NCBI RefSeq assembly: GCF_011751865.2
Contig: NZ_CP061770.1
Location: forward strand, 1,426,001 to 1,490,000
From: Salinibacterium sp. ZJ70
GTDB taxonomy: Bacteria; Actinomycetota; Actinomycetes; Actinomycetales; Microbacteriaceae
DNA: 64,000 bases
Direction: 5' to 3'
The position numbers were made by a program, and so were the translations under genes. Below the pieces are notes generated by a model. That model was not told the origin of the DNA and did not search any database. It worked only from the letters and a program-made list of their open reading frames with translations. Below are positions 1-64,000 of this stretch, piece after piece. Position 1 is the stretch's first letter, and every line of letters begins with the position of its first letter.

Positions 1-567
1 GTAGGCGCCGAGCAGCTGGACGAGCTCCTCGCGTGATCCGAGGTCGAGGCTCGCAGCCGGCTCGTCGAGCAGCAGGATCTCGGGGTCGGTCATCACGGCG
101 CGGCCGATCTGCACGCGCTTCTGCTCGCCGTCCGAGAGCGTCCCGAAGCGGCGGTCGCGCAGCTTCTCCAGGCGCCATTCGCGCATGACGCGTTCGGCAC
201 GGCGGTTGTCGACGTCCTCGTAGTTCTCGTTCCAGCGTCCGGTGACGGCGTAGGCGGCCGTCAGAACCGAGTCGAAGACGGTCTCGGATCCGGGAACCTG
301 GCGTGCGGACGCCGACGAGGCGAAGCCGATGCGCGGCCGAAGCTCGAAGATGTCGACCTTGCCGAGGCGCTCCCCCAGCACGTCGGCGGTGCCGGACGTG
401 GGGTGGATGCTCGCCGCGGCGAGCTTCAGCAGCGTGGTCTTGCCAGCGCCGTTCGGGCCGAGCACCACCCACCGCTGGTCGGAGTCGACCGTCCAGTTCA
501 CGTGATTCAGGATCGGGTTGCCGTCGCGGACGACCGAGACATCGTTGAGGTCAAGAACTCGCACCAT
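1..567 (-). CDS. ABC transporter ATP-binding protein (C-terminus missing at window edge)
   Basis: The visible 189 residues form the N-terminal part of a single ABC ATPase. Walker A GPNGAGKTT is at residues 37-45, the signature appears as LSDGE at 144-148 (usually LSGGQ), Walker B ILLLDEP is at 164-170 and the D-loop SLD at 173-175. The H-loop lies beyond the window edge. The start is the ATG at 567, the only start that gives a standard short beta-strand before Walker A. No membrane segment is visible. In architecture it resembles the ModF/PhrA-like or exporter ATPases that stand alone in actinobacterial genomes; the substrate cannot be read from the sequence. It lies 11 bases downstream of glgA on the same strand and could be co-transcribed with it. 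Confidence 0.9.
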   Translation of the reverse strand, partial: MVRVLDLNDVSVVRDGNPILNHVNWTVDSDQRWVVLGPNGAGKTTLLKLAAASIHPTSGTADVLGERLGKVDIFELRPRIGFASSASARQVPGSETVFDSVLTAAYAVTGRWNENYEDVDNRRAERVMREWRLEKLRDRRFGTLSDGEQKRVQIGRAVMTDPEILLLDEPAASLDLGSREELVQLLGAY

Positions 568-578
568 GATGGTCCAGC

Positions 579-1763
579 CTACCCGCGGACGCTGGCATAG
601 ACGGCCTGAGTGCGCTCGGCGATGCTCGCCCAGCTGAACTCGGCTTCCGCCCGCATGCGGCCCGCCTCGCCCATGAGGCGCGCGACCGTCGGGTCGGCGA
701 GAACCTCGCTCAGCACCGCCGCGAGGTCGTCGATGAAGCGCTCCGGATCCACGGGCGTGCCCGTGCCGTCCGTGACCTGCTCGATGGGGACGAGACGGCC
801 CGTGAGGCCGTCGGCGACGACCTCCGGGATGCCGCCGGTCGCGGTGCCCACGACGGGCAGGCCACAGGCCATGGCCTCGAGATTCACGATGCCGAGCGGC
901 TCATAGACGGACGGACAGACGAACACCGTGCCAGAGCTCAGGATCGCGGCGAGGTCGTGCTGCGGGAGCATCTCCTCGATCCAGATGACGCCCTCGCGCT
1001 CCTCCTGCAGCAGCGCGACTCCGCGCTGCACCTCTTGGAGGATCTCGGGCGTGTCGGGGGCGCCCGCGCACAGGATGAGCTGCACGTCGGGATCCAGCTG
1101 GCGAGCCGCCTCGAGCAGGTACGGGAGACCCTTCTGGCGCGTGATGCGGCCGACGAACACGACGCTGCGGCGCTCGGGGTCGATGCCGTGGCGCTCGAGA
1201 ACCGCGTGGTCCTCCGTGGGCTTCCAGCGCTCGAGATCGATGCCGTTGTGCACGACGTGCACACGCTCAGGGTCGACGTCCGGGTAGGCGCGCAGGATAT
1301 CGGCGCGCATGCCGGCGCTCACCGCGATCACGGCGTCGGCGGCCTCGAATGCGGTCTTCTCGATCCAGCTCGACACGCGATAGCCGCCGCCGAGCTGCTC
1401 GGCCTTCCAGGGGCGCAGCGGCTCGAGGGAGTGTGCCGTCACGACATGAGGGATGCCGTGCAGGAGCTTGGCGAGGTGGCCAGCGCCGTTGGCGTACCAG
1501 GTGTGTGAGTGCACGATGTCGGCGCCCGCGACGTCCTCCGCCATCTGCAGGTCGACGCCGAGCGTCGCCAGCGCCGGGTTCGCGGACGTCAGCTGCGGGG
1601 GCACGAGGTAGGCGTAGCAGTGCGGCTCGTCGCGCGGCAGACCGAAGCAGCGCACGACGACGTCGACGTCGCGACGAAGCGCGGCCACGAGCTCCGCGAC
1701 ATGGACTCCGGCGCCACCGTAGACCTCCGGCGGATACTCCCGGCTCAGAACATCGACTCGCAT
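579..1763 (-). CDS. glgA: Actinobacterial glycogen synthase-type GT4 glycosyltransferase (GlgA/GlgM)
   Basis: The protein (394 aa) is a GT-B fold glycosyltransferase. It opens with MRVDVLSREYPPEVYGGAGV, the glycine-rich N-terminal acceptor/donor loop of the corynebacterial glycogen synthase family. A VFVGRITRQKG strand starts the C-terminal Rossmann domain near residue 206, and the nucleotide-sugar motif EPLGIVNLEAMA lies near residue 300. At just under 400 residues it is the short actinobacterial type, not the ~480-residue E. coli GT5 type. Known mycobacterial members (GlgM) use ADP-glucose and glucose-1-phosphate to make maltose-1-phosphate for GlgE, so either product is possible here. The reading frame is open further upstream, but ATG 1763 is preferred because TAACGT lies 8 bases before it. 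It is divergent from glgC, which makes its ADP-glucose substrate. Confidence 0.9.
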   Translation of the reverse strand: MRVDVLSREYPPEVYGGAGVHVAELVAALRRDVDVVVRCFGLPRDEPHCYAYLVPPQLTSANPALATLGVDLQMAEDVAGADIVHSHTWYANGAGHLAKLLHGIPHVVTAHSLEPLRPWKAEQLGGGYRVSSWIEKTAFEAADAVIAVSAGMRADILRAYPDVDPERVHVVHNGIDLERWKPTEDHAVLERHGIDPERRSVVFVGRITRQKGLPYLLEAARQLDPDVQLILCAGAPDTPEILQEVQRGVALLQEEREGVIWIEEMLPQHDLAAILSSGTVFVCPSVYEPLGIVNLEAMACGLPVVGTATGGIPEVVADGLTGRLVPIEQVTDGTGTPVDPERFIDDLAAVLSEVLADPTVARLMGEAGRMRAEAEFSWASIAERTQAVYASVRG

Positions 1764-1771
1764 GAGATCCG

Positions 1772-1802
1772 ACGTTAGTGCAGCACCCTGTCCGACTACT
1801 GT
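1772..1802. promoter_or_regulatory. Divergent leaderless promoters of glgA and glgC
   Basis: On the minus strand TAACGT (1777-1772) is followed by 8 bases and then the glgA ATG at 1763. On the plus strand TACTGT (1797-1802) is followed by 6 bases and then the glgC ATG at 1809. Both fit the TANNNT -10 box placed so that transcription starts at, or next to, the start codon. No convincing -35 boxes are seen in the 45-base gap. Confidence 0.5.
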
Positions 1803-1808
1803 TAGGCC

Positions 1809-3050
1809 ATGGCAGCATCGCCCAAGATCTTCGGAATCGTCCTCGCCGGCGGCGAAGGCAAGCGGCTGATGCCGCTGACTGCCGATCGTGCCAAGCCCGC
1901 GGTCCCGTTCGGGGGCGGATACCGGCTCATCGACTTCGCTCTGTCGAACCTCATCAACTCGGGGATGCGGCAGGTCGTCGTGCTGACGCAGTACAAGTCG
2001 CATTCGCTCGACCGCCACGTGTCGCAGACCTGGCGCCTCTCGGGCATGCTCGGCGCCTATGTCGCCTCCGTGCCCGCGCAGCAGCGGCTCGGCAAGCGCT
2101 GGTTCTCGGGGTCCGCTGACGCGATCCTGCAGAGCCTCAACCTGATCCGAGACGAGAAGCCCGACATCGTCGTCGTGGTCGGCGCGGACCACGTGTACCG
2201 CATGGACTTCAGCCAGATGATCCGCGCGCACATCGAGTCCGGCTCGGGGGTCACGGTGGCCGCGATCCGTCAGCCGCTCGAGCTCGCCGACCAGTTCGGC
2301 GTCATCGAGCTCGATCCGAAGGATCCCACCCGCATCGCCGCGTTCCGCGAGAAGCCGCGGGATGCCGTCGGGCTCGCCGACTCCCCCGGCGAGGTGCTCG
2401 CCTCGATGGGCAACTACGTGTTCGACGCGGATGTCCTCATCGACGCCGTGCAGCGCGACGGAGCCCTCCCCGACTCCAACCACGACATGGGCGGCGACAT
2501 CGTCCCCGACTTCGTCGCACGCGGCCAGGCCGCTGTGTACGACCTGAACCGCAACCAGGTTCCCGGCGCGACCGACCGCGACCGCTTCTACTGGCGCGAC
2601 GTCGGAACGATCGACTCGTTCTTCGAGGCGCACCAGGACCTCATCTCGGCGCTCCCCGTGTTCAACCTCTACAACCAGGCCTGGCCGATCTACAGCCAGC
2701 AGCTCAACTCGCCTCCCGCGAAGTTCGTGCGCGACAGCGAGAACCGCGTCGGCTCGGCCGTCGACTCGATCGTGTCACTCGGATGCGTCGTCTCGGGCGG
2801 GCATCTCGAACGCGTCGTGCTCGGGCCGTGGGCGAAGATCGAGTCGGGTGCGCGCATCTCGGACTCGGTGGTCTTCGAGCGCGTCGAGGTCGGCGCGAAC
2901 GCCGTCGTGCAGCGCGCTATTCTCGACAAGGACGTCGTCGTCGCGCCTGGCGCACAGGTCGGCGTCGACCATGATGCCGACAGGCTCCGCGGCTTCACGG
3001 TCACGGAGTCGGGCATCACGGTCGTGGGCAAGGGCGTCCGCGTCGACTGA
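1809..3050 (+). CDS. glgC: Glucose-1-phosphate adenylyltransferase
   Basis: This 413-aa enzyme makes ADP-glucose from ATP and glucose-1-phosphate, the committed step of bacterial glycogen synthesis. The N-terminal nucleotidyltransferase loop [14 protein letters not shown] is at about residues 11-24, followed by [10 protein letters not shown] and [13 protein letters not shown]. The middle part carries [13 protein letters not shown], and the C-terminal third is a left-handed beta-helix of hexapeptide repeats, seen in the spaced valines and isoleucines around residues 300-390. The length equals that of known family members. The ATG at 1809 has no Shine-Dalgarno sequence but lies 6 bases after TACTGT, so the mRNA is probably leaderless. 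It stands back to back with glgA. Confidence 0.97.
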
Positions 3051-3089
3051 CGCTCGAACCGTCCCTCCAGCCAAGGAGCTTCTTCCCAC

Positions 3090-3731
3090 ATGGCCCGTTT
3101 CCTCGTCGTGCTCGATGTCGATTCCACGCTCATCGAAGACGAGGTGATCGAACTTCTCGCGGACGCCGCGGGTGCCCGCGAGGCCGTCGCCGAGGTGACG
3201 CTGCGTGCCATGAACGGGGAGCTCGACTTCGCCGAGAGTCTGCGCGAGCGCGTCGCGACGCTCAAGGGCGTTCCCGAGTCGGTGTTCGCGGATGTCGCGG
3301 CGAAGGTCACGATCACGCGCGGCGTCGAGGAGCTCGTCGCGGGCGTGCATGCGGCCGGCGGCAAGGTCGCGGTCGTCTCGGGAGGATTCCACGAGGTCGT
3401 CGATCCGCTCGCTGAGCAGCTGGGGCTCGACTTCTGGCGTGCCAACCGTCTCGAGGTCGTCGACGGCGTCCTGACGGGCGAGGTCATCCCGCCCATCATC
3501 GACGCGGAGGCGAAGGCTGTCGCGCTGCAGCAGTGGGCGGACGCGACGGGCGTGCCGCTGCGTCAGACGGTCGCGATCGGCGACGGCGCGAACGACCTGA
3601 CCATGATGGCCCTCGCGGGCATCTCGGTGGGCTTCGACGCGAAGGCTCCCGTGCGCGACGTCGCGGATGTGCTCCTCGACGAGCGCGACCTCTCGATGGC
3701 TCTCGCGCTCCTGGGACTCCCCCGCAACTGA
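3090..3731 (+). CDS. serB: Phosphoserine phosphatase (HAD superfamily)
   Basis: SerB removes phosphate from O-phosphoserine in the last step of serine synthesis. The 213-aa protein has the HAD motif I DVDST with the nucleophile Asp9 and the acid Asp11, motif II VVSGGFHEVVD near residue 95, and motif III/IV GDGANDLTMMALAGISVGF near residue 165. It lacks the N-terminal ACT-like regulatory domain of mycobacterial SerB2, so it is the short single-domain form. The start is supported by AAGGAG 11 bases upstream. It follows glgC by 39 bases and may be read from the same mRNA. A hairpin terminator follows directly. Confidence 0.93.
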   Translation: MARFLVVLDVDSTLIEDEVIELLADAAGAREAVAEVTLRAMNGELDFAESLRERVATLKGVPESVFADVAAKVTITRGVEELVAGVHAAGGKVAVVSGGFHEVVDPLAEQLGLDFWRANRLEVVDGVLTGEVIPPIIDAEAKAVALQQWADATGVPLRQTVAIGDGANDLTMMALAGISVGFDAKAPVRDVADVLLDERDLSMALALLGLPRN

Positions 3732-3732
3732 C

Positions 3733-3762
3733 GAGCGCCCACCGCGTGTGCGGTGAGCGCTC
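3733..3762. terminator. Hairpin between convergent serB and fabG
   Basis: GAGCGC (3733-3738) and GCGCTC (3757-3762) pair, and the interior CACCGC/GCGGTG continues the stem with single unpaired bases and a GTGT-centred loop. It lies just after the serB stop and 25 bases from the fabG stop. There is no long T tract, as is usual in high-GC actinobacteria. Confidence 0.6.
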
Positions 3763-3786
3763 GATTCGCGGCTGTCGTCCGCGGGG

Positions 3787-4494
3787 TCAGTGCCCCATGC
3801 CGAGTCCGCCGTCGACGGGGATCACGGCGCCCGAGACGTAGGCGGCGTCATCCGAGGCGAGCCACGTGATGACGCGCGCGACCTCCTCGGGCTGCGCGAA
3901 GCGTCCGGCGGGGATCTGCGCCTTGTACTGCGTCTGCTGCTCGGCGGGGAGCTCGGCGGTCATGTCGGTCTCGATGAAGCCGGGTGCCACGACGTTCGCC
4001 GTGATGCCGCGGGAACCGAGCTCGCGCGTGAGCGAACGCGCCATCCCCACGAGGCCCGCCTTCGAGGACGAGTAGTTGACCTGGCCGGCGCCGCCGAAGA
4101 GACCCACGACGCTCGAGACGAGGATGATGCGGCCGAAGCGGGCCTTCAGCATGCCCTTGGAGGCGCGCTTGACGACACGGAACGCACCCGAGAGGTTCGT
4201 GTCGATCACATCCGTGAAGTCCTCCTCCGACATGCGCAGCAGGAGGGTGTCTCGGGTGATGCCCGCGTTCGCGACGACGACCTCCACAGGGCCGAGCTTC
4301 TCCTCCACCTCGGTGAAGGCGGCATCGATCGAGGCCGCGTCGGTGACGTCGGCGCGCACCGTGAGGGCGCCTTCCGGACCCTGGCCCGAACGAGCTGTGA
4401 CGGCGACGCGGTGGCCCTGAGCGAGGAACTCGGCGGCGATCGCGAATCCGATTCCGCGGTTGCCTCCGGTGACGAGGACGGTACGAGTGGTCAT
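3787..4494 (-). CDS. fabG: 3-oxoacyl-ACP reductase / short-chain dehydrogenase
   Basis: The 235-aa protein is a classical short-chain dehydrogenase. The NADP-binding TGGNRGIG motif is at residues 9-16, NAG at 76-78, and the catalytic set is Asn100, Ser128, Tyr141 and Lys145 (YSSSK). The C-terminus VSGAVIPVDGGLGMGH matches FabG-type enzymes that reduce beta-ketoacyl-ACP in fatty-acid elongation. It is slightly shorter than E. coli FabG and stands outside a fab cluster, so it could be a paralogue with another ketone substrate. The actinobacterial homologue known as FabG1/MabA has the same general length. Its ATG is 8 bases after TAGGCT on the minus strand, so it is probably leaderless. Confidence 0.88.
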   Translation of the reverse strand: MTTRTVLVTGGNRGIGFAIAAEFLAQGHRVAVTARSGQGPEGALTVRADVTDAASIDAAFTEVEEKLGPVEVVVANAGITRDTLLLRMSEEDFTDVIDTNLSGAFRVVKRASKGMLKARFGRIILVSSVVGLFGGAGQVNYSSSKAGLVGMARSLTRELGSRGITANVVAPGFIETDMTAELPAEQQTQYKAQIPAGRFAQPEEVARVITWLASDDAAYVSGAVIPVDGGLGMGH

Positions 4495-4502
4495 GATTCA
4501 GG

Positions 4503-4528
4503 AGCCTACCGGCGACGCGACGTAGGCT
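4503..4528. promoter_or_regulatory. Divergent -10 boxes of fabG and the DUF3099 gene
   Basis: Minus strand: TAGGCT (4508-4503), 8 bases, then the fabG ATG at 4494. Plus strand: TAGGCT (4523-4528), 6 bases, then an in-frame ATC codon at 4535 that appears to begin the DUF3099 reading frame. The two identical hexamers point away from each other across 14 bases. Confidence 0.5.
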
Positions 4529-4534
4529 TGGCTC

Positions 4535-4819
4535 ATCGTCACTCATCACCCCATCTACGCCGTCACCGAGCTGCCGGTCTCGCCCGAGGTCGAGCGGCGA
4601 TCCCGCATGCTCAAGTACACGGTGATGATGAGCATCCGCGTGGTCTGCATCGCGCTGTGCGTCATCGTTCCGGGGTGGTGGGCCGTCATCCCGGCGGTGG
4701 GAGCCATCGTGCTGCCGTATCTCGCGGTCGTCGTCGCGAACACGGCGATGACGGGCGCGGGCGAGAAGGTCGCCCGGCCGAGTGCCATCGTGCGCGTCAC
4801 CCCGGAAGACCGCCGGTGA
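4535..4819 (+). CDS. DUF3099 family membrane protein, probable ATC start
   Basis: This small membrane protein (94 aa if started at 4535) has two hydrophobic helices (about residues 32-48 and 50-68) and a polar C-terminus. The family is recognised from the pattern TELPVSPEVERRSRMLKYTV followed by IRVVCIALCVIVPGWW. In DUF3099 relatives the conserved part begins at the LPxSP segment, which here lies upstream of the first ATG (4607), so that ATG would cut off the family's N-terminus. A TAG stop at 4523 bounds the frame. No ATG, GTG or TTG exists between it and 4607, but an ATC lies exactly 6 bases after the TAGGCT box. Function is unknown. The stop overlaps the next gene's GTG by 4 bases. Confidence 0.72.
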   Translation: MVTHHPIYAVTELPVSPEVERRSRMLKYTVMMSIRVVCIALCVIVPGWWAVIPAVGAIVLPYLAVVVANTAMTGAGEKVARPSAIVRVTPEDRR

Positions 4820-5049
4820 TCGGATTCGGCGAGCTCGGCACGCGCTGCTCCGCCGCGGGCTGCACGACGGATGCGACGTTCCGCGTGAACTGGCGCAACC
4901 CCCGCATCCACGGTCCCGAGCGGGTGAAGGTGTGGCTCGCGTGCGACGATCATCGTGAGCATCTGGCCGACTATCTCGCGACGCGCGGCTTCCCCGTGCA
5001 GGTGACCTCCATCGACGTCGCGCTCGATCGCCTACAGGAATCCCCATGA
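4816..5049 (+). CDS. Conserved small Cys-containing protein of unknown function
   Basis: The 77-aa protein starts at GTG 4816, which overlaps the preceding stop as GTGA, and its own stop overlaps the SURF1 start as ATGA. This is a pattern of translational coupling. Three cysteines are visible: CSAAGC near residues 11-16 and LACDDH near 42-46, the last followed by a second His (HREH). That spacing could bind a metal, but the set is not a standard zinc-finger pattern. No membrane segment is seen. I do not recognise a characterised family. Small proteins of this kind beside SURF1 in Microbacteriaceae are sometimes labelled acetone carboxylase in databases, for which I see no support. Confidence 0.7.
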   Translation: MIGFGELGTRCSAAGCTTDATFRVNWRNPRIHGPERVKVWLACDDHREHLADYLATRGFPVQVTSIDVALDRLQESP

Positions 5050-5885
5050 GCTTCACCGATACCCCCGAGCCCATCACCGGATGGCGTCGTTGGGGCGCCT
5101 ATGTGGCGCTCGTCGTCGTTTTCGCGATCGTGTGCGGGCTGCTGTCGTGGTGGCAGTGGGCCCGCCAGGATGAGGCGATGGCCCGCATCGAGCTCGTCGA
5201 GCGCAACTACGACGCGCCCGTCTCGCCCGTGGAGGAGCTCCTGCCCCAGCTCGACGAGTGGGATCCGCAGGCCGAGTGGCACCCGGTGACGATGACGGGC
5301 ACCTACCTCGAGGGCGACCAGCTTCTCGTGCGCAATCGCGTGCATTCCGGCAAGCCCGGCTTCCATCAGCTCGTGCCGCTGCAGCTCGCCGATGGCCGCG
5401 TGTTCATCATCGACCGCGGGTGGCTGCCGATCGGCAGCGCGCAGGACCTCCCCGACGTGATCCCTGCGGTGCCGGAGGGCGAGGTGACGGTCGAGGCGCG
5501 CCTGCGTCCCGCGGAGCCGCACCTGCCGGGGCGCACGGCGGAGCAGGGGCAGATCCCGTCGATCGACGTGCCGACGGTGATCGACGGTCTCGGCATCGAC
5601 GGGTGGACGGGCGCGTACGGTGCGCTGAGCTCGGAGACGCCCGCCGTGGCGCCGATGCCCGCGCAGGCGGCCAAGCCGGACGCCGACCCGGGACCCCACG
5701 CCTCGTACGCTCTGCAGTGGATCGCGTTCGGGATCCTGGCGTTCATCGGGCTCGTGTGGGCCTGGCGTCGCGAGATCCGCATCGCCGCCCTCCCGCGCGA
5801 GGAGCAGGCCGCAGCGCGCGCGCCGAAGCGCCAGCACGATGATGCCGACGCCGAGGACGCCATCCTCGACGCGCACGGTCGCTGA
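5046..5885 (+). CDS. SURF1 family cytochrome oxidase biogenesis protein
   Basis: SURF1 proteins help assemble the aa3-type cytochrome c oxidase, probably at the haem a insertion step. The 279-aa sequence has the family plan: an N-terminal membrane helix (about residues 16-38, ending in SWWQWARQDE), a large extracytoplasmic domain containing VTMTGTYLEGDQLLVRNR and VFIIDRGWLPIG, and a C-terminal membrane helix (about 219-240, WIAFGILAFIGLVWAW). The cytoplasmic tail after it is charged. The start is coupled to the upstream gene by a 4-base overlap. The haem A synthesis genes ctaA and ctaB lie 10 kb away on the other strand, and the structural oxidase genes are not in the window. Confidence 0.9.
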   Translation: MSFTDTPEPITGWRRWGAYVALVVVFAIVCGLLSWWQWARQDEAMARIELVERNYDAPVSPVEELLPQLDEWDPQAEWHPVTMTGTYLEGDQLLVRNRVHSGKPGFHQLVPLQLADGRVFIIDRGWLPIGSAQDLPDVIPAVPEGEVTVEARLRPAEPHLPGRTAEQGQIPSIDVPTVIDGLGIDGWTGAYGALSSETPAVAPMPAQAAKPDADPGPHASYALQWIAFGILAFIGLVWAWRREIRIAALPREEQAAARAPKRQHDDADAEDAILDAHGR

Positions 5886-5900
5886 TCCGGCCGTTCCCGA

Positions 5901-5919
5901 CCTGATCCGAGGGATCAGG
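5901..5919. terminator. Bidirectional hairpin between SURF1 and the ABC-F gene
   Basis: CCTGATCC (5901-5908) and GGATCAGG (5912-5919) form an 8-bp perfect stem with a 3-base loop. The right arm covers the stop codon of the convergent ABC-F gene. It is a plausible terminator for both genes. Confidence 0.45.
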
Positions 5920-7513
5920 AGATCGAGATGAGATCCGCGTAGTCGGGGTTCCAGTGATCCTCGACGCCGTCGGGCAGGATGAGCACGCGCTCGGGGTTGA
6001 GCGCCTCGACTGCTCCCTCGTCGTGGGAGACGAGCACGACAGCGCCGCTGTATGCCGCGAGAGCTCCGAGGATCTCTTCGCGGGAGGCGGGGTCGAGGTT
6101 GTTGGTGGGCTCGTCGAGAAGCAGCACATTGGCGCCCGAGACGACGATCATCGCGAGCGCGAGTCGGGTCTTCTCACCGCCCGAGAGCACGCCCGCGGGC
6201 TTGTGGCCGTCGTCACCGGTGAAGAGGAAGGAGCCGAGCACCTTGCGGGCCTCGGTCTCGGTCAGGTTGGGCGACGCGGCGACCATGTTCTGCAGCACGG
6301 TGCGGTTGACGTCGATCGTCTCGTGCTCCTGTGCGTAGTAGCCGACGCGCAGGCCATGACCGGCTTCGACCTGACCGGTGTCGGGCTTGTCGACGCCCGC
6401 GAGCATGCGCAGAAGGGTGGTCTTGCCGGCACCGTTGAGGCCGAGCACGACGACCTTCGAGCCGCGGTCGATCGCGAGGTCGACAGCGGTGAAGATCTCC
6501 AGCGAGCCGTAGCTCTTCGACAGGTTGCGGGCGGAGATGGGCGTCTTGCCGCACGGTGCCGGCTCCGGGAAGCGGAGCTTGGCGACCCGGTCTGCGACGT
6601 GCTCGTCTTCGAGGCTCGAGAGCATCTTCTCGGCGCGTGCCACCATCTGGTGCGCGGCTGCGGCCTTGCTCGCCTTGGCACCGAATCGGGCGGCCTGCAG
6701 CTGCAGGGCGGTGGCCTTCTTCTCGACGTTGACGCGTTCCTTCTTGCGACGCTCCTGGTCGGCTTCGCGCTGGCGAAGGTAGTGCTTCCAGCCCATGTTG
6801 TAGATGTCGATGACCTGGCGGTTGCCGTCCAGGTAGAAGACCTTGTTGACGACCTCCTCGACGAGGTCGACGTCGTGCGAGATCACGATGACCCCGCCCT
6901 GGTACTGCTTGAGGAACTCGCGCAGCCACACGACAGAGTCGGCGTCGAGGTGGTTGGTGGGCTCATCGAGGATCATCGTGTCGGCACCCGAGAACAGGAT
7001 GCGCGCGAGTTCGATGCGGCGGCGCTGACCACCCGAGAGGGTCTTCAGCTGCTGGTCGAGGATGCGGTCGGGCAGTGCGAGGTTCGAGGCGATCGCCGCG
7101 GCCTCCGCTTCTGCTGCGTAGCCGCCGAGGGCCAGGAAGCGATCCTCGACGCGCGCGTAGCGGGCCATCGCGGCTTCGCTCACCGCAGGGTCGCTGCTTG
7201 CCATCTCGTCGGTCGCGGTGCGCATGTCCTCCACGATGCGACCGAGGCCGCGCGCGTCGAGGATGCGCTTGCGCGCCGTCTCCTCCGGGTCACCCGACCG
7301 CGGGTCCTGCGGCAGGTAGCCGATCTCGCCGGAGCGCTCGATCTTGCCGCCGGTGGGCATCGTCTCGCCCGCGAGTGTCTTGGTGAGCGTGGTCTTGCCG
7401 GCGCCGTTGCGGCCGACGAGGCCGACCTTGTCGCCCTTGTCGACGCGGAAGGTGACTTCATCCATGAGGAGCCGGGCACCGACGCGGATCTCGAGATCGT
7501 GAACGGCGAGCAC
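5915..7513 (-). CDS. ABC-F family ATPase (ribosome-associated)
   Basis: The 532-aa protein has two ABC domains in one chain and no membrane segments, as in ABC-F translation factors. The first Walker A GRNGAGKTT is at residues 34-42, with LSGGQRRRIE and MILDEPTNHLD following. The second domain has GLNGAGKTT near residue 360, LSGGEKTRL and LLDEPTNNLD. Between them lies a charged helical linker rich in Lys, Glu and Ala (about 230-300), the P-site interaction motif that reaches the peptidyl-transferase centre. Members act on stalled ribosomes; some give resistance to ribosome-targeting antibiotics. The linker length and lack of an attenuator leader do not allow a choice. Start GTG 7513; a TATCCT box lies at 7548-7543. 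Confidence 0.92.
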   Translation of the reverse strand: MLAVHDLEIRVGARLLMDEVTFRVDKGDKVGLVGRNGAGKTTLTKTLAGETMPTGGKIERSGEIGYLPQDPRSGDPEETARKRILDARGLGRIVEDMRTATDEMASSDPAVSEAAMARYARVEDRFLALGGYAAEAEAAAIASNLALPDRILDQQLKTLSGGQRRRIELARILFSGADTMILDEPTNHLDADSVVWLREFLKQYQGGVIVISHDVDLVEEVVNKVFYLDGNRQVIDIYNMGWKHYLRQREADQERRKKERVNVEKKATALQLQAARFGAKASKAAAAHQMVARAEKMLSSLEDEHVADRVAKLRFPEPAPCGKTPISARNLSKSYGSLEIFTAVDLAIDRGSKVVVLGLNGAGKTTLLRMLAGVDKPDTGQVEAGHGLRVGYYAQEHETIDVNRTVLQNMVAASPNLTETEARKVLGSFLFTGDDGHKPAGVLSGGEKTRLALAMIVVSGANVLLLDEPTNNLDPASREEILGALAAYSGAVVLVSHDEGAVEALNPERVLILPDGVEDHWNPDYADLISIS

Positions 7514-7620
7514 AGCAGGATTCCGTTTCTTCAGGCGGGTGGAGGATAGCCGAGGGGCCAGCCGCCCAGTCTATGCCAGGACCGCCTGGGTATTCGCCTG
7601 CGCACGCCGTGCGGCGGCGC

Positions 7621-8214
7621 TCATTCGACCCCGCGGGCCGTGAGGGCGTCGGCGACCGCATCCGCATGACGGAGTGCGATCACGAGGATCGGAACGACGA
7701 TCCGGAAGCCGAGGCGCACCCCACGGGCGCGTTGCGCGTCGCGCACCTGGGCGGCGATCGACGCGACGACCGGGATCATGCTGATCGTGAGCGAGAGGGT
7801 GAGGCTCACGCGGCGAGGGTCGACCCCGATGCGCGACAGTGGCGTGAGAGCACGCTCGAGCGCGCTGAGGAGATCCTCGCTGCGGGTGGTGAGGGTGAGG
7901 AGCGCGGCGAGCAGCACGATCGACACCACACGCAGAGTGTTGATCGCGGCATCCGCTGGGGTGAGGAAGATGAGCTGGGTCACGGCGACGAGCAGCACGA
8001 TCCACCTGGTGAGCCACAGCTGCCGCAGGTAGACGCGAATGCCGACCCCGGCCACGGCGAACAGTGCGGCGACGGCAGCGAAGGTGATGGCGGCGCTCAG
8101 GAGGTCGTGGGGGTAGAGCGAGATCGCGAGCGCGAGGACGACGAGCGCGACGAGCTTGAGCGTTGCGGGCGCCCGGTGCAGGATGCTGCGCCCGGGAACG
8201 TACAGGGCGATCAT
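7621..8214 (-). CDS. bioN: ECF transporter T component for biotin (BioN)
   Basis: This 197-aa protein is the transmembrane coupling (T) subunit of an energy-coupling factor importer. It has several hydrophobic helices in the N-terminal half (ALVVLALAISLYP, AAVAALFAVAGVG, WIVLLVAVTQLIFL), then a cytoplasmic helical part ending in the coupling motifs QRARG near residue 163 and TARG near the C-terminus. The two Ala-Arg-Gly motifs are the family hallmark and contact the ATPase grooves. Its ATG overlaps the stop of the ATPase gene by 4 bases. The presence of bioY at the head of the operon identifies the substrate as biotin. Confidence 0.9.
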   Translation of the reverse strand: MIALYVPGRSILHRAPATLKLVALVVLALAISLYPHDLLSAAITFAAVAALFAVAGVGIRVYLRQLWLTRWIVLLVAVTQLIFLTPADAAINTLRVVSIVLLAALLTLTTRSEDLLSALERALTPLSRIGVDPRRVSLTLSLTISMIPVVASIAAQVRDAQRARGVRLGFRIVVPILVIALRHADAVADALTARGVE

Positions 8215-8897
8215 GCGAATTCGGCGCGATAGCGAGCGATGACCCCGGCCGGCTCCCCCAGCTCGACGAGCCGACCGTCACGGAAGCGCAGCACCACATC
8301 GCAGCGTGCGGCGAGGTCGAGGTCGTGGGTCACGACGAGCACCTGGGTGGGAAGGCGGTCGATGAGGATGTCGCCGACGAGACGCGCGTTGCCGAGGTCG
8401 AGCAGCGTCGTCGGCTCGTCAGCCACGACGAGCGACGGCTCACGCACGAGAACCGAGGCGAGCGCGAGCAGCTGCTTCTGGCCTCCCGAGAGGCTGTAGG
8501 CCGGCGCTCCCGCGAGTTCGGTGAGTCCGTACTCGGCGAGAACGGCGGCGACGCGCTCGTCGATCTCGGCACGCGCGAGCCCGGAACCGCGCAGGGAGAA
8601 CCGCACGTCCTCCTCGACGGTCGGCATGAGGATCTGCGCATCGGGGTTCGTGAAGACGAATCCCACCGCACGGCGCACGCTCCGGGGATCGCGGGCGACG
8701 TCGAGCCCGTGAACCTCGACCTTGCCGCTGGTGGGCGCGATGAGCCCGTTGAGCAGCCGTGCGAAGGTCGACTTGCCCGAGCCGTTCGCGCCGATGACGG
8801 CGATCCGCCGCTCATCGAGTGCGACCGAGACATCGCTCAGGATGCGGCGGCCGTCGAGGTCGACGGCCACGTCGCGGAGTCGGATGCTCGTGATCAT
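8211..8897 (-). CDS. bioM: ECF transporter ATPase for biotin (BioM)
   Basis: The 228-aa ATPase drives the BioY importer. Walker A GANGSGKST is at residues 36-44, the Q-loop reads TNPDAQ as in ECF ATPases near residue 85, the signature LSGGQKQ lies near 138 and Walker B VVADEPTTLLD near 158, followed by the H-loop VVTHDLDL. Only one ATPase is present, so it should work as a homodimer, as in the BioMNY systems of other bacteria. The start ATG 8897 overlaps the bioY stop (ATGA). The longer upstream open frame runs inside bioY and is not used. Confidence 0.92.
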   Translation of the reverse strand: MITSIRLRDVAVDLDGRRILSDVSVALDERRIAVIGANGSGKSTFARLLNGLIAPTSGKVEVHGLDVARDPRSVRRAVGFVFTNPDAQILMPTVEEDVRFSLRGSGLARAEIDERVAAVLAEYGLTELAGAPAYSLSGGQKQLLALASVLVREPSLVVADEPTTLLDLGNARLVGDILIDRLPTQVLVVTHDLDLAARCDVVLRFRDGRLVELGEPAGVIARYRAEFA

Positions 8898-9514
8898 CGG
8901 GTGTCGGCGTCTTTCGACGTGACCCTGACGGTGCTGGTCGCGCGGGCGCGACGGGCGCCGAACACGGGCGGGTACGCCTTCCAGAGCGCGAGGGTGAGGA
9001 TCGTCGCGAGCACCACCTTGATGAGGTCGCCCGGCAGGAACGCCGTGGTCGCGATGACGGACTGGCTGAGGTCGATCCCGAGCACGGCGGTCTGCACCGG
9101 GATGCCGAAGAGGTAGACGACCAGCACCCCGCCGACGAGCGCGCCGAGGGCGACACGCCACCAGGAGAGCGGCCCGCGGCCGGAGTGAGCGATGAGGCCC
9201 GTTACGAACGCGCCCGCGACCCACCCGATGAGGTATCCGGCAGTGGGTCCAGCGAAGACCCCGGCTCCCCCGCGTCCGCCTGACAGCAGAGGAAGCCCGA
9301 TGGCGACGAGGAGGAGCAGCACCGCGACCGCCGCCGCCCCGCGACGCGGTCCGAGCACGGTGCCCGCGAGGATGACCCCGAGCGTCTGGGCGGTCACCGG
9401 GACGGCGAGGCCCGGGATCGGAATCGGGCCCATGAGGCCGAGGGCGGCGATGATGGCCGCGAAGACGGCGATGCGTGCGATGTCGCGCGTGTCGAAGCGA
9501 GCCGGTGCGGACAT
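8894..9514 (-). CDS. bioY: Biotin-binding substrate-specific component BioY
   Basis: BioY (206 aa) is the S component that captures biotin in the membrane. Family features are the N-terminal RDIARIAVFAAIIAALG, the PIPGLAVPVTAQTLGVILAG loop carrying the conserved Thr-Gln-Thr biotin-site segment (about residues 35-50), LGPRRGA near residue 55, AGPTAGYLIGW near 88, and the LPGDLIKVVLA helix near 165. About six hydrophobic helices are seen. GAGGAG lies about 9 bases before ATG 9514, so this mRNA has a short leader. Expression is very likely repressed by the divergent bioQ product through the two operator palindromes in the shared promoter. Confidence 0.95.
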   Translation of the reverse strand: MSAPARFDTRDIARIAVFAAIIAALGLMGPIPIPGLAVPVTAQTLGVILAGTVLGPRRGAAAVAVLLLLVAIGLPLLSGGRGGAGVFAGPTAGYLIGWVAGAFVTGLIAHSGRGPLSWWRVALGALVGGVLVVYLFGIPVQTAVLGIDLSQSVIATTAFLPGDLIKVVLATILTLALWKAYPPVFGARRARATSTVRVTSKDADTR

Positions 9515-9544
9515 GGTGGTGCTCCTCGGGGGTCAGGATGGATC

Positions 9545-9579
9545 CGAACGCTGTTCAGGTGAACGCCGTTCAGTATAGT
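9545..9579. promoter_or_regulatory. Two BioQ-type operators in the divergent bioY/bioQ promoter
   Basis: TGAACGCCGTTCA (9560-9572) is a perfect palindrome apart from its centre, and CGAACGCTGTTCA (9545-9557) is a near copy 15 bases away. They match the 13-bp TGAAC-N3-GTT-type box I know for the actinobacterial biotin repressor BioQ. The -10 box of bioQ (TATAGT, 9574-9579) and that of bioY on the minus strand (TATACT, 9577-9572) touch the first palindrome, so a bound repressor should block both promoters. Confidence 0.75.
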
Positions 9580-9585
9580 GAGAGC

Positions 9586-10218
9586 ATGAGCGGCACGCGC
9601 AACACGCAACGGCATGATCGAGTCTCTGTCGTCGATGCGGCTCTTCGCATCCTCGACGAGCACGGACTTCCCGAACTCACCATGCGTCGGCTCGCCGCCG
9701 CCCTCGACGTGCAGCCGAGCGCCCTCTACCACCACTTCCCCAACAAGCAGACGCTTCTCGCAGCCGTGGCCGACCGCATCCAGAGCCACGCGCGCCCCAC
9801 GCCCCACGAGCGCCTCGATTGGCGCTCCGCCGCCGTCACCGAAGCCACCCTCATCCGCGACGCCCTCCTCGCCTACCGGGACGGCGCCGAGGTGGTGCTC
9901 AGCACCCGCGCACTCGGCCTCGGCAGCGATGAGGCCCACGCGCGACTTGCGGCGGCACTGCGCCGCGGTCACGACCAGGAGACGAGCGACCTCGTCGCGA
10001 CCGCGCTGCTGCACCTCATCCTGGGCGACGCCACCCTCACCCAGCAGCGCATCCAAGCCGACAGTCTGGGCGTCGTGGCACCGGACGCCGCCGTCGATGC
10101 GCCCAGCGCCCTCCCGAGCGATATGGCGTTCCTCGTGGGGGTCGAGCTCATCCTCGCCGGACTCGACGATCACCTGACCCGTCAACGCGACAGCGTGGGC
10201 GACGGAGGCCGACGGTGA
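9586..10218 (+). CDS. bioQ: TetR-family repressor, probable biotin regulator BioQ
   Basis: The 210-aa protein has an N-terminal TetR helix-turn-helix: VVDAALRILDEHGLPELTMR followed by LAAALDVQPSALYHHFPNK (about residues 15-55). The C-terminal ligand domain is divergent, as usual for the family. Unlike BirA, it carries no biotin ligase domain. In corynebacteria and mycobacteria BioQ represses biotin genes when biotin is ample. Here its identity rests on the divergent bioYMN operon and the TGAAC-N3-GTTCA palindromes between the two genes. ATG 9586 is 6 bases after TATAGT and has no ribosome-binding site, so the mRNA is probably leaderless and autorepressed. Confidence 0.85.
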   Translation: MSGTRNTQRHDRVSVVDAALRILDEHGLPELTMRRLAAALDVQPSALYHHFPNKQTLLAAVADRIQSHARPTPHERLDWRSAAVTEATLIRDALLAYRDGAEVVLSTRALGLGSDEAHARLAAALRRGHDQETSDLVATALLHLILGDATLTQQRIQADSLGVVAPDAAVDAPSALPSDMAFLVGVELILAGLDDHLTRQRDSVGDGGRR

Positions 10219-10574
10219 CCACATCCGCTGCAGTACCCAGCCGCGCTGACCGGCTCCGCGTCGTCGCGTGGCCCGCCATCGCCACACTCGTGATCGCGCT
10301 CTTCGCGTTCCTGCGGATGTGGCAGCTTGCGATTCCCGTGCCAGAAGGCACCGTGTGCGCCGCGGTCATGCCGCCGCCCGCCGGGTGCGCAGGAGATGCG
10401 CGGATCATGCCGGCGACCGTGTGGAGCGCGATCGTGGGAGTCGCGTCGATCGTGACCATCGGACTCGCCCTCAGCGGACGCGCGACGCGTCAGGTCGTGT
10501 GGATCGGCGTCGCCCTCACGGGTGCGCTCGCCCTGTTCGGACTGCGCGACGTGGAGCACCTGCCCGGGATGTGA
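10215..10574 (+). CDS. Small membrane protein of unknown function
   Basis: The 119-aa protein starts at GTG 10215, overlapping the bioQ stop by 4 bases, so it is probably translated with it. Three hydrophobic helices are visible: about residues 17-33 (VAWPAIATLVIALFAFL), 67-83 (TVWSAIVGVASIVTIGL) and 94-108 (VVWIGVALTGALALF). Two cysteines (VCAAVMPPPAGCAG, near 48 and 58) lie in the first loop and could form a disulfide outside the membrane. I do not recognise a family. The link to bioQ is by position only. Confidence 0.7.
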   Translation: MTTSAAVPSRADRLRVVAWPAIATLVIALFAFLRMWQLAIPVPEGTVCAAVMPPPAGCAGDARIMPATVWSAIVGVASIVTIGLALSGRATRQVVWIGVALTGALALFGLRDVEHLPGM

Positions 10575-10583
10575 TCCCGGGCA
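10561..10583. terminator. Hairpin terminator of the bioQ operon
   Basis: TGCCCGGGAT (10561-10570) and ATCCCGGGCA (10574-10583) make a 10-bp perfect stem with a GTG loop. The stem spans the stop codon of the small membrane gene. It faces the palindromic array that ends the suf-side transcript. Confidence 0.6.
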
Positions 10584-10588
10584 TCGAC

Positions 10589-10739
10589 GGTGTCGTCAGA
10601 TGCTGAAGCCAATCCGCTTCGCGGCGCGATCGGCCTGACGACACGTCGGTGTCGTCAGATGCTGAAGCCGATCCGCCTGTCGGCGGCGCAATTGGTACTG
10701 AGAGCCCACCGGGCTCTCAGATGCTGAAACCAATTGCGC
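10589..10739. repeat. Array of nested-palindrome repeats at the 3' end of the DUF59 gene
   Basis: Three copies of a ~28-base unit (10589-10617, 10648-10676, 10711-10739) share the core TCAGATGCTGAA followed by RCCRAT. Each core is flanked by arms whose complements lie next to it, giving the alternating order Q1-P1-Q2-P3-Q3. Unit III (10686-10739) is an 11-bp outer stem (GCGCAATTGGT with ACCAATTGCGC) and a 10-bp inner stem (CTGAGAGCCC with GGGCTCTCAG) with a 3-base loop. The stems are separated by a one-sided bulge, ATGCTGAA against a single A. Unit II (10623-10677) has the same plan: CTGACGACAC/GTGTCGTCAG around a GTCG loop, then the same ATGCTGAA bulge, then GATCGGC/GCCGATC. Q1 can pair with P1 instead. 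The arms change together while the bulge stays constant. Confidence 0.85.
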
Positions 10740-11046
10740 GCATCATGTCGCGGCCGTCGTCGGTGATGCGCTCCGGACCCCACGGGGGCATCCACACCCA
10801 GTTGAGGCGGAAGCGCTCCACGATGCCGTCGAGCGACTGACCGATCTGCTCCTCGATGACATCCGTCAGCGGGCAGCCCGCCGACGTGAGGGTCATCGAG
10901 ATGATGAGCGCATCGTTCTCCTCGTCCCACGCGAGGTCGTAGATGAGTCCGAGGTCGACGATGTTGACCCCGAGCTCGGGGTCGATGACGTCCTTCAGTC
11001 CCTCTTCGACCTTGTTGAAGAGTTCGGTTTCGAGCGAAACAGCCAT
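10717..11046 (-). CDS. sufT: DUF59/MIP18-family iron-sulfur assembly factor (SufT-like)
   Basis: The 109-aa protein is a metal-sulfur cluster assembly factor of the DUF59 family, thought to help place Fe-S clusters in target proteins. The hallmark DPELGVNIVDLGLIYDL is at residues 22-38, and the conserved cysteine of the TSAGCPLTDVI motif is Cys58. The C-terminal tail reads DDGRDMMRAIGFSI. It ends the suf cluster but has its own likely leaderless promoter in the 27-base gap after sufC (TAGCCT, 6 bases, ATG 11046). Its last codons and stop lie inside nested-palindrome unit III, two more copies of which follow downstream. Confidence 0.92.
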   Translation of the reverse strand: MAVSLETELFNKVEEGLKDVIDPELGVNIVDLGLIYDLAWDEENDALIISMTLTSAGCPLTDVIEEQIGQSLDGIVERFRLNWVWMPPWGPERITDDGRDMMRAIGFSI

Positions 11047-11052
11047 GGTCTC

Positions 11053-11058
11053 AGGCTA
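11053..11058 (-). promoter_or_regulatory. -10 box of the DUF59 gene
   Basis: TAGCCT (11058-11053) is followed by GAGACC and the ATG at 11046. No Shine-Dalgarno sequence is present, which favours leaderless initiation within the suf cluster. Confidence 0.45.
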
Positions 11059-11073
11059 CGCGGCGCGCGGCGT

Positions 11074-11832
11074 TTACGCCTGGGCCACGAGGTAGCGGTC
11101 GTAGCCCTCGTTCTCGAGGCGCTCGGCGAGTTCCGGGCCGCCCTCCTCCGCCACCTTGCCGTCGACGAACACGTGCACGAAGTCCGGCTTGATGTAGCGC
11201 AGGATGCGCGTGTAGTGCGTGATGAGCAGGATGCCGAGACCCGTCTCGGCGTGGGCGCGGTTGACACCCTCCGACACGATCTTGAGCGCGTCGACGTCGA
11301 GACCCGAGTCGGTCTCGTCGAGCACGGCGAACTTCGGCTTCAGGAGCTCCAGCTGCAGGATCTCGTGACGCTTCTTCTCGCCGCCCGAGAAGCCCTCGTT
11401 GACGTTGCGCGCGGCGAACGACGAATCCATGCGCAGCTTGCTCATGGCCTCCTTGACGGTGCCGCCCCAGTGGCGGATCGAGGGCTCTTCGCCATCGATC
11501 GCGGTCTTCGCGGTGCGGAGGAAGTTGGTGACGGTGACGCCGGGGATCTCCACCGGGTACTGCATCGCGAGGAACAGACCGACGCGGGCACGCTCGTCGA
11601 CGCTCATCTCGAGAACGTCCTGGCCGTCGAACGTGATCGAGCCGCCGTCGACGATGTAGCGCGGGTGGCCCGCGATCGTGTACGCGAGGGTCGACTTGCC
11701 GGAGCCGTTGGGGCCCATGACGGCGTGGATCTCACCCGAGTTGATCGTCAGGTCGACGCCCTTGAGGATGTGCTTGGTGCCCTGATCGGTCTCGATCGAC
11801 ACCTTGAGGTCGCGGATCTCCAGAGTGGACAT
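11074..11832 (-). CDS. sufC: SUF system ATPase SufC
   Basis: SufC (252 aa) is the ABC-type ATPase of the SufBCD scaffold that builds Fe-S clusters in the cytoplasm. Walker A GPNGSGKST is at residues 40-48, the signature reads FSGGEKKRHEI near 148, Walker B FAVLDETDSGLD near 170 (with Thr replacing the usual Pro after Glu, as in SufC), and the H-loop LLITHYTRIL near 203. The start ATG 11832 is chosen because MSTLEIRDLKV is the conserved N-terminus and a purine-rich AGAGAAGAAGAA stretch stands before it. It is the fourth gene of the sufB-sufD-Rieske-sufC order. Confidence 0.97.
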   Translation of the reverse strand: MSTLEIRDLKVSIETDQGTKHILKGVDLTINSGEIHAVMGPNGSGKSTLAYTIAGHPRYIVDGGSITFDGQDVLEMSVDERARVGLFLAMQYPVEIPGVTVTNFLRTAKTAIDGEEPSIRHWGGTVKEAMSKLRMDSSFAARNVNEGFSGGEKKRHEILQLELLKPKFAVLDETDSGLDVDALKIVSEGVNRAHAETGLGILLITHYTRILRYIKPDFVHVFVDGKVAEEGGPELAERLENEGYDRYLVAQA

Positions 11833-11846
11833 GTTCTTCTCTTCTC

Positions 11847-12173
11847 TCAGACCGCGAGCGTGGTGCTCGGGTCGACGTACACGTCGCCGTCGAGGATCTC
11901 GACAGCGAAGACGGGAACCGGCTCGTAGGCCGGGAGGTTCAGGGGCTTGCCGGTCGCGTACTCGAACTTCGAGCCGTGCGCCCAGCACTCGATGCCATCG
12001 TCTTCGACGAAGCCTTCGGACAGCGAGATGTCGCCGTGCGTGCAGGTGTCGCCGATGGCGTGCACGTTGCCGGCGGAGTCGCGCACGACCGAGATCGCGA
12101 TCCCGTCGAGCACCACGCGGCGCGCGGTCGACGGCGAGAGCTCCTCGACGGCGCACACCTTCTGCGCGGTCAT
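11847..12173 (-). CDS. Rieske-type [2Fe-2S] ferredoxin in the suf operon
   Basis: The 108-aa protein is a small soluble Rieske ferredoxin of the NirD/BphF type. The ligands are complete: Cys44 and His46 in CTHGDISL, and Cys63 and His66 in CWAHGSKF. The frame ends in an acidic loop VYVDPSTTLAV. Its start overlaps the sufD stop by 4 bases, so it is a true member of the operon. It may supply electrons for cluster assembly, a role taken by other ferredoxins in better-known systems. This is an inference from location. sufS and sufU, common in actinobacterial suf operons, are absent from this operon. Confidence 0.93.
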   Translation of the reverse strand: MTAQKVCAVEELSPSTARRVVLDGIAISVVRDSAGNVHAIGDTCTHGDISLSEGFVEDDGIECWAHGSKFEYATGKPLNLPAYEPVPVFAVEILDGDVYVDPSTTLAV

Positions 12174-13339
12174 CGGGCTGCCTCCAGCTCGGTCTCGAGC
12201 GCCTGGATGAGGCGGGCCTCGAGAGCGGGCTCGCCGATCTGCTGCACGATCTCGCTGAGGAAGCCGAGCACGACGAGGCGTCGCGCCTCGTCCTCGGGGA
12301 TGCCGCGAGCCTGCAGGTAGAACAGGTGCTCGTCGTCGAAGCGGCCGGTCGCCGAAGCGTGGCCGGCGCCCGCGATGTCGCCCGTCTCGATCTCGAGGTT
12401 GGGGATCGAGTCGGCGCGCGTGCCGTCCGAGAGCACGAGGTTGCGGTTCTGCTCGTACGAGTCGGTCCCGGTCGCGTCGCGGCCGATGAGCACGTCGCCC
12501 ACCCAGACGGTGCGCGCACCCTCGCCGTTGAGCGCACCCTTGTAGGTCACACGACCGCGGGTGTGCGCAGCCTCATGGTGCAGGTACACCTGCTGTTCGA
12601 GGTGCTGGCCCGCGTCGGCGAAGTAGACGCCGAGGAGCGTGCCGTCGGCGCCCTCCCCCGCGAGACGCACCGAGGGGTTCACGCGTACGACGGAACCGCC
12701 GAGCGAGATGACGATGTGCTTGAGGGTCGCGTTGCGGCCGACGCGCGCGAACTGGCTCGCGAGCTGGATCGCGTCGTCGTCCCACTCCTGCACCGAGACG
12801 ACCGTGACGTTCGCGTCGTCCTGAACGTCGATCTCCACGCTCTCGACGAGGTTCGCGCTGCCGCGGCTGTCGAGCACGATGAGACCGCTGGAGCCCTTGG
12901 TCGCCGTGATCACGGTGTGCGCGGCCCTCGGGGTGCTGCCCAGGTCGGCGCGCGTCACGGTGAGCGCTTCGGCATCACCTTCGAGACGGATGTGCAGCGC
13001 GTTCTCGAACGACGAGCGGGCGTTGGCGGTCGCCTTGTCCTCCGGAACCCCGACGGAGCCGATGACGGCATCCGTGCGGTCGATCCACTCGACGCTCGTG
13101 CCCGCGGCCTCCGGGTAGAGGATCGCGTACGGCGAGCCGTCGAGTTCGCCGTCGATGAGGTGGCGCACCTTCTCGACAGGCGTGAGCTTCCACTCGATCT
13201 CCCGACCGGTGACCTCGGGGAACGCCGCCGGATCGACCGACGCGAAGCGCTCAGAACGGGTCTGGACCGGGACGAGTCCCCATCCTCCGTGCGAGTGCTC
13301 CGTCAGGCCGTGCTGTGCAGTCTGAACGGGGGCCGACAC
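12170..13339 (-). CDS. sufD: Fe-S assembly scaffold protein SufD
   Basis: SufD (389 aa) pairs with SufB on the SufC dimer. It has the long right-handed beta-helix typical of the SufBD family, seen as repeated short hydrophobic strands in the middle (about residues 120-300), and the conserved C-terminal helical segment SATGRFDDEHLFYLQARGIPE followed by RRLVVLGFLSEI. The conserved His of the SufB-SufD interface lies in the HHEAAHTRGR segment. The start GTG 13339 overlaps the sufB TAG stop by one base, and the stop overlaps the next gene by 4 bases, so the genes are tightly coupled. Confidence 0.95.
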   Translation of the reverse strand: MSAPVQTAQHGLTEHSHGGWGLVPVQTRSERFASVDPAAFPEVTGREIEWKLTPVEKVRHLIDGELDGSPYAILYPEAAGTSVEWIDRTDAVIGSVGVPEDKATANARSSFENALHIRLEGDAEALTVTRADLGSTPRAAHTVITATKGSSGLIVLDSRGSANLVESVEIDVQDDANVTVVSVQEWDDDAIQLASQFARVGRNATLKHIVISLGGSVVRVNPSVRLAGEGADGTLLGVYFADAGQHLEQQVYLHHEAAHTRGRVTYKGALNGEGARTVWVGDVLIGRDATGTDSYEQNRNLVLSDGTRADSIPNLEIETGDIAGAGHASATGRFDDEHLFYLQARGIPEDEARRLVVLGFLSEIVQQIGEPALEARLIQALETELEAAR

Positions 13340-14757
13340 TATCCGACGCTGCCTTCCATGCTCATCTCGATGAGCTTGTTGAGTTCGAGTGCGTATTCCA
13401 TGGGCAGTTCGCGTGCGATCGGCTCGATGAAGCCGCGCACGATCATCGCCATCGCTTCGTCTTCGGGAAGACCGCGCGACTGGAGGTAGAAGAGCTGCTC
13501 CTCGCTCACGCGCGAGACCGTGGCCTCGTGCCCGAGCTGCACGTCATCGACGCGGATGTCGATCGCCGGGTAGGTGTCCGAGCGCGAGATCGTGTCGACG
13601 AGCAGGGCGTCGCAGCGCACCGTGTTGGCGGAGTGGTGCGCATTCGCGTCCACCCGCACCTCGCCGCGGTATCCCGCGCGGCCGCCGCCACGCGCGATCG
13701 ACTTCGACACGATCGAGCTCGTCGTGTACGGAGCCATGTGGATCATCTTCGCGCCGGCATCCTGGTGCTGACCGGGACCCGCGAACGCGACCGAGAGCGT
13801 CTCGCCCTTCGCGTGCTCGCCCACGAGGAAGATCGAGGGGTACTTCATCGTCACCTTGGAGCCGATGTTGCCGTCGATCCACTCCATGGTGGCGCCGGCT
13901 TCGGCGCGCGCGCGCTTCGTGACGAGGTTGTAGACGTTGTTCGACCAGTTCTGGATGGTCGTGTAGCGCACGCGGGCGCCCTTCTTCACGATGATCTCGA
14001 CGACAGCCGAGTGCAGCGAGTCCGACTTGTAGATCGGCGCGGTGCAGCCCTCGATGTAGTGAACGTACGAGTCTTCGTCGGCGATGATCAGCGTGCGCTC
14101 GAACTGGCCCATGTTCTCCGTGTTGATGCGGAAGTAGGCCTGCAGCGGGATCTCGACGCGGACGCCCTTGGGCACGTAGACGAACGAGCCGCCCGACCAC
14201 ACCGCGGTGTTGAGCGCCGCGAACTTGTTGTCGCCCGAGGGGATGACGGTGCCGAAGTACTCCTGGAAGAACTCGGGGTGCTCACGCAGCGCCGTGTCGG
14301 TGTCCATGAAGATGACGCCCTGAGCTTCCAGGTCCTCGCGGATCTGGTGGTAGACGACCTCGGACTCGTACTGCGCGGCGACACCCGCGACGAGACGCTG
14401 ACGCTCCGCCTCCGGGATGCCGAGCTTCTCGTACGTGTTCTTGATGTCCTCCGGAAGGTCCTCCCACGACTGGGCCTGCTTCTCGGTGGAGCGCACGAAG
14501 TACTTGATGTTGTCGAAGTCGATGCCGGAGAGGTCGGCGCCCCACGTGGGCATCGGCTTCTTCTCGAAGAGCTGCAGCGCCTTGAGGCGCGTCTTGAGCA
14601 TCCACTCGGGCTCGTTCTTCAGTGCCGAGATGTCGGTGACGACCTCGGGGTTGATGCCGCGGCGAGCGGAAGCTCCCGCCGCGTCAGGATCGGACCAGCC
14701 GAATTCGTACTGTCCGAGGCCCTCGAGCTCCGGACGGTCGATGAGCACGTCTGACAT
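13339..14757 (-). CDS. sufB: Fe-S assembly scaffold protein SufB
   Basis: SufB (472 aa) carries the nascent Fe-S cluster in the SufBCD complex. The N-terminus has the family pattern [11 protein letters not shown] and [15 protein letters not shown], the middle has [19 protein letters not shown], and a conserved Cys lies in [11 protein letters not shown]. The C-terminus carries [18 protein letters not shown] and a helix in [18 protein letters not shown] longer open frame exists upstream, but ATG 14757 with GAGAGG 8-9 bases before it starts the conserved protein. It is the first gene of the operon. No sufR repressor gene lies upstream in this window: the neighbour is ctaA on the same strand. Confidence 0.96.
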
Positions 14758-14884
14758 GTGGGCTACCTCTCTTCCACCGAAGCGAACCATCACGTTCGTG
14801 TCGGTATTGCGGGTGCGGATGCAGTTCGCGGGCCGCCGTGAGGCGATTCGATCCCGCGGAGCGCGTTCGCGCATCCAAACGCCA

Positions 14885-14890
14885 ATCTTA
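14885..14890 (-). promoter_or_regulatory. Possible -10 box of the suf operon
   Basis: TAAGAT (14890-14885), preceded by TG, is the best TANNNT match in the 146-base gap between ctaA and sufB. It would give a leader of about 120 bases. I see no clear -35 box or repressor palindrome in the gap. Confidence 0.3.
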
Positions 14891-14903
14891 CAGGCTCAGG
14901 CCC

Positions 14904-15872
14904 TCACTCACCGGTACGCACGAGGGTTCGCGGCTCGGTGATGTCGAGGTGAGAATCGCGCACGGCGAAGAGCTGAGGATCCGTGTCGAGGACGACGCGG
15001 AGCGCGCCGACCCAGACCATCGCGCCGAGCACCACGTGGGCCGCCACGAGCAGCTCCGGGATGCCGATGAGCGACTGCACGACCCCGAGCGCCATCTGCG
15101 CGAGAAGCGCGACGAGGAAGAACCCGATGCGCGTGAGGGCGAGCTCGCCACCCGCCTCCGTGCGGAGGCGGAAGGCCAGCACGACGACGAATGCGAGCAC
15201 GAGGAACGCCGCGGCGCCGTGCACGATCGTGATCGTGATCCAGTCGAAGCCCATGCGCGGCACGTCGCTCGAATCGCCCGCGTGGGGCCCGGATCCGGTC
15301 ACGAGCGTGCCCGTGACGACGAGCACGAAGGTGGAGGCGAGGAGCGCCCATGAGAGCGCACGGGAGCCAGCCGAGGGGCGCGGACCGCGCCCGCCGGTCC
15401 AGCGCGCGCGGTGCCAGGTGAACGTCGCACAGGCGAGCAGGCCCATCGCGAGCAGGAAGTGCGTCGCGACCGTCCAGGGGTTCAGCTCGAGGAGCACCGT
15501 GATGCCGCCCGCGATGGCGTTCAGCACCACGAGCCAGAACATCGACCAGGCGAGGCGGGTGAGCATGCGGTCGCGCGGGTTCTGCAGGCGCGCGGCGACG
15601 ATCGCCCAGCCGACCGCGAAGATCAGCAGGAAGGTGACCATGCGGTTGCCGAACTCGATCGCGCCGTGGATGCCGAGCTCGGGTGTCGCGATGAGCGAAT
15701 CCGAGGTGCACAGCGGCCACGTGGGGCAGCCGAGCCCCGATCCGGTGACGCGCACCGTCACTCCCCCGAGAACGATGAGGATGCTCGTGACGAGCGCGGC
15801 GTTGGTTCCCCAGCGCAGCGCGCGGGTGCCGAGCGTCCAGCGTTCGGCGGCCCAGCCCAGAGGTGTTCGCAT
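14904..15872 (-). CDS. ctaA: Haem A synthase (COX15/CtaA)
   Basis: CtaA oxidises the C8 methyl of haem O to make haem A for aa3-type oxidase. The 322-aa protein has about eight membrane helices. The first extracytoplasmic loop has the cysteine pair Cys49 and Cys55 in SGLGCPTWPLC, followed by GIHGAIEFGNR with a conserved His near 69. Other haem-ligand histidines are in VATHFLLAMG, TIVHGAAAF and VAAHVVLG. The second loop pair of cysteines found in some family members is missing. ATG 15872 is used here; GTG 15878 two codons upstream is an alternative. It follows ctaB by 8 bases. Confidence 0.93.
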   Translation of the reverse strand: MRTPLGWAAERWTLGTRALRWGTNAALVTSILIVLGGVTVRVTGSGLGCPTWPLCTSDSLIATPELGIHGAIEFGNRMVTFLLIFAVGWAIVAARLQNPRDRMLTRLAWSMFWLVVLNAIAGGITVLLELNPWTVATHFLLAMGLLACATFTWHRARWTGGRGPRPSAGSRALSWALLASTFVLVVTGTLVTGSGPHAGDSSDVPRMGFDWITITIVHGAAAFLVLAFVVVLAFRLRTEAGGELALTRIGFFLVALLAQMALGVVQSLIGIPELLVAAHVVLGAMVWVGALRVVLDTDPQLFAVRDSHLDITEPRTLVRTGE

Positions 15873-15880
15873 GCCCACGA

Positions 15881-16867
15881 TCAGAGGGTGATGGGGATGT
15901 AGACGAGCGGGTCGATGCCGACCGCGAGGAACACGAGCGTGAGGTACGTGATGCTCGCGTGGAACACGCGCATCGGCTTGACCTCGCCGGGGCGGATGGC
16001 GGCCGCGTAGAGCCGGTGCGATTCGACGATGAACCAGAGGCCCGCAAGCCCCGCGAGGACCAGGTAGATCATGCCCATCGGTGCGAGCGGGATCACGAGC
16101 AGCGAGCACACGACCGTCGCCCACGCGTAGAGAACGACCTGCAACCCGACCGTCGAGCGCCCGCGCACGACCGCGAGCATCGGCACCTCGGCCGCCGCGT
16201 AGTCGTCCCGGAAGCGCATCGACAGCGGCCAGTAGTGCGGAGGCGTCCACAGGAACACGATGCCGAAGAGGATCACGGGGACCCACGACAGCGTGCCCGT
16301 CACAGCGGCCCAGCCGATCAGCACCGGCATGCAGCCGGCGACGCCGCCCCACACGATGTTCTGCGGGGTGCGGCGCTTCAGGATGAGCGAGTAGAGAACG
16401 ACGTACAGCAGGATCGCGGCGAGCGAGAGCGCCGCGGCGAGCGGGGTGGTGAACACCCAGAGGATCGCGATCGACAGGATGCCGATGATCCATCCGAAGA
16501 CGAGAGCCTCACGAGGCGACACCTCGCCCGTGACGAGGGGGCGGTTGCTCGTGCGCTTCATGACCGCGTCGATGTCGCGGTCGATGTAGCAGTTGAAGAC
16601 GCCAGCGCTGGCGGCGGAGAGGCTGCCGCCGATGAGCGTCGCGATCACGAGACCCAGGAAGTGCAGGTCGAGCTCGCCGCCTGCGGCGAGAACCATGACG
16701 GGTGCGGTGGTGACGAGGAGGAGCTCGATCACGCGGGGCTTGGTGAGCGCCACGTACGCCTTGATCTTGCGACCGAGCGTCATCGTGCCGACGGGCGCAG
16801 CAGAAACGGCGCCTTCAGGGGGAACGGTCGACTCCGCGACGGGGGCGCTCTGGGCGGAAGGGTGCAT
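15881..16867 (-). CDS. ctaB: Protohaem IX farnesyltransferase (haem O synthase)
   Basis: CtaB adds a farnesyl group to haem B, giving haem O for CtaA. The 328-aa UbiA-type prenyltransferase has about nine membrane helices. Its first Asp-rich motif is [15 protein letters not shown] (near residue 90), followed by [11 protein letters not shown], and its second conserved region includes [16 protein letters not shown] and [20 protein letters not shown] stands before ATG 16867 but only 2 bases away; GTG 16882 is the alternative start. It is divergent from tkt and upstream of ctaA, and the pair is the usual haem A operon. Confidence 0.93.
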
Positions 16868-16894
16868 AGCTCCTCGGATCACTGGGCTCGCACA

Positions 16895-16967
16895 AGTCTA
16901 TGTCGCGCGATCCTGAAGTACCGCCGTGACGCGGGTTCCGGCGTCTGCATGGCTCACTCGCTATGCT
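16895..16967. promoter_or_regulatory. Divergent promoter region of ctaB and tkt
   Basis: TAGACT on the minus strand (16900-16895) lies 27 bases before ATG 16867 of ctaB and gives a leader of about 20 bases. TATGCT on the plus strand (16962-16967) is the best -10 box for tkt and gives a leader of about 140 bases. The rest of the 247-base gap holds no reading frame I can support. Confidence 0.4.
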
Positions 16968-17114
16968 CGGAGGTGCTCGCCGTCCGTGCGCGTGAACCTC
17001 ATCTTCTCCCCCGATGGTGCGGTCGTGCGCGGTGCGCCGTCGAAGTCCGATTCGGCGAGCGGACACCACCTCGGGGCGCCCAGACTGCCCCGCATCCGAA
17101 AGGTCGACATTTCA

Positions 17115-19211
17115 GTGGCAGCACTCAATTGGGACGCGCTTGACGACAAGGCCGTGGACACGGCCCGAGTTCTCGCGGCAGACGCCGTGGAGAAGGTCGG
17201 CAACGGCCACCCCGGAACGGCGATGAGCCTCGCGCCCGCCGCATACCTCCTGTTCCAGAAGGTCATGCGCCACGACCCGAGCGACACCCACTGGATCGGC
17301 CGGGACCGCTTCATCCTGTCCGCCGGACACAGCTCGCTCACGCAGTACGTGCAGCTCTACCTGGGCGGTTACGGACTCGAGCTCGACGACATCAAGTCGC
17401 TGCGCACGTGGGGCTCCAAGACCCCCGGCCACCCTGAGTACGGCCACACCGACGGCGTCGAGATCACGACCGGCCCGCTCGGCCAGGGCATCTCCTCCGC
17501 CGTCGGCTTCGCCTACGCGCAGCGCTTCGAGCGCGGCCTGTTCGACCCGGACGCCGCTGACCTCGCGAGCCCCTTCGACCACTTCACCTACGTCATCGCG
17601 GGCGACGGCGACCTGCAGGAGGGTGTGAGCGCCGAGGCATCGTCGCTCGCCGGCCACCAGCAGCTCGGCAACCTGATCGCCATCTACGACTCGAACAAGA
17701 TCTCGATCGAGGACGACACCGACATCGCGTTCACCGAGGATGTCGCCGCGCGCTACGAGGCGTACGGCTGGCAGGTGCTCACGGTCGACTGGAAGAAGTC
17801 GGGCGAGTACGTCGAGGACGTCCACGAGCTCTACGACGCGATCCTCGCCGCCCAGGCGGAGCGCGGCAAGCCGAGCCTCATCATCCTCAAGACGATCATC
17901 GGCTACCCGAGCCCCAAGAAGCAGAACACCGGAAAGATCCACGGCTCCGCTCTCGGTGCCGAGGAGCTCGCGGGCCTCAAGCAGGTGCTCGGCTTCGACC
18001 CCGAGAAGACCTTCGAGGTCGCGGATGAGGTCATCGCCCACACCCGCAAGGCCGTCGAACGCGGCCGGGCCATCCACGCCGAGTGGCAGAAGGGCTTCGA
18101 CGCCTGGGCCGCCGCCAACCCCGAGAAGAAGGCGCTCTTCGATCGGATCGAGTCGGGCGAGCTGCCCGCGGGGCTCGACGACGCGCTCCCCGTCTTCGAG
18201 GCGGGAACCGATGTCTCGACGCGCGCCGCATCCGGCAAGGTCCTCGGCGCCGTCGGCGCCGTCATGCCCGAGCTGTGGGGCGGATCGGCGGACCTCGCCG
18301 AGTCGAACCTGACCACCATCGCGGGCGCGCAGTCGTTCATCCCGTCGGAGTGGTCGACGCACGAGTGGACCGGCAACCCGTACGGCCGCACGCTCCACTT
18401 CGGCATCCGCGAGCACGCCATGGGCGCGATCATCAACGGCATCGTCCTGCACGGCAAGACGCGCGCCTACGGTGGCACGTTCCTCATCTTCAGCGACTAC
18501 ATGCGTCCGGCAGTCCGTCTCGCCGCGCTCATGAAGGTTCCGTCGATCTTCGTCTGGACGCACGACTCGGTCGCGCTCGGCGAGGACGGCCCCACTCACC
18601 AGCCGATCGAGCAGCTCACGACGCTGCGCGCCATCCCCGGTCTCGACATCGTCCGCCCCGCGGACGCCAACGAGGTCGCCTGGGCGTGGAAGACGATCCT
18701 CGAGCGTCGCGAGACCCCCGCGGGCATCGCGCTCAGCCGTCAGAACCTCCCCGTGTTCGCGCGCGGCGAGGGCGCTGCGGAGGGCGACACGCTCGCATCC
18801 GCCTCGAACGTCGCGCGCGGCGCGTACGTTCTCGCGGAGGCAGCCGGAGGCAACCCCGACGTCATCCTCATCGCGACGGGCTCCGAGGTGCAGTTCGCCC
18901 TCGAGGCGCGCGAGAACCTCCAGGCCGAAGGCATCGCGGCACGCGTCGTCTCGGTGCCGAGCCAGGAGTGGTTCGCCGAGCAGGACGCCGAGTACCGCGA
19001 GTCGGTCCTCCCCGCGGCGGTCACGGCCCGCGTCTCGGTCGAGGCCGGTCTCGCGCTCACCTGGGCGCCCTACCTCGGGGCGCACGGCCGCTCGGTCTCG
19101 ATCGAGCACTTCGGCGCCTCGGCCGACTACAAGACCCTCTACCGCGAGTTCGGAATCACCACCGAGGCAGTCGTCCAGGCCGCCAAGGACTCGATCGCCG
19201 CCGCCTCCTGA
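17115..19211 (+). CDS. tkt: Transketolase
   Basis: Transketolase (698 aa) moves two-carbon units between sugar phosphates in the non-oxidative pentose-phosphate pathway, using thiamine diphosphate. The cofactor motif GDGDLQEG lies near residue 160, ending at the [10 protein letters not shown] segment; the N-terminal domain has [13 protein letters not shown] and GHSSLTQY. The pyrimidine-domain motif is [15 protein letters not shown]. The frame is open upstream, but GTG 17115 with AAAGG 11 bases before it starts the conserved part. It opens the operon tkt-tal-pgi-zwf-opcA-pgl. Confidence 0.97.
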
Positions 19212-19241
19212 GATCCGATACACGGAAGAAGATTCGAGAAC

Positions 19242-20360
19242 ATGACTGAGACCACCCCCACCCCCACCCAGCAGCTCTCCGACATCGGCGTCAGCATCTG
19301 GCTCGACGACCTGTCGCGCGAGCGCATCGCGTCGGGAGGGCTCGAGAAGCTCATCGCCGAACGCAACGTCGTCGGCGTCACCACCAACCCCACGATCTTC
19401 GCGTCCGCTCTCGCCAAGGGCGAGGCGTACGACGCGCAGGTCGCGAAGCTCGCCGCATCGGGCGCGACCGTCACCGAGGCCGTCTTCGACATCACCACGG
19501 ATGACGTGGCGTCGGCCTCCGACATCTTCCGCGGCATCTACGACGCCACGGGCGGAGTCGACGGTCGCGTGTCGATCGAGGTCGAGCCGGGCCTCGCGCG
19601 CGACGCCGCCGGTACGATCGCGCAGGCCAAGGAGCTGTGGGCCAAGCTCGACCGCCCCAACGCGATGATCAAGATCCCCGCGACCATCGAGGGCCTCGAG
19701 GCCATCACGGAGGTCATCGGTGCGGGCATCAGCGTCAACGTGACCCTCATCTTCAGCCTCGAGCGTCACCGCGCCGTCATCGACGCCTACCTCGCCGGAC
19801 TCGAGAAGGCGCAGGCCGCAGGCATCGACCTCTCGACCATCCACTCGGTCGCGTCGTTCTTCGTGTCGCGCGTCGACAGCGAGATCGACAAGCGTCTCGA
19901 GGCGATCGGCAGCGAGGAGGCTCTCGCGCTCAAGTCGAAGGCGGGCATCGCCAACGCGCAGCTCGCCTACGAGCTGTTCGAGAACGAATTCGCCACCGAG
20001 CGCGCACAGGCGCTTCTCGCCGCCGGCGCCCACAAGCAGCGTCCCCTCTGGGCGTCCACCGGCGTCAAGGACCCGTCGCTCCCCGACACGCTCTACGTGA
20101 CCGAGCTCGCCGTCGACGGCGTCGTCAACACGATGCCGGAGAAGACCCTCGAGGCCACGTTCGACCACGCGCCCCTGCACGGCGACGCCGTCACCGGCTC
20201 GTACGCCGAAGCGAAGGGCGTCCTCGAGGCGATCGCCGCGGTGGGCGTCGACTACGACGACGTCACCGCGCTCCTCGAGCGAGAGGGCGTCGAGAAGTTC
20301 ATCGTGTCGTGGAACGAACTCCTCGACACCGTGACCGCTGCGCTCGAGGCTGCGAAGTGA
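19242..20360 (+). CDS. tal: Transaldolase
   Basis: Transaldolase (372 aa) transfers a dihydroxyacetone unit from sedoheptulose-7-phosphate to glyceraldehyde-3-phosphate. The Schiff-base lysine is Lys144 in AMIKIPAT, the N-terminus has [13 protein letters not shown] (residues 45-57), and the middle has [19 protein letters not shown]. Its length fits the actinobacterial type 2 transaldolases. It is 30 bases after tkt with a weak purine-rich site, and its stop overlaps the pgi GTG by 4 bases. Confidence 0.97.
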
Positions 20361-21958
20361 CGGTCACCATCGCGGCGACCGGTGCGGCGGCCGATGCCGT
20401 CGCACGCGTCGTGCCGCAGCTCGTGACGGACGGCGTCGCGGGGGCGATCACCGCCCAGGATCCGACCCTCTGGGGTCCCGAGGCAGAAGCCGAGTCGGCG
20501 ATCCGCCTCGGCTGGACCGAGGCTGTCGCGATCTCGCGTCCGCTCGTCGACGACATCATCGCGCTGCGCGACGCGCTCCGTGCGAAGGGCGTCGACCGCA
20601 TCGTGCTCGGCGGAATGGGCGGCTCCTCGCTCGCACCCGAGGTCATCACGCGCACGTTCGGCGTGCCGCTCGTCGTGCTCGATTCCACCGACCCCGAGCA
20701 GGTGCGCGGCGCGCTCGACGGCGATCTCACCCGCACGGCCGTCGTCGTCTCGTCGAAGTCCGGTTCGACCGTCGAGACCGACAGCCACAAGCGCATCTTC
20801 ACCGCCGCGTTCGAGCAGGCGGGGATCGACCCGACCGAGCGCATCGTCATCGTGACCGACCCTGGATCGCCGCTCGACCAGTCGGCACGCGCCGACGGCT
20901 TCCGCGTCTTCAACGCCGACCCCAACGTCGGCGGCCGCTACTCGGCGCTCACGGCCTTCGGACTCGTGCCGTCGGGCCTCGCAGGCGTCGACATCGCCGA
21001 GCTCCTCGATGAGGCCGAGGCGGTCTCGGTCGAGCTCGCACTCGACCAGCCGACGAACCCCGGACTCGTTCTGGGCGCCATCATCGCCGGCACGAAGCCC
21101 CTCAAGAACAAGCTCGGCATCGTCTCCGACGGCACCCACATCGTGGGCTTCGGCGACTGGGCGGAGCAGCTCATCGCAGAGTCGACCGGCAAGCACGGCA
21201 CCGGTGTGCTCCCCGTCGTCCTCGAGAAGGACGCCCCCGAGCTCTCGGCTGGACTCGAGGACCTCCAGGTGGTGCGCATCGTGCGCAATGCGCGCGCCAC
21301 CCACGAGGTGAACCCGGGCGAGGTGGAGATCGCCGGCACGCTCGGCGCGCAGCTCCTCGTCTGGGAGTACGCGACCGCTGTCGCGGGCCGCCTGCTCGGC
21401 ATCAACCCGTTCGACCAGCCCGACGTCGAGTCGGCGAAGACCGCCGCTCGTGCGCTCATCGACGACCTGCAGCCGCCCGCTGCGCCGCTCTTCACCGAGG
21501 GTGGGATCGCCGTGCGCGCCCAGCAGCTCGACCTCGCGGGTGTCGAGACGGTCGAGGGCGCCCTCGACGCGCTCCTCGCCGCCCTCCCGGCAGACGGCTA
21601 CATCTCGATCCAGGCCTACCTCGACCGCATCGCCTACCCGGAGCTCGAAGAGCTGCGCGCGGCGCTCGCTGCGCGCACCGGTCGCCCGGTGACCTTCGGT
21701 TGGGGCCCGCGATTCCTGCACTCGACCGGTCAGTTCCACAAGGGCGGTCCCGCGGTGGGCGTGTTCCTGCAGCTGCTCGGCGACAGCCCCGAGGATCTCG
21801 AGATCCCTGGCCGACCGTTCACCTTCGGTCAGCTCATCCAGGCACAGGCGGCAGGCGACGCGAATGTTCTCGCGGGTCTGGGCCGCCCCGTGCTGAGCCT
21901 CACGCTCGGCGACGTCCGCGCCGACGGCACCCGACTGCGCGAGCTCGCAACGCGATGA
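20357..21958 (+). CDS. pgi: Glucose-6-phosphate isomerase
   Basis: The 533-aa isomerase interconverts glucose-6-phosphate and fructose-6-phosphate. Sugar-isomerase (SIS) features are [12 protein letters not shown] near residue 92, [12 protein letters not shown] near 132, and a C-terminal [11 protein letters not shown] near 455. This is the Pgi form that in cyanobacteria and some actinobacteria is fused behind transaldolase as a bifunctional Tal-Pgi protein; here tal and pgi are separate but overlap by 4 bases (GTGA). It differs strongly from the E. coli Pgi type. Its stop overlaps the zwf ATG. Confidence 0.93.
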
Positions 21959-23496
21959 CCGTCGAGATCAGCGCGGGGAGCAACCCCCTCCGCGTGGCGG
22001 CGGACCGGCGACTCAACCGCATCGCCGGCCCGTCCAGCCTCGTGATCTTCGGCGTCACCGGGGATCTGTCGCGCAAGAAGCTCATGCCCGCGGTCTACGA
22101 CCTCGCGAACCGCGGCCTGCTGCCGCCGGGCTTCGCGCTCGTCGGCTTCGCGCGTCGCGAATGGGCCCACCAGGACTTCGAGAAGGAGGTGCACGACGCG
22201 GTCAAGAAGTACGCGCGCACCCCCTTCGACGAGGACGTGTGGCGTCAGCTCGCGCAGGGCATCCGCTTCGTGCAGGGCGAATTCGACGACGACTCGGCGT
22301 TCGACCGTCTCAAGGAGACCCTCGCCGAACTCGACGCGAACCGCGGCACGATGGGCAACCACGCCTTCTACCTGTCGATCCCGCCGAAGTCGTTCCCGCT
22401 CGTCACCGAGCAGCTGCGTCGTTCCGGTCTCGCCGAGCAGGTGGATGGCCGTTGGAGCCGCGTCGTCATCGAGAAGCCGTTCGGCCACAACCTGCAGACG
22501 GCGCGTGAGCTGAACGCGGTCGTCGAGTCCGTGTTCCCGCCCGACAGCGTGTTCCGCATCGACCACTACCTCGGCAAGGAGACGGTTCAGAACATCCTCG
22601 CGATCCGCTTCGCGAACCAGCTCTACGAACCCCTCTGGAACGCCAACCACGTCGACCACGTGCAGATCACGATGGCCGAGGACATCGGTGTCGGCGGTCG
22701 CGCCGGCTACTACGACGGCATCGGCGCGGCACGCGACGTCATTCAGAACCACCTCCTGCAGCTTCTCGCCCTCACGGCGATGGAGGAGCCGGTGTCCTTC
22801 GACGCGTCGCACCTGCGCGCCGAGAAGGAGAAGGTGCTCTCGGCGGTCAAGCTGCCCGAGGACCTGTCCACGGCGACTGCGCGCGGACAGTACTCGAGCG
22901 GATGGCAGGGCGGCGAGTACGTTCCCGGCTTCCTCGACGAGGACGGCATGAACCCGCAGTCGGTCACCGAGACCTACGCGGCGCTGAAGCTCGAGATCAA
23001 CACCCGCCGCTGGGCCGGTGTGCCGTTCTATCTGCGTGCGGGCAAGCGTCTCGGACGCCGTGTCACGGAGATCGCGGTCGTGTTCAAGCGCGCGCCGCAG
23101 TATCTGTTCGAGGAGTCGCAGACCTCCGCCCTCGGCCAGAACGCGCTCGTCATCCGCGTGCAGCCCGACGAGGGCGTCACGATCCGCTTCGGATCGAAGG
23201 TGCCAGGCGCCGGCATGCAGGTGCGCGATGTCACGATGGACTTCGGATACGGTCACGCCTTCACCGAGGCGAGCCCCGAGGCCTACGAGCGTCTCATCCT
23301 CGACGTGCTGCTCGGCGACCCGCCGCTCTTCCCCCGCCACGAGGAGGTCGAGCTCAGCTGGAAGATCCTCGACCCCATCGAGGAGTACTGGGAGAGCATC
23401 GGCGGCCCCCTTGAGCAGTACAAGCCCGGCACCTGGGGTCCCGCATCCGCCGACGAGCTGCTCGCTCGCGACGGACGCTCCTGGCGTCGACCCTGA
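21955..23496 (+). CDS. zwf: Glucose-6-phosphate 1-dehydrogenase
   Basis: Zwf (513 aa) oxidises glucose-6-phosphate with NADP+ in the first step of the oxidative pentose-phosphate pathway. The dinucleotide motif GVTGDLSRKK begins at residue 33, the substrate motif RIDHYLGKE starts at Arg201 with His204, and EKPFGHNLQTA lies near 175. The start ATG 21955 overlaps the pgi stop. In actinobacteria Zwf works with OpcA, encoded next, which is needed for its assembly or redox control. Confidence 0.97.
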   Translation: MTVEISAGSNPLRVAADRRLNRIAGPSSLVIFGVTGDLSRKKLMPAVYDLANRGLLPPGFALVGFARREWAHQDFEKEVHDAVKKYARTPFDEDVWRQLAQGIRFVQGEFDDDSAFDRLKETLAELDANRGTMGNHAFYLSIPPKSFPLVTEQLRRSGLAEQVDGRWSRVVIEKPFGHNLQTARELNAVVESVFPPDSVFRIDHYLGKETVQNILAIRFANQLYEPLWNANHVDHVQITMAEDIGVGGRAGYYDGIGAARDVIQNHLLQLLALTAMEEPVSFDASHLRAEKEKVLSAVKLPEDLSTATARGQYSSGWQGGEYVPGFLDEDGMNPQSVTETYAALKLEINTRRWAGVPFYLRAGKRLGRRVTEIAVVFKRAPQYLFEESQTSALGQNALVIRVQPDEGVTIRFGSKVPGAGMQVRDVTMDFGYGHAFTEASPEAYERLILDVLLGDPPLFPRHEEVELSWKILDPIEEYWESIGGPLEQYKPGTWGPASADELLARDGRSWRRP

Positions 23497-23513
23497 TCCG
23501 GAGAGAACCAGTC

Positions 23514-24470
23514 ATGATCGTCGATCTGCCCGACACCACGACGAGCGCGCTGTCCAAGGCGCTCGTCAAGATCCGCGAAGAGGGCGGCGCCGTCGCCCTC
23601 GGCCGCGTGCTCACCCTCGTCATCGCGACGCCCCTGGGCGAGGAGGAGGAGGTCATCGAGGCCGCCAATGACGCCTCGCGCGAGCACCCGATGCGCGTCA
23701 TCGTGCTCTCCCGCAACCGCGACCGCTCTGGCGAGGAGGCCCGTCTCGATGGGCAGATCCGCGTCGGCGGCGACGCGGGCGCGAGTGAGGTCATCGTGCT
23801 GCGCGTGTACGGCGCCGCCGCTTCGGATGAGGAAGGGCTCGTCACGAGCCTCCTGCTTCCCGACGCTCCGGTGGTCGTGTGGTGGCCGCGCACCGCTCCG
23901 GACTCCCCCGCTGACTCCGCGCTCGGCCGCATCGCGCAGCGCCGGATCACCGACGCGGGCACGCAGGACGACCCCGTGCGCACGCTCGTTGCGCTCGGCG
24001 ACCGCTACCGGCCGGGCGACACCGACTTCGCGTGGACCCGCCTCACGCTGTGGCGCGCGCAGCTCGCCGCTGTGCTCGACCAGCCCCCGTACAGCCCTGT
24101 CACCGCCGTGACCGTGCGCGGCGCGGCCGACTCCCCCTCGACCGAGCTGCTCGCGGCGTGGCTGTCTCTGCAGCTGCAGGTGCCGGTGACGCTCGAGGTC
24201 ACGGCCGACCGCGGTTCGAGCGGAATCCACGGCGTCACCCTCGAGCGTCCGACAGGCGCGATCGAGCTCGAGCGCAACGCGCCGGGCATTGCCACGCTGC
24301 AGCAGCCGGGCCAGCCGACGCACGACATCTCGCTTCCGCGCCGCAGCCTGCGCGACTGCCTTGCAGAGGAATTGCGTAGGCTCGACCCTGATGACCTCTA
24401 TGGTGAGGTGATTCAGAAGGGGCTGCCGCTGCTGGCCGCGGCGACCGGCGCCGGGACCGAAAGGAAGTGA
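23514..24470 (+). CDS. opcA: Glucose-6-phosphate dehydrogenase assembly protein OpcA
   Basis: OpcA (318 aa) is the partner needed for full activity of Zwf in cyanobacteria and actinobacteria. It starts MIVDLPDTTTSALSKALVKI, a typical N-terminus, and has the central conserved segment LLPDAPVVVWWPRTAPDSP near residue 120 and a C-terminal RSLRDCLAEELRRLDPDDLY. No membrane segment or cofactor motif is visible. GGAGAG precedes the ATG by about 9 bases. Its stop lies close to the pgl start. Confidence 0.95.
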   Translation: MIVDLPDTTTSALSKALVKIREEGGAVALGRVLTLVIATPLGEEEEVIEAANDASREHPMRVIVLSRNRDRSGEEARLDGQIRVGGDAGASEVIVLRVYGAAASDEEGLVTSLLLPDAPVVVWWPRTAPDSPADSALGRIAQRRITDAGTQDDPVRTLVALGDRYRPGDTDFAWTRLTLWRAQLAAVLDQPPYSPVTAVTVRGAADSPSTELLAAWLSLQLQVPVTLEVTADRGSSGIHGVTLERPTGAIELERNAPGIATLQQPGQPTHDISLPRRSLRDCLAEELRRLDPDDLYGEVIQKGLPLLAAATGAGTERK

Positions 24471-24472
24471 CC

Positions 24473-25270
24473 GTGACCCAGCGTCGCGTCCGGGTATACG
24501 AGGACAAGCCCACCCTCGCCACCGCCGTTGCGGCGCGCTTCATCAAGCGCATCCGCAAGGTGCTGGAAGCGAAGGGTCATGCGCATGTGGTCCTCACGGG
24601 CGGCACGATGGGCGAGGCCGTTCTCACCGCGGTCCGCGAGTCGGATGACCGCGAGCGCATCGACTGGTCGCGCGTCACCTTCTGGTGGGGCGACGAGCGC
24701 TACCTCCCGAGCGGCGACGCTGACCGCAACGAGACGCAGGCACGCCGCGCACTGCTCGACGCGCTCAGCCTCGACCCCTCGCAGATCAAGGCGTTCCCTG
24801 CGCTCGGCGAACACGAGAGCATCGAGGCGGCCGCATCCGCATACGCCGCAGAGCTCGCGGCGGCAGCCCCAGAGGGCGCGACGCATCCCGTCTTCGACGT
24901 GACGTTCCTCGGCGTCGGACCCGACGGCCACGTCGCGTCGCTCTTCCCCGATCACGATGCGGTGCGCGACACCACGAGCATCGTGCTCGCTGAGACCAAC
25001 TCCCCGAAGCCCCCGCCCGCGCGCCTCACACTCACGCTGGGGGTGCTCAACAGCTCGGAGCGCATCTGGCTGGTGATGGCGGGCGCCGACAAGGCAGGCG
25101 CACTCGGACTCACGCTCGCCGACGCGAACCCCCACGACGTCCCCGCTGCTGGCGTCGAGGGCCGCAAGCGCACCGTCTTCTTCGTCGACCGTGACGCGGC
25201 ATCCGAGGTTCCGGAGAACCTGCTCGTTCGCGAACGCTTCTGGACGGCTGCGCACGACGTGCAGAGCTGA
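24473..25270 (+). CDS. pgl: 6-phosphogluconolactonase
   Basis: Pgl (265 aa from GTG 24473) hydrolyses 6-phosphogluconolactone. The family motifs are LTGGTMGEAV near residue 38, FWWGDERYLPSGDADRNE near 65, and the catalytic region LGVGPDGHVASLFPDH near 145. GTG 24473 is preferred over GTG 24467 because AAAGGAA then lies at a usable distance. It ends the pentose-phosphate operon at a strong terminator. Confidence 0.95.
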   Translation: MTQRRVRVYEDKPTLATAVAARFIKRIRKVLEAKGHAHVVLTGGTMGEAVLTAVRESDDRERIDWSRVTFWWGDERYLPSGDADRNETQARRALLDALSLDPSQIKAFPALGEHESIEAAASAYAAELAAAAPEGATHPVFDVTFLGVGPDGHVASLFPDHDAVRDTTSIVLAETNSPKPPPARLTLTLGVLNSSERIWLVMAGADKAGALGLTLADANPHDVPAAGVEGRKRTVFFVDRDAASEVPENLLVRERFWTAAHDVQS

Positions 25271-25277
25271 CCCCACG

Positions 25278-25320
25278 TACGACGAAGGCCCCGCCTGAAT
25301 CAGGCGGGGCCTTCGTCGTA
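25278..25320. terminator. Strong bidirectional terminator between pgl and rbpA
   Basis: The arms 25278-25298 and 25300-25320 are perfectly complementary over 21 bp around a single central A (real loop probably GAATC). The core is GGCCCCGCC/GGCGGGGCC. The A/T-containing outer part gives short T runs in both directions. It separates the plus-strand PPP operon from the minus-strand glycolytic genes. Confidence 0.9.
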
Positions 25321-25330
25321 TCCGAATCGA

Positions 25331-25693
25331 TCAGCTCGAGACGCTGCCGCGACGCTCACGAAGCTGCTGGAGCGCGTCGTCGAGGATCTGCGTCGCCTCA
25401 CCCTCGGTGCGGCGCTCCTTCACATACGCGAGGTGCGTCTTGTACGGCTCCGTCTTCTGGAGCTGCGGAGGGTTGTCCTTGTCGCGACCGGCGGGAAGGC
25501 CGGTCGCGGGGCTGTCGATGATCTCAGGGATCTCCTCCGCAGCGAGAGTCGCCGCGAAATGCCGAACGGTCTCGTTGCCCTGAGCGTCCCAGTACGAGAC
25601 AGCAATGCGGTCCGCGTGGTATCCGCGGTCCTGCTCCCCCATGGGGCCTGAACCAACGCGCGAGCCGCGAATGGCGCTGCCGCCCGATGCCAT
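25331..25693 (-). CDS. rbpA: RNA polymerase-binding protein RbpA
   Basis: RbpA (120 aa) is an essential actinobacterial transcription factor that binds RNA polymerase and the principal sigma factor and stabilises the open complex. Family features are the N-terminal GGSAIRGSRVGSGP segment (core tail), the zinc-less beta barrel around VSYWDAQGNETVRHFAA, the basic linker, and a C-terminal sigma-interacting helix including THLAYVKERRTEGEATQIL. GAGGAG lies just before the ATG. Its presence confirms the actinobacterial origin. Confidence 0.97.
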   Translation of the reverse strand: MASGGSAIRGSRVGSGPMGEQDRGYHADRIAVSYWDAQGNETVRHFAATLAAEEIPEIIDSPATGLPAGRDKDNPPQLQKTEPYKTHLAYVKERRTEGEATQILDDALQQLRERRGSVSS

Positions 25694-25728
25694 ATTGTCT
25701 CCTCGAGTGGTGGTGGGAGGTGGCGCGA

Positions 25729-25992
25729 CTACGCGCCGACGCCGAACTTGGTGAGAAGTCCGAGCACCACGATCGAGAAGAACCAGGTGAGGCCCAACGC
25801 GACGGTGATGCGGTTGAGGTTGCGCTCGGCAACTCCGGACGCACCGAGGTTCGAGGTCACTCCTCCGCCGAACATGTCCGAGAGGCCGCCGCCGCGTCCC
25901 TTGTGAAGCAGGATCATCAGCGTCAGCAAGAGGCTGGTGATGCCGAGCAGGATCTGGAATGCGACCTGCACGATCGACCAGAGAACGTCCAT
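25729..25992 (-). CDS. secG: Preprotein translocase subunit SecG
   Basis: SecG (87 aa) is the small membrane partner of SecYE. It has two membrane helices (about residues 6-28, ILLGITSLLLTLMILL, and 60-82, VALGLTWFFSIVVLGLL) joined by the conserved HKGRGGGLSDMFGGG loop. AAAGG lies before the ATG. It follows tpiA, as in many actinobacteria where gap-pgk-tpiA-secG form one cluster. Confidence 0.96.
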   Translation of the reverse strand: MDVLWSIVQVAFQILLGITSLLLTLMILLHKGRGGGLSDMFGGGVTSNLGASGVAERNLNRITVALGLTWFFSIVVLGLLTKFGVGA

Positions 25993-26075
25993 GGGTAGCC
26001 TTTCGGGTCGGCCAGATGGCCGTGGTTCAGTATAGGCGAGGTCGGGGGGTGCCTGCCGTCATCAGGAGCGGTGGG

Positions 26076-26870
26076 TCAGATCGTGCCGACGTGGCTCTTG
26101 AAGCGCACGATGCTCGCGAACTCCTCGAGCTGCAGGCTCGCCCCGCCCACGAGGGCGCCGTCCACATCGGGCTCCTTCATGAAGCCGGCGATGTTGCTCG
26201 CCTTGACCGAACCGCCGTACAGGATGCGGGTCGCCGCGGCAGCGGCGTCTCCGAGGACCTCCGCGATGAGCACACGCAGAGCGGCGCACACCTGCTGGGC
26301 CTGCGCGCTCGTGGCTGCCTGGCCGGAGCCGATGGCCCACACGGGCTCGTAGGCGACGACGATCTCGGAGCCCTTGACCGCACCCTCGAGCGCGGTGCGC
26401 AGCTGGGCGACGGGCACAGCGCTCGGGCCGTGCTTCTCGAGGTCATCCGCGGTCTCGCCGACGCAGATGATCGGCACGAGGCCGTGGCGGTGGGCCGCCG
26501 CGACCTTGGACGCGACGATCTCGTCGGTCTCGCCGTGATACTCACGACGCTCCGAGTGTCCGATGATCACATACGACGACTTGAGTGCCGACAGGAACGC
26601 GCCCGAGATCTCGCCCGTGTAGGCACCCGAGTCGTGAGCGGAGATGTCCTGTCCGCCGAACTTGAGTTCGAGCTTGTCGCCCTCGACGAGCGACTGCACC
26701 GAGCGGATGTCGGTGAACGGGGGGAACACGGCGACCTCGGTCGAGCTGTAGTCGTGGTTCTTGTCCTGGAGCGTCCAGGCCAGCTTCTGCACAAAGGCGA
26801 TCGCCTGGAGGTGATCCAGGTTCATCTTCCAGTTGCCCGCAATAAGCGGGGTGCGGTCGTTCACTGCCAA
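26076..26870 (-). CDS. tpiA: Triosephosphate isomerase
   Basis: TpiA (264 aa) interconverts the two triose phosphates. Catalytic residues are visible: Lys15 in GNWKMN, His in IGHSERRE near residue 115, and Glu in AYEPVWAIG near 185. The start is most likely TTG 26870, because GGAGG stands 7 bases before it. GTG 26864, which overlaps the pgk stop as GTGA, is an equally typical coupled start but sits 13 bases from that site. Either way only two residues differ. Confidence 0.96.
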   Translation of the reverse strand: MAVNDRTPLIAGNWKMNLDHLQAIAFVQKLAWTLQDKNHDYSSTEVAVFPPFTDIRSVQSLVEGDKLELKFGGQDISAHDSGAYTGEISGAFLSALKSSYVIIGHSERREYHGETDEIVASKVAAAHRHGLVPIICVGETADDLEKHGPSAVPVAQLRTALEGAVKGSEIVVAYEPVWAIGSGQAATSAQAQQVCAALRVLIAEVLGDAAAAATRILYGGSVKASNIAGFMKEPDVDGALVGGASLQLEEFASIVRFKSHVGTI

Positions 26871-28093
26871 CCGAGGACCTCCAGTCCGGGGAGCTTCTTG
26901 CCTTCGAGGAACTCGAGACTTGCGCCGCCGCCGGTCGACACGTGGCCGAACTGGTCGTCGGAGAAGCCGAGCTGGCGCACGGCTGCTGCCGAGTCGCCTC
27001 CGCCGACGACACCGAGGCCGTCGACGTGGGTGAGCGCTTCGGCGACAGCACGGGTGCCGTTCGCGAACGCGGGGAATTCGAACACGCCCATCGGGCCGTT
27101 CCAGAACACGGTCTTCGACGAGCGCACGCGCTCGGCGAATGCCGCCGCCGTCTCGGGACCGATGTCGAGACCGACGCCCGAGGTGCCGAACGGGGTCTCT
27201 TCGATCGCATCGGCGGGCGCGACGACGTGGTCGGCGTCGGCAGCGAAGCCCGACGCGACGACGACATCCGTCGGCAGCACGATCTCGACGCCGCGCTCGG
27301 CGGCATCCGCGAGGTAGCCGCGGACGGTGTCGAGCTGGTCGGCCTCGAGGAGGCTCGACGCGACCTTGTGGCCCTGAGCCGCGAGGAAGGTGAAGAGCAT
27401 CCCGCCGCCGATGAGCAGCGCGTCGACGCGCGGAAGCAGGTGGCCGATGACGCCGAGCTTGTCGGACACCTTCGAGCCGCCGAGGACGACGGTGTAGGGG
27501 CGCTCCGGGTTCTCGGTGAGCTTGTCGAGCACGTCGAGCTCGGCCGCGATGAGCAGGCCGGCGGCGCTCGGAAGAGCCTTCTCGAGCTCGTAGACGCTCG
27601 CCTGCTTGCGGTGGACGACGCCGAAGCCGTCGGAGACGACGACATCGCCGAGGGCGGCGAGCTGGGCGGCGAATGCCACGCGCTCATCCTCGGACTTCGA
27701 GGCCTCACCGGGGTTGAAGCGCAGGTTCTCGAGCAGCACCACGCCGGGCGTGGGAGCGGCGGCTACGACGGCCGCTGCGTTGTCGCCGACGGTCTCGGGC
27801 GAGAACGCGACGTCGAGCTCGAGGAGCTCGGACAGGCGCGTCGCGACAGGTGCGAGGGAGTACTTGGGGTCGGGCGCGCCCTCGGGGCGGCCCAGGTGCG
27901 ACATCACGACGACCTTCGCACCGCGGGAGACGAGCTCGCGGATCGTCGGCACGGAGGCGCGGACGCGGCCGTCATCGGTGATGACGCCGTCCTTCAGGGG
28001 GACGTTGAGGTCGCAGCGCAGAAGCACCGTGCGACCCGCGAGGCCCTCGCCGCCGAGTTCGGCGGCGAGGGTCTCGATCGTGCGGAGAGTCAT
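26861..28093 (-). CDS. pgk: Phosphoglycerate kinase
   Basis: Pgk (410 aa) makes ATP from 1,3-bisphosphoglycerate. Family motifs are VLLRCDLNVPLKDG near residue 23, the basic patch MSHLGRPEG near 63, YTVVLGGSKVSDKL near 205, and the nucleotide loop VVGGGDSAAAVRQLG near 375. It lies between gap and tpiA, with only 9 bases after the gap stop and a small overlap with tpiA. Confidence 0.97.
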   Translation of the reverse strand: MTLRTIETLAAELGGEGLAGRTVLLRCDLNVPLKDGVITDDGRVRASVPTIRELVSRGAKVVVMSHLGRPEGAPDPKYSLAPVATRLSELLELDVAFSPETVGDNAAAVVAAAPTPGVVLLENLRFNPGEASKSEDERVAFAAQLAALGDVVVSDGFGVVHRKQASVYELEKALPSAAGLLIAAELDVLDKLTENPERPYTVVLGGSKVSDKLGVIGHLLPRVDALLIGGGMLFTFLAAQGHKVASSLLEADQLDTVRGYLADAAERGVEIVLPTDVVVASGFAADADHVVAPADAIEETPFGTSGVGLDIGPETAAAFAERVRSSKTVFWNGPMGVFEFPAFANGTRAVAEALTHVDGLGVVGGGDSAAAVRQLGFSDDQFGHVSTGGGASLEFLEGKKLPGLEVLGWQ

Positions 28094-28102
28094 CGAGTCG
28101 AC

Positions 28103-29850
<1,748 letters not shown>

Positions 29851-29878
29851 GCTGTCCTTCTTTCGTTCTTCCTGGTGG

Positions 29879-30856
29879 TCAGTCGTCGAAATCGGCGGGG
29901 AGGTTGGCGTCGGTTCCCGGCACCCCGAGTTCGACCGCGCGCTTGTCCGCCATCGCGAGGAGGCGACGGATGCGACCGGCGACGGCATCCTTGGTCATCG
30001 GCGGGTCGGCGAAGTGGCCGAGCTCGTCGAGGCTCGCGTCGCGGTGGGCGAGGCGAAGCTGGCCCGCGTACTGCAGGTGATCGGGAACTTCGTCCCCGAG
30101 GATCTCGAGCGCTCGCTCGACGCGCGCGCACGCGGCGACGGCCGCCTGCGCGGAGCGGCGGAGGTTGGCGTCGTCGAAGTTGACGAGACGGTTGGCGGTC
30201 GCGCGCACCTCGCGGCGCTGACGCAGCTCCTCCCACGCGGCGACAGCGGCATCCGCGCCCATGAGACGCAGCATCGCGGCGATCGCCTCGCCTTCGCGGA
30301 TGACCACGCGGTGCACGCCGCGCACCTCGCGCGCCTTCGCGGCGACCTTCAGTCGGCCGGCAGCGCCGACGAGCGCCATCGCGGCCTCGTTGCCGGGGCA
30401 GGTGACCTCGAGAGCCGCGGAGCGACCCGGATCGGTGAGGGTGCCGCGTGCGAGGAAGGCACCGCGCCAGATGGCGGCGAGCTCTTCGCGGTTGCCCGTC
30501 GTGAGGCGATTCGGAAGGCCGCGCACAGGGCGACGCCGCGCGTCGAGCAGGCCGGTCTGCCGAGCGAGGGTCTCTCCCCCATCGACGACGCGCACGACGA
30601 AGATGGGCGCCTTCTGCGTGCCGGCGCCGTTGATGACCTTGCCTTCGCTGCGCACGCCGTAGAGCTCCGCGAGGTCGCGGCGCACACGCTGCGCGACCTT
30701 CTGCGAGTCGAGCTCCGCCTCGACGGCGATGCGCCCCGAGATGATGTGCAGACCGCCTGAGAACCGCAGCAATGCCGCGAGCTCCGCCGCTCGGACGCTC
30801 GTCTTGCCGGTCGTCACGGCAACGAGCTCTTCCTTGACGTCTCCCGTCAGTGCCAC
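29879..30856 (-). CDS. whiA: WhiA-type DNA-binding regulator
   Basis: WhiA (325 aa) is a conserved Gram-positive transcription factor; in Streptomyces it controls sporulation and cell division with WhiB. It combines a degenerate LAGLIDADG homing-endonuclease fold in the N-terminal part ([28 protein letters not shown]) with a C-terminal helix-turn-helix region ([25 protein letters not shown], written here in pieces: [16 protein letters not shown]). The endonuclease catalytic residues are not conserved in this family. It follows rapZ, the usual order uvrC-rapZ-whiA. Confidence 0.95.
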
Positions 30857-30904
30857 GCGTTCAATCCTCGTCTCGATTCGGTAGATGTCGAAGGGTGCAT
30901 GTCG

Positions 30905-31780
30905 TCACTCGCGTCCGAGGTCGCGGTGCCGCACCGTGACAGAGACTCCAGGGAGCTCGCGAAGGCGTGCTGCAACCTCTTCGGTGATGGCGACCGACCG
31001 GTGTTTTCCACCGGTGCATCCCACTCCGATCGTAGCGTGGCGCTTGTTCTCACGACGGTATCCGTCGACGACAGAGGCGAGAGCGGCGACGTAGTGGTCG
31101 ACGAACTCCGTGACCCCCGGCTGCGAGAGCACGTAATCGCGCACGGGTGCGTCGATGCCGGTCTGGTGCGCGAGCTCCGGGATCCAGTACGGATTCGGAA
31201 TGAACCGCATGTCGGCGAGCATGTCGGCGTCGGACGGCGCACCGTACTTGAATCCGAAGCTGACGACCGTGAGCTTGAGGCTCGGTGTGGAGGCCTCGGA
31301 GAACGTCTCGGCGACGCGCATCGCGAGCTGGTGGACGTTGAGATCGGAGGTGTCGATCACCTGGTCGCTGAGTTCGCGCAGGCCGCGCGTGTGCACGCGC
31401 TCGGACGCGATGCCGTCGATGATCGTGCCGTCGCCCTGCAGCGGGTGCGGGCGCCGGACCTGCTCGAAGCGCCGTACGAGCGCGGCGTCGGTGGCGTCGA
31501 GGAAGAGCACCCGGGCACGGCCCGCGGCATGCAGCTCGGCGATGACCTCCTGCGCGTCCTCGAACAGACGCCCGCCGCGGACGTCGACGACCGCGGCGAT
31601 GCGAGGGATCGCCGATCCGGTGTGCGCGCCGAGGTCGGCGAGCGGGCGGAGCATCTGCGGCGGGAGGTTGTCGACGACGTACCAGCCGAGGTCCTCGAGT
31701 GCGTTCGCGGCCGTCGAGCGGCCCGCACCCGACATCCCGGTCACGATGAGCAGTTCGAGCTCGTCGCTGGAATCAGTCAT
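30905..31780 (-). CDS. rapZ: RNase adapter/nucleotide-binding protein RapZ
   Basis: RapZ (291 aa) has an N-terminal P-loop kinase-like domain with Walker [10 protein letters not shown] at residues 15-23, and a C-terminal domain holding the conserved [10 protein letters not shown] segment near residue 255. In E. coli RapZ guides RNase E to a small RNA; in Gram-positives its role is less clear and may relate to cell-wall metabolism. Its start overlaps the uvrC stop by 4 bases (ATGA), so the two are co-translated. Confidence 0.94.
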
Positions 31781-33690
31781 TGATGATCTTCCCGTCGGTC
31801 TCCTCCCAGCCTACTCGCGATGGCTTCCGCCAGCTGCGGTCCGATGCCCTTCACCTCCGCGATCTCGTCGATGCTCGCCGCCTTGAGACGCGCGACGGAT
31901 CCGAAGTGCCGCAGCAGCTGCTTCGATCGGGACGGACCGAGGCCCGGGATCTCCGAGAGCACGCTGCCGATGTCGGCACGGCGCTTCTGGCGCTGGAAGG
32001 TGATCGCGAACCGGTGCGCCTCGTCGCGGATGCGCTGGATGAGGAAGAGCGCCTCGCTTCCGCGCGGGAGGATGACCGGGAACTCGTCGTCGGGAAGCCA
32101 GATCTCCTCGAGGCGCTTGGCGATGCCGACGAGCGGGATGTCGGTGATCCCGAGGTCGTCGAAGACCGCCTGCACCGCCTGCACCTGCGGCTGCCCGCCG
32201 TCGACGATGATGAGCCCCGGACGGTACGCGAAGCGCTTGCGAGGCTTGACGACGCCGTCTGCGTCGAGCTCCTCCGGTGCGCTGCCCGCGTCGGGATCCT
32301 CGTCGAGGTGCGCAAGACGTCGGCGAAGCACCTGGGCCATCGACTCGGTGTCGTCGACCGTCCCCGTGACAGCGAACTTGCGGTAGTCGGACTTCTTCGC
32401 CAGACCGTCTTCGAACACCACCATCGACGCGACGACGTTCGTGCCGCCGAGGTGCGACACGTCGTAGCACTCCATGCGCAGAGGCGCCTCGTCGAGCCCG
32501 AGAGCCTCCTGGAGCTCGGTGAGCGCCTGGGTGCGGGCGACGTAGTCCGACGTACGACGCGTCTTGTAGAGCGCGAGCGACTGCTTCGCGTTGAGGGTCG
32601 CGGTCTGCAGCACCGCGGCCTTCTCGCCGCGCTGCGCTGTCTTGAGGGTCACGGATCCGCGCTCACGCCGACTGCCGAGCCACGTCGAGAGGGCATCCGC
32701 ATCGTCCGGCAGAACCGGCACGATGATCTCGCGCGGGGGCGCGTCGTTCTCGTACGCGGTCTCGATGACCGACTCGACGAGCTCACCGGGGGTGATGTCG
32801 AGCTCCTTGTCGACGACCCATGTGCGCGCACCCCGGATGCGACCGCCTCGCACGATGAACTGCTGCACCGCGGCGGCCAGCTCGTCCTCCTCGATGCCGA
32901 ACACGTCGACGTCGACATCGTCGGAGAGCACGACGGCGCTCTTCTCGAGCACGTTCTCGAGCGCCTGGATGCGGTCGCGGATGCGGGCCGCGCGCTCGTA
33001 CTCGAGCGCCGCCGCGGCATCCGCCATCTCCTTCTGCAGCATCGTGATCGCGCGGCGGTCGTGGCTCGCCATGAAGGCCACGAACTCGTCGACGATCCGG
33101 CGGTGCTCCTCGATCGTGACCTTCTGCGAGCACGGGCCGCCGCAGCGTCCGATCTGCCCCGCGAAGCACGGGCGCCCGCTCTGCATCGCCCGCTTGTAGG
33201 CGGAGTCGGAGCAGGTGCGGATGGGGAACGCCTTCACCATCAGGTCGATCGTCTCGCGCACCGCCCACACCTTCGGATACGGACCGAAGTACTTCGCTCC
33301 GCGGATGCGGTGGTTGCGGCTCACCATGACGCGAGGCGCCTCGTCGGCGAGGGTCACGACGAGGTACGGATAGCTCTTGTCGTCGCGGAACTTGACGTTG
33401 TACGGCGGCGAGTACTCCTTGATCCAGGTGTACTCGAGCTGCAGAGCCTCGACGTCGTTCGCGACCACCGTCCACTCGACCTTCGAGGCCGCGAGCACCA
33501 TGTGCCGGGTGCGCTCGTGGAGGCTCCGCAGCGGCTGGAAGTAGTTGGAGAGTCGCTGGCGCAGGTTGATGGCTTTGCCGACGTAGAGGATGCGCCCGCT
33601 TGCGTCAGAGAACCGGTAGACACCCGGTGCGGTCGGGATCTCCCCCGCCTTCGGCCGCCAGGGCAGCACGTCGGCGCGCGGGGCGGCCAC
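31777..33690 (-). CDS. uvrC: Excinuclease ABC subunit C
   Basis: UvrC (637 aa) makes both incisions in nucleotide-excision repair. The GIY-YIG nuclease domain is at the N-terminus ([20 protein letters not shown], residues 22-41). A Cys cluster follows (CSDSAYKRA ... [13 protein letters not shown]) that in other UvrC proteins can bind an Fe-S cluster. The UvrB-binding UVR motif lies near residue 210, an RNase H-like C-nuclease domain includes [10 protein letters not shown], and two helix-hairpin-helix motifs end the chain ([29 protein letters not shown]). Start GTG 33690, one base after the uvrA stop. Confidence 0.97.
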
Positions 33691-33691
33691 G

Positions 33692-36595
33692 TCAGCTGGC
33701 CTTCCGACGACCCCGGCCTGCGGCCTCCGACTCGAGCAGCTCCGCGAGGAAGCGACCTGTGTGGCTCGCGGGATTCTTCGCGACCTTCTCGGGCGTGCCT
33801 GTCGCGATCACCTGGCCGCCGCCCGAACCGCCCTCAGGGCCCATGTCGATCAGCCAGTCGGCACTCTTGATCACATCGAGGTTGTGCTCGATGACGATGA
33901 CCGAGTTGCCCTTGTCGACGAGGCTGTTGAGCACGAGAAGCAGCTTGCGCACGTCTTCGAAGTGCAGACCGGTCGTCGGCTCGTCGAGCACGTAGATGGA
34001 GCGGCCGTTGGAGCGCTTCTGCAGCTCGGTTGCGAGCTTGACGCGCTGGGCCTCTCCGCCCGACAGGGTCGTGGCGCTCTGGCCGAGGCGAACGTAGCCG
34101 AGGCCCACATCGACGAGCGTCTTGAGGTAGCGGTGGATCGCGCTGATCGGCTCGAAGAACTCGGCGGCCTCGGCGATCGGCATGTCGAGCACCTCGGCGA
34201 TGTTCTTGCCCTTGTAGCGCACCTGCAGCGTGTCGCGGTTGTAGCGCGCACCTTCGCAGACCTCGCACACGACGTAGACGTCGGGCAGGAAGTTCATCTC
34301 GATCTTGATCGTGCCATCGCCGGAGCAGTTCTCGCAGCGTCCGCCCTTGACGTTGAAGCTGAAGCGACCCGGCTGGTAGCCGCGCGCCTTCGCCTCCATC
34401 GTCTCGGCGAAGAGCGTGCGGATGCGGTCGAAGACCCCGGTGTAGGTGGCCGGGTTCGAGCGCGGGGTGCGGCCGATGGGGGCCTGATCCACGTGCACGA
34501 CCTTGTCGAGGTGCTCGAGGCCCGTGACCCGCTTGTGCTTGCCGGGCACCTGACGTGCGCCGTTGAGGTTGTTGGCGAGCACCTTGTAGAGGATGTCGTT
34601 GACGAGGCTCGACTTGCCGGAGCCCGAGACGCCCGTGACGGCGGTGAGCACACCGAGCGGGAACTCCGCGGTGACGTTCTGCAGGTTGTTGGTCTGCGCC
34701 CCTTCGACGACGATCTTGCGACTGCGGTCGATGGGCCGGCGCTTCTTCGGCATCTCGATCGCCCGCCGACCGGCGAGGTAGTCGCCCGTCACGGATCCGC
34801 GGTTCTCGAGGAGCGTCTCGTACGAACCCGAGTGCACGACCTTGCCGCCGTGCTCCCCCGCGCCCGGTCCGATGTCGACGACCCAGTCGGCCGTGCGGAT
34901 GGTGTCTTCGTCGTGTTCGACGACGATGAGCGTGTTGCCGAGGCCCTTGAGCTTCACGAGGGTGTCGATGAGCCGGCGGTTGTCGCGCTGGTGGAGGCCG
35001 ATCGAGGGCTCATCGAGCACATACAGCACGCCCGTGAGGCCGGATCCGATCTGTGTCGCCAGGCGGATGCGCTGGGCCTCGCCACCCGACAGCGACCCCG
35101 CGGCGCGCGACATCGTGAGGTAGCCGAGCCCCACCTCGAGCAGGAACTCGAGGCGCAGCCGGATCTCGCGCAGCACCTGCGCGGCGATGCGGGCTTCACG
35201 GTCGGTCAGCTCGAGCTTGTTCATGAAGTCATAGGCGTCGGTGAGGCTCAGGTCGGCGACGGACGAGATGCTGTGGCCGGCCACGAGCACCGCGAGCACC
35301 TCCGGCTTCAGGCGACGACCTTCGCAGACGGGGCACGGCACCTCGCGGAGGTACTCGCCGAAGCGCTGCTGCGACCAGTCGCTCTCGGCTTCCTTGTACT
35401 TGCGCTCGATGTAGGGCATGACGCCCTCGAAGCCCGTCGAGTACTTCACCGTGCGGCCGAAGCGGTTGCGCCACTGCACGGTGACCTCGAAGTCGTTGCC
35501 GTGGAGCACGGCCGTCTGCACCTCGCTCGGCAGCTTCTTCCACGGGGTGTCGAGCGAGAAGTCGAGATCCTTCGCGAGCCCCTGCAGCAGGCGCTGGAAG
35601 TAGGTGTAGACGCCCTTGCCGCCCTGGTTCCAGGGCAGGATGACGCCCTCGTTGAGGCTCAGATCCGGGTCGCCGATGACGAGGCCGGTGTCGACCGCCA
35701 TCTTGGTGCCGAGGCCGGAGCATTCGGGGCAGGCGCCGAAGGGCGCATTGAACGAGAACGTGCGGGGCTCGATCTCGGTGAGCGCGATCGGGTGGTTGTT
35801 GGGGCACGCGAGCTTCTCGCTGAACGAGCGGCGACGCGTCGTCGACCCTTCCTCCTCGTCCACGAAGTCGATCTCGACGACGCCGTTCGCGAGCCGCAGA
35901 GCAGTCTCGACCGAGTCGGTGACGCGCGTCAGGAGATCATCGGAGGCGACGAGGCGGTCGACGACGACCGCGATGTCGTGCTTGTACTGCTTCTTGAGCT
36001 TGGGCGGTTCGGTGAGCTGAACGAGCTCCCCGTCGACGACCGCACGCGAGTATCCGGACGCGGAGAGCTCCGCGAAGAGGTCGACGAACTCGCCCTTCTT
36101 CTGGGAGATCACGGGGGCGATGACCTGGTAGCGGGTGCCCGTCGGCAGCTCCATGAGCTGGTCGGCGATCTGCTGCACCGTCTGGCGCTGGATCTTCTCG
36201 CCGCACTGCGGACAGTGGGGCTCGCCGATGCGCGCCCACAGCAGTCGCATGTAGTCGTAGATCTCGGTGATCGTGCCGACCGTGGAGCGCGGGTTGCGGT
36301 TGGTCGACTTCTGGTCGATCGAGACCGCAGGGCTGAGGCCCTCGATGAAGTCGACGTCCGGGCGGTCCACCTGACCGAGGAACTGTCGCGCATAGGCGGA
36401 CAGCGACTCGACGTAGCGACGCTGACCCTCGGCGAAGATCGTGTCGAAGGCGAGCGACGACTTGCCCGACCCGGAGAGCCCCGTGAAGACGACGAGCGAG
36501 TCGCGCGGGATCTCGAGGTCGACGTTCTTCAGGTTGTGCACGCGAGCGCCGCGGACGCTCAGCTTCTGGGTTCCGGAGACAGGGGTGATCGACAC
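33692..36595 (-). CDS. uvrA: Excinuclease ABC subunit A
   Basis: UvrA (967 aa) is the damage-sensing ATPase of nucleotide-excision repair. Two ABC modules are split by insertions: the first Walker A is GLSGSGKSS, the second GVSGSGKSS, each with LSGGEAQR. The zinc-binding cysteines are seen in [33 protein letters not shown] and [12 protein letters not shown] 36595 is chosen as start because TAACAT lies 7 bases before it and because [21 protein letters not shown], given here in part, matches the family N-terminus; ATG 36604 and ATG 36625 are in frame upstream. Confidence 0.96.
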
Positions 36596-36602
36596 TGAAC
36601 TC

Positions 36603-36608
36603 ATGTTA
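36603..36608 (-). promoter_or_regulatory. -10 box of uvrA
   Basis: TAACAT (36608-36603) is followed by GAGTTCA and GTG 36595. The ATG at 36604 overlaps this box and is therefore unlikely to be the start if this promoter is used. No LexA-like palindrome is seen nearby. Confidence 0.4.
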
Positions 36609-36657
36609 GTTCCGACCGCTGACATACCGCCGGGTGTCGCTTGGTCGAAGGGATGGG

Positions 36658-38736
36658 TCAGCGCACGTGGCCGGCGGCCTCCATGTTGCGCAGCTCCTTC
36701 TTGAGGTCCTGCAGCTCGTCGCGCAGCCGTGCCGCGAGCTCGAACTTGAGCTCACCCGCGGCCTGCAGCATCTGCTCGTTGAGGTCGGAGATGATCGACT
36801 CGAGCTCGTTCGCACCGGCAGCCCCACGACCTTCGCGTCGCAGATTCGGCGTGGGCGACTTGCGCCTCGAGCCGTCAGCCGTCGAGCGGCCCGCGAGCAG
36901 CTTGGCGGTGTCGGCACCCTCGCGTGCGAGCACATCCGTGATGTCGGCGATCTTCTTGCGCAGCGGTTGCGGATCGATGCCACGCTCGGCGTTGTAGGCC
37001 ATCTGCAGCTCACGGCGGCGGTTGGTCTCGGAGATCGCGAACTTCATCGAATCGGTGAGCTTGTCCGCGTACATGTGCACCTCGCCGGAGACGTTGCGCG
37101 CCGCGCGGCCGATCGTCTGGATGAGCGAGGTCGAGGAGCGGAGGAATCCCTCCTTGTCGGCGTCGAGGATCGCCACGAGCGACACCTCCGGGAGGTCGAG
37201 CCCTTCACGCAGCAGGTTGATGCCGACGAGCACGTCGTAGACGCCGCTGCGCAGCTCGGTGAGCAGCTCCACACGGCGCAGTGTGTCGACATCCGAGTGC
37301 AGGTAGCGCACCTGCACACCCGCTTCCATGAGGTAGTCGGTGAGCTCCTCTGCCATCTTCTTCGTGAGGGTCGTCACGAGCACTCGCTCGTCGCGCTCGG
37401 CGCGGAGCCTGATCTCCTCGAGGAGGTCGTCGATCTGGCCGAGACTCGGCTTGACGATGATCTGCGGGTCGATGAGACCCGTCGGACGGATGATCTGCTC
37501 CACGACGCCATCGGCCATGCTGAGCTCGTACTTGCCGGGCGTCGCGGAGAGGTAGACCTTCTGCCCCACGCGGTTGAGGAACTCCTCCCACCGCAGCGGA
37601 CGGTTGTCGAGCGCGCTCGGCAGCCGGAAGCCGTGCTCCACAAGCGTGCGCTTGCGGCTCGCGTCGCCCTCGTACATCGCGCCGATCTGCGGCACGGTCA
37701 CGTGCGACTCGTCGATGACGACGAGGAAGTCGTCGGGGAAGTAGTCGAGGAGCGTGTTCGGCGGCTCCCCGGGATTGCGGCCATCGATGTGGCGCGAATA
37801 GTTCTCGATGCCGTTGCAGAAGCCGATCTGCTCCATCATCTCGAGGTCGAACCCGGTGCGCATGCGCAGACGCTGCGCCTCCAGGAGCTTGCCCTGCTTC
37901 TCGAGCTCGGCGAGCCGCTCGGCGAGCTCGATCTTGATCGAGGCGATCGCGCGGTGCATCGACTCGGGGCTCGCCGCGTAGTGGGTCGCGGGGAACACGG
38001 ACACGGAGTCGAGCTTGCGGACGACCTCCCCCGTGAGCGGGTGCAGCGAGTACAGCGCCTCGATCTCGTCGCCGAACATCTCGATCCGCACCGCGAGCTC
38101 TTCGTAGACGGGGATGATCTCGATGGTGTCGCCGCGCACACGGAACTTGCCGCGCGAGAAGTCGATGTCGTTGCGCTCGTACTGCATGTTGATGAATGCG
38201 CGCACGAGCTTGTCGCGCGAGATGCGGTCCCCCACCTGCAGCGCGACCATCGCACCCAAGTACTCCTCCGCCGCCCCGAGGCCGTAGATGCATGACACGG
38301 TCGAGACGACGATGACGTCGCGCCGACTGAGCAGGGAGTTGGTGGTCGAGTGGCGCAGGCGCTCGACCTCGGCGTTGATCGAGGAGTCCTTCTCGATGAA
38401 CGTGTCCGTCTGCGGAACGTACGCCTCGGGCTGGTAGTAGTCGTAGTAGCTCACGAAGTACTCGACGGCGTTGTGCGGCATGAGCTCGCGGAACTCGTTC
38501 GCGAGCTGGGCGGCGAGTGTCTTATTGTGCGCGAGCACGAGGGTCGGACGCTGCACCTGCTCGATGAGCCACGCCGTCGTGGCCGACTTTCCCGTTCCGG
38601 TGGCGCCGAGCAGCACGATGTCGGATTCGCCCGCCTGTACGCGATGCGTGAGCTCCGCGATGGCCGTCGGCTGATCGCCGCTGGGCGTGTACTGGCTGAC
38701 GACCTCGAACGGTCGCACCGAGCGCGTGGGCTGCAT
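36658..38736 (-). CDS. uvrB: Excinuclease ABC subunit B
   Basis: UvrB (692 aa) verifies damage and recruits UvrC. It is a superfamily 2 helicase: Walker A GATGTGKS at residues 44-51, the damage-wedging beta-hairpin region [15 protein letters not shown] near 95, Walker B VIDESH, motif [11 protein letters not shown], and a C-terminal UVR coiled-coil ([20 protein letters not shown]). The start ATG 38736 follows TAGGCT by 7 bases; GTG 38754 is open upstream but lies in the coaE end. uvrB, uvrA and uvrC lie in series on this strand. Confidence 0.97.
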
Positions 38737-38743
38737 GTCTTCC

Positions 38744-38749
38744 AGCCTA
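38744..38749 (-). promoter_or_regulatory. -10 box of uvrB overlapping the coaE stop codon
   Basis: TAGGCT (38749-38744) is followed by GGAAGAC and ATG 38736. Its first three bases are the TAG stop codon of coaE. Confidence 0.5.
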
Positions 38750-39364
38750 GGCACGACCCCGGACGTCGTGCAGGGTGCCCCACAGCTCGTCGACCTGCCG
38801 CAGTGTCTCGTCGAGGGTGCTGTTGGCGTCGATCACATGATCGGCGATCGCGAGACGCTCGGGTTCCGGCGCCTGCGACGCGATGCGGCGTCGCGCCTCC
38901 GTCTCGTCCATGCCCCGATCTTCGACGAGTCGGCGCAGGCGTTCCCCTTCATCTGCGCTCACGACGATGACGCGGTCGAACTCGTCAGTGCGCGATGCAC
39001 CCGTCTCGGTGACGAGCAGGGGAACGTCGTAGACGACGATCGCGTCTGGATCTGCGTCGAGTGCCGCCGCGAAGAGCTCGCGCGAGCGCCGCCACACGGC
39101 GGGGTGGGTGATGCCGTTGAGGATGCTCCGCGCACCCGCGTCAGCGAAGATGATCGCGCCGAGCGCAGGGCGATTCAGGGATCCGTCCGCGGCGAGCACC
39201 TCGGGTCCGAACGCCTCGACGATCTGCGCGAGTCCCGGTGTGCCCGGCTCGACGACTTCGCGTGCGACGACATCCGCGTCCACGACGACCGCCCCGAGCT
39301 CGGCGAGTCGACGCGCGACGGTGGACTTGCCGGAGGCGATGCCTCCTGTGAGGGCGAGGAGCAT
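38747..39364 (-). CDS. coaE: Dephospho-CoA kinase
   Basis: CoaE (205 aa) phosphorylates dephospho-CoA in the last step of coenzyme A synthesis. The P-loop GGIASGKST is at residues 7-15, [19 protein letters not shown] near 32 holds the conserved Asp, and the lid region has [21 protein letters not shown], shown here in part. It lacks the extra C-terminal UPF0157 domain of mycobacterial CoaE. It lies immediately upstream of uvrB, as is usual in actinobacteria. Confidence 0.96.
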
Positions 39365-39408
39365 TCCCTCATCGTCCCACGGGTATGCCGCCGCACGTGC
39401 GCTCCCCG

Positions 39409-39414
39409 TAGCAT
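39409..39414 (+). promoter_or_regulatory. -10 box of the DUF4126 gene
   Basis: TAGCAT (39409-39414) is followed by GGCGGC and ATG 39421. It is a typical leaderless arrangement. Confidence 0.5.
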
Positions 39415-39420
39415 GGCGGC

Positions 39421-40041
39421 ATGCTCGAGCTGCTCACCGGTGCCGGCCTTGCCGCCGCTGCAGGACTCAACGCCTACATCCCGATCCTCGTCATGGGGCT
39501 CGCGGGCCGATTCGACTGGATCCAGCTTCCCGCGGGGTGGACCTGGCTCGAGAACGAGTGGGTTCTCGGCATCTTCGGGGTGCTGCTGGTGGTGGAGGTC
39601 ATCGCCGACAAGGTGCCCGCCGTCGACTCGGTCAACGACTGGATCCAGACCGTGGTGCGCCCCGCATCCGGTGGGCTGGTCTTCGCGGGCGGCGTCGGCA
39701 CCGAGACAGTCGCCGTCACCGATCCGGACACATTCTTCGGCTCAGGGGCCTGGATTCCGATCGTCGTCGGGATCGTCCTCGCGCTCGTCGTGCATCTCGC
39801 CAAGTCGTCGATCCGTCCGCTCGCGAACATCAGCACCGCGGGCGTCGCCGCCCCCGTGCTGAGCACCGCTGAGGATGGCGCGAGCCTCCTGATGGTGATT
39901 CTCGCGCTCGTGGCACCCGCACTGGTGGCGATCGGCCTGGTGCTCATGCTCATCGCGTTCATTGCCGTGCTGCGCCGGATGCGTCGCCACCGTCGCGAGC
40001 GTGCCGCCGCGGAGAGCACTCCCCCGGCGTTCCTCGCCTGA
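39421..40041 (+). CDS. DUF4126 family membrane protein
   Basis: The 206-aa protein has the DUF4126 pattern: an N-terminal helix with GAGLAAAAGLNAYIPILVMG, shown in part, then a conserved VEVIADKVPAVDSVND segment near residue 60, and further helices (GIVLALVVHLAKSSIRP, LVAPALVAIGLVLMLIAF). The C-terminus is a short basic and Ala-rich cytoplasmic tail. The family's function is not known. It is the only plus-strand gene between coaE and rpsA and has its own leaderless promoter. Confidence 0.85.
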   Translation: MLELLTGAGLAAAAGLNAYIPILVMGLAGRFDWIQLPAGWTWLENEWVLGIFGVLLVVEVIADKVPAVDSVNDWIQTVVRPASGGLVFAGGVGTETVAVTDPDTFFGSGAWIPIVVGIVLALVVHLAKSSIRPLANISTAGVAAPVLSTAEDGASLLMVILALVAPALVAIGLVLMLIAFIAVLRRMRRHRRERAAAESTPPAFLA

Positions 40042-40068
40042 CGCGCACTCACCCGTGAGACGCCGAAT

Positions 40069-40114
40069 GGCCGGCCCCCGAAGGGACCGGCCACCGGTGA
40101 AGCCCAGAGGGCTT
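40069..40114 (-). terminator. Hairpins ending rpsA (and DUF4126)
   Basis: GGCCGGCCCC (40069-40078) and GGGACCGGCC (40083-40092) form a GC stem whose minus-strand RNA has a UUCG tetraloop, typical of efficient terminators. A second small hairpin AAGCCC-aga-GGGCTT (40100-40114) overlaps the rpsA stop codon. The larger one also faces the convergent DUF4126 gene. Confidence 0.75.
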
Positions 40115-41576
40115 AGGAGTTGCTGCTGAGCTTCTCGCGCAGAGCCGCGAGCGACTCGTCGTCGGCGAGGGTTCCCACCGAGCTGCTGTCGGACGAGAAC
40201 GTGTTGCCAGCGGGACGAGCCGCCTCGAACGTGTCCTCGGCCTCGGCGGCCGCGACGATCTGCTTCTTGTGAGCCTCCCAGCGGGCCTGGGCAGCCGCGT
40301 ACTCGGCCTCCCACGCGTCGCGCTGAGCCTCGAAGCCCTCGATCCATTCGCCCGACGTGGCGTCGAAGCCCTCGGGGAACTTGTAGTTGCCCTGCTCGTC
40401 GTACTCCGTGACCATGCCGTAGAGCGCGGCGAGGCCCGAGTCGAACTCGGCGTTGTTCGGGTCGATGCCCTCGTTCGCCTGCTTCAGCGAGAGCGAGATG
40501 CGGCGACGCTCGAGGTCGATGTCGATGACCTTGACGAACACCTCGTCGCCGACCGAGACAACCTGCTCGGCGAGCTCGACGTGCTTGCCCGACAGCTCCG
40601 AGATGTGCACGAGGCCCTCGATGCCGTCCGCAACGCGAACGAACGCACCGAACGGAACGAGCTTGGTGACCTTTCCGGGCGCGATCTGGCCGATCGCGTG
40701 CGTGCGGGCGAAGACCTGCCACGGGTCCTCCTGGGTCGCCTTGAGCGAGAGCGACACGCGCTCGCGGTCCAGGTCGACCTCGAGGATCTCGACGGTGACC
40801 TCCTGGCCGACCTCGACGACCTCAGACGCGTGCTCGATGTGCTTCCACGAGAGCTCGGAGACGTGCACGAGGCCGTCCACGCCGCCCAGGTCGACGAACG
40901 CACCGAAGTTGACGATCGAGGAGACGACGCCCTTGCGGACCTGTCCCTTCTGGAGGTTGTTGAGGAAGGTCGAACGCGACTCCGACTGCGTCTGCTCGAG
41001 CAGCGCGCGGCGGCTCAGGACGACGTTGTTGCGGTTCTTGTCGAGCTCGAGGATCTTCGCCTCGATCTCCTGGCCGAGGTACGGCGTGAGGTCGCGCACG
41101 CGGCGGAGCTCGATGAGCGACGCCGGGAGGAAGCCACGGAGGCCGATGTCGACGATGAGTCCGCCCTTGACGACCTCGATGACCGAACCGGTGACAACAC
41201 CGTCGGCCTCCTTGATCTTCTCGACGTCGCCCCACGCGCGCTCGTACTGCGCACGCTTCTTCGACAGGATGAGGCGGCCTTCCTTGTCCTCCTTCTGGAG
41301 AACGAGGGCTTCGACGGTGTCGCCGACGGAGACCACCTCAGTGGGGTCGACGTCGTGCTTGATCGAAAGCTCGCGCGAGGGGATGACGCCCTCGGTCTTG
41401 TAACCGACGTCGAGGAGGACCTCGTCGCGGTCGATCTTCACGACGGTTCCTTCGATGAGGTCGCCGTCGTTGAAGAACTTGAGGGTCAGTTCGACCGCGG
41501 CCAGGAAGTCTTCAGCAGATCCGATGTCGTTGATGGCGACCTGCTTGGTAGCCGAGGCGGTCGTTGCGTTAGTCAT
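40113..41576 (-). CDS. rpsA: 30S ribosomal protein S1
   Basis: Ribosomal S1 (487 aa) helps position mRNA on the ribosome. Four S1 RNA-binding domains are visible in order, beginning near residues 35 ([21 protein letters not shown]), 122, 207 ([21 protein letters not shown]) and 292 ([20 protein letters not shown]); motif text is partial. The C-terminus is an acidic and Ala-rich tail. Length matches actinobacterial S1, which has four domains rather than six. It is monocistronic here, with its own terminator. Confidence 0.96.
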
Positions 41577-41681
41577 AAAGTGATTGCTCCGGATGGGGAC
41601 ATGATCGGGCCTGCGAGGCGGTGCTGCATGATGTGCTCCGCAGGCATACGGATATGGATGTCACGAATGCGACTCTCCAGA

Positions 41682-42665
41682 TTACCGCACTCCGCTCCTC
41701 TGCGCGACGACCCGCCGCACCGCGTCTTCGAGATCCGGCACCGCGAACTCGAAGCCCGCGCGGGTGAGGCGCTCCGGCAGCACCCATCGACTCTTGAGCA
41801 GAAGCTCGGTCTCGGTGCGGATGAGCCACGCACCCACCTCGAGCACCGGCCGAGGCGCGGGGATGCCGATCGGCATCCGCACCACGCGGCGCAGGGTGCG
41901 CATGAGCTCGACACCCTCGACGGGGTGAGGCGAGGAGAGGTTGATCGGACCGGTGAGCGTCTCGTCGTTCTCGATGAAGTCGAGAGCGCGCGCGACATCG
42001 TCGAGGTGGATCCAGCTGAACCGCTGCTGACCCCACCGTGCGGCGAAGCGGTGCTGGGTGCCGGCGGCGCGTCGCTCACGCGTGGAGAACCACGGGGTGT
42101 CCCACTGCGGCCCTCCCAGGCCCCAGCGCGCGAGCCGCAGCAGGGGGATGAGCGCGCTGCCGTCGCCGAGCACGATCGCTGTGCGGATCGCGACGCGGCG
42201 CGTCGACGGCAGCCCGCGAGCGAAGAACTCGTTCTCCCACGCAGTCGCAACCGACACCGAGAAACCGCTGCCGATCTCGCCATCGTCCTCGGTCATCGGG
42301 CGGTCCTCGGCATGCCGGTAGATCGTCGCTGTCGACGAGTTGATCCACAGCGGCGGCGGGGAGGCGACCGCCTCGATCGCGTCGCCGAGCTCACGCGTCG
42401 TCTGCACCCGTGAGCGCACGATCTCCGACCGGTTCGCCGCGTCGTAGCGGCAGTTGACGCTCTTGCCCGCGAGGTTCACGACCATCGCGCTGCCGTCGAT
42501 CACTCGACGGATCGCGTCGGCGTCACCCCACGTCGCGTCGGCACCGGAGCCGGGACGGCCGATCGTGCGCACCTCGCGCCCGGCTTCACGCCAGTGCGCG
42601 ACGAGCGCCTGGCCCATGAAACCGGAGGCGCCAGCCACGACGACCGGACCGCGTGCGGTGGTCAT
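41682..42665 (-). CDS. TIGR01777-type NAD-dependent epimerase
   Basis: The 327-aa protein is an extended short-chain dehydrogenase-like protein of the TIGR01777 (YfcH/SulA-like) family. The dinucleotide loop VVVAGASGFMGQAL is at residues 8-21, VVNLAGKSVNCRYDA near 61, the WINSSTATIYRHAEDRPMTE segment near 107 (in part), and the C-terminal DUF1731 region around LRRVVRMPIGIPAPRPVLEVG. The substrate is not known. ATG 42665 overlaps the stop of the DUF4166 gene by 4 bases, so it is the last gene of a coupled operon. Confidence 0.88.
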   Translation of the reverse strand: MTTARGPVVVAGASGFMGQALVAHWREAGREVRTIGRPGSGADATWGDADAIRRVIDGSAMVVNLAGKSVNCRYDAANRSEIVRSRVQTTRELGDAIEAVASPPPLWINSSTATIYRHAEDRPMTEDDGEIGSGFSVSVATAWENEFFARGLPSTRRVAIRTAIVLGDGSALIPLLRLARWGLGGPQWDTPWFSTRERRAAGTQHRFAARWGQQRFSWIHLDDVARALDFIENDETLTGPINLSSPHPVEGVELMRTLRRVVRMPIGIPAPRPVLEVGAWLIRTETELLLKSRWVLPERLTRAGFEFAVPDLEDAVRRVVAQRSGVR

Positions 42666-43288
42666 CCGTCGTCGTCGCCGACGCGCTCGACGTGGTAGCT
42701 GAACGCGCCCGCGTACTCGTACAGACGCCCGACGACCGGCAGGTCGATGGTGAGCGACACGTGCTGACGCCCGTCGTCGAGCGCGCGCTCGCGCACCGTG
42801 ATCCGCGGCGCCCACGACGGCGGCAGTGTGAATCGGAGGCCCGCGATGTCGACGCCCACCCGGCCCGAGGTGATCAGCAGGCCGTCTTCATCCGTCTCGA
42901 TGAACAGCTCGCTCACGAGCCGCTCCCCCGCACCCGCGCGCTGGCGCAGCCCTCGGCCCGTCCAGACGACACGGTCGGTCATCGTGCGGTCGCCGGAGGC
43001 GAAATGGAACCGACGGACGCTGATCTGGCCGTGCGGAGTCGGCACGTTCACGATCGTGAACGGCACCTGCTTCTCCCACACCGGCCATGCGATGTTCCAG
43101 CGGCCCAGCAGCGCGAGGACCGGCCACAGCCAGCGCCGCGGGGATCCGACGCGCGTGAACACGCCCTCACCGAGCCCGTGCGAACCGTAGGGCACGCCCC
43201 CGAAGTAGTCCGCGAGGGCGGGCGGCAGCTCTGTGATACGCCAGCCGAGGGCCGACGCCCACGGTGTGCCCGGCGTGCGGGTGCTCAC
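42662..43288 (-). CDS. DUF4166 domain protein
   Basis: This 208-aa protein matches the DUF4166 pattern: ALADYFGGVPYGSHGLGEGVF near residue 28 (in part), a hydrophobic stretch WLWPVLALLGRWNIAWP near 53, then beta-rich WTGRGLRQR and LRFTLPPSWAP. The function is unknown; the domain is often found fused or adjacent to TIGR01777-type epimerases, as here. GTG 43288 overlaps the DUF885 stop (GTGA), and the stop overlaps the epimerase start. Confidence 0.8.
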   Translation of the reverse strand: MSTRTPGTPWASALGWRITELPPALADYFGGVPYGSHGLGEGVFTRVGSPRRWLWPVLALLGRWNIAWPVWEKQVPFTIVNVPTPHGQISVRRFHFASGDRTMTDRVVWTGRGLRQRAGAGERLVSELFIETDEDGLLITSGRVGVDIAGLRFTLPPSWAPRITVRERALDDGRQHVSLTIDLPVVGRLYEYAGAFSYHVERVGDDDG

Positions 43289-44979
43289 GACAGCAGGCTC
43301 GCCCGAAGGGTGTCGAGACCGACGCCTCCCAGGTCGAGCGCGTTCTTGTGGAACTCGCGGAAGGAGAACCCGTCGCCTTCGCGGCGCTGCGCCTCATCGC
43401 GGATCTGCTCCCAGATGCGCTGCCCCACCTTGTACGACGGCGCCTGACCCGGCCATCCGAGGTAGCGGTTCACCTCGAAGCGCACGAACGAGTCGTTCAT
43501 GTTGACGTTGCGGCGCATGAACTCGAGCGCGAAGTCGGCGTCCCAGATGCCCTCGGAGTCGAGATCCTCGAGACCCCGCACGCGCGGCTTCGGCTTGCCG
43601 AGGTGCACGCCGATGTCGAGCACGACGCGCGCGGCGCGCATGCGCTGGCCATCGAGCATGCCGAGACGGTCGGCGGGGTCCTCGAGGTAGCCGAGCTCCT
43701 CCATGAGCCGCTCAGCGTAGAGCGCCCACCCCTCGGCGTGGCCGCTCGTGCCGGCGAGCTGACGCCGCCAGGTGTTGAGCTGGGCACGGTTGTAGACGGC
43801 CTGGCCGATCTGCAGGTGGTGACCGGGCACGCCCTCGTGGAACACGGTGGTCTTCTCACGCCAGGTGTCGAACTCGGTGACGCCCTCGGGCACGCTCCAC
43901 CACATGCGGCCGGCCCGGCTGAAGTCGTCGCTCGGGCCCGTGTAGTAGATGCCGCCCTCCTGAGTGGGAGCGATCATGCACTCGAGCGCGCGCACCGGCT
44001 CCGGGATCTCGAAGTGCGTCTCGCCGAGCTCGGCGACCACGCGGTCCGAGAGCTCCTGCATCCACGCCTGGAGCGCTTCGGTGCCGTGGAGCTTGCGCGA
44101 CTCATCCTTCTCGAGGTGGGCGATCGCCTCTTCGACGGTCGCGCCGGGGAGGATCTCCTGGGCGACGCGCGTCTGCTCGTCGATCATGCGCTCGAGCTCG
44201 GCGATGCCCCACTCGTAGGTCTCATCGAGGTCGATCTCGGCCCCGAGGAACGCGCGCGAGTGCAGGGCGTACATCTCGCGGCCGACGGCGTCGATGTCGG
44301 ATGCGGCGGGCAGCAGCTCCGTCTCGAGGAAGTCGGCGAGGCTCTGGTAGGCCGCAGCGGAGGCGTCCGCGCCCCGGGCGAGGTCGGCGACGACGCTCTC
44401 CGGGAGGGTTCCCTCGGTGGGAGCGGCGCCCTGCGCGAACGCGTGGAAGAAGCCGTCGGGGCGGCTGTTGCGGCGCGCCTGCTCGATGACCTCGCGCACC
44501 TGGCGCTTGGCCGGCACGACACCCTCTGCGATGCCCTGGCGGAGCGTCTCGATGTAGCCGTCGACGGCGGTCGGCACGTTGCCGAGGCGCTGGGCGATCG
44601 TCGCCCAGTCGTCTGCGGTGTCGGTGGGCATGAGATCGAAGGCGTCGCGGATGTCCTGGGCGGGCGAGGCGATGACGTTCAGGTCACGCAGGTGCAGGCG
44701 CGCCGCGTGCGACTCGAGCGAGAGGTTCGCCTCGGCGAGAAGGTCGGTCTTCGTGACGCGGTCGACATCGTCGACGGGCTCGGCCGCCTCGAGCTTCGCG
44801 ACGAGCTCCCGCGTGGCCTCAGCGAGGCGGTCGTGGCCAGCAGGTGAGCGGTCGCCCACCTCGCCGATGCGACCGGGGACTCCGATCATGATCGCGATCT
44901 CGGGAATGAGGTCGACGAGGGTGGTCACCCACTCCTCCGCGATCTGGTCGATGGGCGTGGTCGGGCGCTCATGAGTCAT
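43285..44979 (-). CDS. DUF885 family putative metallopeptidase
   Basis: The 564-aa protein belongs to DUF885, a family with a peptidase-like fold. A zinc-type motif FHEGVPGHH lies near residue 380, followed by the conserved GTSGHAEGWALYAERLMEELG (in part), which carries the third likely ligand Glu. RARVVLDIGVHLG-like and EFMRRNVNMND segments complete the family pattern. No signal peptide is seen, so it is predicted cytoplasmic. The peptide substrate is unknown. ATG 44979 lies 6 bases after TACGGT. Confidence 0.88.
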   Translation of the reverse strand: MTHERPTTPIDQIAEEWVTTLVDLIPEIAIMIGVPGRIGEVGDRSPAGHDRLAEATRELVAKLEAAEPVDDVDRVTKTDLLAEANLSLESHAARLHLRDLNVIASPAQDIRDAFDLMPTDTADDWATIAQRLGNVPTAVDGYIETLRQGIAEGVVPAKRQVREVIEQARRNSRPDGFFHAFAQGAAPTEGTLPESVVADLARGADASAAAYQSLADFLETELLPAASDIDAVGREMYALHSRAFLGAEIDLDETYEWGIAELERMIDEQTRVAQEILPGATVEEAIAHLEKDESRKLHGTEALQAWMQELSDRVVAELGETHFEIPEPVRALECMIAPTQEGGIYYTGPSDDFSRAGRMWWSVPEGVTEFDTWREKTTVFHEGVPGHHLQIGQAVYNRAQLNTWRRQLAGTSGHAEGWALYAERLMEELGYLEDPADRLGMLDGQRMRAARVVLDIGVHLGKPKPRVRGLEDLDSEGIWDADFALEFMRRNVNMNDSFVRFEVNRYLGWPGQAPSYKVGQRIWEQIRDEAQRREGDGFSFREFHKNALDLGGVGLDTLRASLLS

Positions 44980-44985
44980 GCATCC

Positions 44986-44991
44986 ACCGTA
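44986..44991 (-). promoter_or_regulatory. -10 box of the DUF885 operon
   Basis: TACGGT (44991-44986) is followed by GGATGC and ATG 44979, a leaderless arrangement driving the DUF885-DUF4166-epimerase operon. Confidence 0.45.
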
Positions 44992-45025
44992 GCCCGAGGG
45001 CCCGACAGCGCACAGGACGTAGGGC

Positions 45026-45295
45026 CTACTCGAGCTCGAGGTCGCGTGCGAGCATCGCGGCGAGCTCGTCGAGCACTGCATCCGCGCCGTCGCCGTCGGC
45101 GGCGACGGTGACCTCCTGACCGCAGTCCACACCGAGCGACAGCACGCCCAGGATGCTCGCGGCGTTGACCGTGCGGCCCGACGGCCCTGTGAGGGTCACG
45201 GGCATGCCCGCGCCCGCCGCCGCCTGCGAGAACAGGGCGGCAGGGCGTGCGTGCAGGCCGACCGAAGATGCGACGACGACGCGACGCTCAAGCAT
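45026..45295 (-). CDS. ptsH: Phosphocarrier protein HPr
   Basis: HPr (89 aa) carries phosphate from enzyme I to the PTS sugar transporters. The phospho-accepting His15 lies in GLHARPAAL. The regulatory serine position of HPr is Ser47 (NAASILGVLSLG), so HPr kinase-type control would be possible if that kinase exists, which cannot be told here. GAGGAG stands before the ATG. It follows polA by 21 bases on the same strand; no other PTS gene is in the window. Confidence 0.95.
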   Translation of the reverse strand: MLERRVVVASSVGLHARPAALFSQAAAGAGMPVTLTGPSGRTVNAASILGVLSLGVDCGQEVTVAADGDGADAVLDELAAMLARDLELE

Positions 45296-45316
45296 GCGTG
45301 CTCCTCAGGGAAAGGG

Positions 45317-47983
45317 TCAGTGACCGGCGGCGTCCCAGTTGGGACCGGTGCCCAACTGCACCTCGAGCGGCACCGAGAGCTCCGCGGCTCCCGACATCCC
45401 CGAGGTGACGATCGCGGTGAGCGCGTCGAGCTCGCCCGGGGCCACCTCGAACACTAGCTCGTCGTGCACCTGCAGCAGCATCCGGGAGGCCATCTGACGA
45501 TCGCGCAAATCGGCGTCGATCGTGAGCATGGCGCGCTTGATGATGTCGGCGGCGGAGCCCTGGATGGGCGAGTTGAGCGCCTGACGCTCGGCGTTCTCCC
45601 GCAGCACCCGGTTGGTGGAGGTGAGATCCGAGAACGGGCGGCGGCGGCCGAAGATGGTGGTCGTGTAGCCGTCGACGCGCGCCTGCTCGACGACGCTGCG
45701 CAGGTAGTCGCGCACGGCGCCGAAGCGGGCGAAGTAGTCGGTCATGAGCGCTTTCGCCTCCGACACCTCGATGCGGAGCTGCTTGCTGAGCCCGAACGCG
45801 GAGAGGCCGTACGCGAGACCGTAGGACATCGCCTTGACCTTGGTGCGCATCTGCGGGGTGACATCCTCGGGTGCGACGCCGAAGATGCGCGAGCCGACGA
45901 AACGGTGGAGATCCTCACCGGAGCGGAAGGCTTCGATGAGCCCAGCATCTTCCGAGAGGTGCGCCATGATCCGCATCTCGATCTGCGAGTAGTCGGCGGT
46001 GAGGAGCGTCTCGAAGCCCTCGCCCGCGATGAAGCCCGAGCGCACCTCGCGGCCCACCTCGGTCTTGACGGGGATGTTCTGCAGGTTGGGGTCGTTGGAG
46101 GAGATGCGGCCGGTCGCGGAGGCCGTCTGCTCGTAGGTGGTGTGGATGCGGTCGTCGGGGCCGATCGCGGCCTGCAGGGTGTCGACGATCTGACGGATCT
46201 TGGTGGCGTCGCGGTGGGCCAGCAGAAGCTCCAGGAACGGATGCGGGTGCTGCTCCTGCAGATCGGCGAGAGCCTGCGCGTCGGTCGAGAAGCCGGTCTT
46301 GTTGGCGCGGGTCTTCGGCATGCCGAGCTGCTCGAAGAGCACCTCCTGCAGCTGCTTGGGCGAGCCGAGGTTCACCTCCCGGTCGATCTCGGCGTATGCC
46401 TTCTGCGCGATCTCCGCCGCCTGCGCGCCGAGGCGGCTCGACAGCTCCGCGAGCACGGGGCGATCGATCGTGATGCCCTGCAGCTCCATCCGCGCGAGCG
46501 CGGGCACGAGTGGCAGCTCGATGTCGCGCAGCACGGAGAGCGATCCGGGGTCGAGGCGCGACTCGAGCTCGCCCGCGAGGCGCAGCAGGTACCAGGCTTC
46601 GGTGGCGGGGCTGATCGCCTCGGTCTCGGGGACGAGCTGGCTGGGGTCGGGCTGGGGCAGCGTCTCGCCGAGGTAGTAGTAGACGAGGCCCGGCAGTCCG
46701 TCGGGCTTCGTGGCGGGGCGCAGCAGCCACGCGGCGATCGAGGTGTCGCCAGCGATGCCGGCGAGGCTGAGCCCGCTGCCGTCGAGCACCTTCAGCTGGC
46801 GCTTGGCGTCGTGCAGCACCTTGGGGGCGTCGCTCGCGAGCCAGGCTTCGAGGGCGGCGTAGTCGAGGCGACCAGACGCCCACGGCACCCACGCGCTCTC
46901 GGTGGCGCTCGCGATCCCGAACCCTTCGATCACTCCCCCGATGGTCGCGATCCGCAGCCCGAGCGGCTCGGTGCCGCCCTTCGACTGCGTGTTCAGCCAC
47001 TTCGCGAGCTCTTCGTCGACCATCGTGCGCACGACGGGCGTCTCGGCGGCGGCTGCCGCCTGCTCGGCCTCGACGATGCCCGCGTCGGCGGCGGCTCCCT
47101 CGATCTTGAGCACGCGGTCGAGCAGCGTGCGGAACTGGAGCCGGTCGAACACGGCACGCACCGCGGATGCGTCGAGCGGGCGGCGCTCGAGATCTGCGGG
47201 CCCGACGGGCAGCTCGACGTCGCGCAGGAGCCGGTTGAGCTTGCGGTTGCGGATCACGCGATCCTGCTGCTCGCGCAGGTTGTTGCCCACGACGCCCTTG
47301 ATCTCGTCCTGGTGCTTCAGCAGCTCGTGCACGTCGCCGTACTGCTGGATCCACTTGACGGCGGTCTTCTCGCCGACCTTGTCGACCCCCGGCAGGTTGT
47401 CGCTCGTCTCCCCGACGAGGGCCGCGATCTCGGGGTACTGCTCGGGGCGGATGCCGTAGCGCTCGATGACCGCCTCGGTGTCGTAGGTCTTGAGCTCGGA
47501 GACACCGCGCGCGTTCGGGTACAGCAGGGTAACGTTCTCGTCGACGAGCTGGATGGTGTCGCGGTCGCCCGAGACGACGAGCACACGGTATCCCTGCTCG
47601 GCGCCCTGGAGCGAGAGGGTCGCGAGGATGTCGTCGGCTTCGTAGTCCTCTTTCGAGATGGTGGTGATGTTCATGGCCGCGAGGGCCTCTTCGAGCAGCG
47701 GCACCTGGCCGATGAACTCGGGCGGCGTCTCGCCGCGGGTGCCCTTGTACTCGGGGTACTCGCGTGTGCGGAACGAGTAGCGCGAGATGTCGAACGCGAC
47801 GCCGATGTGGGTGGGCTTCTGCGTCTGCAGCAGGCCGAGAAGCATCGAGATGAAGCCGTGGATGGCGTTGGTGTGCTGGCCGTCGCGCGTCACGAAGCTG
47901 TCGACGGGCAGGGCGTAGAACGCGCGGAACGCGAGCGAATGTCCGTCGATGAGCAGAAGCGTAGGCTTTTCGGAGTCCGGCAC
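45317..47983 (-). CDS. polA: DNA polymerase I
   Basis: PolA (888 aa) fills gaps in repair and replaces RNA primers. The N-terminal 5'-3' exonuclease (FEN) domain includes LLIDGHSLAFRAFYALPVDSF (in part), VVSGDRDTIQLV and the helix-hairpin-helix GETSDNLPGVDKVGEKTA (in part). The middle domain lacks the acidic residues of a working 3'-5' exonuclease, as in mycobacteria. The polymerase domain has motif A DYSQIEMRIMAHLS near residue 663, KAMSYGLAYGLSAFGL (motif B region) and motif C QVHDELVFE. GTG 47983 is 7 bases after TAGGCT and has no ribosome-binding site; a longer frame upstream is ignored. Confidence 0.96.
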   Translation of the reverse strand: MPDSEKPTLLLIDGHSLAFRAFYALPVDSFVTRDGQHTNAIHGFISMLLGLLQTQKPTHIGVAFDISRYSFRTREYPEYKGTRGETPPEFIGQVPLLEEALAAMNITTISKEDYEADDILATLSLQGAEQGYRVLVVSGDRDTIQLVDENVTLLYPNARGVSELKTYDTEAVIERYGIRPEQYPEIAALVGETSDNLPGVDKVGEKTAVKWIQQYGDVHELLKHQDEIKGVVGNNLREQQDRVIRNRKLNRLLRDVELPVGPADLERRPLDASAVRAVFDRLQFRTLLDRVLKIEGAAADAGIVEAEQAAAAAETPVVRTMVDEELAKWLNTQSKGGTEPLGLRIATIGGVIEGFGIASATESAWVPWASGRLDYAALEAWLASDAPKVLHDAKRQLKVLDGSGLSLAGIAGDTSIAAWLLRPATKPDGLPGLVYYYLGETLPQPDPSQLVPETEAISPATEAWYLLRLAGELESRLDPGSLSVLRDIELPLVPALARMELQGITIDRPVLAELSSRLGAQAAEIAQKAYAEIDREVNLGSPKQLQEVLFEQLGMPKTRANKTGFSTDAQALADLQEQHPHPFLELLLAHRDATKIRQIVDTLQAAIGPDDRIHTTYEQTASATGRISSNDPNLQNIPVKTEVGREVRSGFIAGEGFETLLTADYSQIEMRIMAHLSEDAGLIEAFRSGEDLHRFVGSRIFGVAPEDVTPQMRTKVKAMSYGLAYGLSAFGLSKQLRIEVSEAKALMTDYFARFGAVRDYLRSVVEQARVDGYTTTIFGRRRPFSDLTSTNRVLRENAERQALNSPIQGSAADIIKRAMLTIDADLRDRQMASRMLLQVHDELVFEVAPGELDALTAIVTSGMSGAAELSVPLEVQLGTGPNWDAAGH

Positions 47984-47990
47984 GAGGCCC

Positions 47991-47996
47991 AGCCTA
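47991..47996 (-). promoter_or_regulatory. -10 box of polA
   Basis: TAGGCT (47996-47991) is followed by GGGCCTC and GTG 47983, a leaderless arrangement with a GTG start. Confidence 0.5.
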
Positions 47997-48036
47997 CCTA
48001 TCGGTGCCGACACCCGACCGACCCGATGGAGTGCCC

Positions 48037-48465
48037 ATGGTGAAGCTGCCGTCCGACCTCGACCCCGAACTCGTCGCCCGCATCGGCGACACCGCAGGCG
48101 GTGAGCTGGCCCGCAAGATGGGCATCGAGTTCCTGGAGCTGTCGGCCGAGTTCTCGCTCGCCCGCATGCCCGTCGAGGGCAATCGCCAGGTGGTCGGACT
48201 GCTGCATGGCGGTGCACACGTCGTGCTCGGCGAGTCGCTCGGTTCGCTCTCGTCGGCGATCCACGCGGGCCCCGGCCGTTATGCGGTGGGTATCGAGATC
48301 AACGCCACCCACAGCCGTTCGGTGACCGAAGGCTGGGTCACGGGCACGTGCACCGCGCTCGTGCTCGGCCGCACGCTGTGCACCCACGAGATCGTCATGA
48401 CGGATGACGAGGGACGCCGTCTCTCGACGGTGCGGATGACGAACTACCTGCGCGACCGCGTCTGA
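48037..48465 (+). CDS. Hotdog-fold acyl-CoA thioesterase (PaaI-like)
   Basis: The 142-aa protein is a hotdog-fold thioesterase of the PaaI/YbgC-like type. The family pattern VGLLHGGAHVVLGESLGSLS near residue 49 (in part) has the conserved Gly-Gly and Glu, and a second strand region reads GIEINATHSRSVTEGWVTG (in part). It likely hydrolyses an aryl- or acyl-CoA; the substrate is not shown. GGAG lies 6 bases before ATG 48037. It is divergent from polA. Confidence 0.85.
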   Translation: MVKLPSDLDPELVARIGDTAGGELARKMGIEFLELSAEFSLARMPVEGNRQVVGLLHGGAHVVLGESLGSLSSAIHAGPGRYAVGIEINATHSRSVTEGWVTGTCTALVLGRTLCTHEIVMTDDEGRRLSTVRMTNYLRDRV

Positions 48466-48492
48466 GTCGCGCGGCTTCTCCGCTGACACGCG

Positions 48493-48524
48493 AAGGGCCC
48501 CCGGTGAGTGAACCGGGGGCCTTT
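48493..48524. terminator. Bidirectional terminator between the thioesterase gene and pdtaR
   Basis: AAGGGCCCCCGGT (48493-48505) and ACCGGGGGCCTTT (48512-48524) pair over 13 positions with one G-U and a 6-base loop. The A and T runs at the ends serve as short U tracts on either strand. Confidence 0.85.
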
Positions 48525-48541
48525 CGACGAGCTGGAGGTCG

Positions 48542-49147
48542 TTACTTCTTGGGCGCGAGCTGGTCGATGATCGCCTGAGCGACATCGTGCATGGTGAGGC
48601 GGCGGTCCATCGACGCCTTCTGGATCCAGCGGAACGCCTCGGGTTCGGTGAGGCCCATCTTCTCGTTGAGGAGGCCCTTCGCGCGGTCGACGAGCTTGCG
48701 AGTCTCGAAGCGCTCGACCATGTCGGCGACCTCGGCCTCGAGGGTGACGATCTGCTGGTAGCGGCTGAGGGCGATCTCGATCGCGGGCAGGAGGTCGTTC
48801 GGGGTGAACGGCTTCACGACGTAGGCGAGGGCACCGGCCTCCGACGCGCGCTCCACGAGCTCCTTCTGGCTGAACGCCGTGAGGAGCACGACCGGTGCGA
48901 TGTGGTTCTTGGTGAGGCGCTCAGCAGCCGAGATGCCGTCGAGCTGCGGCATCTTGACATCCATGACGACCAGGTCGGGGCGCAGCTCGGTGGCGAGGGC
49001 CACTGCCGTCTCGCCGTCACCGGCCTCTCCGACGACATCGAATCCGTTGTCGCGCAGAATCTCGACGATGTCCATGCGGATCAGCGACTCGTCCTCCGCG
49101 ACGACGACGCGGCGGGGGGCGCTGGGGGTTGCTTCCGTCTCACTCAC
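48542..49147 (-). CDS. pdtaR: PdtaR-type response regulator with ANTAR RNA-binding domain
   Basis: The 201-aa protein pairs a receiver domain with an ANTAR domain. The phosphorylated aspartate is Asp63 in MDVKMPQLDG, with acidic Asp19-Glu20 and Lys near 113 (VVKPFTPNDL). The ANTAR three-helix domain includes VDRAKGLLNEKMGLTEPEAF (in part) and DVAQAIIDQ. It is the mycobacterial PdtaR type, whose partner kinase PdtaS is not in this window. Phosphorylation would let it bind paired RNA hexaloop stems and stop premature termination. GTG 49147 is 6 bases after TAGGAT; TTG 49153 is also in frame. Confidence 0.93.
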   Translation of the reverse strand: MSETEATPSAPRRVVVAEDESLIRMDIVEILRDNGFDVVGEAGDGETAVALATELRPDLVVMDVKMPQLDGISAAERLTKNHIAPVVLLTAFSQKELVERASEAGALAYVVKPFTPNDLLPAIEIALSRYQQIVTLEAEVADMVERFETRKLVDRAKGLLNEKMGLTEPEAFRWIQKASMDRRLTMHDVAQAIIDQLAPKK

Positions 49148-49153
49148 CCTCAA

Positions 49154-49159
49154 ATCCTA
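49154..49159 (-). promoter_or_regulatory. -10 box of pdtaR
   Basis: TAGGAT (49159-49154) is followed by TTGAGG and GTG 49147, a leaderless arrangement. Confidence 0.45.
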
Positions 49160-49204
49160 CGGTAACGTCGAAGCGTTGCGGTCAGGTGGCCGCGCAACGC
49201 ACCT

Positions 49205-49290
49205 GCCGGTGTGGCGGAATGGTAGACGCGCCCGACTCAAAATCGGTTGTCCGAGAGGACGTGTGGGTTCGAGTCCCACCACCGGTACCA
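49205..49290 (+). tRNA. tRNA-Leu (anticodon CAA)
   Basis: The 86-base sequence folds as a class II tRNA. Acceptor GCCGGTG pairs with CACCGGT (the first pair is G-U), the D-arm begins GCGGAATGGTAGACGC, the anticodon loop is CTCAAAA (anticodon CAA), the long variable arm is TGTCC-GAGA-GGACG, the T-arm has GGGTTCGAGTCCC, and the CCA end is encoded. It reads UUG leucine codons, which are rare in such GC-rich genes. An 8-bp hairpin lies immediately upstream. Confidence 0.97.
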
Positions 49291-49360
49291 CGCACAGCCG
49301 TGGTCATTGGCGATGTCGTTGATGATCAGATCGTGGTTGACGTTGAGGCGTCCGCCGCCG

Positions 49361-49594
49361 TCAGTGCGCTCGTTCCAGGAAGGCGATCCGCCGCGAGAGC
49401 TGGTCTTCGGCAGCGTGAAGCGGCAGAGCTGAGGCCCAGCGAGCCATGGCGATCTCCACGCCATCCGCCTCCGAGAGAGAGCCCTGCTCGTGCCCGACCC
49501 GCAGCACGTCCAGGTCGAGGTGCTCGTGGGCCACCGCACACAGCAGCGCGCTGCGGTCGATGTCGGCGGCAGGGTCCTGACCGCTATCCCCCAC
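49361..49594 (-). CDS. Small hypothetical protein
   Basis: A 77-aa protein from GTG 49594, which has GGAGG 5 bases before it inside the end of the upstream gene. The sequence is acidic and Ala-rich with no membrane segment; a helical second half reads EADGVEIAMARWASALPLH and ends RRIAFLERAH. I do not recognise a family. Support is the ribosome-binding site, the overlap with the preceding small gene and normal codon use; ATG 49612 is an alternative start. Confidence 0.5.
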   Translation of the reverse strand: MGDSGQDPAADIDRSALLCAVAHEHLDLDVLRVGHEQGSLSEADGVEIAMARWASALPLHAAEDQLSRRIAFLERAH

Positions 49595-49760
49595 CGTCAC
49601 CTCCGCCGGCATCGGCCCCGTCGATGATCATCTGCAGGTCAGGGGTGTTGGTGGTTCCCGGATCCGACGGGCGTGGGCGCAGGAACGTGGCGAGCGCGAT
49701 CGCACCTCCGAGAATCGCGAGGAGGAACACCCCCAAGCCGATGACGATCGATGCGCTCAT
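49584..49760 (-). CDS. Single-span small membrane protein
   Basis: A 58-aa protein that starts MSASIVIGLGVFLLAILGGA and continues IALATFL, a single N-terminal membrane helix, then a basic-proline RPRPSDPGTTN stretch and an acidic Gly-rich tail ending in GGGDGGG. The family is unknown. ATG 49760 is 6 bases after TAGCCT, which supports it as a real, leaderless gene. Its end overlaps the next small gene by 11 bases. Confidence 0.6.
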   Translation of the reverse strand: MSASIVIGLGVFLLAILGGAIALATFLRPRPSDPGTTNTPDLQMIIDGADAGGGDGGG

Positions 49761-49766
49761 GGCGTG

Positions 49767-49772
49767 AGGCTA
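49767..49772 (-). promoter_or_regulatory. -10 box of the 58-aa membrane protein gene
   Basis: TAGCCT (49772-49767) is followed by CACGCC and ATG 49760. Confidence 0.4.
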
Positions 49773-49820
49773 GCTCATGGTCGTGCGATCGCACTACGGC
49801 GCGCGTCCGCCGGAGACGAC

Positions 49821-49854
49821 GCGAGGCGCCACCCCCGAAGGGATGGCGCCTCGC
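49821..49854 (-). terminator. Terminator of pyk
   Basis: GCGAGGCGCCA (49821-49831) and TGGCGCCTCGC (49844-49854) form an 11-bp perfect stem, with CCC/GGG inside continuing towards a CGAA loop. It begins 15 bases after the pyk stop in the direction of transcription. Confidence 0.85.
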
Positions 49855-49868
49855 GTGCGACAGAGTGC

Positions 49869-51326
49869 TCAGTCGGCGTGGTCGCCGGTCTCCCACACAG
49901 GGGTGACCTTGTTGATGGCGTCGCCGATCGTGTGCACACGGATGTCGTTGGTCGAGCCGGGGATTCCGGGAGGGGAACCCGAGATCACGACGACCTTGTC
50001 GCCGATCGAGACGAGCTCCTTCTCGAGGAGGATCCGGTCGACCTGCTTGAACATCTCGTCGGTGTGCGACACGCGGTCGACGGTGAACGACTCGATGCCC
50101 CACGTGAGGTTCATACGACGGCGGATCGCCTCATCCGGCGTGAACGCCTTCATGGGGATCGCGCCGCGCAGACGCGACATGCGGCGGGCCGAGTCGCCCG
50201 ACTCGGTGAACACGCACACGAACTTCGCCTGGACGAAGTCAGCGACCTCGGCTGCGGCGAGCGTGATGGCGCCACCCTGGGTGCGGGGCTTGGTGCCGAG
50301 CGGCGCGATGCGCTCGAGACCGTGCTCCTCGGTCGACGCGATGATGCGCGCCATCGTCTGCACGGTGACGACGGGGTACTCGCCAACGCTCGTCTCGCCC
50401 GAGAGCATGACCGCGTCCGCGCCGTCGAGAACGGCGTTTGCGACGTCGGATGCCTCGGCGCGGGTCGGAACCGGCGAATGCGTCATCGACTCGAGCATCT
50501 GCGTCGCCACGATGACGGGCTTCGCCATGCGGCGGCAGAGCTCGACGGCGCGCTTCTGCACAACCGGCACCGCCTCGAGCGGCAGCTCCACGGCGAGGTC
50601 GCCACGCGCCACCATGATGCCGTCGAAGGCGTCGATGATCTCGTCGAGGGCATCGACAGCCTGCGGCTTCTCGATCTTGGCGATGACAGGGATCTTGCGT
50701 CCCTCTTCGGCCATGATCTCGTGCACGCGGCTGATGTCACGGGCGTCGCGGACGAACGACAGCGCGATGTAGTCGGCGCCGAGCTTCAGACCCCAGCGGA
50801 GGTCGTCCTCGTCCTTCTCCGACAGCGCAGGCACGTTGACGGCCACGCCCGGGAGGTTGATGCCCTTGTTGTTCGACACGGGGCCGGCGACGATGACCTC
50901 GGTGCGCACACGCACACCGTCGGTGTCGAGCACCTGCACCTTGACCTTGCCGTCGTCGATGAGGAGGAAGTCGCCCGCGTTCACATCCTGCGGGAGGCCC
51001 TTGAACGTCGTTCCGACGAGCTCCTTCGTGCCGGGCACGTCTTCGGTCGTGATGGTGAAGATGTCCCCGACCGCGAGGTCGTGGGGCCCGTCGGCGAACT
51101 TCCCGAGGCGGATCTTCGGCCCCTGGAGGTCGACGAGCACCGCGACGGGCTGGCCGGCGTCAGCCGCAGCGCGACGGACGTTGGCGTAGACCTCCTCGTG
51201 CACCTCGTATGTGCCGTGGCTCAGGTTCATGCGGGCGACGTTGACGCCTGCCTCGATGATGGCCCGGAGGTTCTCGTAGCTCGACGTGGCGGGTCCCAAC
51301 GTCGCGACGATCTTAGCTCGTCTCAT
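49869..51326 (-). CDS. pyk: Pyruvate kinase
   Basis: Pyk (485 aa) converts phosphoenolpyruvate and ADP to pyruvate and ATP. It begins MRRAKIVATLGPATSSYEN and has ARMNLSHGTYE near residue 34, the catalytic lysine and metal region VIAKIEKPQAVDALDEI near 222, MVARGDLAVELP near 245, and the ATQMLESMT segment near 282. The C-terminal allosteric domain is present. AAGGA lies 5 bases before the ATG. It is downstream of gltD on the same strand but has its own leader. Confidence 0.97.
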   Translation of the reverse strand: MRRAKIVATLGPATSSYENLRAIIEAGVNVARMNLSHGTYEVHEEVYANVRRAAADAGQPVAVLVDLQGPKIRLGKFADGPHDLAVGDIFTITTEDVPGTKELVGTTFKGLPQDVNAGDFLLIDDGKVKVQVLDTDGVRVRTEVIVAGPVSNNKGINLPGVAVNVPALSEKDEDDLRWGLKLGADYIALSFVRDARDISRVHEIMAEEGRKIPVIAKIEKPQAVDALDEIIDAFDGIMVARGDLAVELPLEAVPVVQKRAVELCRRMAKPVIVATQMLESMTHSPVPTRAEASDVANAVLDGADAVMLSGETSVGEYPVVTVQTMARIIASTEEHGLERIAPLGTKPRTQGGAITLAAAEVADFVQAKFVCVFTESGDSARRMSRLRGAIPMKAFTPDEAIRRRMNLTWGIESFTVDRVSHTDEMFKQVDRILLEKELVSIGDKVVVISGSPPGIPGSTNDIRVHTIGDAINKVTPVWETGDHAD

Positions 51327-51381
51327 TATTCCTTCAGTGTTCGGATGTGGTGGTGGTCTGGGGGCGGGTGAGTCCGAAGAC

Positions 51382-52839
<1,458 letters not shown>

Positions 52840-52842
52840 CTG

Positions 52843-55800
52843 TCAGCCTCCCGTCACTTCGAGGATGCGACCCCAGACGACATCGCCGTCCGGATCGAGC
52901 CCCTCGTCCGCCGCAGCGCGGCGCGTCTCGAGCACCGCCGCGTAGTCACGCGGAAGCACCTTCACGAACTTGCTCATGGTCTCGTCGGCGTTCTCGAGCA
53001 TGCGCTTCGCGAGAGCCGAACCGGTCTCCGCGAGGTGCTTCTCAAGCAGATCGGTGAGGATCTCGATGTCCGCCGATTCGAGGGGCAGCAGCGAGAGCTC
53101 GCCCGAGGCGAGCGAGTCGCGGTTGACCCGCTCGGGGCGAAGGTCGTACACGTACGCCGTGCCGCCCGACATTCCCGCACCGAGGTTGCGTCCGGTGCCG
53201 CCGAGGATCACGGCGAGTCCGCCGGTCATGTACTCGAGGGCGTGGTCGCCGACGCCTTCCACGACCGCAGTGGCTCCGGAGTTGCGCACCAGGAACCGCT
53301 CGCCCACGATGCCGCGGATGAACATCGAGCCCTGTGTAGCGCCGTAGCCGATCACGTTGCCCGCGATCACGTTGCGCTCAGCGGCGAACACCGCGCCCCG
53401 CGGCGGGCGCACGACGATCTTGCCGCCCGAGAGCCCCTTGCCGACGTAGTCGTTCGAGTCGCCTTCGAGACGCAGCGTGATGCCGTTGGGCATGAACGCT
53501 CCGAGCGACTGGCCTGCGGCGCCGCGGAGCGTCACCTGGATGGTGCCGTCCGGCAGCCCGTGCTGGCCGTATCGCTTCGTGATCTCGTGGCCGAGCATCG
53601 TGCCGACAGCACGCTCGGTGTTCTGGATCTCGAGTTCGAGCTCGATCGGCGTGCCGTTCTCGAGCGCGTCCTTCGTGAGTTCGATGAGCTTGCGGTCGAA
53701 GTGCTCGTCGAGCTCGTGGTCCTGCTCGCGACGGTTGGTGCGGGGCTCGTCCTCGGCGAACGTCGGTCCCTGCAGGACGGGAGTGAGGTCGAGTCCGTCG
53801 GCCTTCCAGTGCGAGATCGCACGGTCGACATCCAGCAGCTCGGTGTGACCGATGAGCTCGTCGAGCGAGCGGAAGCCGAGCTCCGCGAGGTACTCCCGCA
53901 CCTCCTGCGCCAGGAACTCGAAGAACGTCTCCACGAACTCGGGCTTGCCGGTGAAGCGCTCACGCAGCTCGGGGTTCTGCGTCGCGACGCCCACGGGGCA
54001 GGTGTCGAGGTGGCAGACGCGCATCAGGATGCAGCCGGAGACGACGAGCGGCGCCGTCGCGAATCCGTACTCCTCAGCGCCGAGCAGTGCGGCGATGATG
54101 ACGTCGCGGCCGGTCTTCATCTGGCCGTCGACCTGCACCACCACGCGGTCGCGCATGCCGTTGAGCATGAGCGTCTGCTGCGTCTCGGCGAGGCCGATCT
54201 CCCACGGAGTGCCGGCGTGCTTGAGCGAGTTGAGCGGCGAGGCGCCGGTTCCGCCGTCGTGGCCCGAGACGAGCACGACGTCGGCGAGAGCCTTCGTCAC
54301 ACCCGCGGCGACCGCTCCGATGCCCGACTGGCTCACGAGCTTGACGTGCACGCGGGCCTCCGGGTTCGCGCGCTTGACGTCGAAGATGAGCTGCTTGAGA
54401 TCCTCGATCGAGTAGATGTCGTGGTGCGGCGGCGGCGAGATGAGGCCGACACCGGGCGTGCCGCCACGCGTGCGGGCGACCCACGGGTACACCTTCTGCG
54501 GAGGCAGCTGGCCACCCTCGCCGGGCTTCGCGCCCTGCGCCATCTTGATCTGGATGTCGGTGGCGTGCGTGAGGTACATGCTCGTGACACCGAAGCGACC
54601 GGATGCGACCTGCTTGATGCGGCTGCGGCGCTCGGGGTCGAGCAGGCGCTCGATGTCCTCGCCACCCTCACCCGTGTTGGAGCGACCGCCGATGCGGTTC
54701 ATGGCGATCGCGAGGGTCTCGTGCGCCTCCTGCGAGATCGAGCCGTAGCTCATCGCGCCGGTGTTGAAGCGCGAGATGATCGCGGAGATCGGCTCGACCT
54801 CGTCGAGCGGAACCGGCGGGCGCTCCCCCGTCTTGAGAGCGAACAGACCGCGCAGCGTCATGAGACGCTCCGCCTGCTCATCCACCGACTTCGTGTACTC
54901 GCGGAAGACATCGAAGCGACGCGTCCGCGTGGAGTGCTGCAGCTTGAACACCGTCTCGGGACTGAACAGGTGCGGCGGCCCCTCGCGACGCCACTGGTAC
55001 TCACCGCCGGTCGCGAGGTTCTCGTGCACGCGCTCGCCCGGGTTCTCGGGGTAGGCGCTCGTGTGGCGCACGAGGTTCTCTTCGGAGATGACGTCCATGC
55101 CCACACCGCCGAGCACGGTGCGCGTGCCGGTGAAGTAGCGGTCGATGAACTCCTGGTCGAGGCCGATCGCTTCGAAGGCCTGGGCGCCCGCGTACGAGCC
55201 CACGACCGAGATGCCCATCTTCGACATGATCTTCAGGACGCCCTTGCCGAGCGCCTTGATGACGTTCTTGACGGCCTTCTCGGGCGTGACGCCTTCGATC
55301 ATGCCGCTCGTGACGAGCAGCTCAGCAGTCTCCATCGCCAGGTACGGGTTGATGGCTGCCGCACCGTAGCCGATGAGCAGCGCGGCGTGGTGCACCTCGC
55401 GGGCGTCACCGGTCTCGACGATGATGCCGACCCGCATGCGGGTCTCCTGGCGGATCAGGTGGTGGTGCACCGCCGCGAGCATGAGCAGCGACGGGATGGG
55501 CGCGAGGTCCTTGTTGGAGTGGCGATCCGAGAGCACCAGGAACTGCGCTCCCGCTGCAACCGCCTCGTCCGCCTCGGCGCAGAGCTCGTCGAGGCGCTCC
55601 GCCATCGCGTGCGGGCCGCGGTCGAACCGGTAGAGGCCCTTGAGCGTGTGGGTGAGCTTCAGACCATCCGACTGCCCGAGGCGCACGATCTTCGCGAGCT
55701 CATCGTTGTCGATCACCGGGAAGTCGAGCACGATCTGACGCGCGTGCTCCGGGCCGGAGGCGAGCAGGTTCGCCGCCGGGCCGACGCCGACGCGCATCGA

Positions 55801-57450
55801 GGTGACGACCTCTTCGCGGATCGAGTCGAGCGGCGGGTTCGTCACCTGCGCGAACGCCTGGGTGAAGTAGTCGAAGATCAGACGCGGCCGATCGGACAGC
55901 ACCGCGATCGGCGTGTCGGATCCCATCGCGCCGAGCGGCTCCATGCCGTTCTGACCCATCGGACCGATGAGGATCCGAAGCTCCTCCTCGGTGTAGCCGA
56001 AGGTGCGCTGGCGACGTGCGACCGAGGCGGGCGTGTGCACGATGTGCTCGCGCCACGGGAGATCCTCGAGCTCGATGCGGTTCTCGTCGACCCACTGCTC
56101 GTAGGGCTCGGCGGCGGCGAGCTGCGACTTGATCTCGTCGTCCTCGATGATGCGGCCCTCGACCGTGTCGATGAGGAACATGCGGCCAGGGCGCAGACGG
56201 CCCTTGCGCACGATCTTGTCGGCCGGGAAGTCGAGCACGCCGATCTCGCTCGCGAGCACGACGAGCCCGTCGTCGGTCACGAGGAAGCGTCCCGGGCGCA
56301 GTCCGTTGCGGTCGAGCGTTGCGCCCACGAGGGATCCGTCGGTGAAGACGAGCGCGGCGGGGCCGTCCCACGGCTCCATGAGCGACGAGTGGTAGTCGTA
56401 GAAGGCCTTGCGGGCCGGGTCCATGTCGGCCTGGTTCTCCCAGGCCTCCGGGACCATCATCATGATGGCGTGGGGCAGGCTGCGGCCGGCGAGAGTCAGA
56501 AGCTCTACGACCTCGTCGAACGAGGCGGAATCGCTCGCGCCCTCCGTGACGATCGGGAACAGCGGACGCAGCTCGCCGAGCTCCTGCGACTCCAGCTGGC
56601 TCTGGCGAGCGCGCATCCAGTTGCGGTTGCCCTGCACGGTGTTGATCTCGCCGTTGTGGGCGATCATGCGGAACGGCTGTGCGAGCGGCCACGACGGGAA
56701 CGTGTTCGTCGAATAGCGCGAGTGCACGAGCGCGAGCTTCGTCGCGAAGCGCTCATCCGAGAGGTCGGGGTAGAACGGCTCCAGCTGGAGCGTCGTCACC
56801 ATGCCCTTGTAGACGAGGGTGCGGCTCGACAGCGACGGGAAGTACGAGCCGAGTTCGCGCTCGGCCCGCTTGCGCAGACGGAACGTGAGGCGGTCGAGCG
56901 CGATGCCGGCGAGCAGTTTGCCGACGGCGTCGGTGCCGTGCGAGCGCACGAAGACCTGCTCGAAAGCGGGCGCGGCCTCCCGCGCCAGGTTGCCGAGGTG
57001 CTCCGGGTCGGTCGGCACATCGCGCCAGCCGATGATGACCAGACCCTCTTCGGTCGCGATGCGGCCGATGGCCTCCTTCTCGGCAGCGCGCTCGTCGGCG
57101 TCATTCGGGAGGAACGCCATGCCGACGGCGTACATGCCGACCGGCGGCAGGTCGAAATCGAGGACGGCACGCAGGAAGGCGTCCGGGATCTGGGTGATGA
57201 TGCCGGCGCCGTCACCCGTACCCGCGTCGGAGCCGACGGCCCCGCGGTGCTCCAGGTGACGGAGCGCATCGAGCGCATTGGTGACGATGTCGTGGCCAGC
57301 TGTGCCACGCAGTGTCGCGACCATCGCGAGCCCGCACGCGTCCTTCTCGATGCGCGGGTCATACATCCCCTGCGCTTCGGGAACCGCGCTGAACCGCGCG
57401 TACGGGCCCGGCTGACCGGGCGGAGTCTGCAGCTTTCGAGAGAGTGCCAT
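52843..57450 (-). CDS. gltB: Glutamate synthase large subunit
   Basis: GltB (1535 aa) makes glutamate from glutamine and 2-oxoglutarate. The glutaminase nucleophile is Cys39 ([10 protein letters not shown]), so the first 38 residues form a propeptide to be removed. The FMN and synthase domain includes [17 protein letters not shown] (about residue 1060), and the [3Fe-4S] cysteines lie in [15 protein letters not shown] near 1140. A C-terminal beta-helix (GXGXG) domain has [21 protein letters not shown] (in part). ATG 57450 is used; GTG 57465 is upstream. GAGGA stands about 9 bases before ATG. Confidence 0.97.
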
Positions 57451-57561
57451 GGCAACCGTCCTCACGATGAATCGAGTGTGGGACGACGGCGGCCCAGCTA
57501 ACTGAAGGGAATTCCGGGTCGGTATGGCGCAAGGCCCGGCGGTATCACGACGAGCGGAATG

Positions 57562-58602
57562 CTATCGCGATGAGGTGGAACCGCTTGTGGCGGCTGGTGC
57601 GGCGATCGCCTCGGCTCCATCGCCAGGCTCGTCCGAGTCCGTGTAGGTGTCTTCGGAGTGTACAACAACGGCAGGTTCCGGTCGGCGACCCGGCAGGTAC
57701 ACGTCGGGTTCGACTCCGGGGTGGCGGCGCGTCTGCACGTAGATGATGACCAGACCCAGCGCGATGGCGCCGAGCGCCGCCCACACGTTCGAGCGGAGGC
57801 CGAGGAACGTCTCGCTCGGGTCGAGGCGGATCGACTCCAGCCAGAACCGGCCGACGCCGTACCAGACGAGGTAGAGGCCGAGGACCTTGCCCCACTGCCA
57901 GAAGTCCTTGTTCTTGGCGACGATGAAGACGATGAGCGCGAAGCCCGCGAGGTTCCAGAGGATCTCGTACAGGAACGTCGGGTGGAAGAGCACATCATCC
58001 GGGATGCCGGTGGGGATGGCGGGGTTCGGGCGGGTGATCTCGAGGCCCCACGGCAGATCGGTGGGCAGGCCGAAGAGCTCCTGGTTGACCCAGTTGCCGA
58101 GGCGTCCGAACGCCTGCGCCACGAGGATGCCGGGGGCCATCGCGTCGGCGACCGACCAGAAGCGGAGACCGGTGAAGCGGCAGCCGATCCACACGCCGAC
58201 GGCGCCGAAGATGAGCGCGCCGAAGATGGCGCCGCCGCCCTCCCAGATCGCCCAGACGCTGCCGGGCTGCGTGACGTCCCAGGTGTTCTTGCCTTCGCCG
58301 AAGAAGTCATCCGGGTGCGTGAGCACGTGGTAGAAACGCGCGCCGACGATGCCCAGGATGACGGCGAAGAACGTGACGTCGACGACGAGCCACGGCTCGG
58401 CGCCGCGTGCCGTCAGACGCTGGTTCGCGATGACGACCGCGAAGAAGATTCCCACGATGATCGCGAGCGCGTAGGTCGTGATCCGCAGCGTGAAATCGAG
58501 CTCCGCGCCCGGGATGAGGGCGCTGATCCACTCGCCGATCGGAATCGTGATCTGCTTCCAGTCGGGCGTGGGGCTGGGGATGCTGAAGGGCGCGGCGAAC
58601 AC
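57562..58602 (-). CDS. lgt: Prolipoprotein diacylglyceryl transferase
   Basis: Lgt (346 aa) adds diacylglycerol to the lipobox cysteine of prelipoproteins in the membrane. It has seven membrane helices; signature parts are LTHPDDFF, GGGAIFGALIFG (near residue 123), the RLGNWVNQELFG motif near 170, and HPTFLYEILWN near 207. The C-terminal 40-50 residues after the last helix are a polar tail ending in a Ser/Thr-rich stretch, longer than in E. coli. GTG 58602 lies 6 bases after TAGACT. It sits between trpA and gltB, an order common in actinobacteria. Confidence 0.96.
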   Translation of the reverse strand: MFAAPFSIPSPTPDWKQITIPIGEWISALIPGAELDFTLRITTYALAIIVGIFFAVVIANQRLTARGAEPWLVVDVTFFAVILGIVGARFYHVLTHPDDFFGEGKNTWDVTQPGSVWAIWEGGGAIFGALIFGAVGVWIGCRFTGLRFWSVADAMAPGILVAQAFGRLGNWVNQELFGLPTDLPWGLEITRPNPAIPTGIPDDVLFHPTFLYEILWNLAGFALIVFIVAKNKDFWQWGKVLGLYLVWYGVGRFWLESIRLDPSETFLGLRSNVWAALGAIALGLVIIYVQTRRHPGVEPDVYLPGRRPEPAVVVHSEDTYTDSDEPGDGAEAIAAPAATSGSTSSR

Positions 58603-58608
58603 GTGTGG

Positions 58609-58614
58609 AGTCTA
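58609..58614 (-). promoter_or_regulatory. -10 box of lgt overlapping the trpA stop codon
   Basis: TAGACT (58614-58609) is followed by CCACAC and GTG 58602. Its first three bases are the trpA TAG stop. Confidence 0.5.
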
Positions 58615-59391
58615 CTTTCCCTGAGACAGCTCGGATGCCACGCGGGCGACACCCGAGACACCGCCCTCGGCGAGAGCGGTGACGAGAACGGATCCGACGA
58701 TAGCGCCGTCGGCGTAGGTGAGGACCTCGGCAACCTGATCGGCGGTCGAGATGCCGATGCCGACGCAGGCGGAGATCGTGTCGGGGCCGGTGGCACCGGC
58801 GTCACGCAGCCGCGAGACGAGTGCCCGGGCGTTCGCGTCGAGGTCGGCACGCGCACCGGTGATGCCCATGGTCGACACCGTGTACACGAAGCCGCGGCTC
58901 GTGGCCACGACATCCGAGAGACGCGCGTCGGAGGACGTCGGCGCCGCGAGGAAGACGCGGTCGAGCCCCGTGCGGTCGCTCTCGGCGATCCACTCGGCGG
59001 CGGAGTCGGGGGTGATGTCGGGCGTGATGAGTCCCGCTCCCCCGGCGTCACGCAGCTGGTCGGCGAACTTCGCGACGCCGTACTGCACGACCGGGTTCCA
59101 GTAGGTCATGACGAGCACGGGCGCGTCGACGCGACTGCGCACGCTCTCGACGGCCGTGAAGACGTCGCGTGTGCGGAAGCCGTTCGCGAGCGCCTGCTGG
59201 GTGGCCTTCTGGATGGCGAGGCCGTCCATGACGGGGTCTGAGTAGGGAAGACCGAGCTCGATCGCGTCGACGCCGTTCTCGACGAGGGCGACAGCGGCAT
59301 CGATGCTCGTCTGCAGGTCGGGGAAGCCGACGGGCAGGTAGCCGATGAGGGCCCCGCCGTCGGTGCGGCGGATGGCAGCGTCGACGTTCAC
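58612..59391 (-). CDS. trpA: Tryptophan synthase alpha chain
   Basis: TrpA (259 aa) splits indole-glycerol phosphate. The catalytic acids are Glu45 ([14 protein letters not shown]) and Asp56 in the same segment. [10 protein letters not shown] and [12 protein letters not shown] complete the family pattern. Its start overlaps the trpB stop by 4 bases. It ends the trp part of the operon with a TAG that doubles as the lgt -10 box. Confidence 0.97.
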
Positions 59392-60608
59392 GCCTGGACC
59401 GCTCCTTCGTCGAACAGGCCGAACCAGCGTCCGGCGGTAGCCACATCCTTGTCGCCGCGACCGGAGAGGTTGACGAGGATGATCGCGTCGGGGCCGAGCT
59501 CCTTGCCGAGCGTGAGCGCTCCGGCGAGAGCGTGCGAGGACTCGATCGCGGGGATGATGCCCTCGGTGCGGGCCAGGAGCCGCAGAGCCTCCATCGCCTC
59601 GGAGTCGGTCGCCGGCAGGTAGATCGCGCGGCCCGCGTCCGCGAGGAACGCGTGCTCGGGGCCGACTCCCGGGTAGTCGAGGCCGGCGGAGATCGAGTGC
59701 GACTCGATCGTCTGGCCGTCCTCATCCTGAAGGAGGTAGCTGCGGGCACCGTGCAGCACGCCGGGGCGTCCGCGCTCGATGGTGGCGGCGTGGCGGTCGG
59801 TGTCGACGCCGTCGCCTGCCGCCTCGAAGCCGTAGAGCTTCACGGACGGGTCATCGAGGAAGGCGTGGAAGATGCCGATCGCGTTCGATCCACCTCCGAC
59901 GCACGCGGCGACGGCATCCGGAAGACGTCCGGTGAGCTCGAGCACCTGGGCGCGCGCCTCTTCGCCGATGATCTTCTGGAAGTCGCGCACCATCGCCGGG
60001 AACGGGTGCGGGCCCGCCGCAGTGCCGAACACGTAGTTGGTGGTCTCGACGCTCGTGACCCACTCGCGGTACGCCTCGTTGATGGCGTCCTTGAGGGTGC
60101 GCGAGCCGGTCGTGACCGGGATCACCTCGGCGCCGAGAAGGCGCATGCGGGCGACGTTGAGCGCCTGGCGCTGCGTGTCGACCTCGCCCATGTAGATCGT
60201 GCACTCGAGCCCGAAGAGCGCTGCGGCGGTCGCGGTGGCGACGCCGTGCTGACCAGCTCCCGTCTCGGCGATCACGCGCGTCTTGCCGAGGCGCTTCGTG
60301 AGAAGCGCCTGGCCGAGCACGTTGTTGATCTTGTGGCTGCCGGTGTGGTTGAGATCCTCGCGCTTGAGGATGATGCGGGCGCCGCCCGCGTGCTCGGCGA
60401 AGCGGGGCACCTCGGTGATGATCGAGGGGCGACCCGAGTAGCTGCGGTGGAGCTCCATGAGCTCCGCCTGGAACGTCGGGTCGTTCTTCGCGGCTTCGTA
60501 GGCCTCGGCGATCTCGTCGACGGCGGCGATGAGCGCCTCGGGCATGAAGCGCCCGCCGTACTCGCCGAAGTAGGGGCCGGGCTGGTTGCGGTAGATGTTC
60601 TCGCTCAT
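59388..60608 (-). CDS. trpB: Tryptophan synthase beta chain
   Basis: TrpB (406 aa) joins indole and serine with pyridoxal phosphate. The cofactor lysine is Lys93 in [20 protein letters not shown] lies near residue 115, and the phosphate loop [10 protein letters not shown] near 236. [14 protein letters not shown] is the conserved N-terminus. It overlaps both trpC and trpA by 4 bases. Confidence 0.98.
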
Positions 60609-61381
60609 CCGGCGGCCAGGAACGACTCGAGGGTGGATACGGGGTCGTCACCCGTCACGAGGGCCTCGCCGATGAGCACCACGTCGGCGCCCGCGGCGCG
60701 ATAGTGAGCCACGTCGGCGGGCGAGGTGACGGCCGATTCGGCGATCCGGACGACGCCAGCGGGGATCGAGTCCGCGAGGGTTCCGAACAGGTCGCGATCG
60801 AGCTCGAACGTCGACAGGTTGCGGGCGTTGACGCCCACGACCGACGCGCCGATCTCGAGCGCGCGGCTCACCTCGTCAGCCGAGTGCGTCTCGACGAGCG
60901 CCGTCATGCCGAGCTGCGTGATGAGCTCGTGCAGCTCACGGAGCTGCTGCTGTTCGAGCGCAGCGACGATGAGCAGCACGAGGTCGGCACCCGCGGCGCG
61001 CGCCTCGAACACCTGGTACGGCTCGGCGATGAAGTCCTTGCGGAGCACCGGGATGCTCACCGCGGCGCGCACATCACGCAGGTCGTCGAGCGAGCCGCCG
61101 AATCGGCGCTGCTCCGTGAGCACGCTGATGGCGCTCGCGCCACCTGTCTCGTACGAGACAGCGAGAGCCGCGGGGTCGCGGATCTCCGCAAGGGCACCGC
61201 GCGAGGGGCTCGCGCGCTTGACCTCGGCGATGATCTTCACCCGGTCCGCCGGCGCGAGCGCCGCGATGGCGTCGAGAGGCGCGGGCGCTGCCAGCGCAGC
61301 GGCCTCGACGTCGGCGAGGCTCAGCGCTTCACGTCGAGTCGCGGCGTCAGAGAGCGCGCCGGCGACGAGTTCGCTCAGCAC
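60605..61381 (-). CDS. trpC: Indole-3-glycerol phosphate synthase
   Basis: TrpC (258 aa) closes the indole ring. The (beta/alpha)8 barrel shows [14 protein letters not shown] near residue 49, [16 protein letters not shown] near 85, [12 protein letters not shown] near 110 and [14 protein letters not shown] near 182. It is not fused to TrpF. It follows the HGxxPAAW gene by 4 bases; trpD and trpF are not in the window. Confidence 0.97.
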
Positions 61382-61385
61382 GCTG

Positions 61386-61607
61386 TCAGTGGGCCTTCGG
61401 AGCGGACTTCGATCCGCCGACGCCGTAGCCGAGCTTGGCGAGCACCCATCCGACGAGGAGGCCCACGACGAGGAGGGCAGCCGAAGCCCAGACGAGCCAG
61501 GGCATGTCCAGGAAGAACGCGACGGTGCCGATGCTGAATGCGGTCAGCATGATGATCACCGCGACCCAGGCTGCGGGCGAGTGTCCGTGTCCGGGCGTGT
61601 CGGTCAC
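61386..61607 (-). CDS. HGxxPAAW family small membrane protein
   Basis: The 73-aa protein has the family signature HGHSPAAW at residues 8-15, and two membrane helices (about 16-32, VAVIIMLTAFSIGTVAF, and 37-56, LVWASAALLVVGLLVGWV). The tail is basic. Its function is not known; in actinobacteria it is found beside trpC, which suggests a link to tryptophan synthesis by position only. AGGAG lies before GTG 61607. Confidence 0.85.
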   Translation of the reverse strand: MTDTPGHGHSPAAWVAVIIMLTAFSIGTVAFFLDMPWLVWASAALLVVGLLVGWVLAKLGYGVGGSKSAPKAH

Positions 61608-61632
61608 GTGGGGTCTCCTTCTGCGTTGCGAA

Positions 61633-61670
61633 GCGGGCGGATGACGCCCGCGAACCCGCGAATGCGGGCG
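61633..61670 (-). other. Intercistronic hairpins in the trp operon
   Basis: CGCCCGC (61645-61651) can pair with GCGGGCG on either side (61633-61639 or 61664-61670). The inner CCCGC (61655-61659) can also pair with GCGGG (61664-61668). The alternatives exclude each other. They lie in the 71-base gap upstream of the HGxxPAAW ribosome-binding site and may adjust expression between the first and later trp genes. Confidence 0.45.
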
Positions 61671-61678
61671 TGCTCAGT

Positions 61679-62281
61679 CTAGCGGGCGGGGGCGGTCGGA
61701 TCGTCGCCGTCGCTCAGCGCGTCCCACTCCGCGACAGCGTCGGTGGTCGTGCCGTCGGCGGACTCCAGACGCGTGCGTGAGTACCTGCGGCCGGTGGCGG
61801 GCCAGCGGCCCGCTGTGAGCACGACGAGCAGGCCGATCACGATGATGAGCGCACCGAAGACGATGGCCATCCAAGGCCACGGCGTTCCTTCGACCGAGCT
61901 CACGAGCGCCGCGACCGATTCGGATCCGCTGATGCCGGTCGCCTCAGTGATGGCGGGGGCGGATGCGGCGACAGGGTCGCCGATCGTCACGAGCGTGAGA
62001 CCGATGACCGCGACCCCGACGAGCGCTTCGAGAACCCCCAGGATGCGGCGGAAGAAGGGTCCGGCGATGGCGAGCGCCGCGACGACCGCGAGCGTCGTGA
62101 GAGCGAGAGGCGCGAGCCCTGCAGCGGCGATGTCGCCGCCGACCGTGAGCACGGGGTCATCTGTCCCGGCCGCAGCAGCGAGAGTCAGCGCATACCAGGG
62201 CTGCGACCACGCGAGGAAGACGAGCGCGCCGGCCAGAGCCGTCGCTGCCAGCAGCAGCCCTCTGATGCGTGACGGGGTCAT
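61679..62281 (-). CDS. Trp operon-associated membrane protein (TIGR02234 type)
   Basis: The 200-aa membrane protein is typical of actinobacterial trp operons. It has four hydrophobic helices (about residues 8-24, 50-68, 77-98 and 140-158) with the conserved SQPWYALT after the first helix, and a charged cytoplasmic tail. The TIGR02234 family (trp region conserved membrane protein) has no proven biochemical role; tryptophan or precursor handling is inferred from context. ATG 62281 is one base after the trpE stop. Confidence 0.88.
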   Translation of the reverse strand: MTPSRIRGLLLAATALAGALVFLAWSQPWYALTLAAAAGTDDPVLTVGGDIAAAGLAPLALTTLAVVAALAIAGPFFRRILGVLEALVGVAVIGLTLVTIGDPVAASAPAITEATGISGSESVAALVSSVEGTPWPWMAIVFGALIIVIGLLVVLTAGRWPATGRRYSRTRLESADGTTTDAVAEWDALSDGDDPTAPAR

Positions 62282-62282
62282 C

Positions 62283-63815
62283 TCAGCCGATCCTCCGCAT
62301 GGCGTTCGCCACCGCGACAGCGCGCAGCGGGGCGGCCGCCTTGTTGTGGGCCTCCTGGTGCTCGCTCTCGGGGTCGGAATCAGCCACGAGTCCCGCACCC
62401 GCCTGCACGTAGGCGGTGTCGCCGATGAGGGTCGCCGTGCGGATGGCGATCGCGAGGTCGGCGTCGCCCGCGAGGTCGAAGTAGCCCACGACTCCCCCGT
62501 ACACGCCGCGCTGCGCGAGCTCCAGCTCGTCGATGATCTCGAGCGCGCGGGGCTTCGGCGCACCCGAGAGGGTGCCAGCCGGGAAGGTGGCCCGGAAGGC
62601 GTCGACCGAGGTGGCACCGGGGCGCAGATCGCCCTCGACGCTCGAGACGAGGTGCATGATGTGGCTGAAGCGCTCCACCTGCATGAACTCGGTCACCTCG
62701 ACGCTGCCCGCGGTGCACACGCGCGACAGGTCGTTGCGGGCGAGGTCGACGAGCATGAGGTGCTCGGCGCGCTCCTTCGGGTCGGCGAGAAGCTCCTCGG
62801 CGAGCTCGATGTCGCGTTCCGGCGATGCGCCGCGCGGGCGGGAACCGGCGATCGGGTGCGTGAAGACGCGGCCCTGCTGCACCTTGACGAGCGCCTCAGG
62901 CGACGACCCGACGATCGCGTACGGCGATCCCTCGGGCGTCTCGAGGCTCAGCAGGTACATGTACGGGCTCGGGTTGAGGATGCGCAGCACCCGGTAGACG
63001 TCGAGCGGATCGGCGGTGAGCTCGTGCTCGAAGCGCTGCGAGATGACCACCTGGAAGACGTCGCCATCGCGGATGAACTCCTTCGAGCGCACCACGGCGT
63101 CTTTGAAGTCCTGCGGTTCGGTGCGCGGACGCGGCTGCGCCGCGATTCCGAGGTCGACCTCCGCGAGGCGCGCCGGCGACGGCTGCGCGAGAGCGGCCTG
63201 CAGCGCGTCGAGGCGCGCCTGGGCGTCATCCCATGCCTCGTCGGCGGACTGCACGCCATCGTTCAGCACGGAGGCGATCAGGGTTGCGGTGCCCGTGCGG
63301 TGATCGAGCGCGACGAGCTCCGACACGAACGAGAGCGCCTGGCCGGGAACCGGAACCTCCGCGGGAGGCACCGCGGGAAGGTTCTCGAGCTGACGCACCG
63401 CCTCCCAGCCGATGAAGCCGACGAGACCGCCCGTGAGCGGCGGGTGGCCCTCGCGCTTGGGGGTGCTCCAGCGCTCGTAGAGGCGTGCGACGGCCTCGAG
63501 GGGTGCGCTGGGCGCATCCGGTCCGAGCGCGCGTTCGGCGTCGAGCCCGTAGTCGATCCAGACGGCGCGGTCGCCGTCGGCATCCCGCACCTGGGTGAGC
63601 ACACCGCGCGAGCCGACGCCCACGAAGGACCACCGCGACCAGATGCCGCCCTGCTCAGCCGATTCGAGCAGGAACGTGCCGGGGCGCGCATCCGCGACCT
63701 TCCGGTACACGCCGACGGGCGTCTCGCCGTCCGCGAAGAGCTCTCGAAGCACCGGGACGACGCGGTGACCCGCGGCGACGGCTGCGTCGAACTCGGCGCG
63801 CGGGGTGGTGGTCAC
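62283..63815 (-). CDS. trpE: Anthranilate synthase component I
   Basis: TrpE (510 aa) makes anthranilate from chorismate with glutamine supplied by TrpG. The tryptophan feedback site LLESAEQGG lies near residue 50. The C-terminal chorismate-binding domain has AGSRPRGASPERD near 330 and MHLVSSVEGDLR near 395, ending with AGAGLVADSDPESEHQE (in part). GTG 63815 is one base from the hisI stop, so no leader or attenuator precedes it here. Confidence 0.97.
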   Translation of the reverse strand: MTTTPRAEFDAAVAAGHRVVPVLRELFADGETPVGVYRKVADARPGTFLLESAEQGGIWSRWSFVGVGSRGVLTQVRDADGDRAVWIDYGLDAERALGPDAPSAPLEAVARLYERWSTPKREGHPPLTGGLVGFIGWEAVRQLENLPAVPPAEVPVPGQALSFVSELVALDHRTGTATLIASVLNDGVQSADEAWDDAQARLDALQAALAQPSPARLAEVDLGIAAQPRPRTEPQDFKDAVVRSKEFIRDGDVFQVVISQRFEHELTADPLDVYRVLRILNPSPYMYLLSLETPEGSPYAIVGSSPEALVKVQQGRVFTHPIAGSRPRGASPERDIELAEELLADPKERAEHLMLVDLARNDLSRVCTAGSVEVTEFMQVERFSHIMHLVSSVEGDLRPGATSVDAFRATFPAGTLSGAPKPRALEIIDELELAQRGVYGGVVGYFDLAGDADLAIAIRTATLIGDTAYVQAGAGLVADSDPESEHQEAHNKAAAPLRAVAVANAMRRIG

Positions 63816-63816
63816 G

Positions 63817-64000
63817 TCAGTCCTCCTCCGGGTTCCCGATGACGGGATCGAGCTGGTCGGCGTCGAAGCAGGTGCGATCGCCGGTGTGGCAGGCCGCGCC
63901 GATCTGCTCGACGCGAACGAGAAGCGTATCGCCGTCGCAGTCGAGTGCGGCGGACTTCACGTACTGCCGGTGGCCCGAGGTGTCGCCCTTGCGCCAGAAC
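63817..64000 (-). CDS. hisI: Phosphoribosyl-AMP cyclohydrolase (5' end outside window)
   Basis: The visible C-terminal 61 residues match HisI, which opens the adenine ring of phosphoribosyl-AMP in histidine synthesis. The metal and catalytic residues are seen in [24 protein letters not shown] and [10 protein letters not shown]. The C-terminus ends in an acidic PEED. HisI and TrpE are joined by one base, so histidine and tryptophan genes share a transcript here. The start is beyond the window edge. Confidence 0.93.

Follow-up and report, generated by a model that had tools for sequence, protein, structure and literature searches.

Tandem terminator-like palindromic units carrying the tail of their host gene behind sufT of Salinibacterium sp. 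ZJ70: a probable family in Microbacteriaceae

The 3' end of a SufT-like gene of Salinibacterium sp. ZJ70 is occupied by an array of nested palindromes, at positions 10589..10739 of the window (the whole stretch of 64,000 nucleotides that was analysed), which reads on the minus strand as the end of that gene, the first of its bulges being coding sequence. It is probably a tandem array of ~62-nt terminator-like palindromic units that carry the tail of the host gene, and one member of a family of such units in Microbacteriaceae. The basis is comparative: the anatomy of the array, its recurrence at sufT, the fit of its anti-tails (inverted copies of the tail), the pairing that has been kept, and a terminator hairpin that is missing in 6 of 10 unit-bearing genomes of one genus (g74) all point this way. 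How the units stay paired is best read as the work of selection, of template switching, or of both.

The host gene matches PF01883 at 52.3 bits (cut-off 23.5) and lies under the cut-offs of all four NCBIfam models that it touches; its neighbour is SufC, above the model cut-off. On the minus strand the three cores read TTCAGCATCTGA, which is the F-S-I codons and stop of the SufT-like gene, and what had been described as a constant bulge is sufT's own tail: TTCAGCAT followed by CTGA, F-S-I-stop. In minus-strand order the array consists of gene tail, hairpin, anti-tail, spacer hairpin, tail copy, hairpin, anti-tail, spacer and tail copy, with a single T between the inner stem and the anti-arm of unit 1:

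10717..11046, minus strand: SufT-like gene (MIP18/DUF59), 109 aa, ending ...MRAIGFSI*, stop TGA at 10719-10717; adjoins sufC
10729..10739, minus strand: unit 1 outer arm GCGCAATTGGT, coding for R-A-I-G; 11/11 paired with 10686-10696
10721..10728, minus strand: unit 1 bulge TTCAGCAT, coding for F-S-I
10698..10720, minus strand: unit 1 inner stem CTGAGAGCCC-GGT-GGGCTCTCAG, with the stop codon inside
10686..10696, minus strand: unit 1 anti-tail arm ACCAATTGCGC
10674..10685, minus strand: first spacer hairpin CGCC-GACA-GGCG; its sole exact copy in the ZJ70 genome, also present in the arrays of other genera
10667..10673, minus strand: unit 2 outer arm GATCGGC, a non-coding copy of the I-G codons
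10659..10666, minus strand: unit 2 bulge TTCAGCAT
10635..10658, minus strand: unit 2 inner stem CTGACGACAC-CGAC-GTGTCGTCAG
10624..10634, minus strand: unit 2 anti-tail GCCGATCGCGC; its outer 4 bases match the gene body and not the unit's own flank
10615..10623, minus strand: second spacer hairpin CGC-GAA-GCG
10590..10614, minus strand: last tail copy GATTGGC-TTCAGCAT-CTGACGACAC, a half unit (unit III) without its own anti-arm
10561..10583: separate perfect 10-bp hairpin covering the convergent gene's stop codon
10215..10574, plus strand: small convergent gene, no function assigned; no match in 8/8 congeners

(A side note on the convergent gene: it lies between a TetR gene and sufT, its product is membrane-like, and a protein search gave five other proteins, three of them matching over their whole or nearly whole length.)

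The geometry set out in the original prediction is confirmed. Three cores TCAGATGCTGAA stand at 10596, 10655 and 10717, with the arms as described; the inner stems, 10 bp each, are 10698-10707/10711-10720 and 10635-10644/10649-10658; the outer stems are 10686-10696/10729-10739 (11 bp) and 10628-10634/10667-10673 (7 bp); and ATGCTGAA is left unpaired on one side. The array exceeds chance in its folding. As RNA, the segment 10555-10760 folds at -116.3 kcal/mol (z -7.1) on the minus strand and at -120.8 (z -8.4) on the plus strand, and as DNA the segment 10560-10745 gives a z of -9.6; in each of the three cases none of 200 shuffles was as stable. The lowest-energy fold consists of the two nested units on both strands, and adjacent arms have alternative pairings.

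Rarity depends on what is searched for. When nested palindromes with a one-sided bulge were sought loosely within a sample of 464 kb (the window and 20 further stretches, 16% of the ZJ70 genome), there were 12 matches, 3 of them belonging to the array; one Markov shuffle yielded 6, and the bare nested form is therefore not rare. A stricter descriptor that requires an (A/G)(G/A)(T/C) tip, and is consequently blind to unit 2 with its CGAC loop, gave one match, unit 1, and none in one shuffle. The same sample contains 95 close direct repeats of at least 13 nt, and a shuffle contains 8; of the long ones, many resemble repetitive coding sequence and one resembles a duplicated tRNA end. Searching the genome with the core, as had been proposed, returned exactly three exact copies in 2.84 Mb. 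The idea of a repeat dispersed over the ZJ70 genome was dropped: core, spacer and covariance model (with strict filters over the whole genome) and descriptor (over 464 kb) all lead to this locus only. Rfam 15 gave three matches for 10400-11000 of the window, at E 0.44-0.95 and all far under the gathering cut-off, and no matches for four other loci (L138, L139, L208, L262).

(Footnote on repeats of other kinds: intergenic repeats of the form CTGGTTGAGTAGC...GAGACC, or nearly identical to it, were seen in several Microbacteriaceae, some in tandem arrays (L085, L045, L055, L118, L127); a 240-kb Galbitalea sample (L118-L129) holds many short tandem repeats, more than the ZJ70 sample by plain count; L110 has a 66-nt direct repeat at 13519 and 13672, 153 nt apart, of an apparent tRNA end with a hairpin behind it; Cryobacterium frigoriphilum (L071) has a 15-nt head-to-tail repeat just behind the sufT stop; and L039 has a 12-nt inverted match around a terminator.)

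Homologues without the array, which the original prediction took as the mark of a chance local duplication, are what 8/8 congeners have, but the array is present in other genera, and a private local duplication was accordingly dropped as an explanation. One of the congeners (G003) has the gene tail GCGCGATCGGCTTCAGCATCTGA, the very form preserved in unit 2 of ZJ70 and in its anti-arm. Two of 80 family loci stand out: in Galbitalea the gene tail, which differs from that of ZJ70, occurs twice around an anti-tail, and in Naasia the tail has been copied in inverted form. (In Naasia lichenicola (L022) the sufT tail is followed immediately by its inverted copy, and the two form a perfect hairpin of 15 bp that spans the stop codon.) The pattern of a duplicated tail at short spacing occurs in the ZJ70 genome only, among 398 family genomes; at longer spacing it occurs in four more: Galbitalea, G017, G125 and G166. 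In the last of these, 78 nt of the sufT 3' end are simply duplicated in tandem, second stop included (L131, 1501-1595), and it is not counted among the units. Galbitalea (L012/L130), G017 and G125 have in common a tail copy, anti-tail and spacer plus an extra stretch, and are excluded from all pair counts; the lowest-energy folds of G017 and G125 differ from the simple nested form. A DNA search with the G125 element led to G239 (E 4e-6) and G114 (E 2.5e-5), whose plan is nearly that of the ZJ70 array; at E 1 this search matched 379 of the 398 genomes, mostly over short, chance-like lengths, and eight of 30 loci were inspected.

In g74, 10 of 25 genomes carry at their sufT stop a unit of ~62 nt with the spacer CGCC-GACA-GGCG and an (A/G)GT loop, as do single genomes of three further genera. 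A covariance model made from aligned units matched 16 of the 398 family genomes at E <=0.1 per genome, a threshold at which, over so many genomes, some of the weak matches are chance. Where the loci were read, matches fell at sufT in G000, G114, G055, G376 and 4 of the 9 g74 genomes in the sample; further sufT matches are a decayed unit in G073 and weak ones in G017 and G125, the matched locus in G227 holds no convincing unit, and a match in G179 is also listed. Spacer matches outside arrays (one in G239, two in G114) come with no nested unit; the reversed control pattern matched 2, 1 and 4 times across the three genomes. With all searches confined to the family Microbacteriaceae, the comparison of sequences makes the array seem a member of a family of units there and not a private accident.

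The genus g74 allows a closer look. A sufT match was found in 25 of its 26 genomes, and 25 ends were read; units are present in G410, G312, G413, G401, G407 (degenerate), G194, G239, G278, G406 and G403. The unit-less member G081 has a sufT end identical to that of Yonghaparkia sp. Root332 (L004), and g74 is for this reason probably the genus Yonghaparkia. Occupied and empty sites can be compared: in G194 a unit and a repeated tail lie between the stop codon and sequence that in G405 adjoins the stop. Where the gene's arginine codon is AGA the gene-proximal anti-arm ends in GCTC in 6 of 7 readable units (the exception is G194); where it is CGC the anti-arm ends in GCGC in both of two. The third unit of G239 has the tail and stem that stand beside the gene in G278. 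Compared with the tails of their own genes (15 comparisons, 10 genomes), tail copies show 32 synonymous and 3 non-synonymous codon differences, a count in which copies share ancestry and which is biased to well-kept copies because the degraded ones of G073, G410 and G406 (and also G376) were left out; the G073 copy has two non-synonymous codons, and the copies in G410 and G406 are shortened. We read the tail copies as former gene tails left behind, a pattern that exchange of gene ends between species could equal.

The stems have changed and have nonetheless stayed paired. Between the two full units of ZJ70, 7/17 stem pairs differ, every one on both sides. When five units from three genera are aligned, 98.1% of cells are paired (a figure inflated by deriving the structure from the same sequences) and 8 of 21 pairs are doubly changed, which is the stronger point; none of 500 shuffles equalled this, and shifting the partner by one column lets pairing fall to 39-40%. 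ZJ70's own unit 2, its loop one base longer, stands outside this alignment and the model but inside a count of 18 units with arms cut by hand, in which 351 of 360 stem cells are paired; G407 (degenerate), G073 (decayed) and the second G376 unit were left out of that count. The maintenance of shape that had been claimed on the strength of one array is thus seen in the units of other genera as well. Anti-arms also fit their own genes: in a set of 13 gene-proximal units, from 13 genomes in five genera, the arm pairs with the unit's own anti-arm at 10.5 of 11 positions and with that of another species at 8.6 of 11, a fit matched in 0 of 20,000 permutations. The fit is not perfect: one or two outer pairs are mismatched in 5 of the 13, and the G194 anti-arm mismatches its gene's arginine codon. 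Internal sufT units keep outer anti-arm bases that fit the gene, although their own flank differs, in 5/5 tested (the second G376 unit being left out).

What might such units do? A stable hairpin lies just behind or over the sufT stop codon, as in a terminator; there is no T-run after the stems of the array, and a consensus scan found no terminator in it. Every one of the 15 unit-less g74 genomes has, no more than 90 nt from the stop, a hairpin of 9 bp or longer with up to one mismatch; in those with units such a hairpin is found behind the array in 4/10 and is absent in 6/10 (Fisher P 0.0012, with kinship ignored and the 9-bp threshold set after the hairpins had been listed). This contrast suggests that units can replace an ordinary terminator. 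The argument is local to g74, since elsewhere the hairpin is often absent: of 80 loci from the wider family 43 have it and 37 do not, and the eight congeners divide 4 to 4, those that lack it having no units either. Behind the ZJ70 array comes the convergent gene's 10-bp hairpin, and behind that of G114 a 17-bp one. The ZJ70 array is likely to be a two-way end of transcription or a 3' protection. The original prediction's "not a simple terminator" is upheld as to the unusual make-up of the array and weakened by a comparison that makes a terminator stand-in possible.

The anatomy lends itself to a scheme. In every sufT unit the 5' half is made up of the host tail, stop codon included, or of an older copy of it; after this come a short loop, the tail again in inverted form with eight bases left out, a small hairpin and an old tail. 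The nested RNA hairpins may end transcription of the suf operon or protect its 3' end and, being palindromic, may serve the convergent gene too. Fresh units would arise beside the gene body, older tails ending up downstream, and selection on the hairpin would keep the arms matched, perhaps with template switching between arms. As to manufacture, target-templated fold-back insertion, with some machinery writing the body of the unit from its target, is a tentative suggestion and no better than possible: a constant turn (A/G)GT would be added and the gene tail copied backwards with eight bases skipped; a second constant turn, CGCCGACAGGCG, would then be added and the tail copied again. The gene would end in a fresh tail, with former tails stored downstream and a self-made terminator gained.

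Could mutation alone suffice? A hairpin at the gene end would have been tandemly duplicated and its arms recopied by quasi-palindrome correction, and matched changes would need no function. According to one proposal (PMC8794818), a single template-switching event can both create a perfect RNA stem and maintain it. The gene arm has three A/T-ending codons in a row, GCA ATT GGT, uncommon here (over 266 called genes, ATT makes up 2.4% of the codons for Ile) and mirrored in the anti-arm; units 2 and 3 are 88% alike across 42 nt at a spacing of 59 nt; and 2 of the 4 inner differences between units 1 and 2 are transversion pairs, with no G-U path possible, which fits a block copied by template switching. 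The outer-arm differences, however, are three transitions, all reachable by G-U steps and fitting a stepwise route, and local copying leaves unexplained why a similar spacer and loop occur at other genes and in other genera. On balance we think mutation alone unlikely.

Units at other genes bring up a second alternative: a small mobile palindromic element, MITE-like or like the Rickettsia palindromic elements, whose main trait is spreading and which gene ends merely tolerate. Related units seem to occur away from sufT in G183 and G130 (both genus g54), with one each in G106 and G278; their stems and bulges differ, and most have an inner stem of ~10 bp or slightly longer and a loop of (A/G)GT type, often with a CGCC...GGCG spacer. 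G183 has 8 model matches in six places, three of them in tandem (E 3e-6 to 0.01), and G130 has 4 (E 0.005 to 0.07). Three units stand behind an open frame of G183, ...GDVRWARAA*; in their anti-arms the frame's last codons, CGCGAGCCGCC, appear in reverse, and the second and third retain the outer anti-arm bases despite a differing flank of their own. Another G183 gene, which we take to be helicase-like, carries a nested palindrome within a 60-nt in-frame insertion missing from three congeners, so not every family member is visibly built on native sequence; with sufT of G194 and G405, that makes a further case of occupied and empty sites. The end of a G130 gene, presumably for xylose isomerase by its C-terminus, forms with the sequence behind it a long palindrome without a bulge. 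Multiple loci and insertions are what a mobile element should leave, but its ends should be constant, and here the palindromic arms vary with the site; half of the sufT palindrome is native coding sequence, which a pre-made element would not fit. The ZJ70 genome, as sampled and searched, holds this locus only. Some of the weak model matches must be chance, and the strict descriptor found nothing in 64,750 bases of G183 (nine contigs picked irrespective of model matches) nor around two of its weaker model matches (C35, C56); in 400 kb of G130 it gave one match, without the spacer, and one in a shuffle too. (At ~18280 of L252, from G130, there is a nested palindrome with a GGT loop, an 11-bp outer stem and a different spacer hairpin.) A mobile element of this kind is quite improbable as the whole account.

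The original prediction's own reading, selection on DNA or RNA shape plus a motif bound in the constant bulge, could point to a bulge that is identical in three copies while 7 of the 17 stem positions differ between the full units. Its first half stands, in that paired stems and structure are kept. The second does not: the bulge consists of the final codons of the host gene and varies where the gene varies, being TTTGCGAT at sufT of G376 and TTTAGCAT in G055, and bulges at other genes (TGAGCG and TAGGAG at one of them) are unrelated. Binding of a protein at the bulge is without support, and the combined reading is very improbable. Integrative elements often restore the 3' end of a gene, and the tail copies resemble such restored ends, but attachment-site remnants of elements integrating into the sufT 3' end are the most far-fetched of explanations: the three integrase genes found by a PF00589 search of the ZJ70 genome are all at least 176 kb away, only palindrome lies between the tail copies, and the anti-tails go unexplained.

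If the preferred reading is right, host-tail palindromes in a family of terminator-like units, why should it matter? Matched changes in the two arms of a stem are commonly read as proof of selection, and here is a natural case in which they can be weighed against template copying, a weighing aided by the coding and non-coding copies that stand side by side in the sufT arrays. It also hints at how genes could acquire terminators out of their own ends. Target-templated insertion, if true, would mean a small element, mobile or replicating, of a kind not described in the literature searched, and so a new one. That search, which covered few subscription journals, found no description of a unit of this sort.

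Parts of the design are familiar. The REP and BIME sequences are likewise alternating palindromes clustered behind genes; their sequence is constant, whereas the stems of sufT units are fitted to the host. The Rickettsia palindromic elements and small palindromic repeats are also short, palindromic, dispersed in some genomes and sometimes in-frame, and SPRITE is a terminator-like repeat (PMC10969869, PMC2229807). The Rickettsia elements, at 105-150 nt, are longer than the sufT-type unit of ~60 nt; unlike small palindromic repeats, the units described here have gene-end arms that fit the host gene, and arrays that hold other versions of its tail. Hairpins made by template switching share the inverted copy of a neighbour that yields a perfect stem, and the multi-base matched changes (PMC8794818), but here a similar spacer and loop accompany the copy, and a direct copy follows the inverted one. 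Intrinsic (Rho-independent) terminators share the hairpin directly behind the stop codon and Watson-Crick switches in the stems; those of Bacillus cereus show compensatory evolution, with G-U as the usual intermediate of stem change, and some of their hairpins serve convergent genes (PMC5381666). The sufT array differs from them in its two nested stems, its one-sided eight-base bulge, its lack of a T-run and its tandem units, and half of the unit 1 stems is the gene tail. Palindromic repeats and compensating terminators are known, then; what is new is a palindrome composed of the tail of its host gene and the stop codon, set in arrays where different versions of that tail persist.
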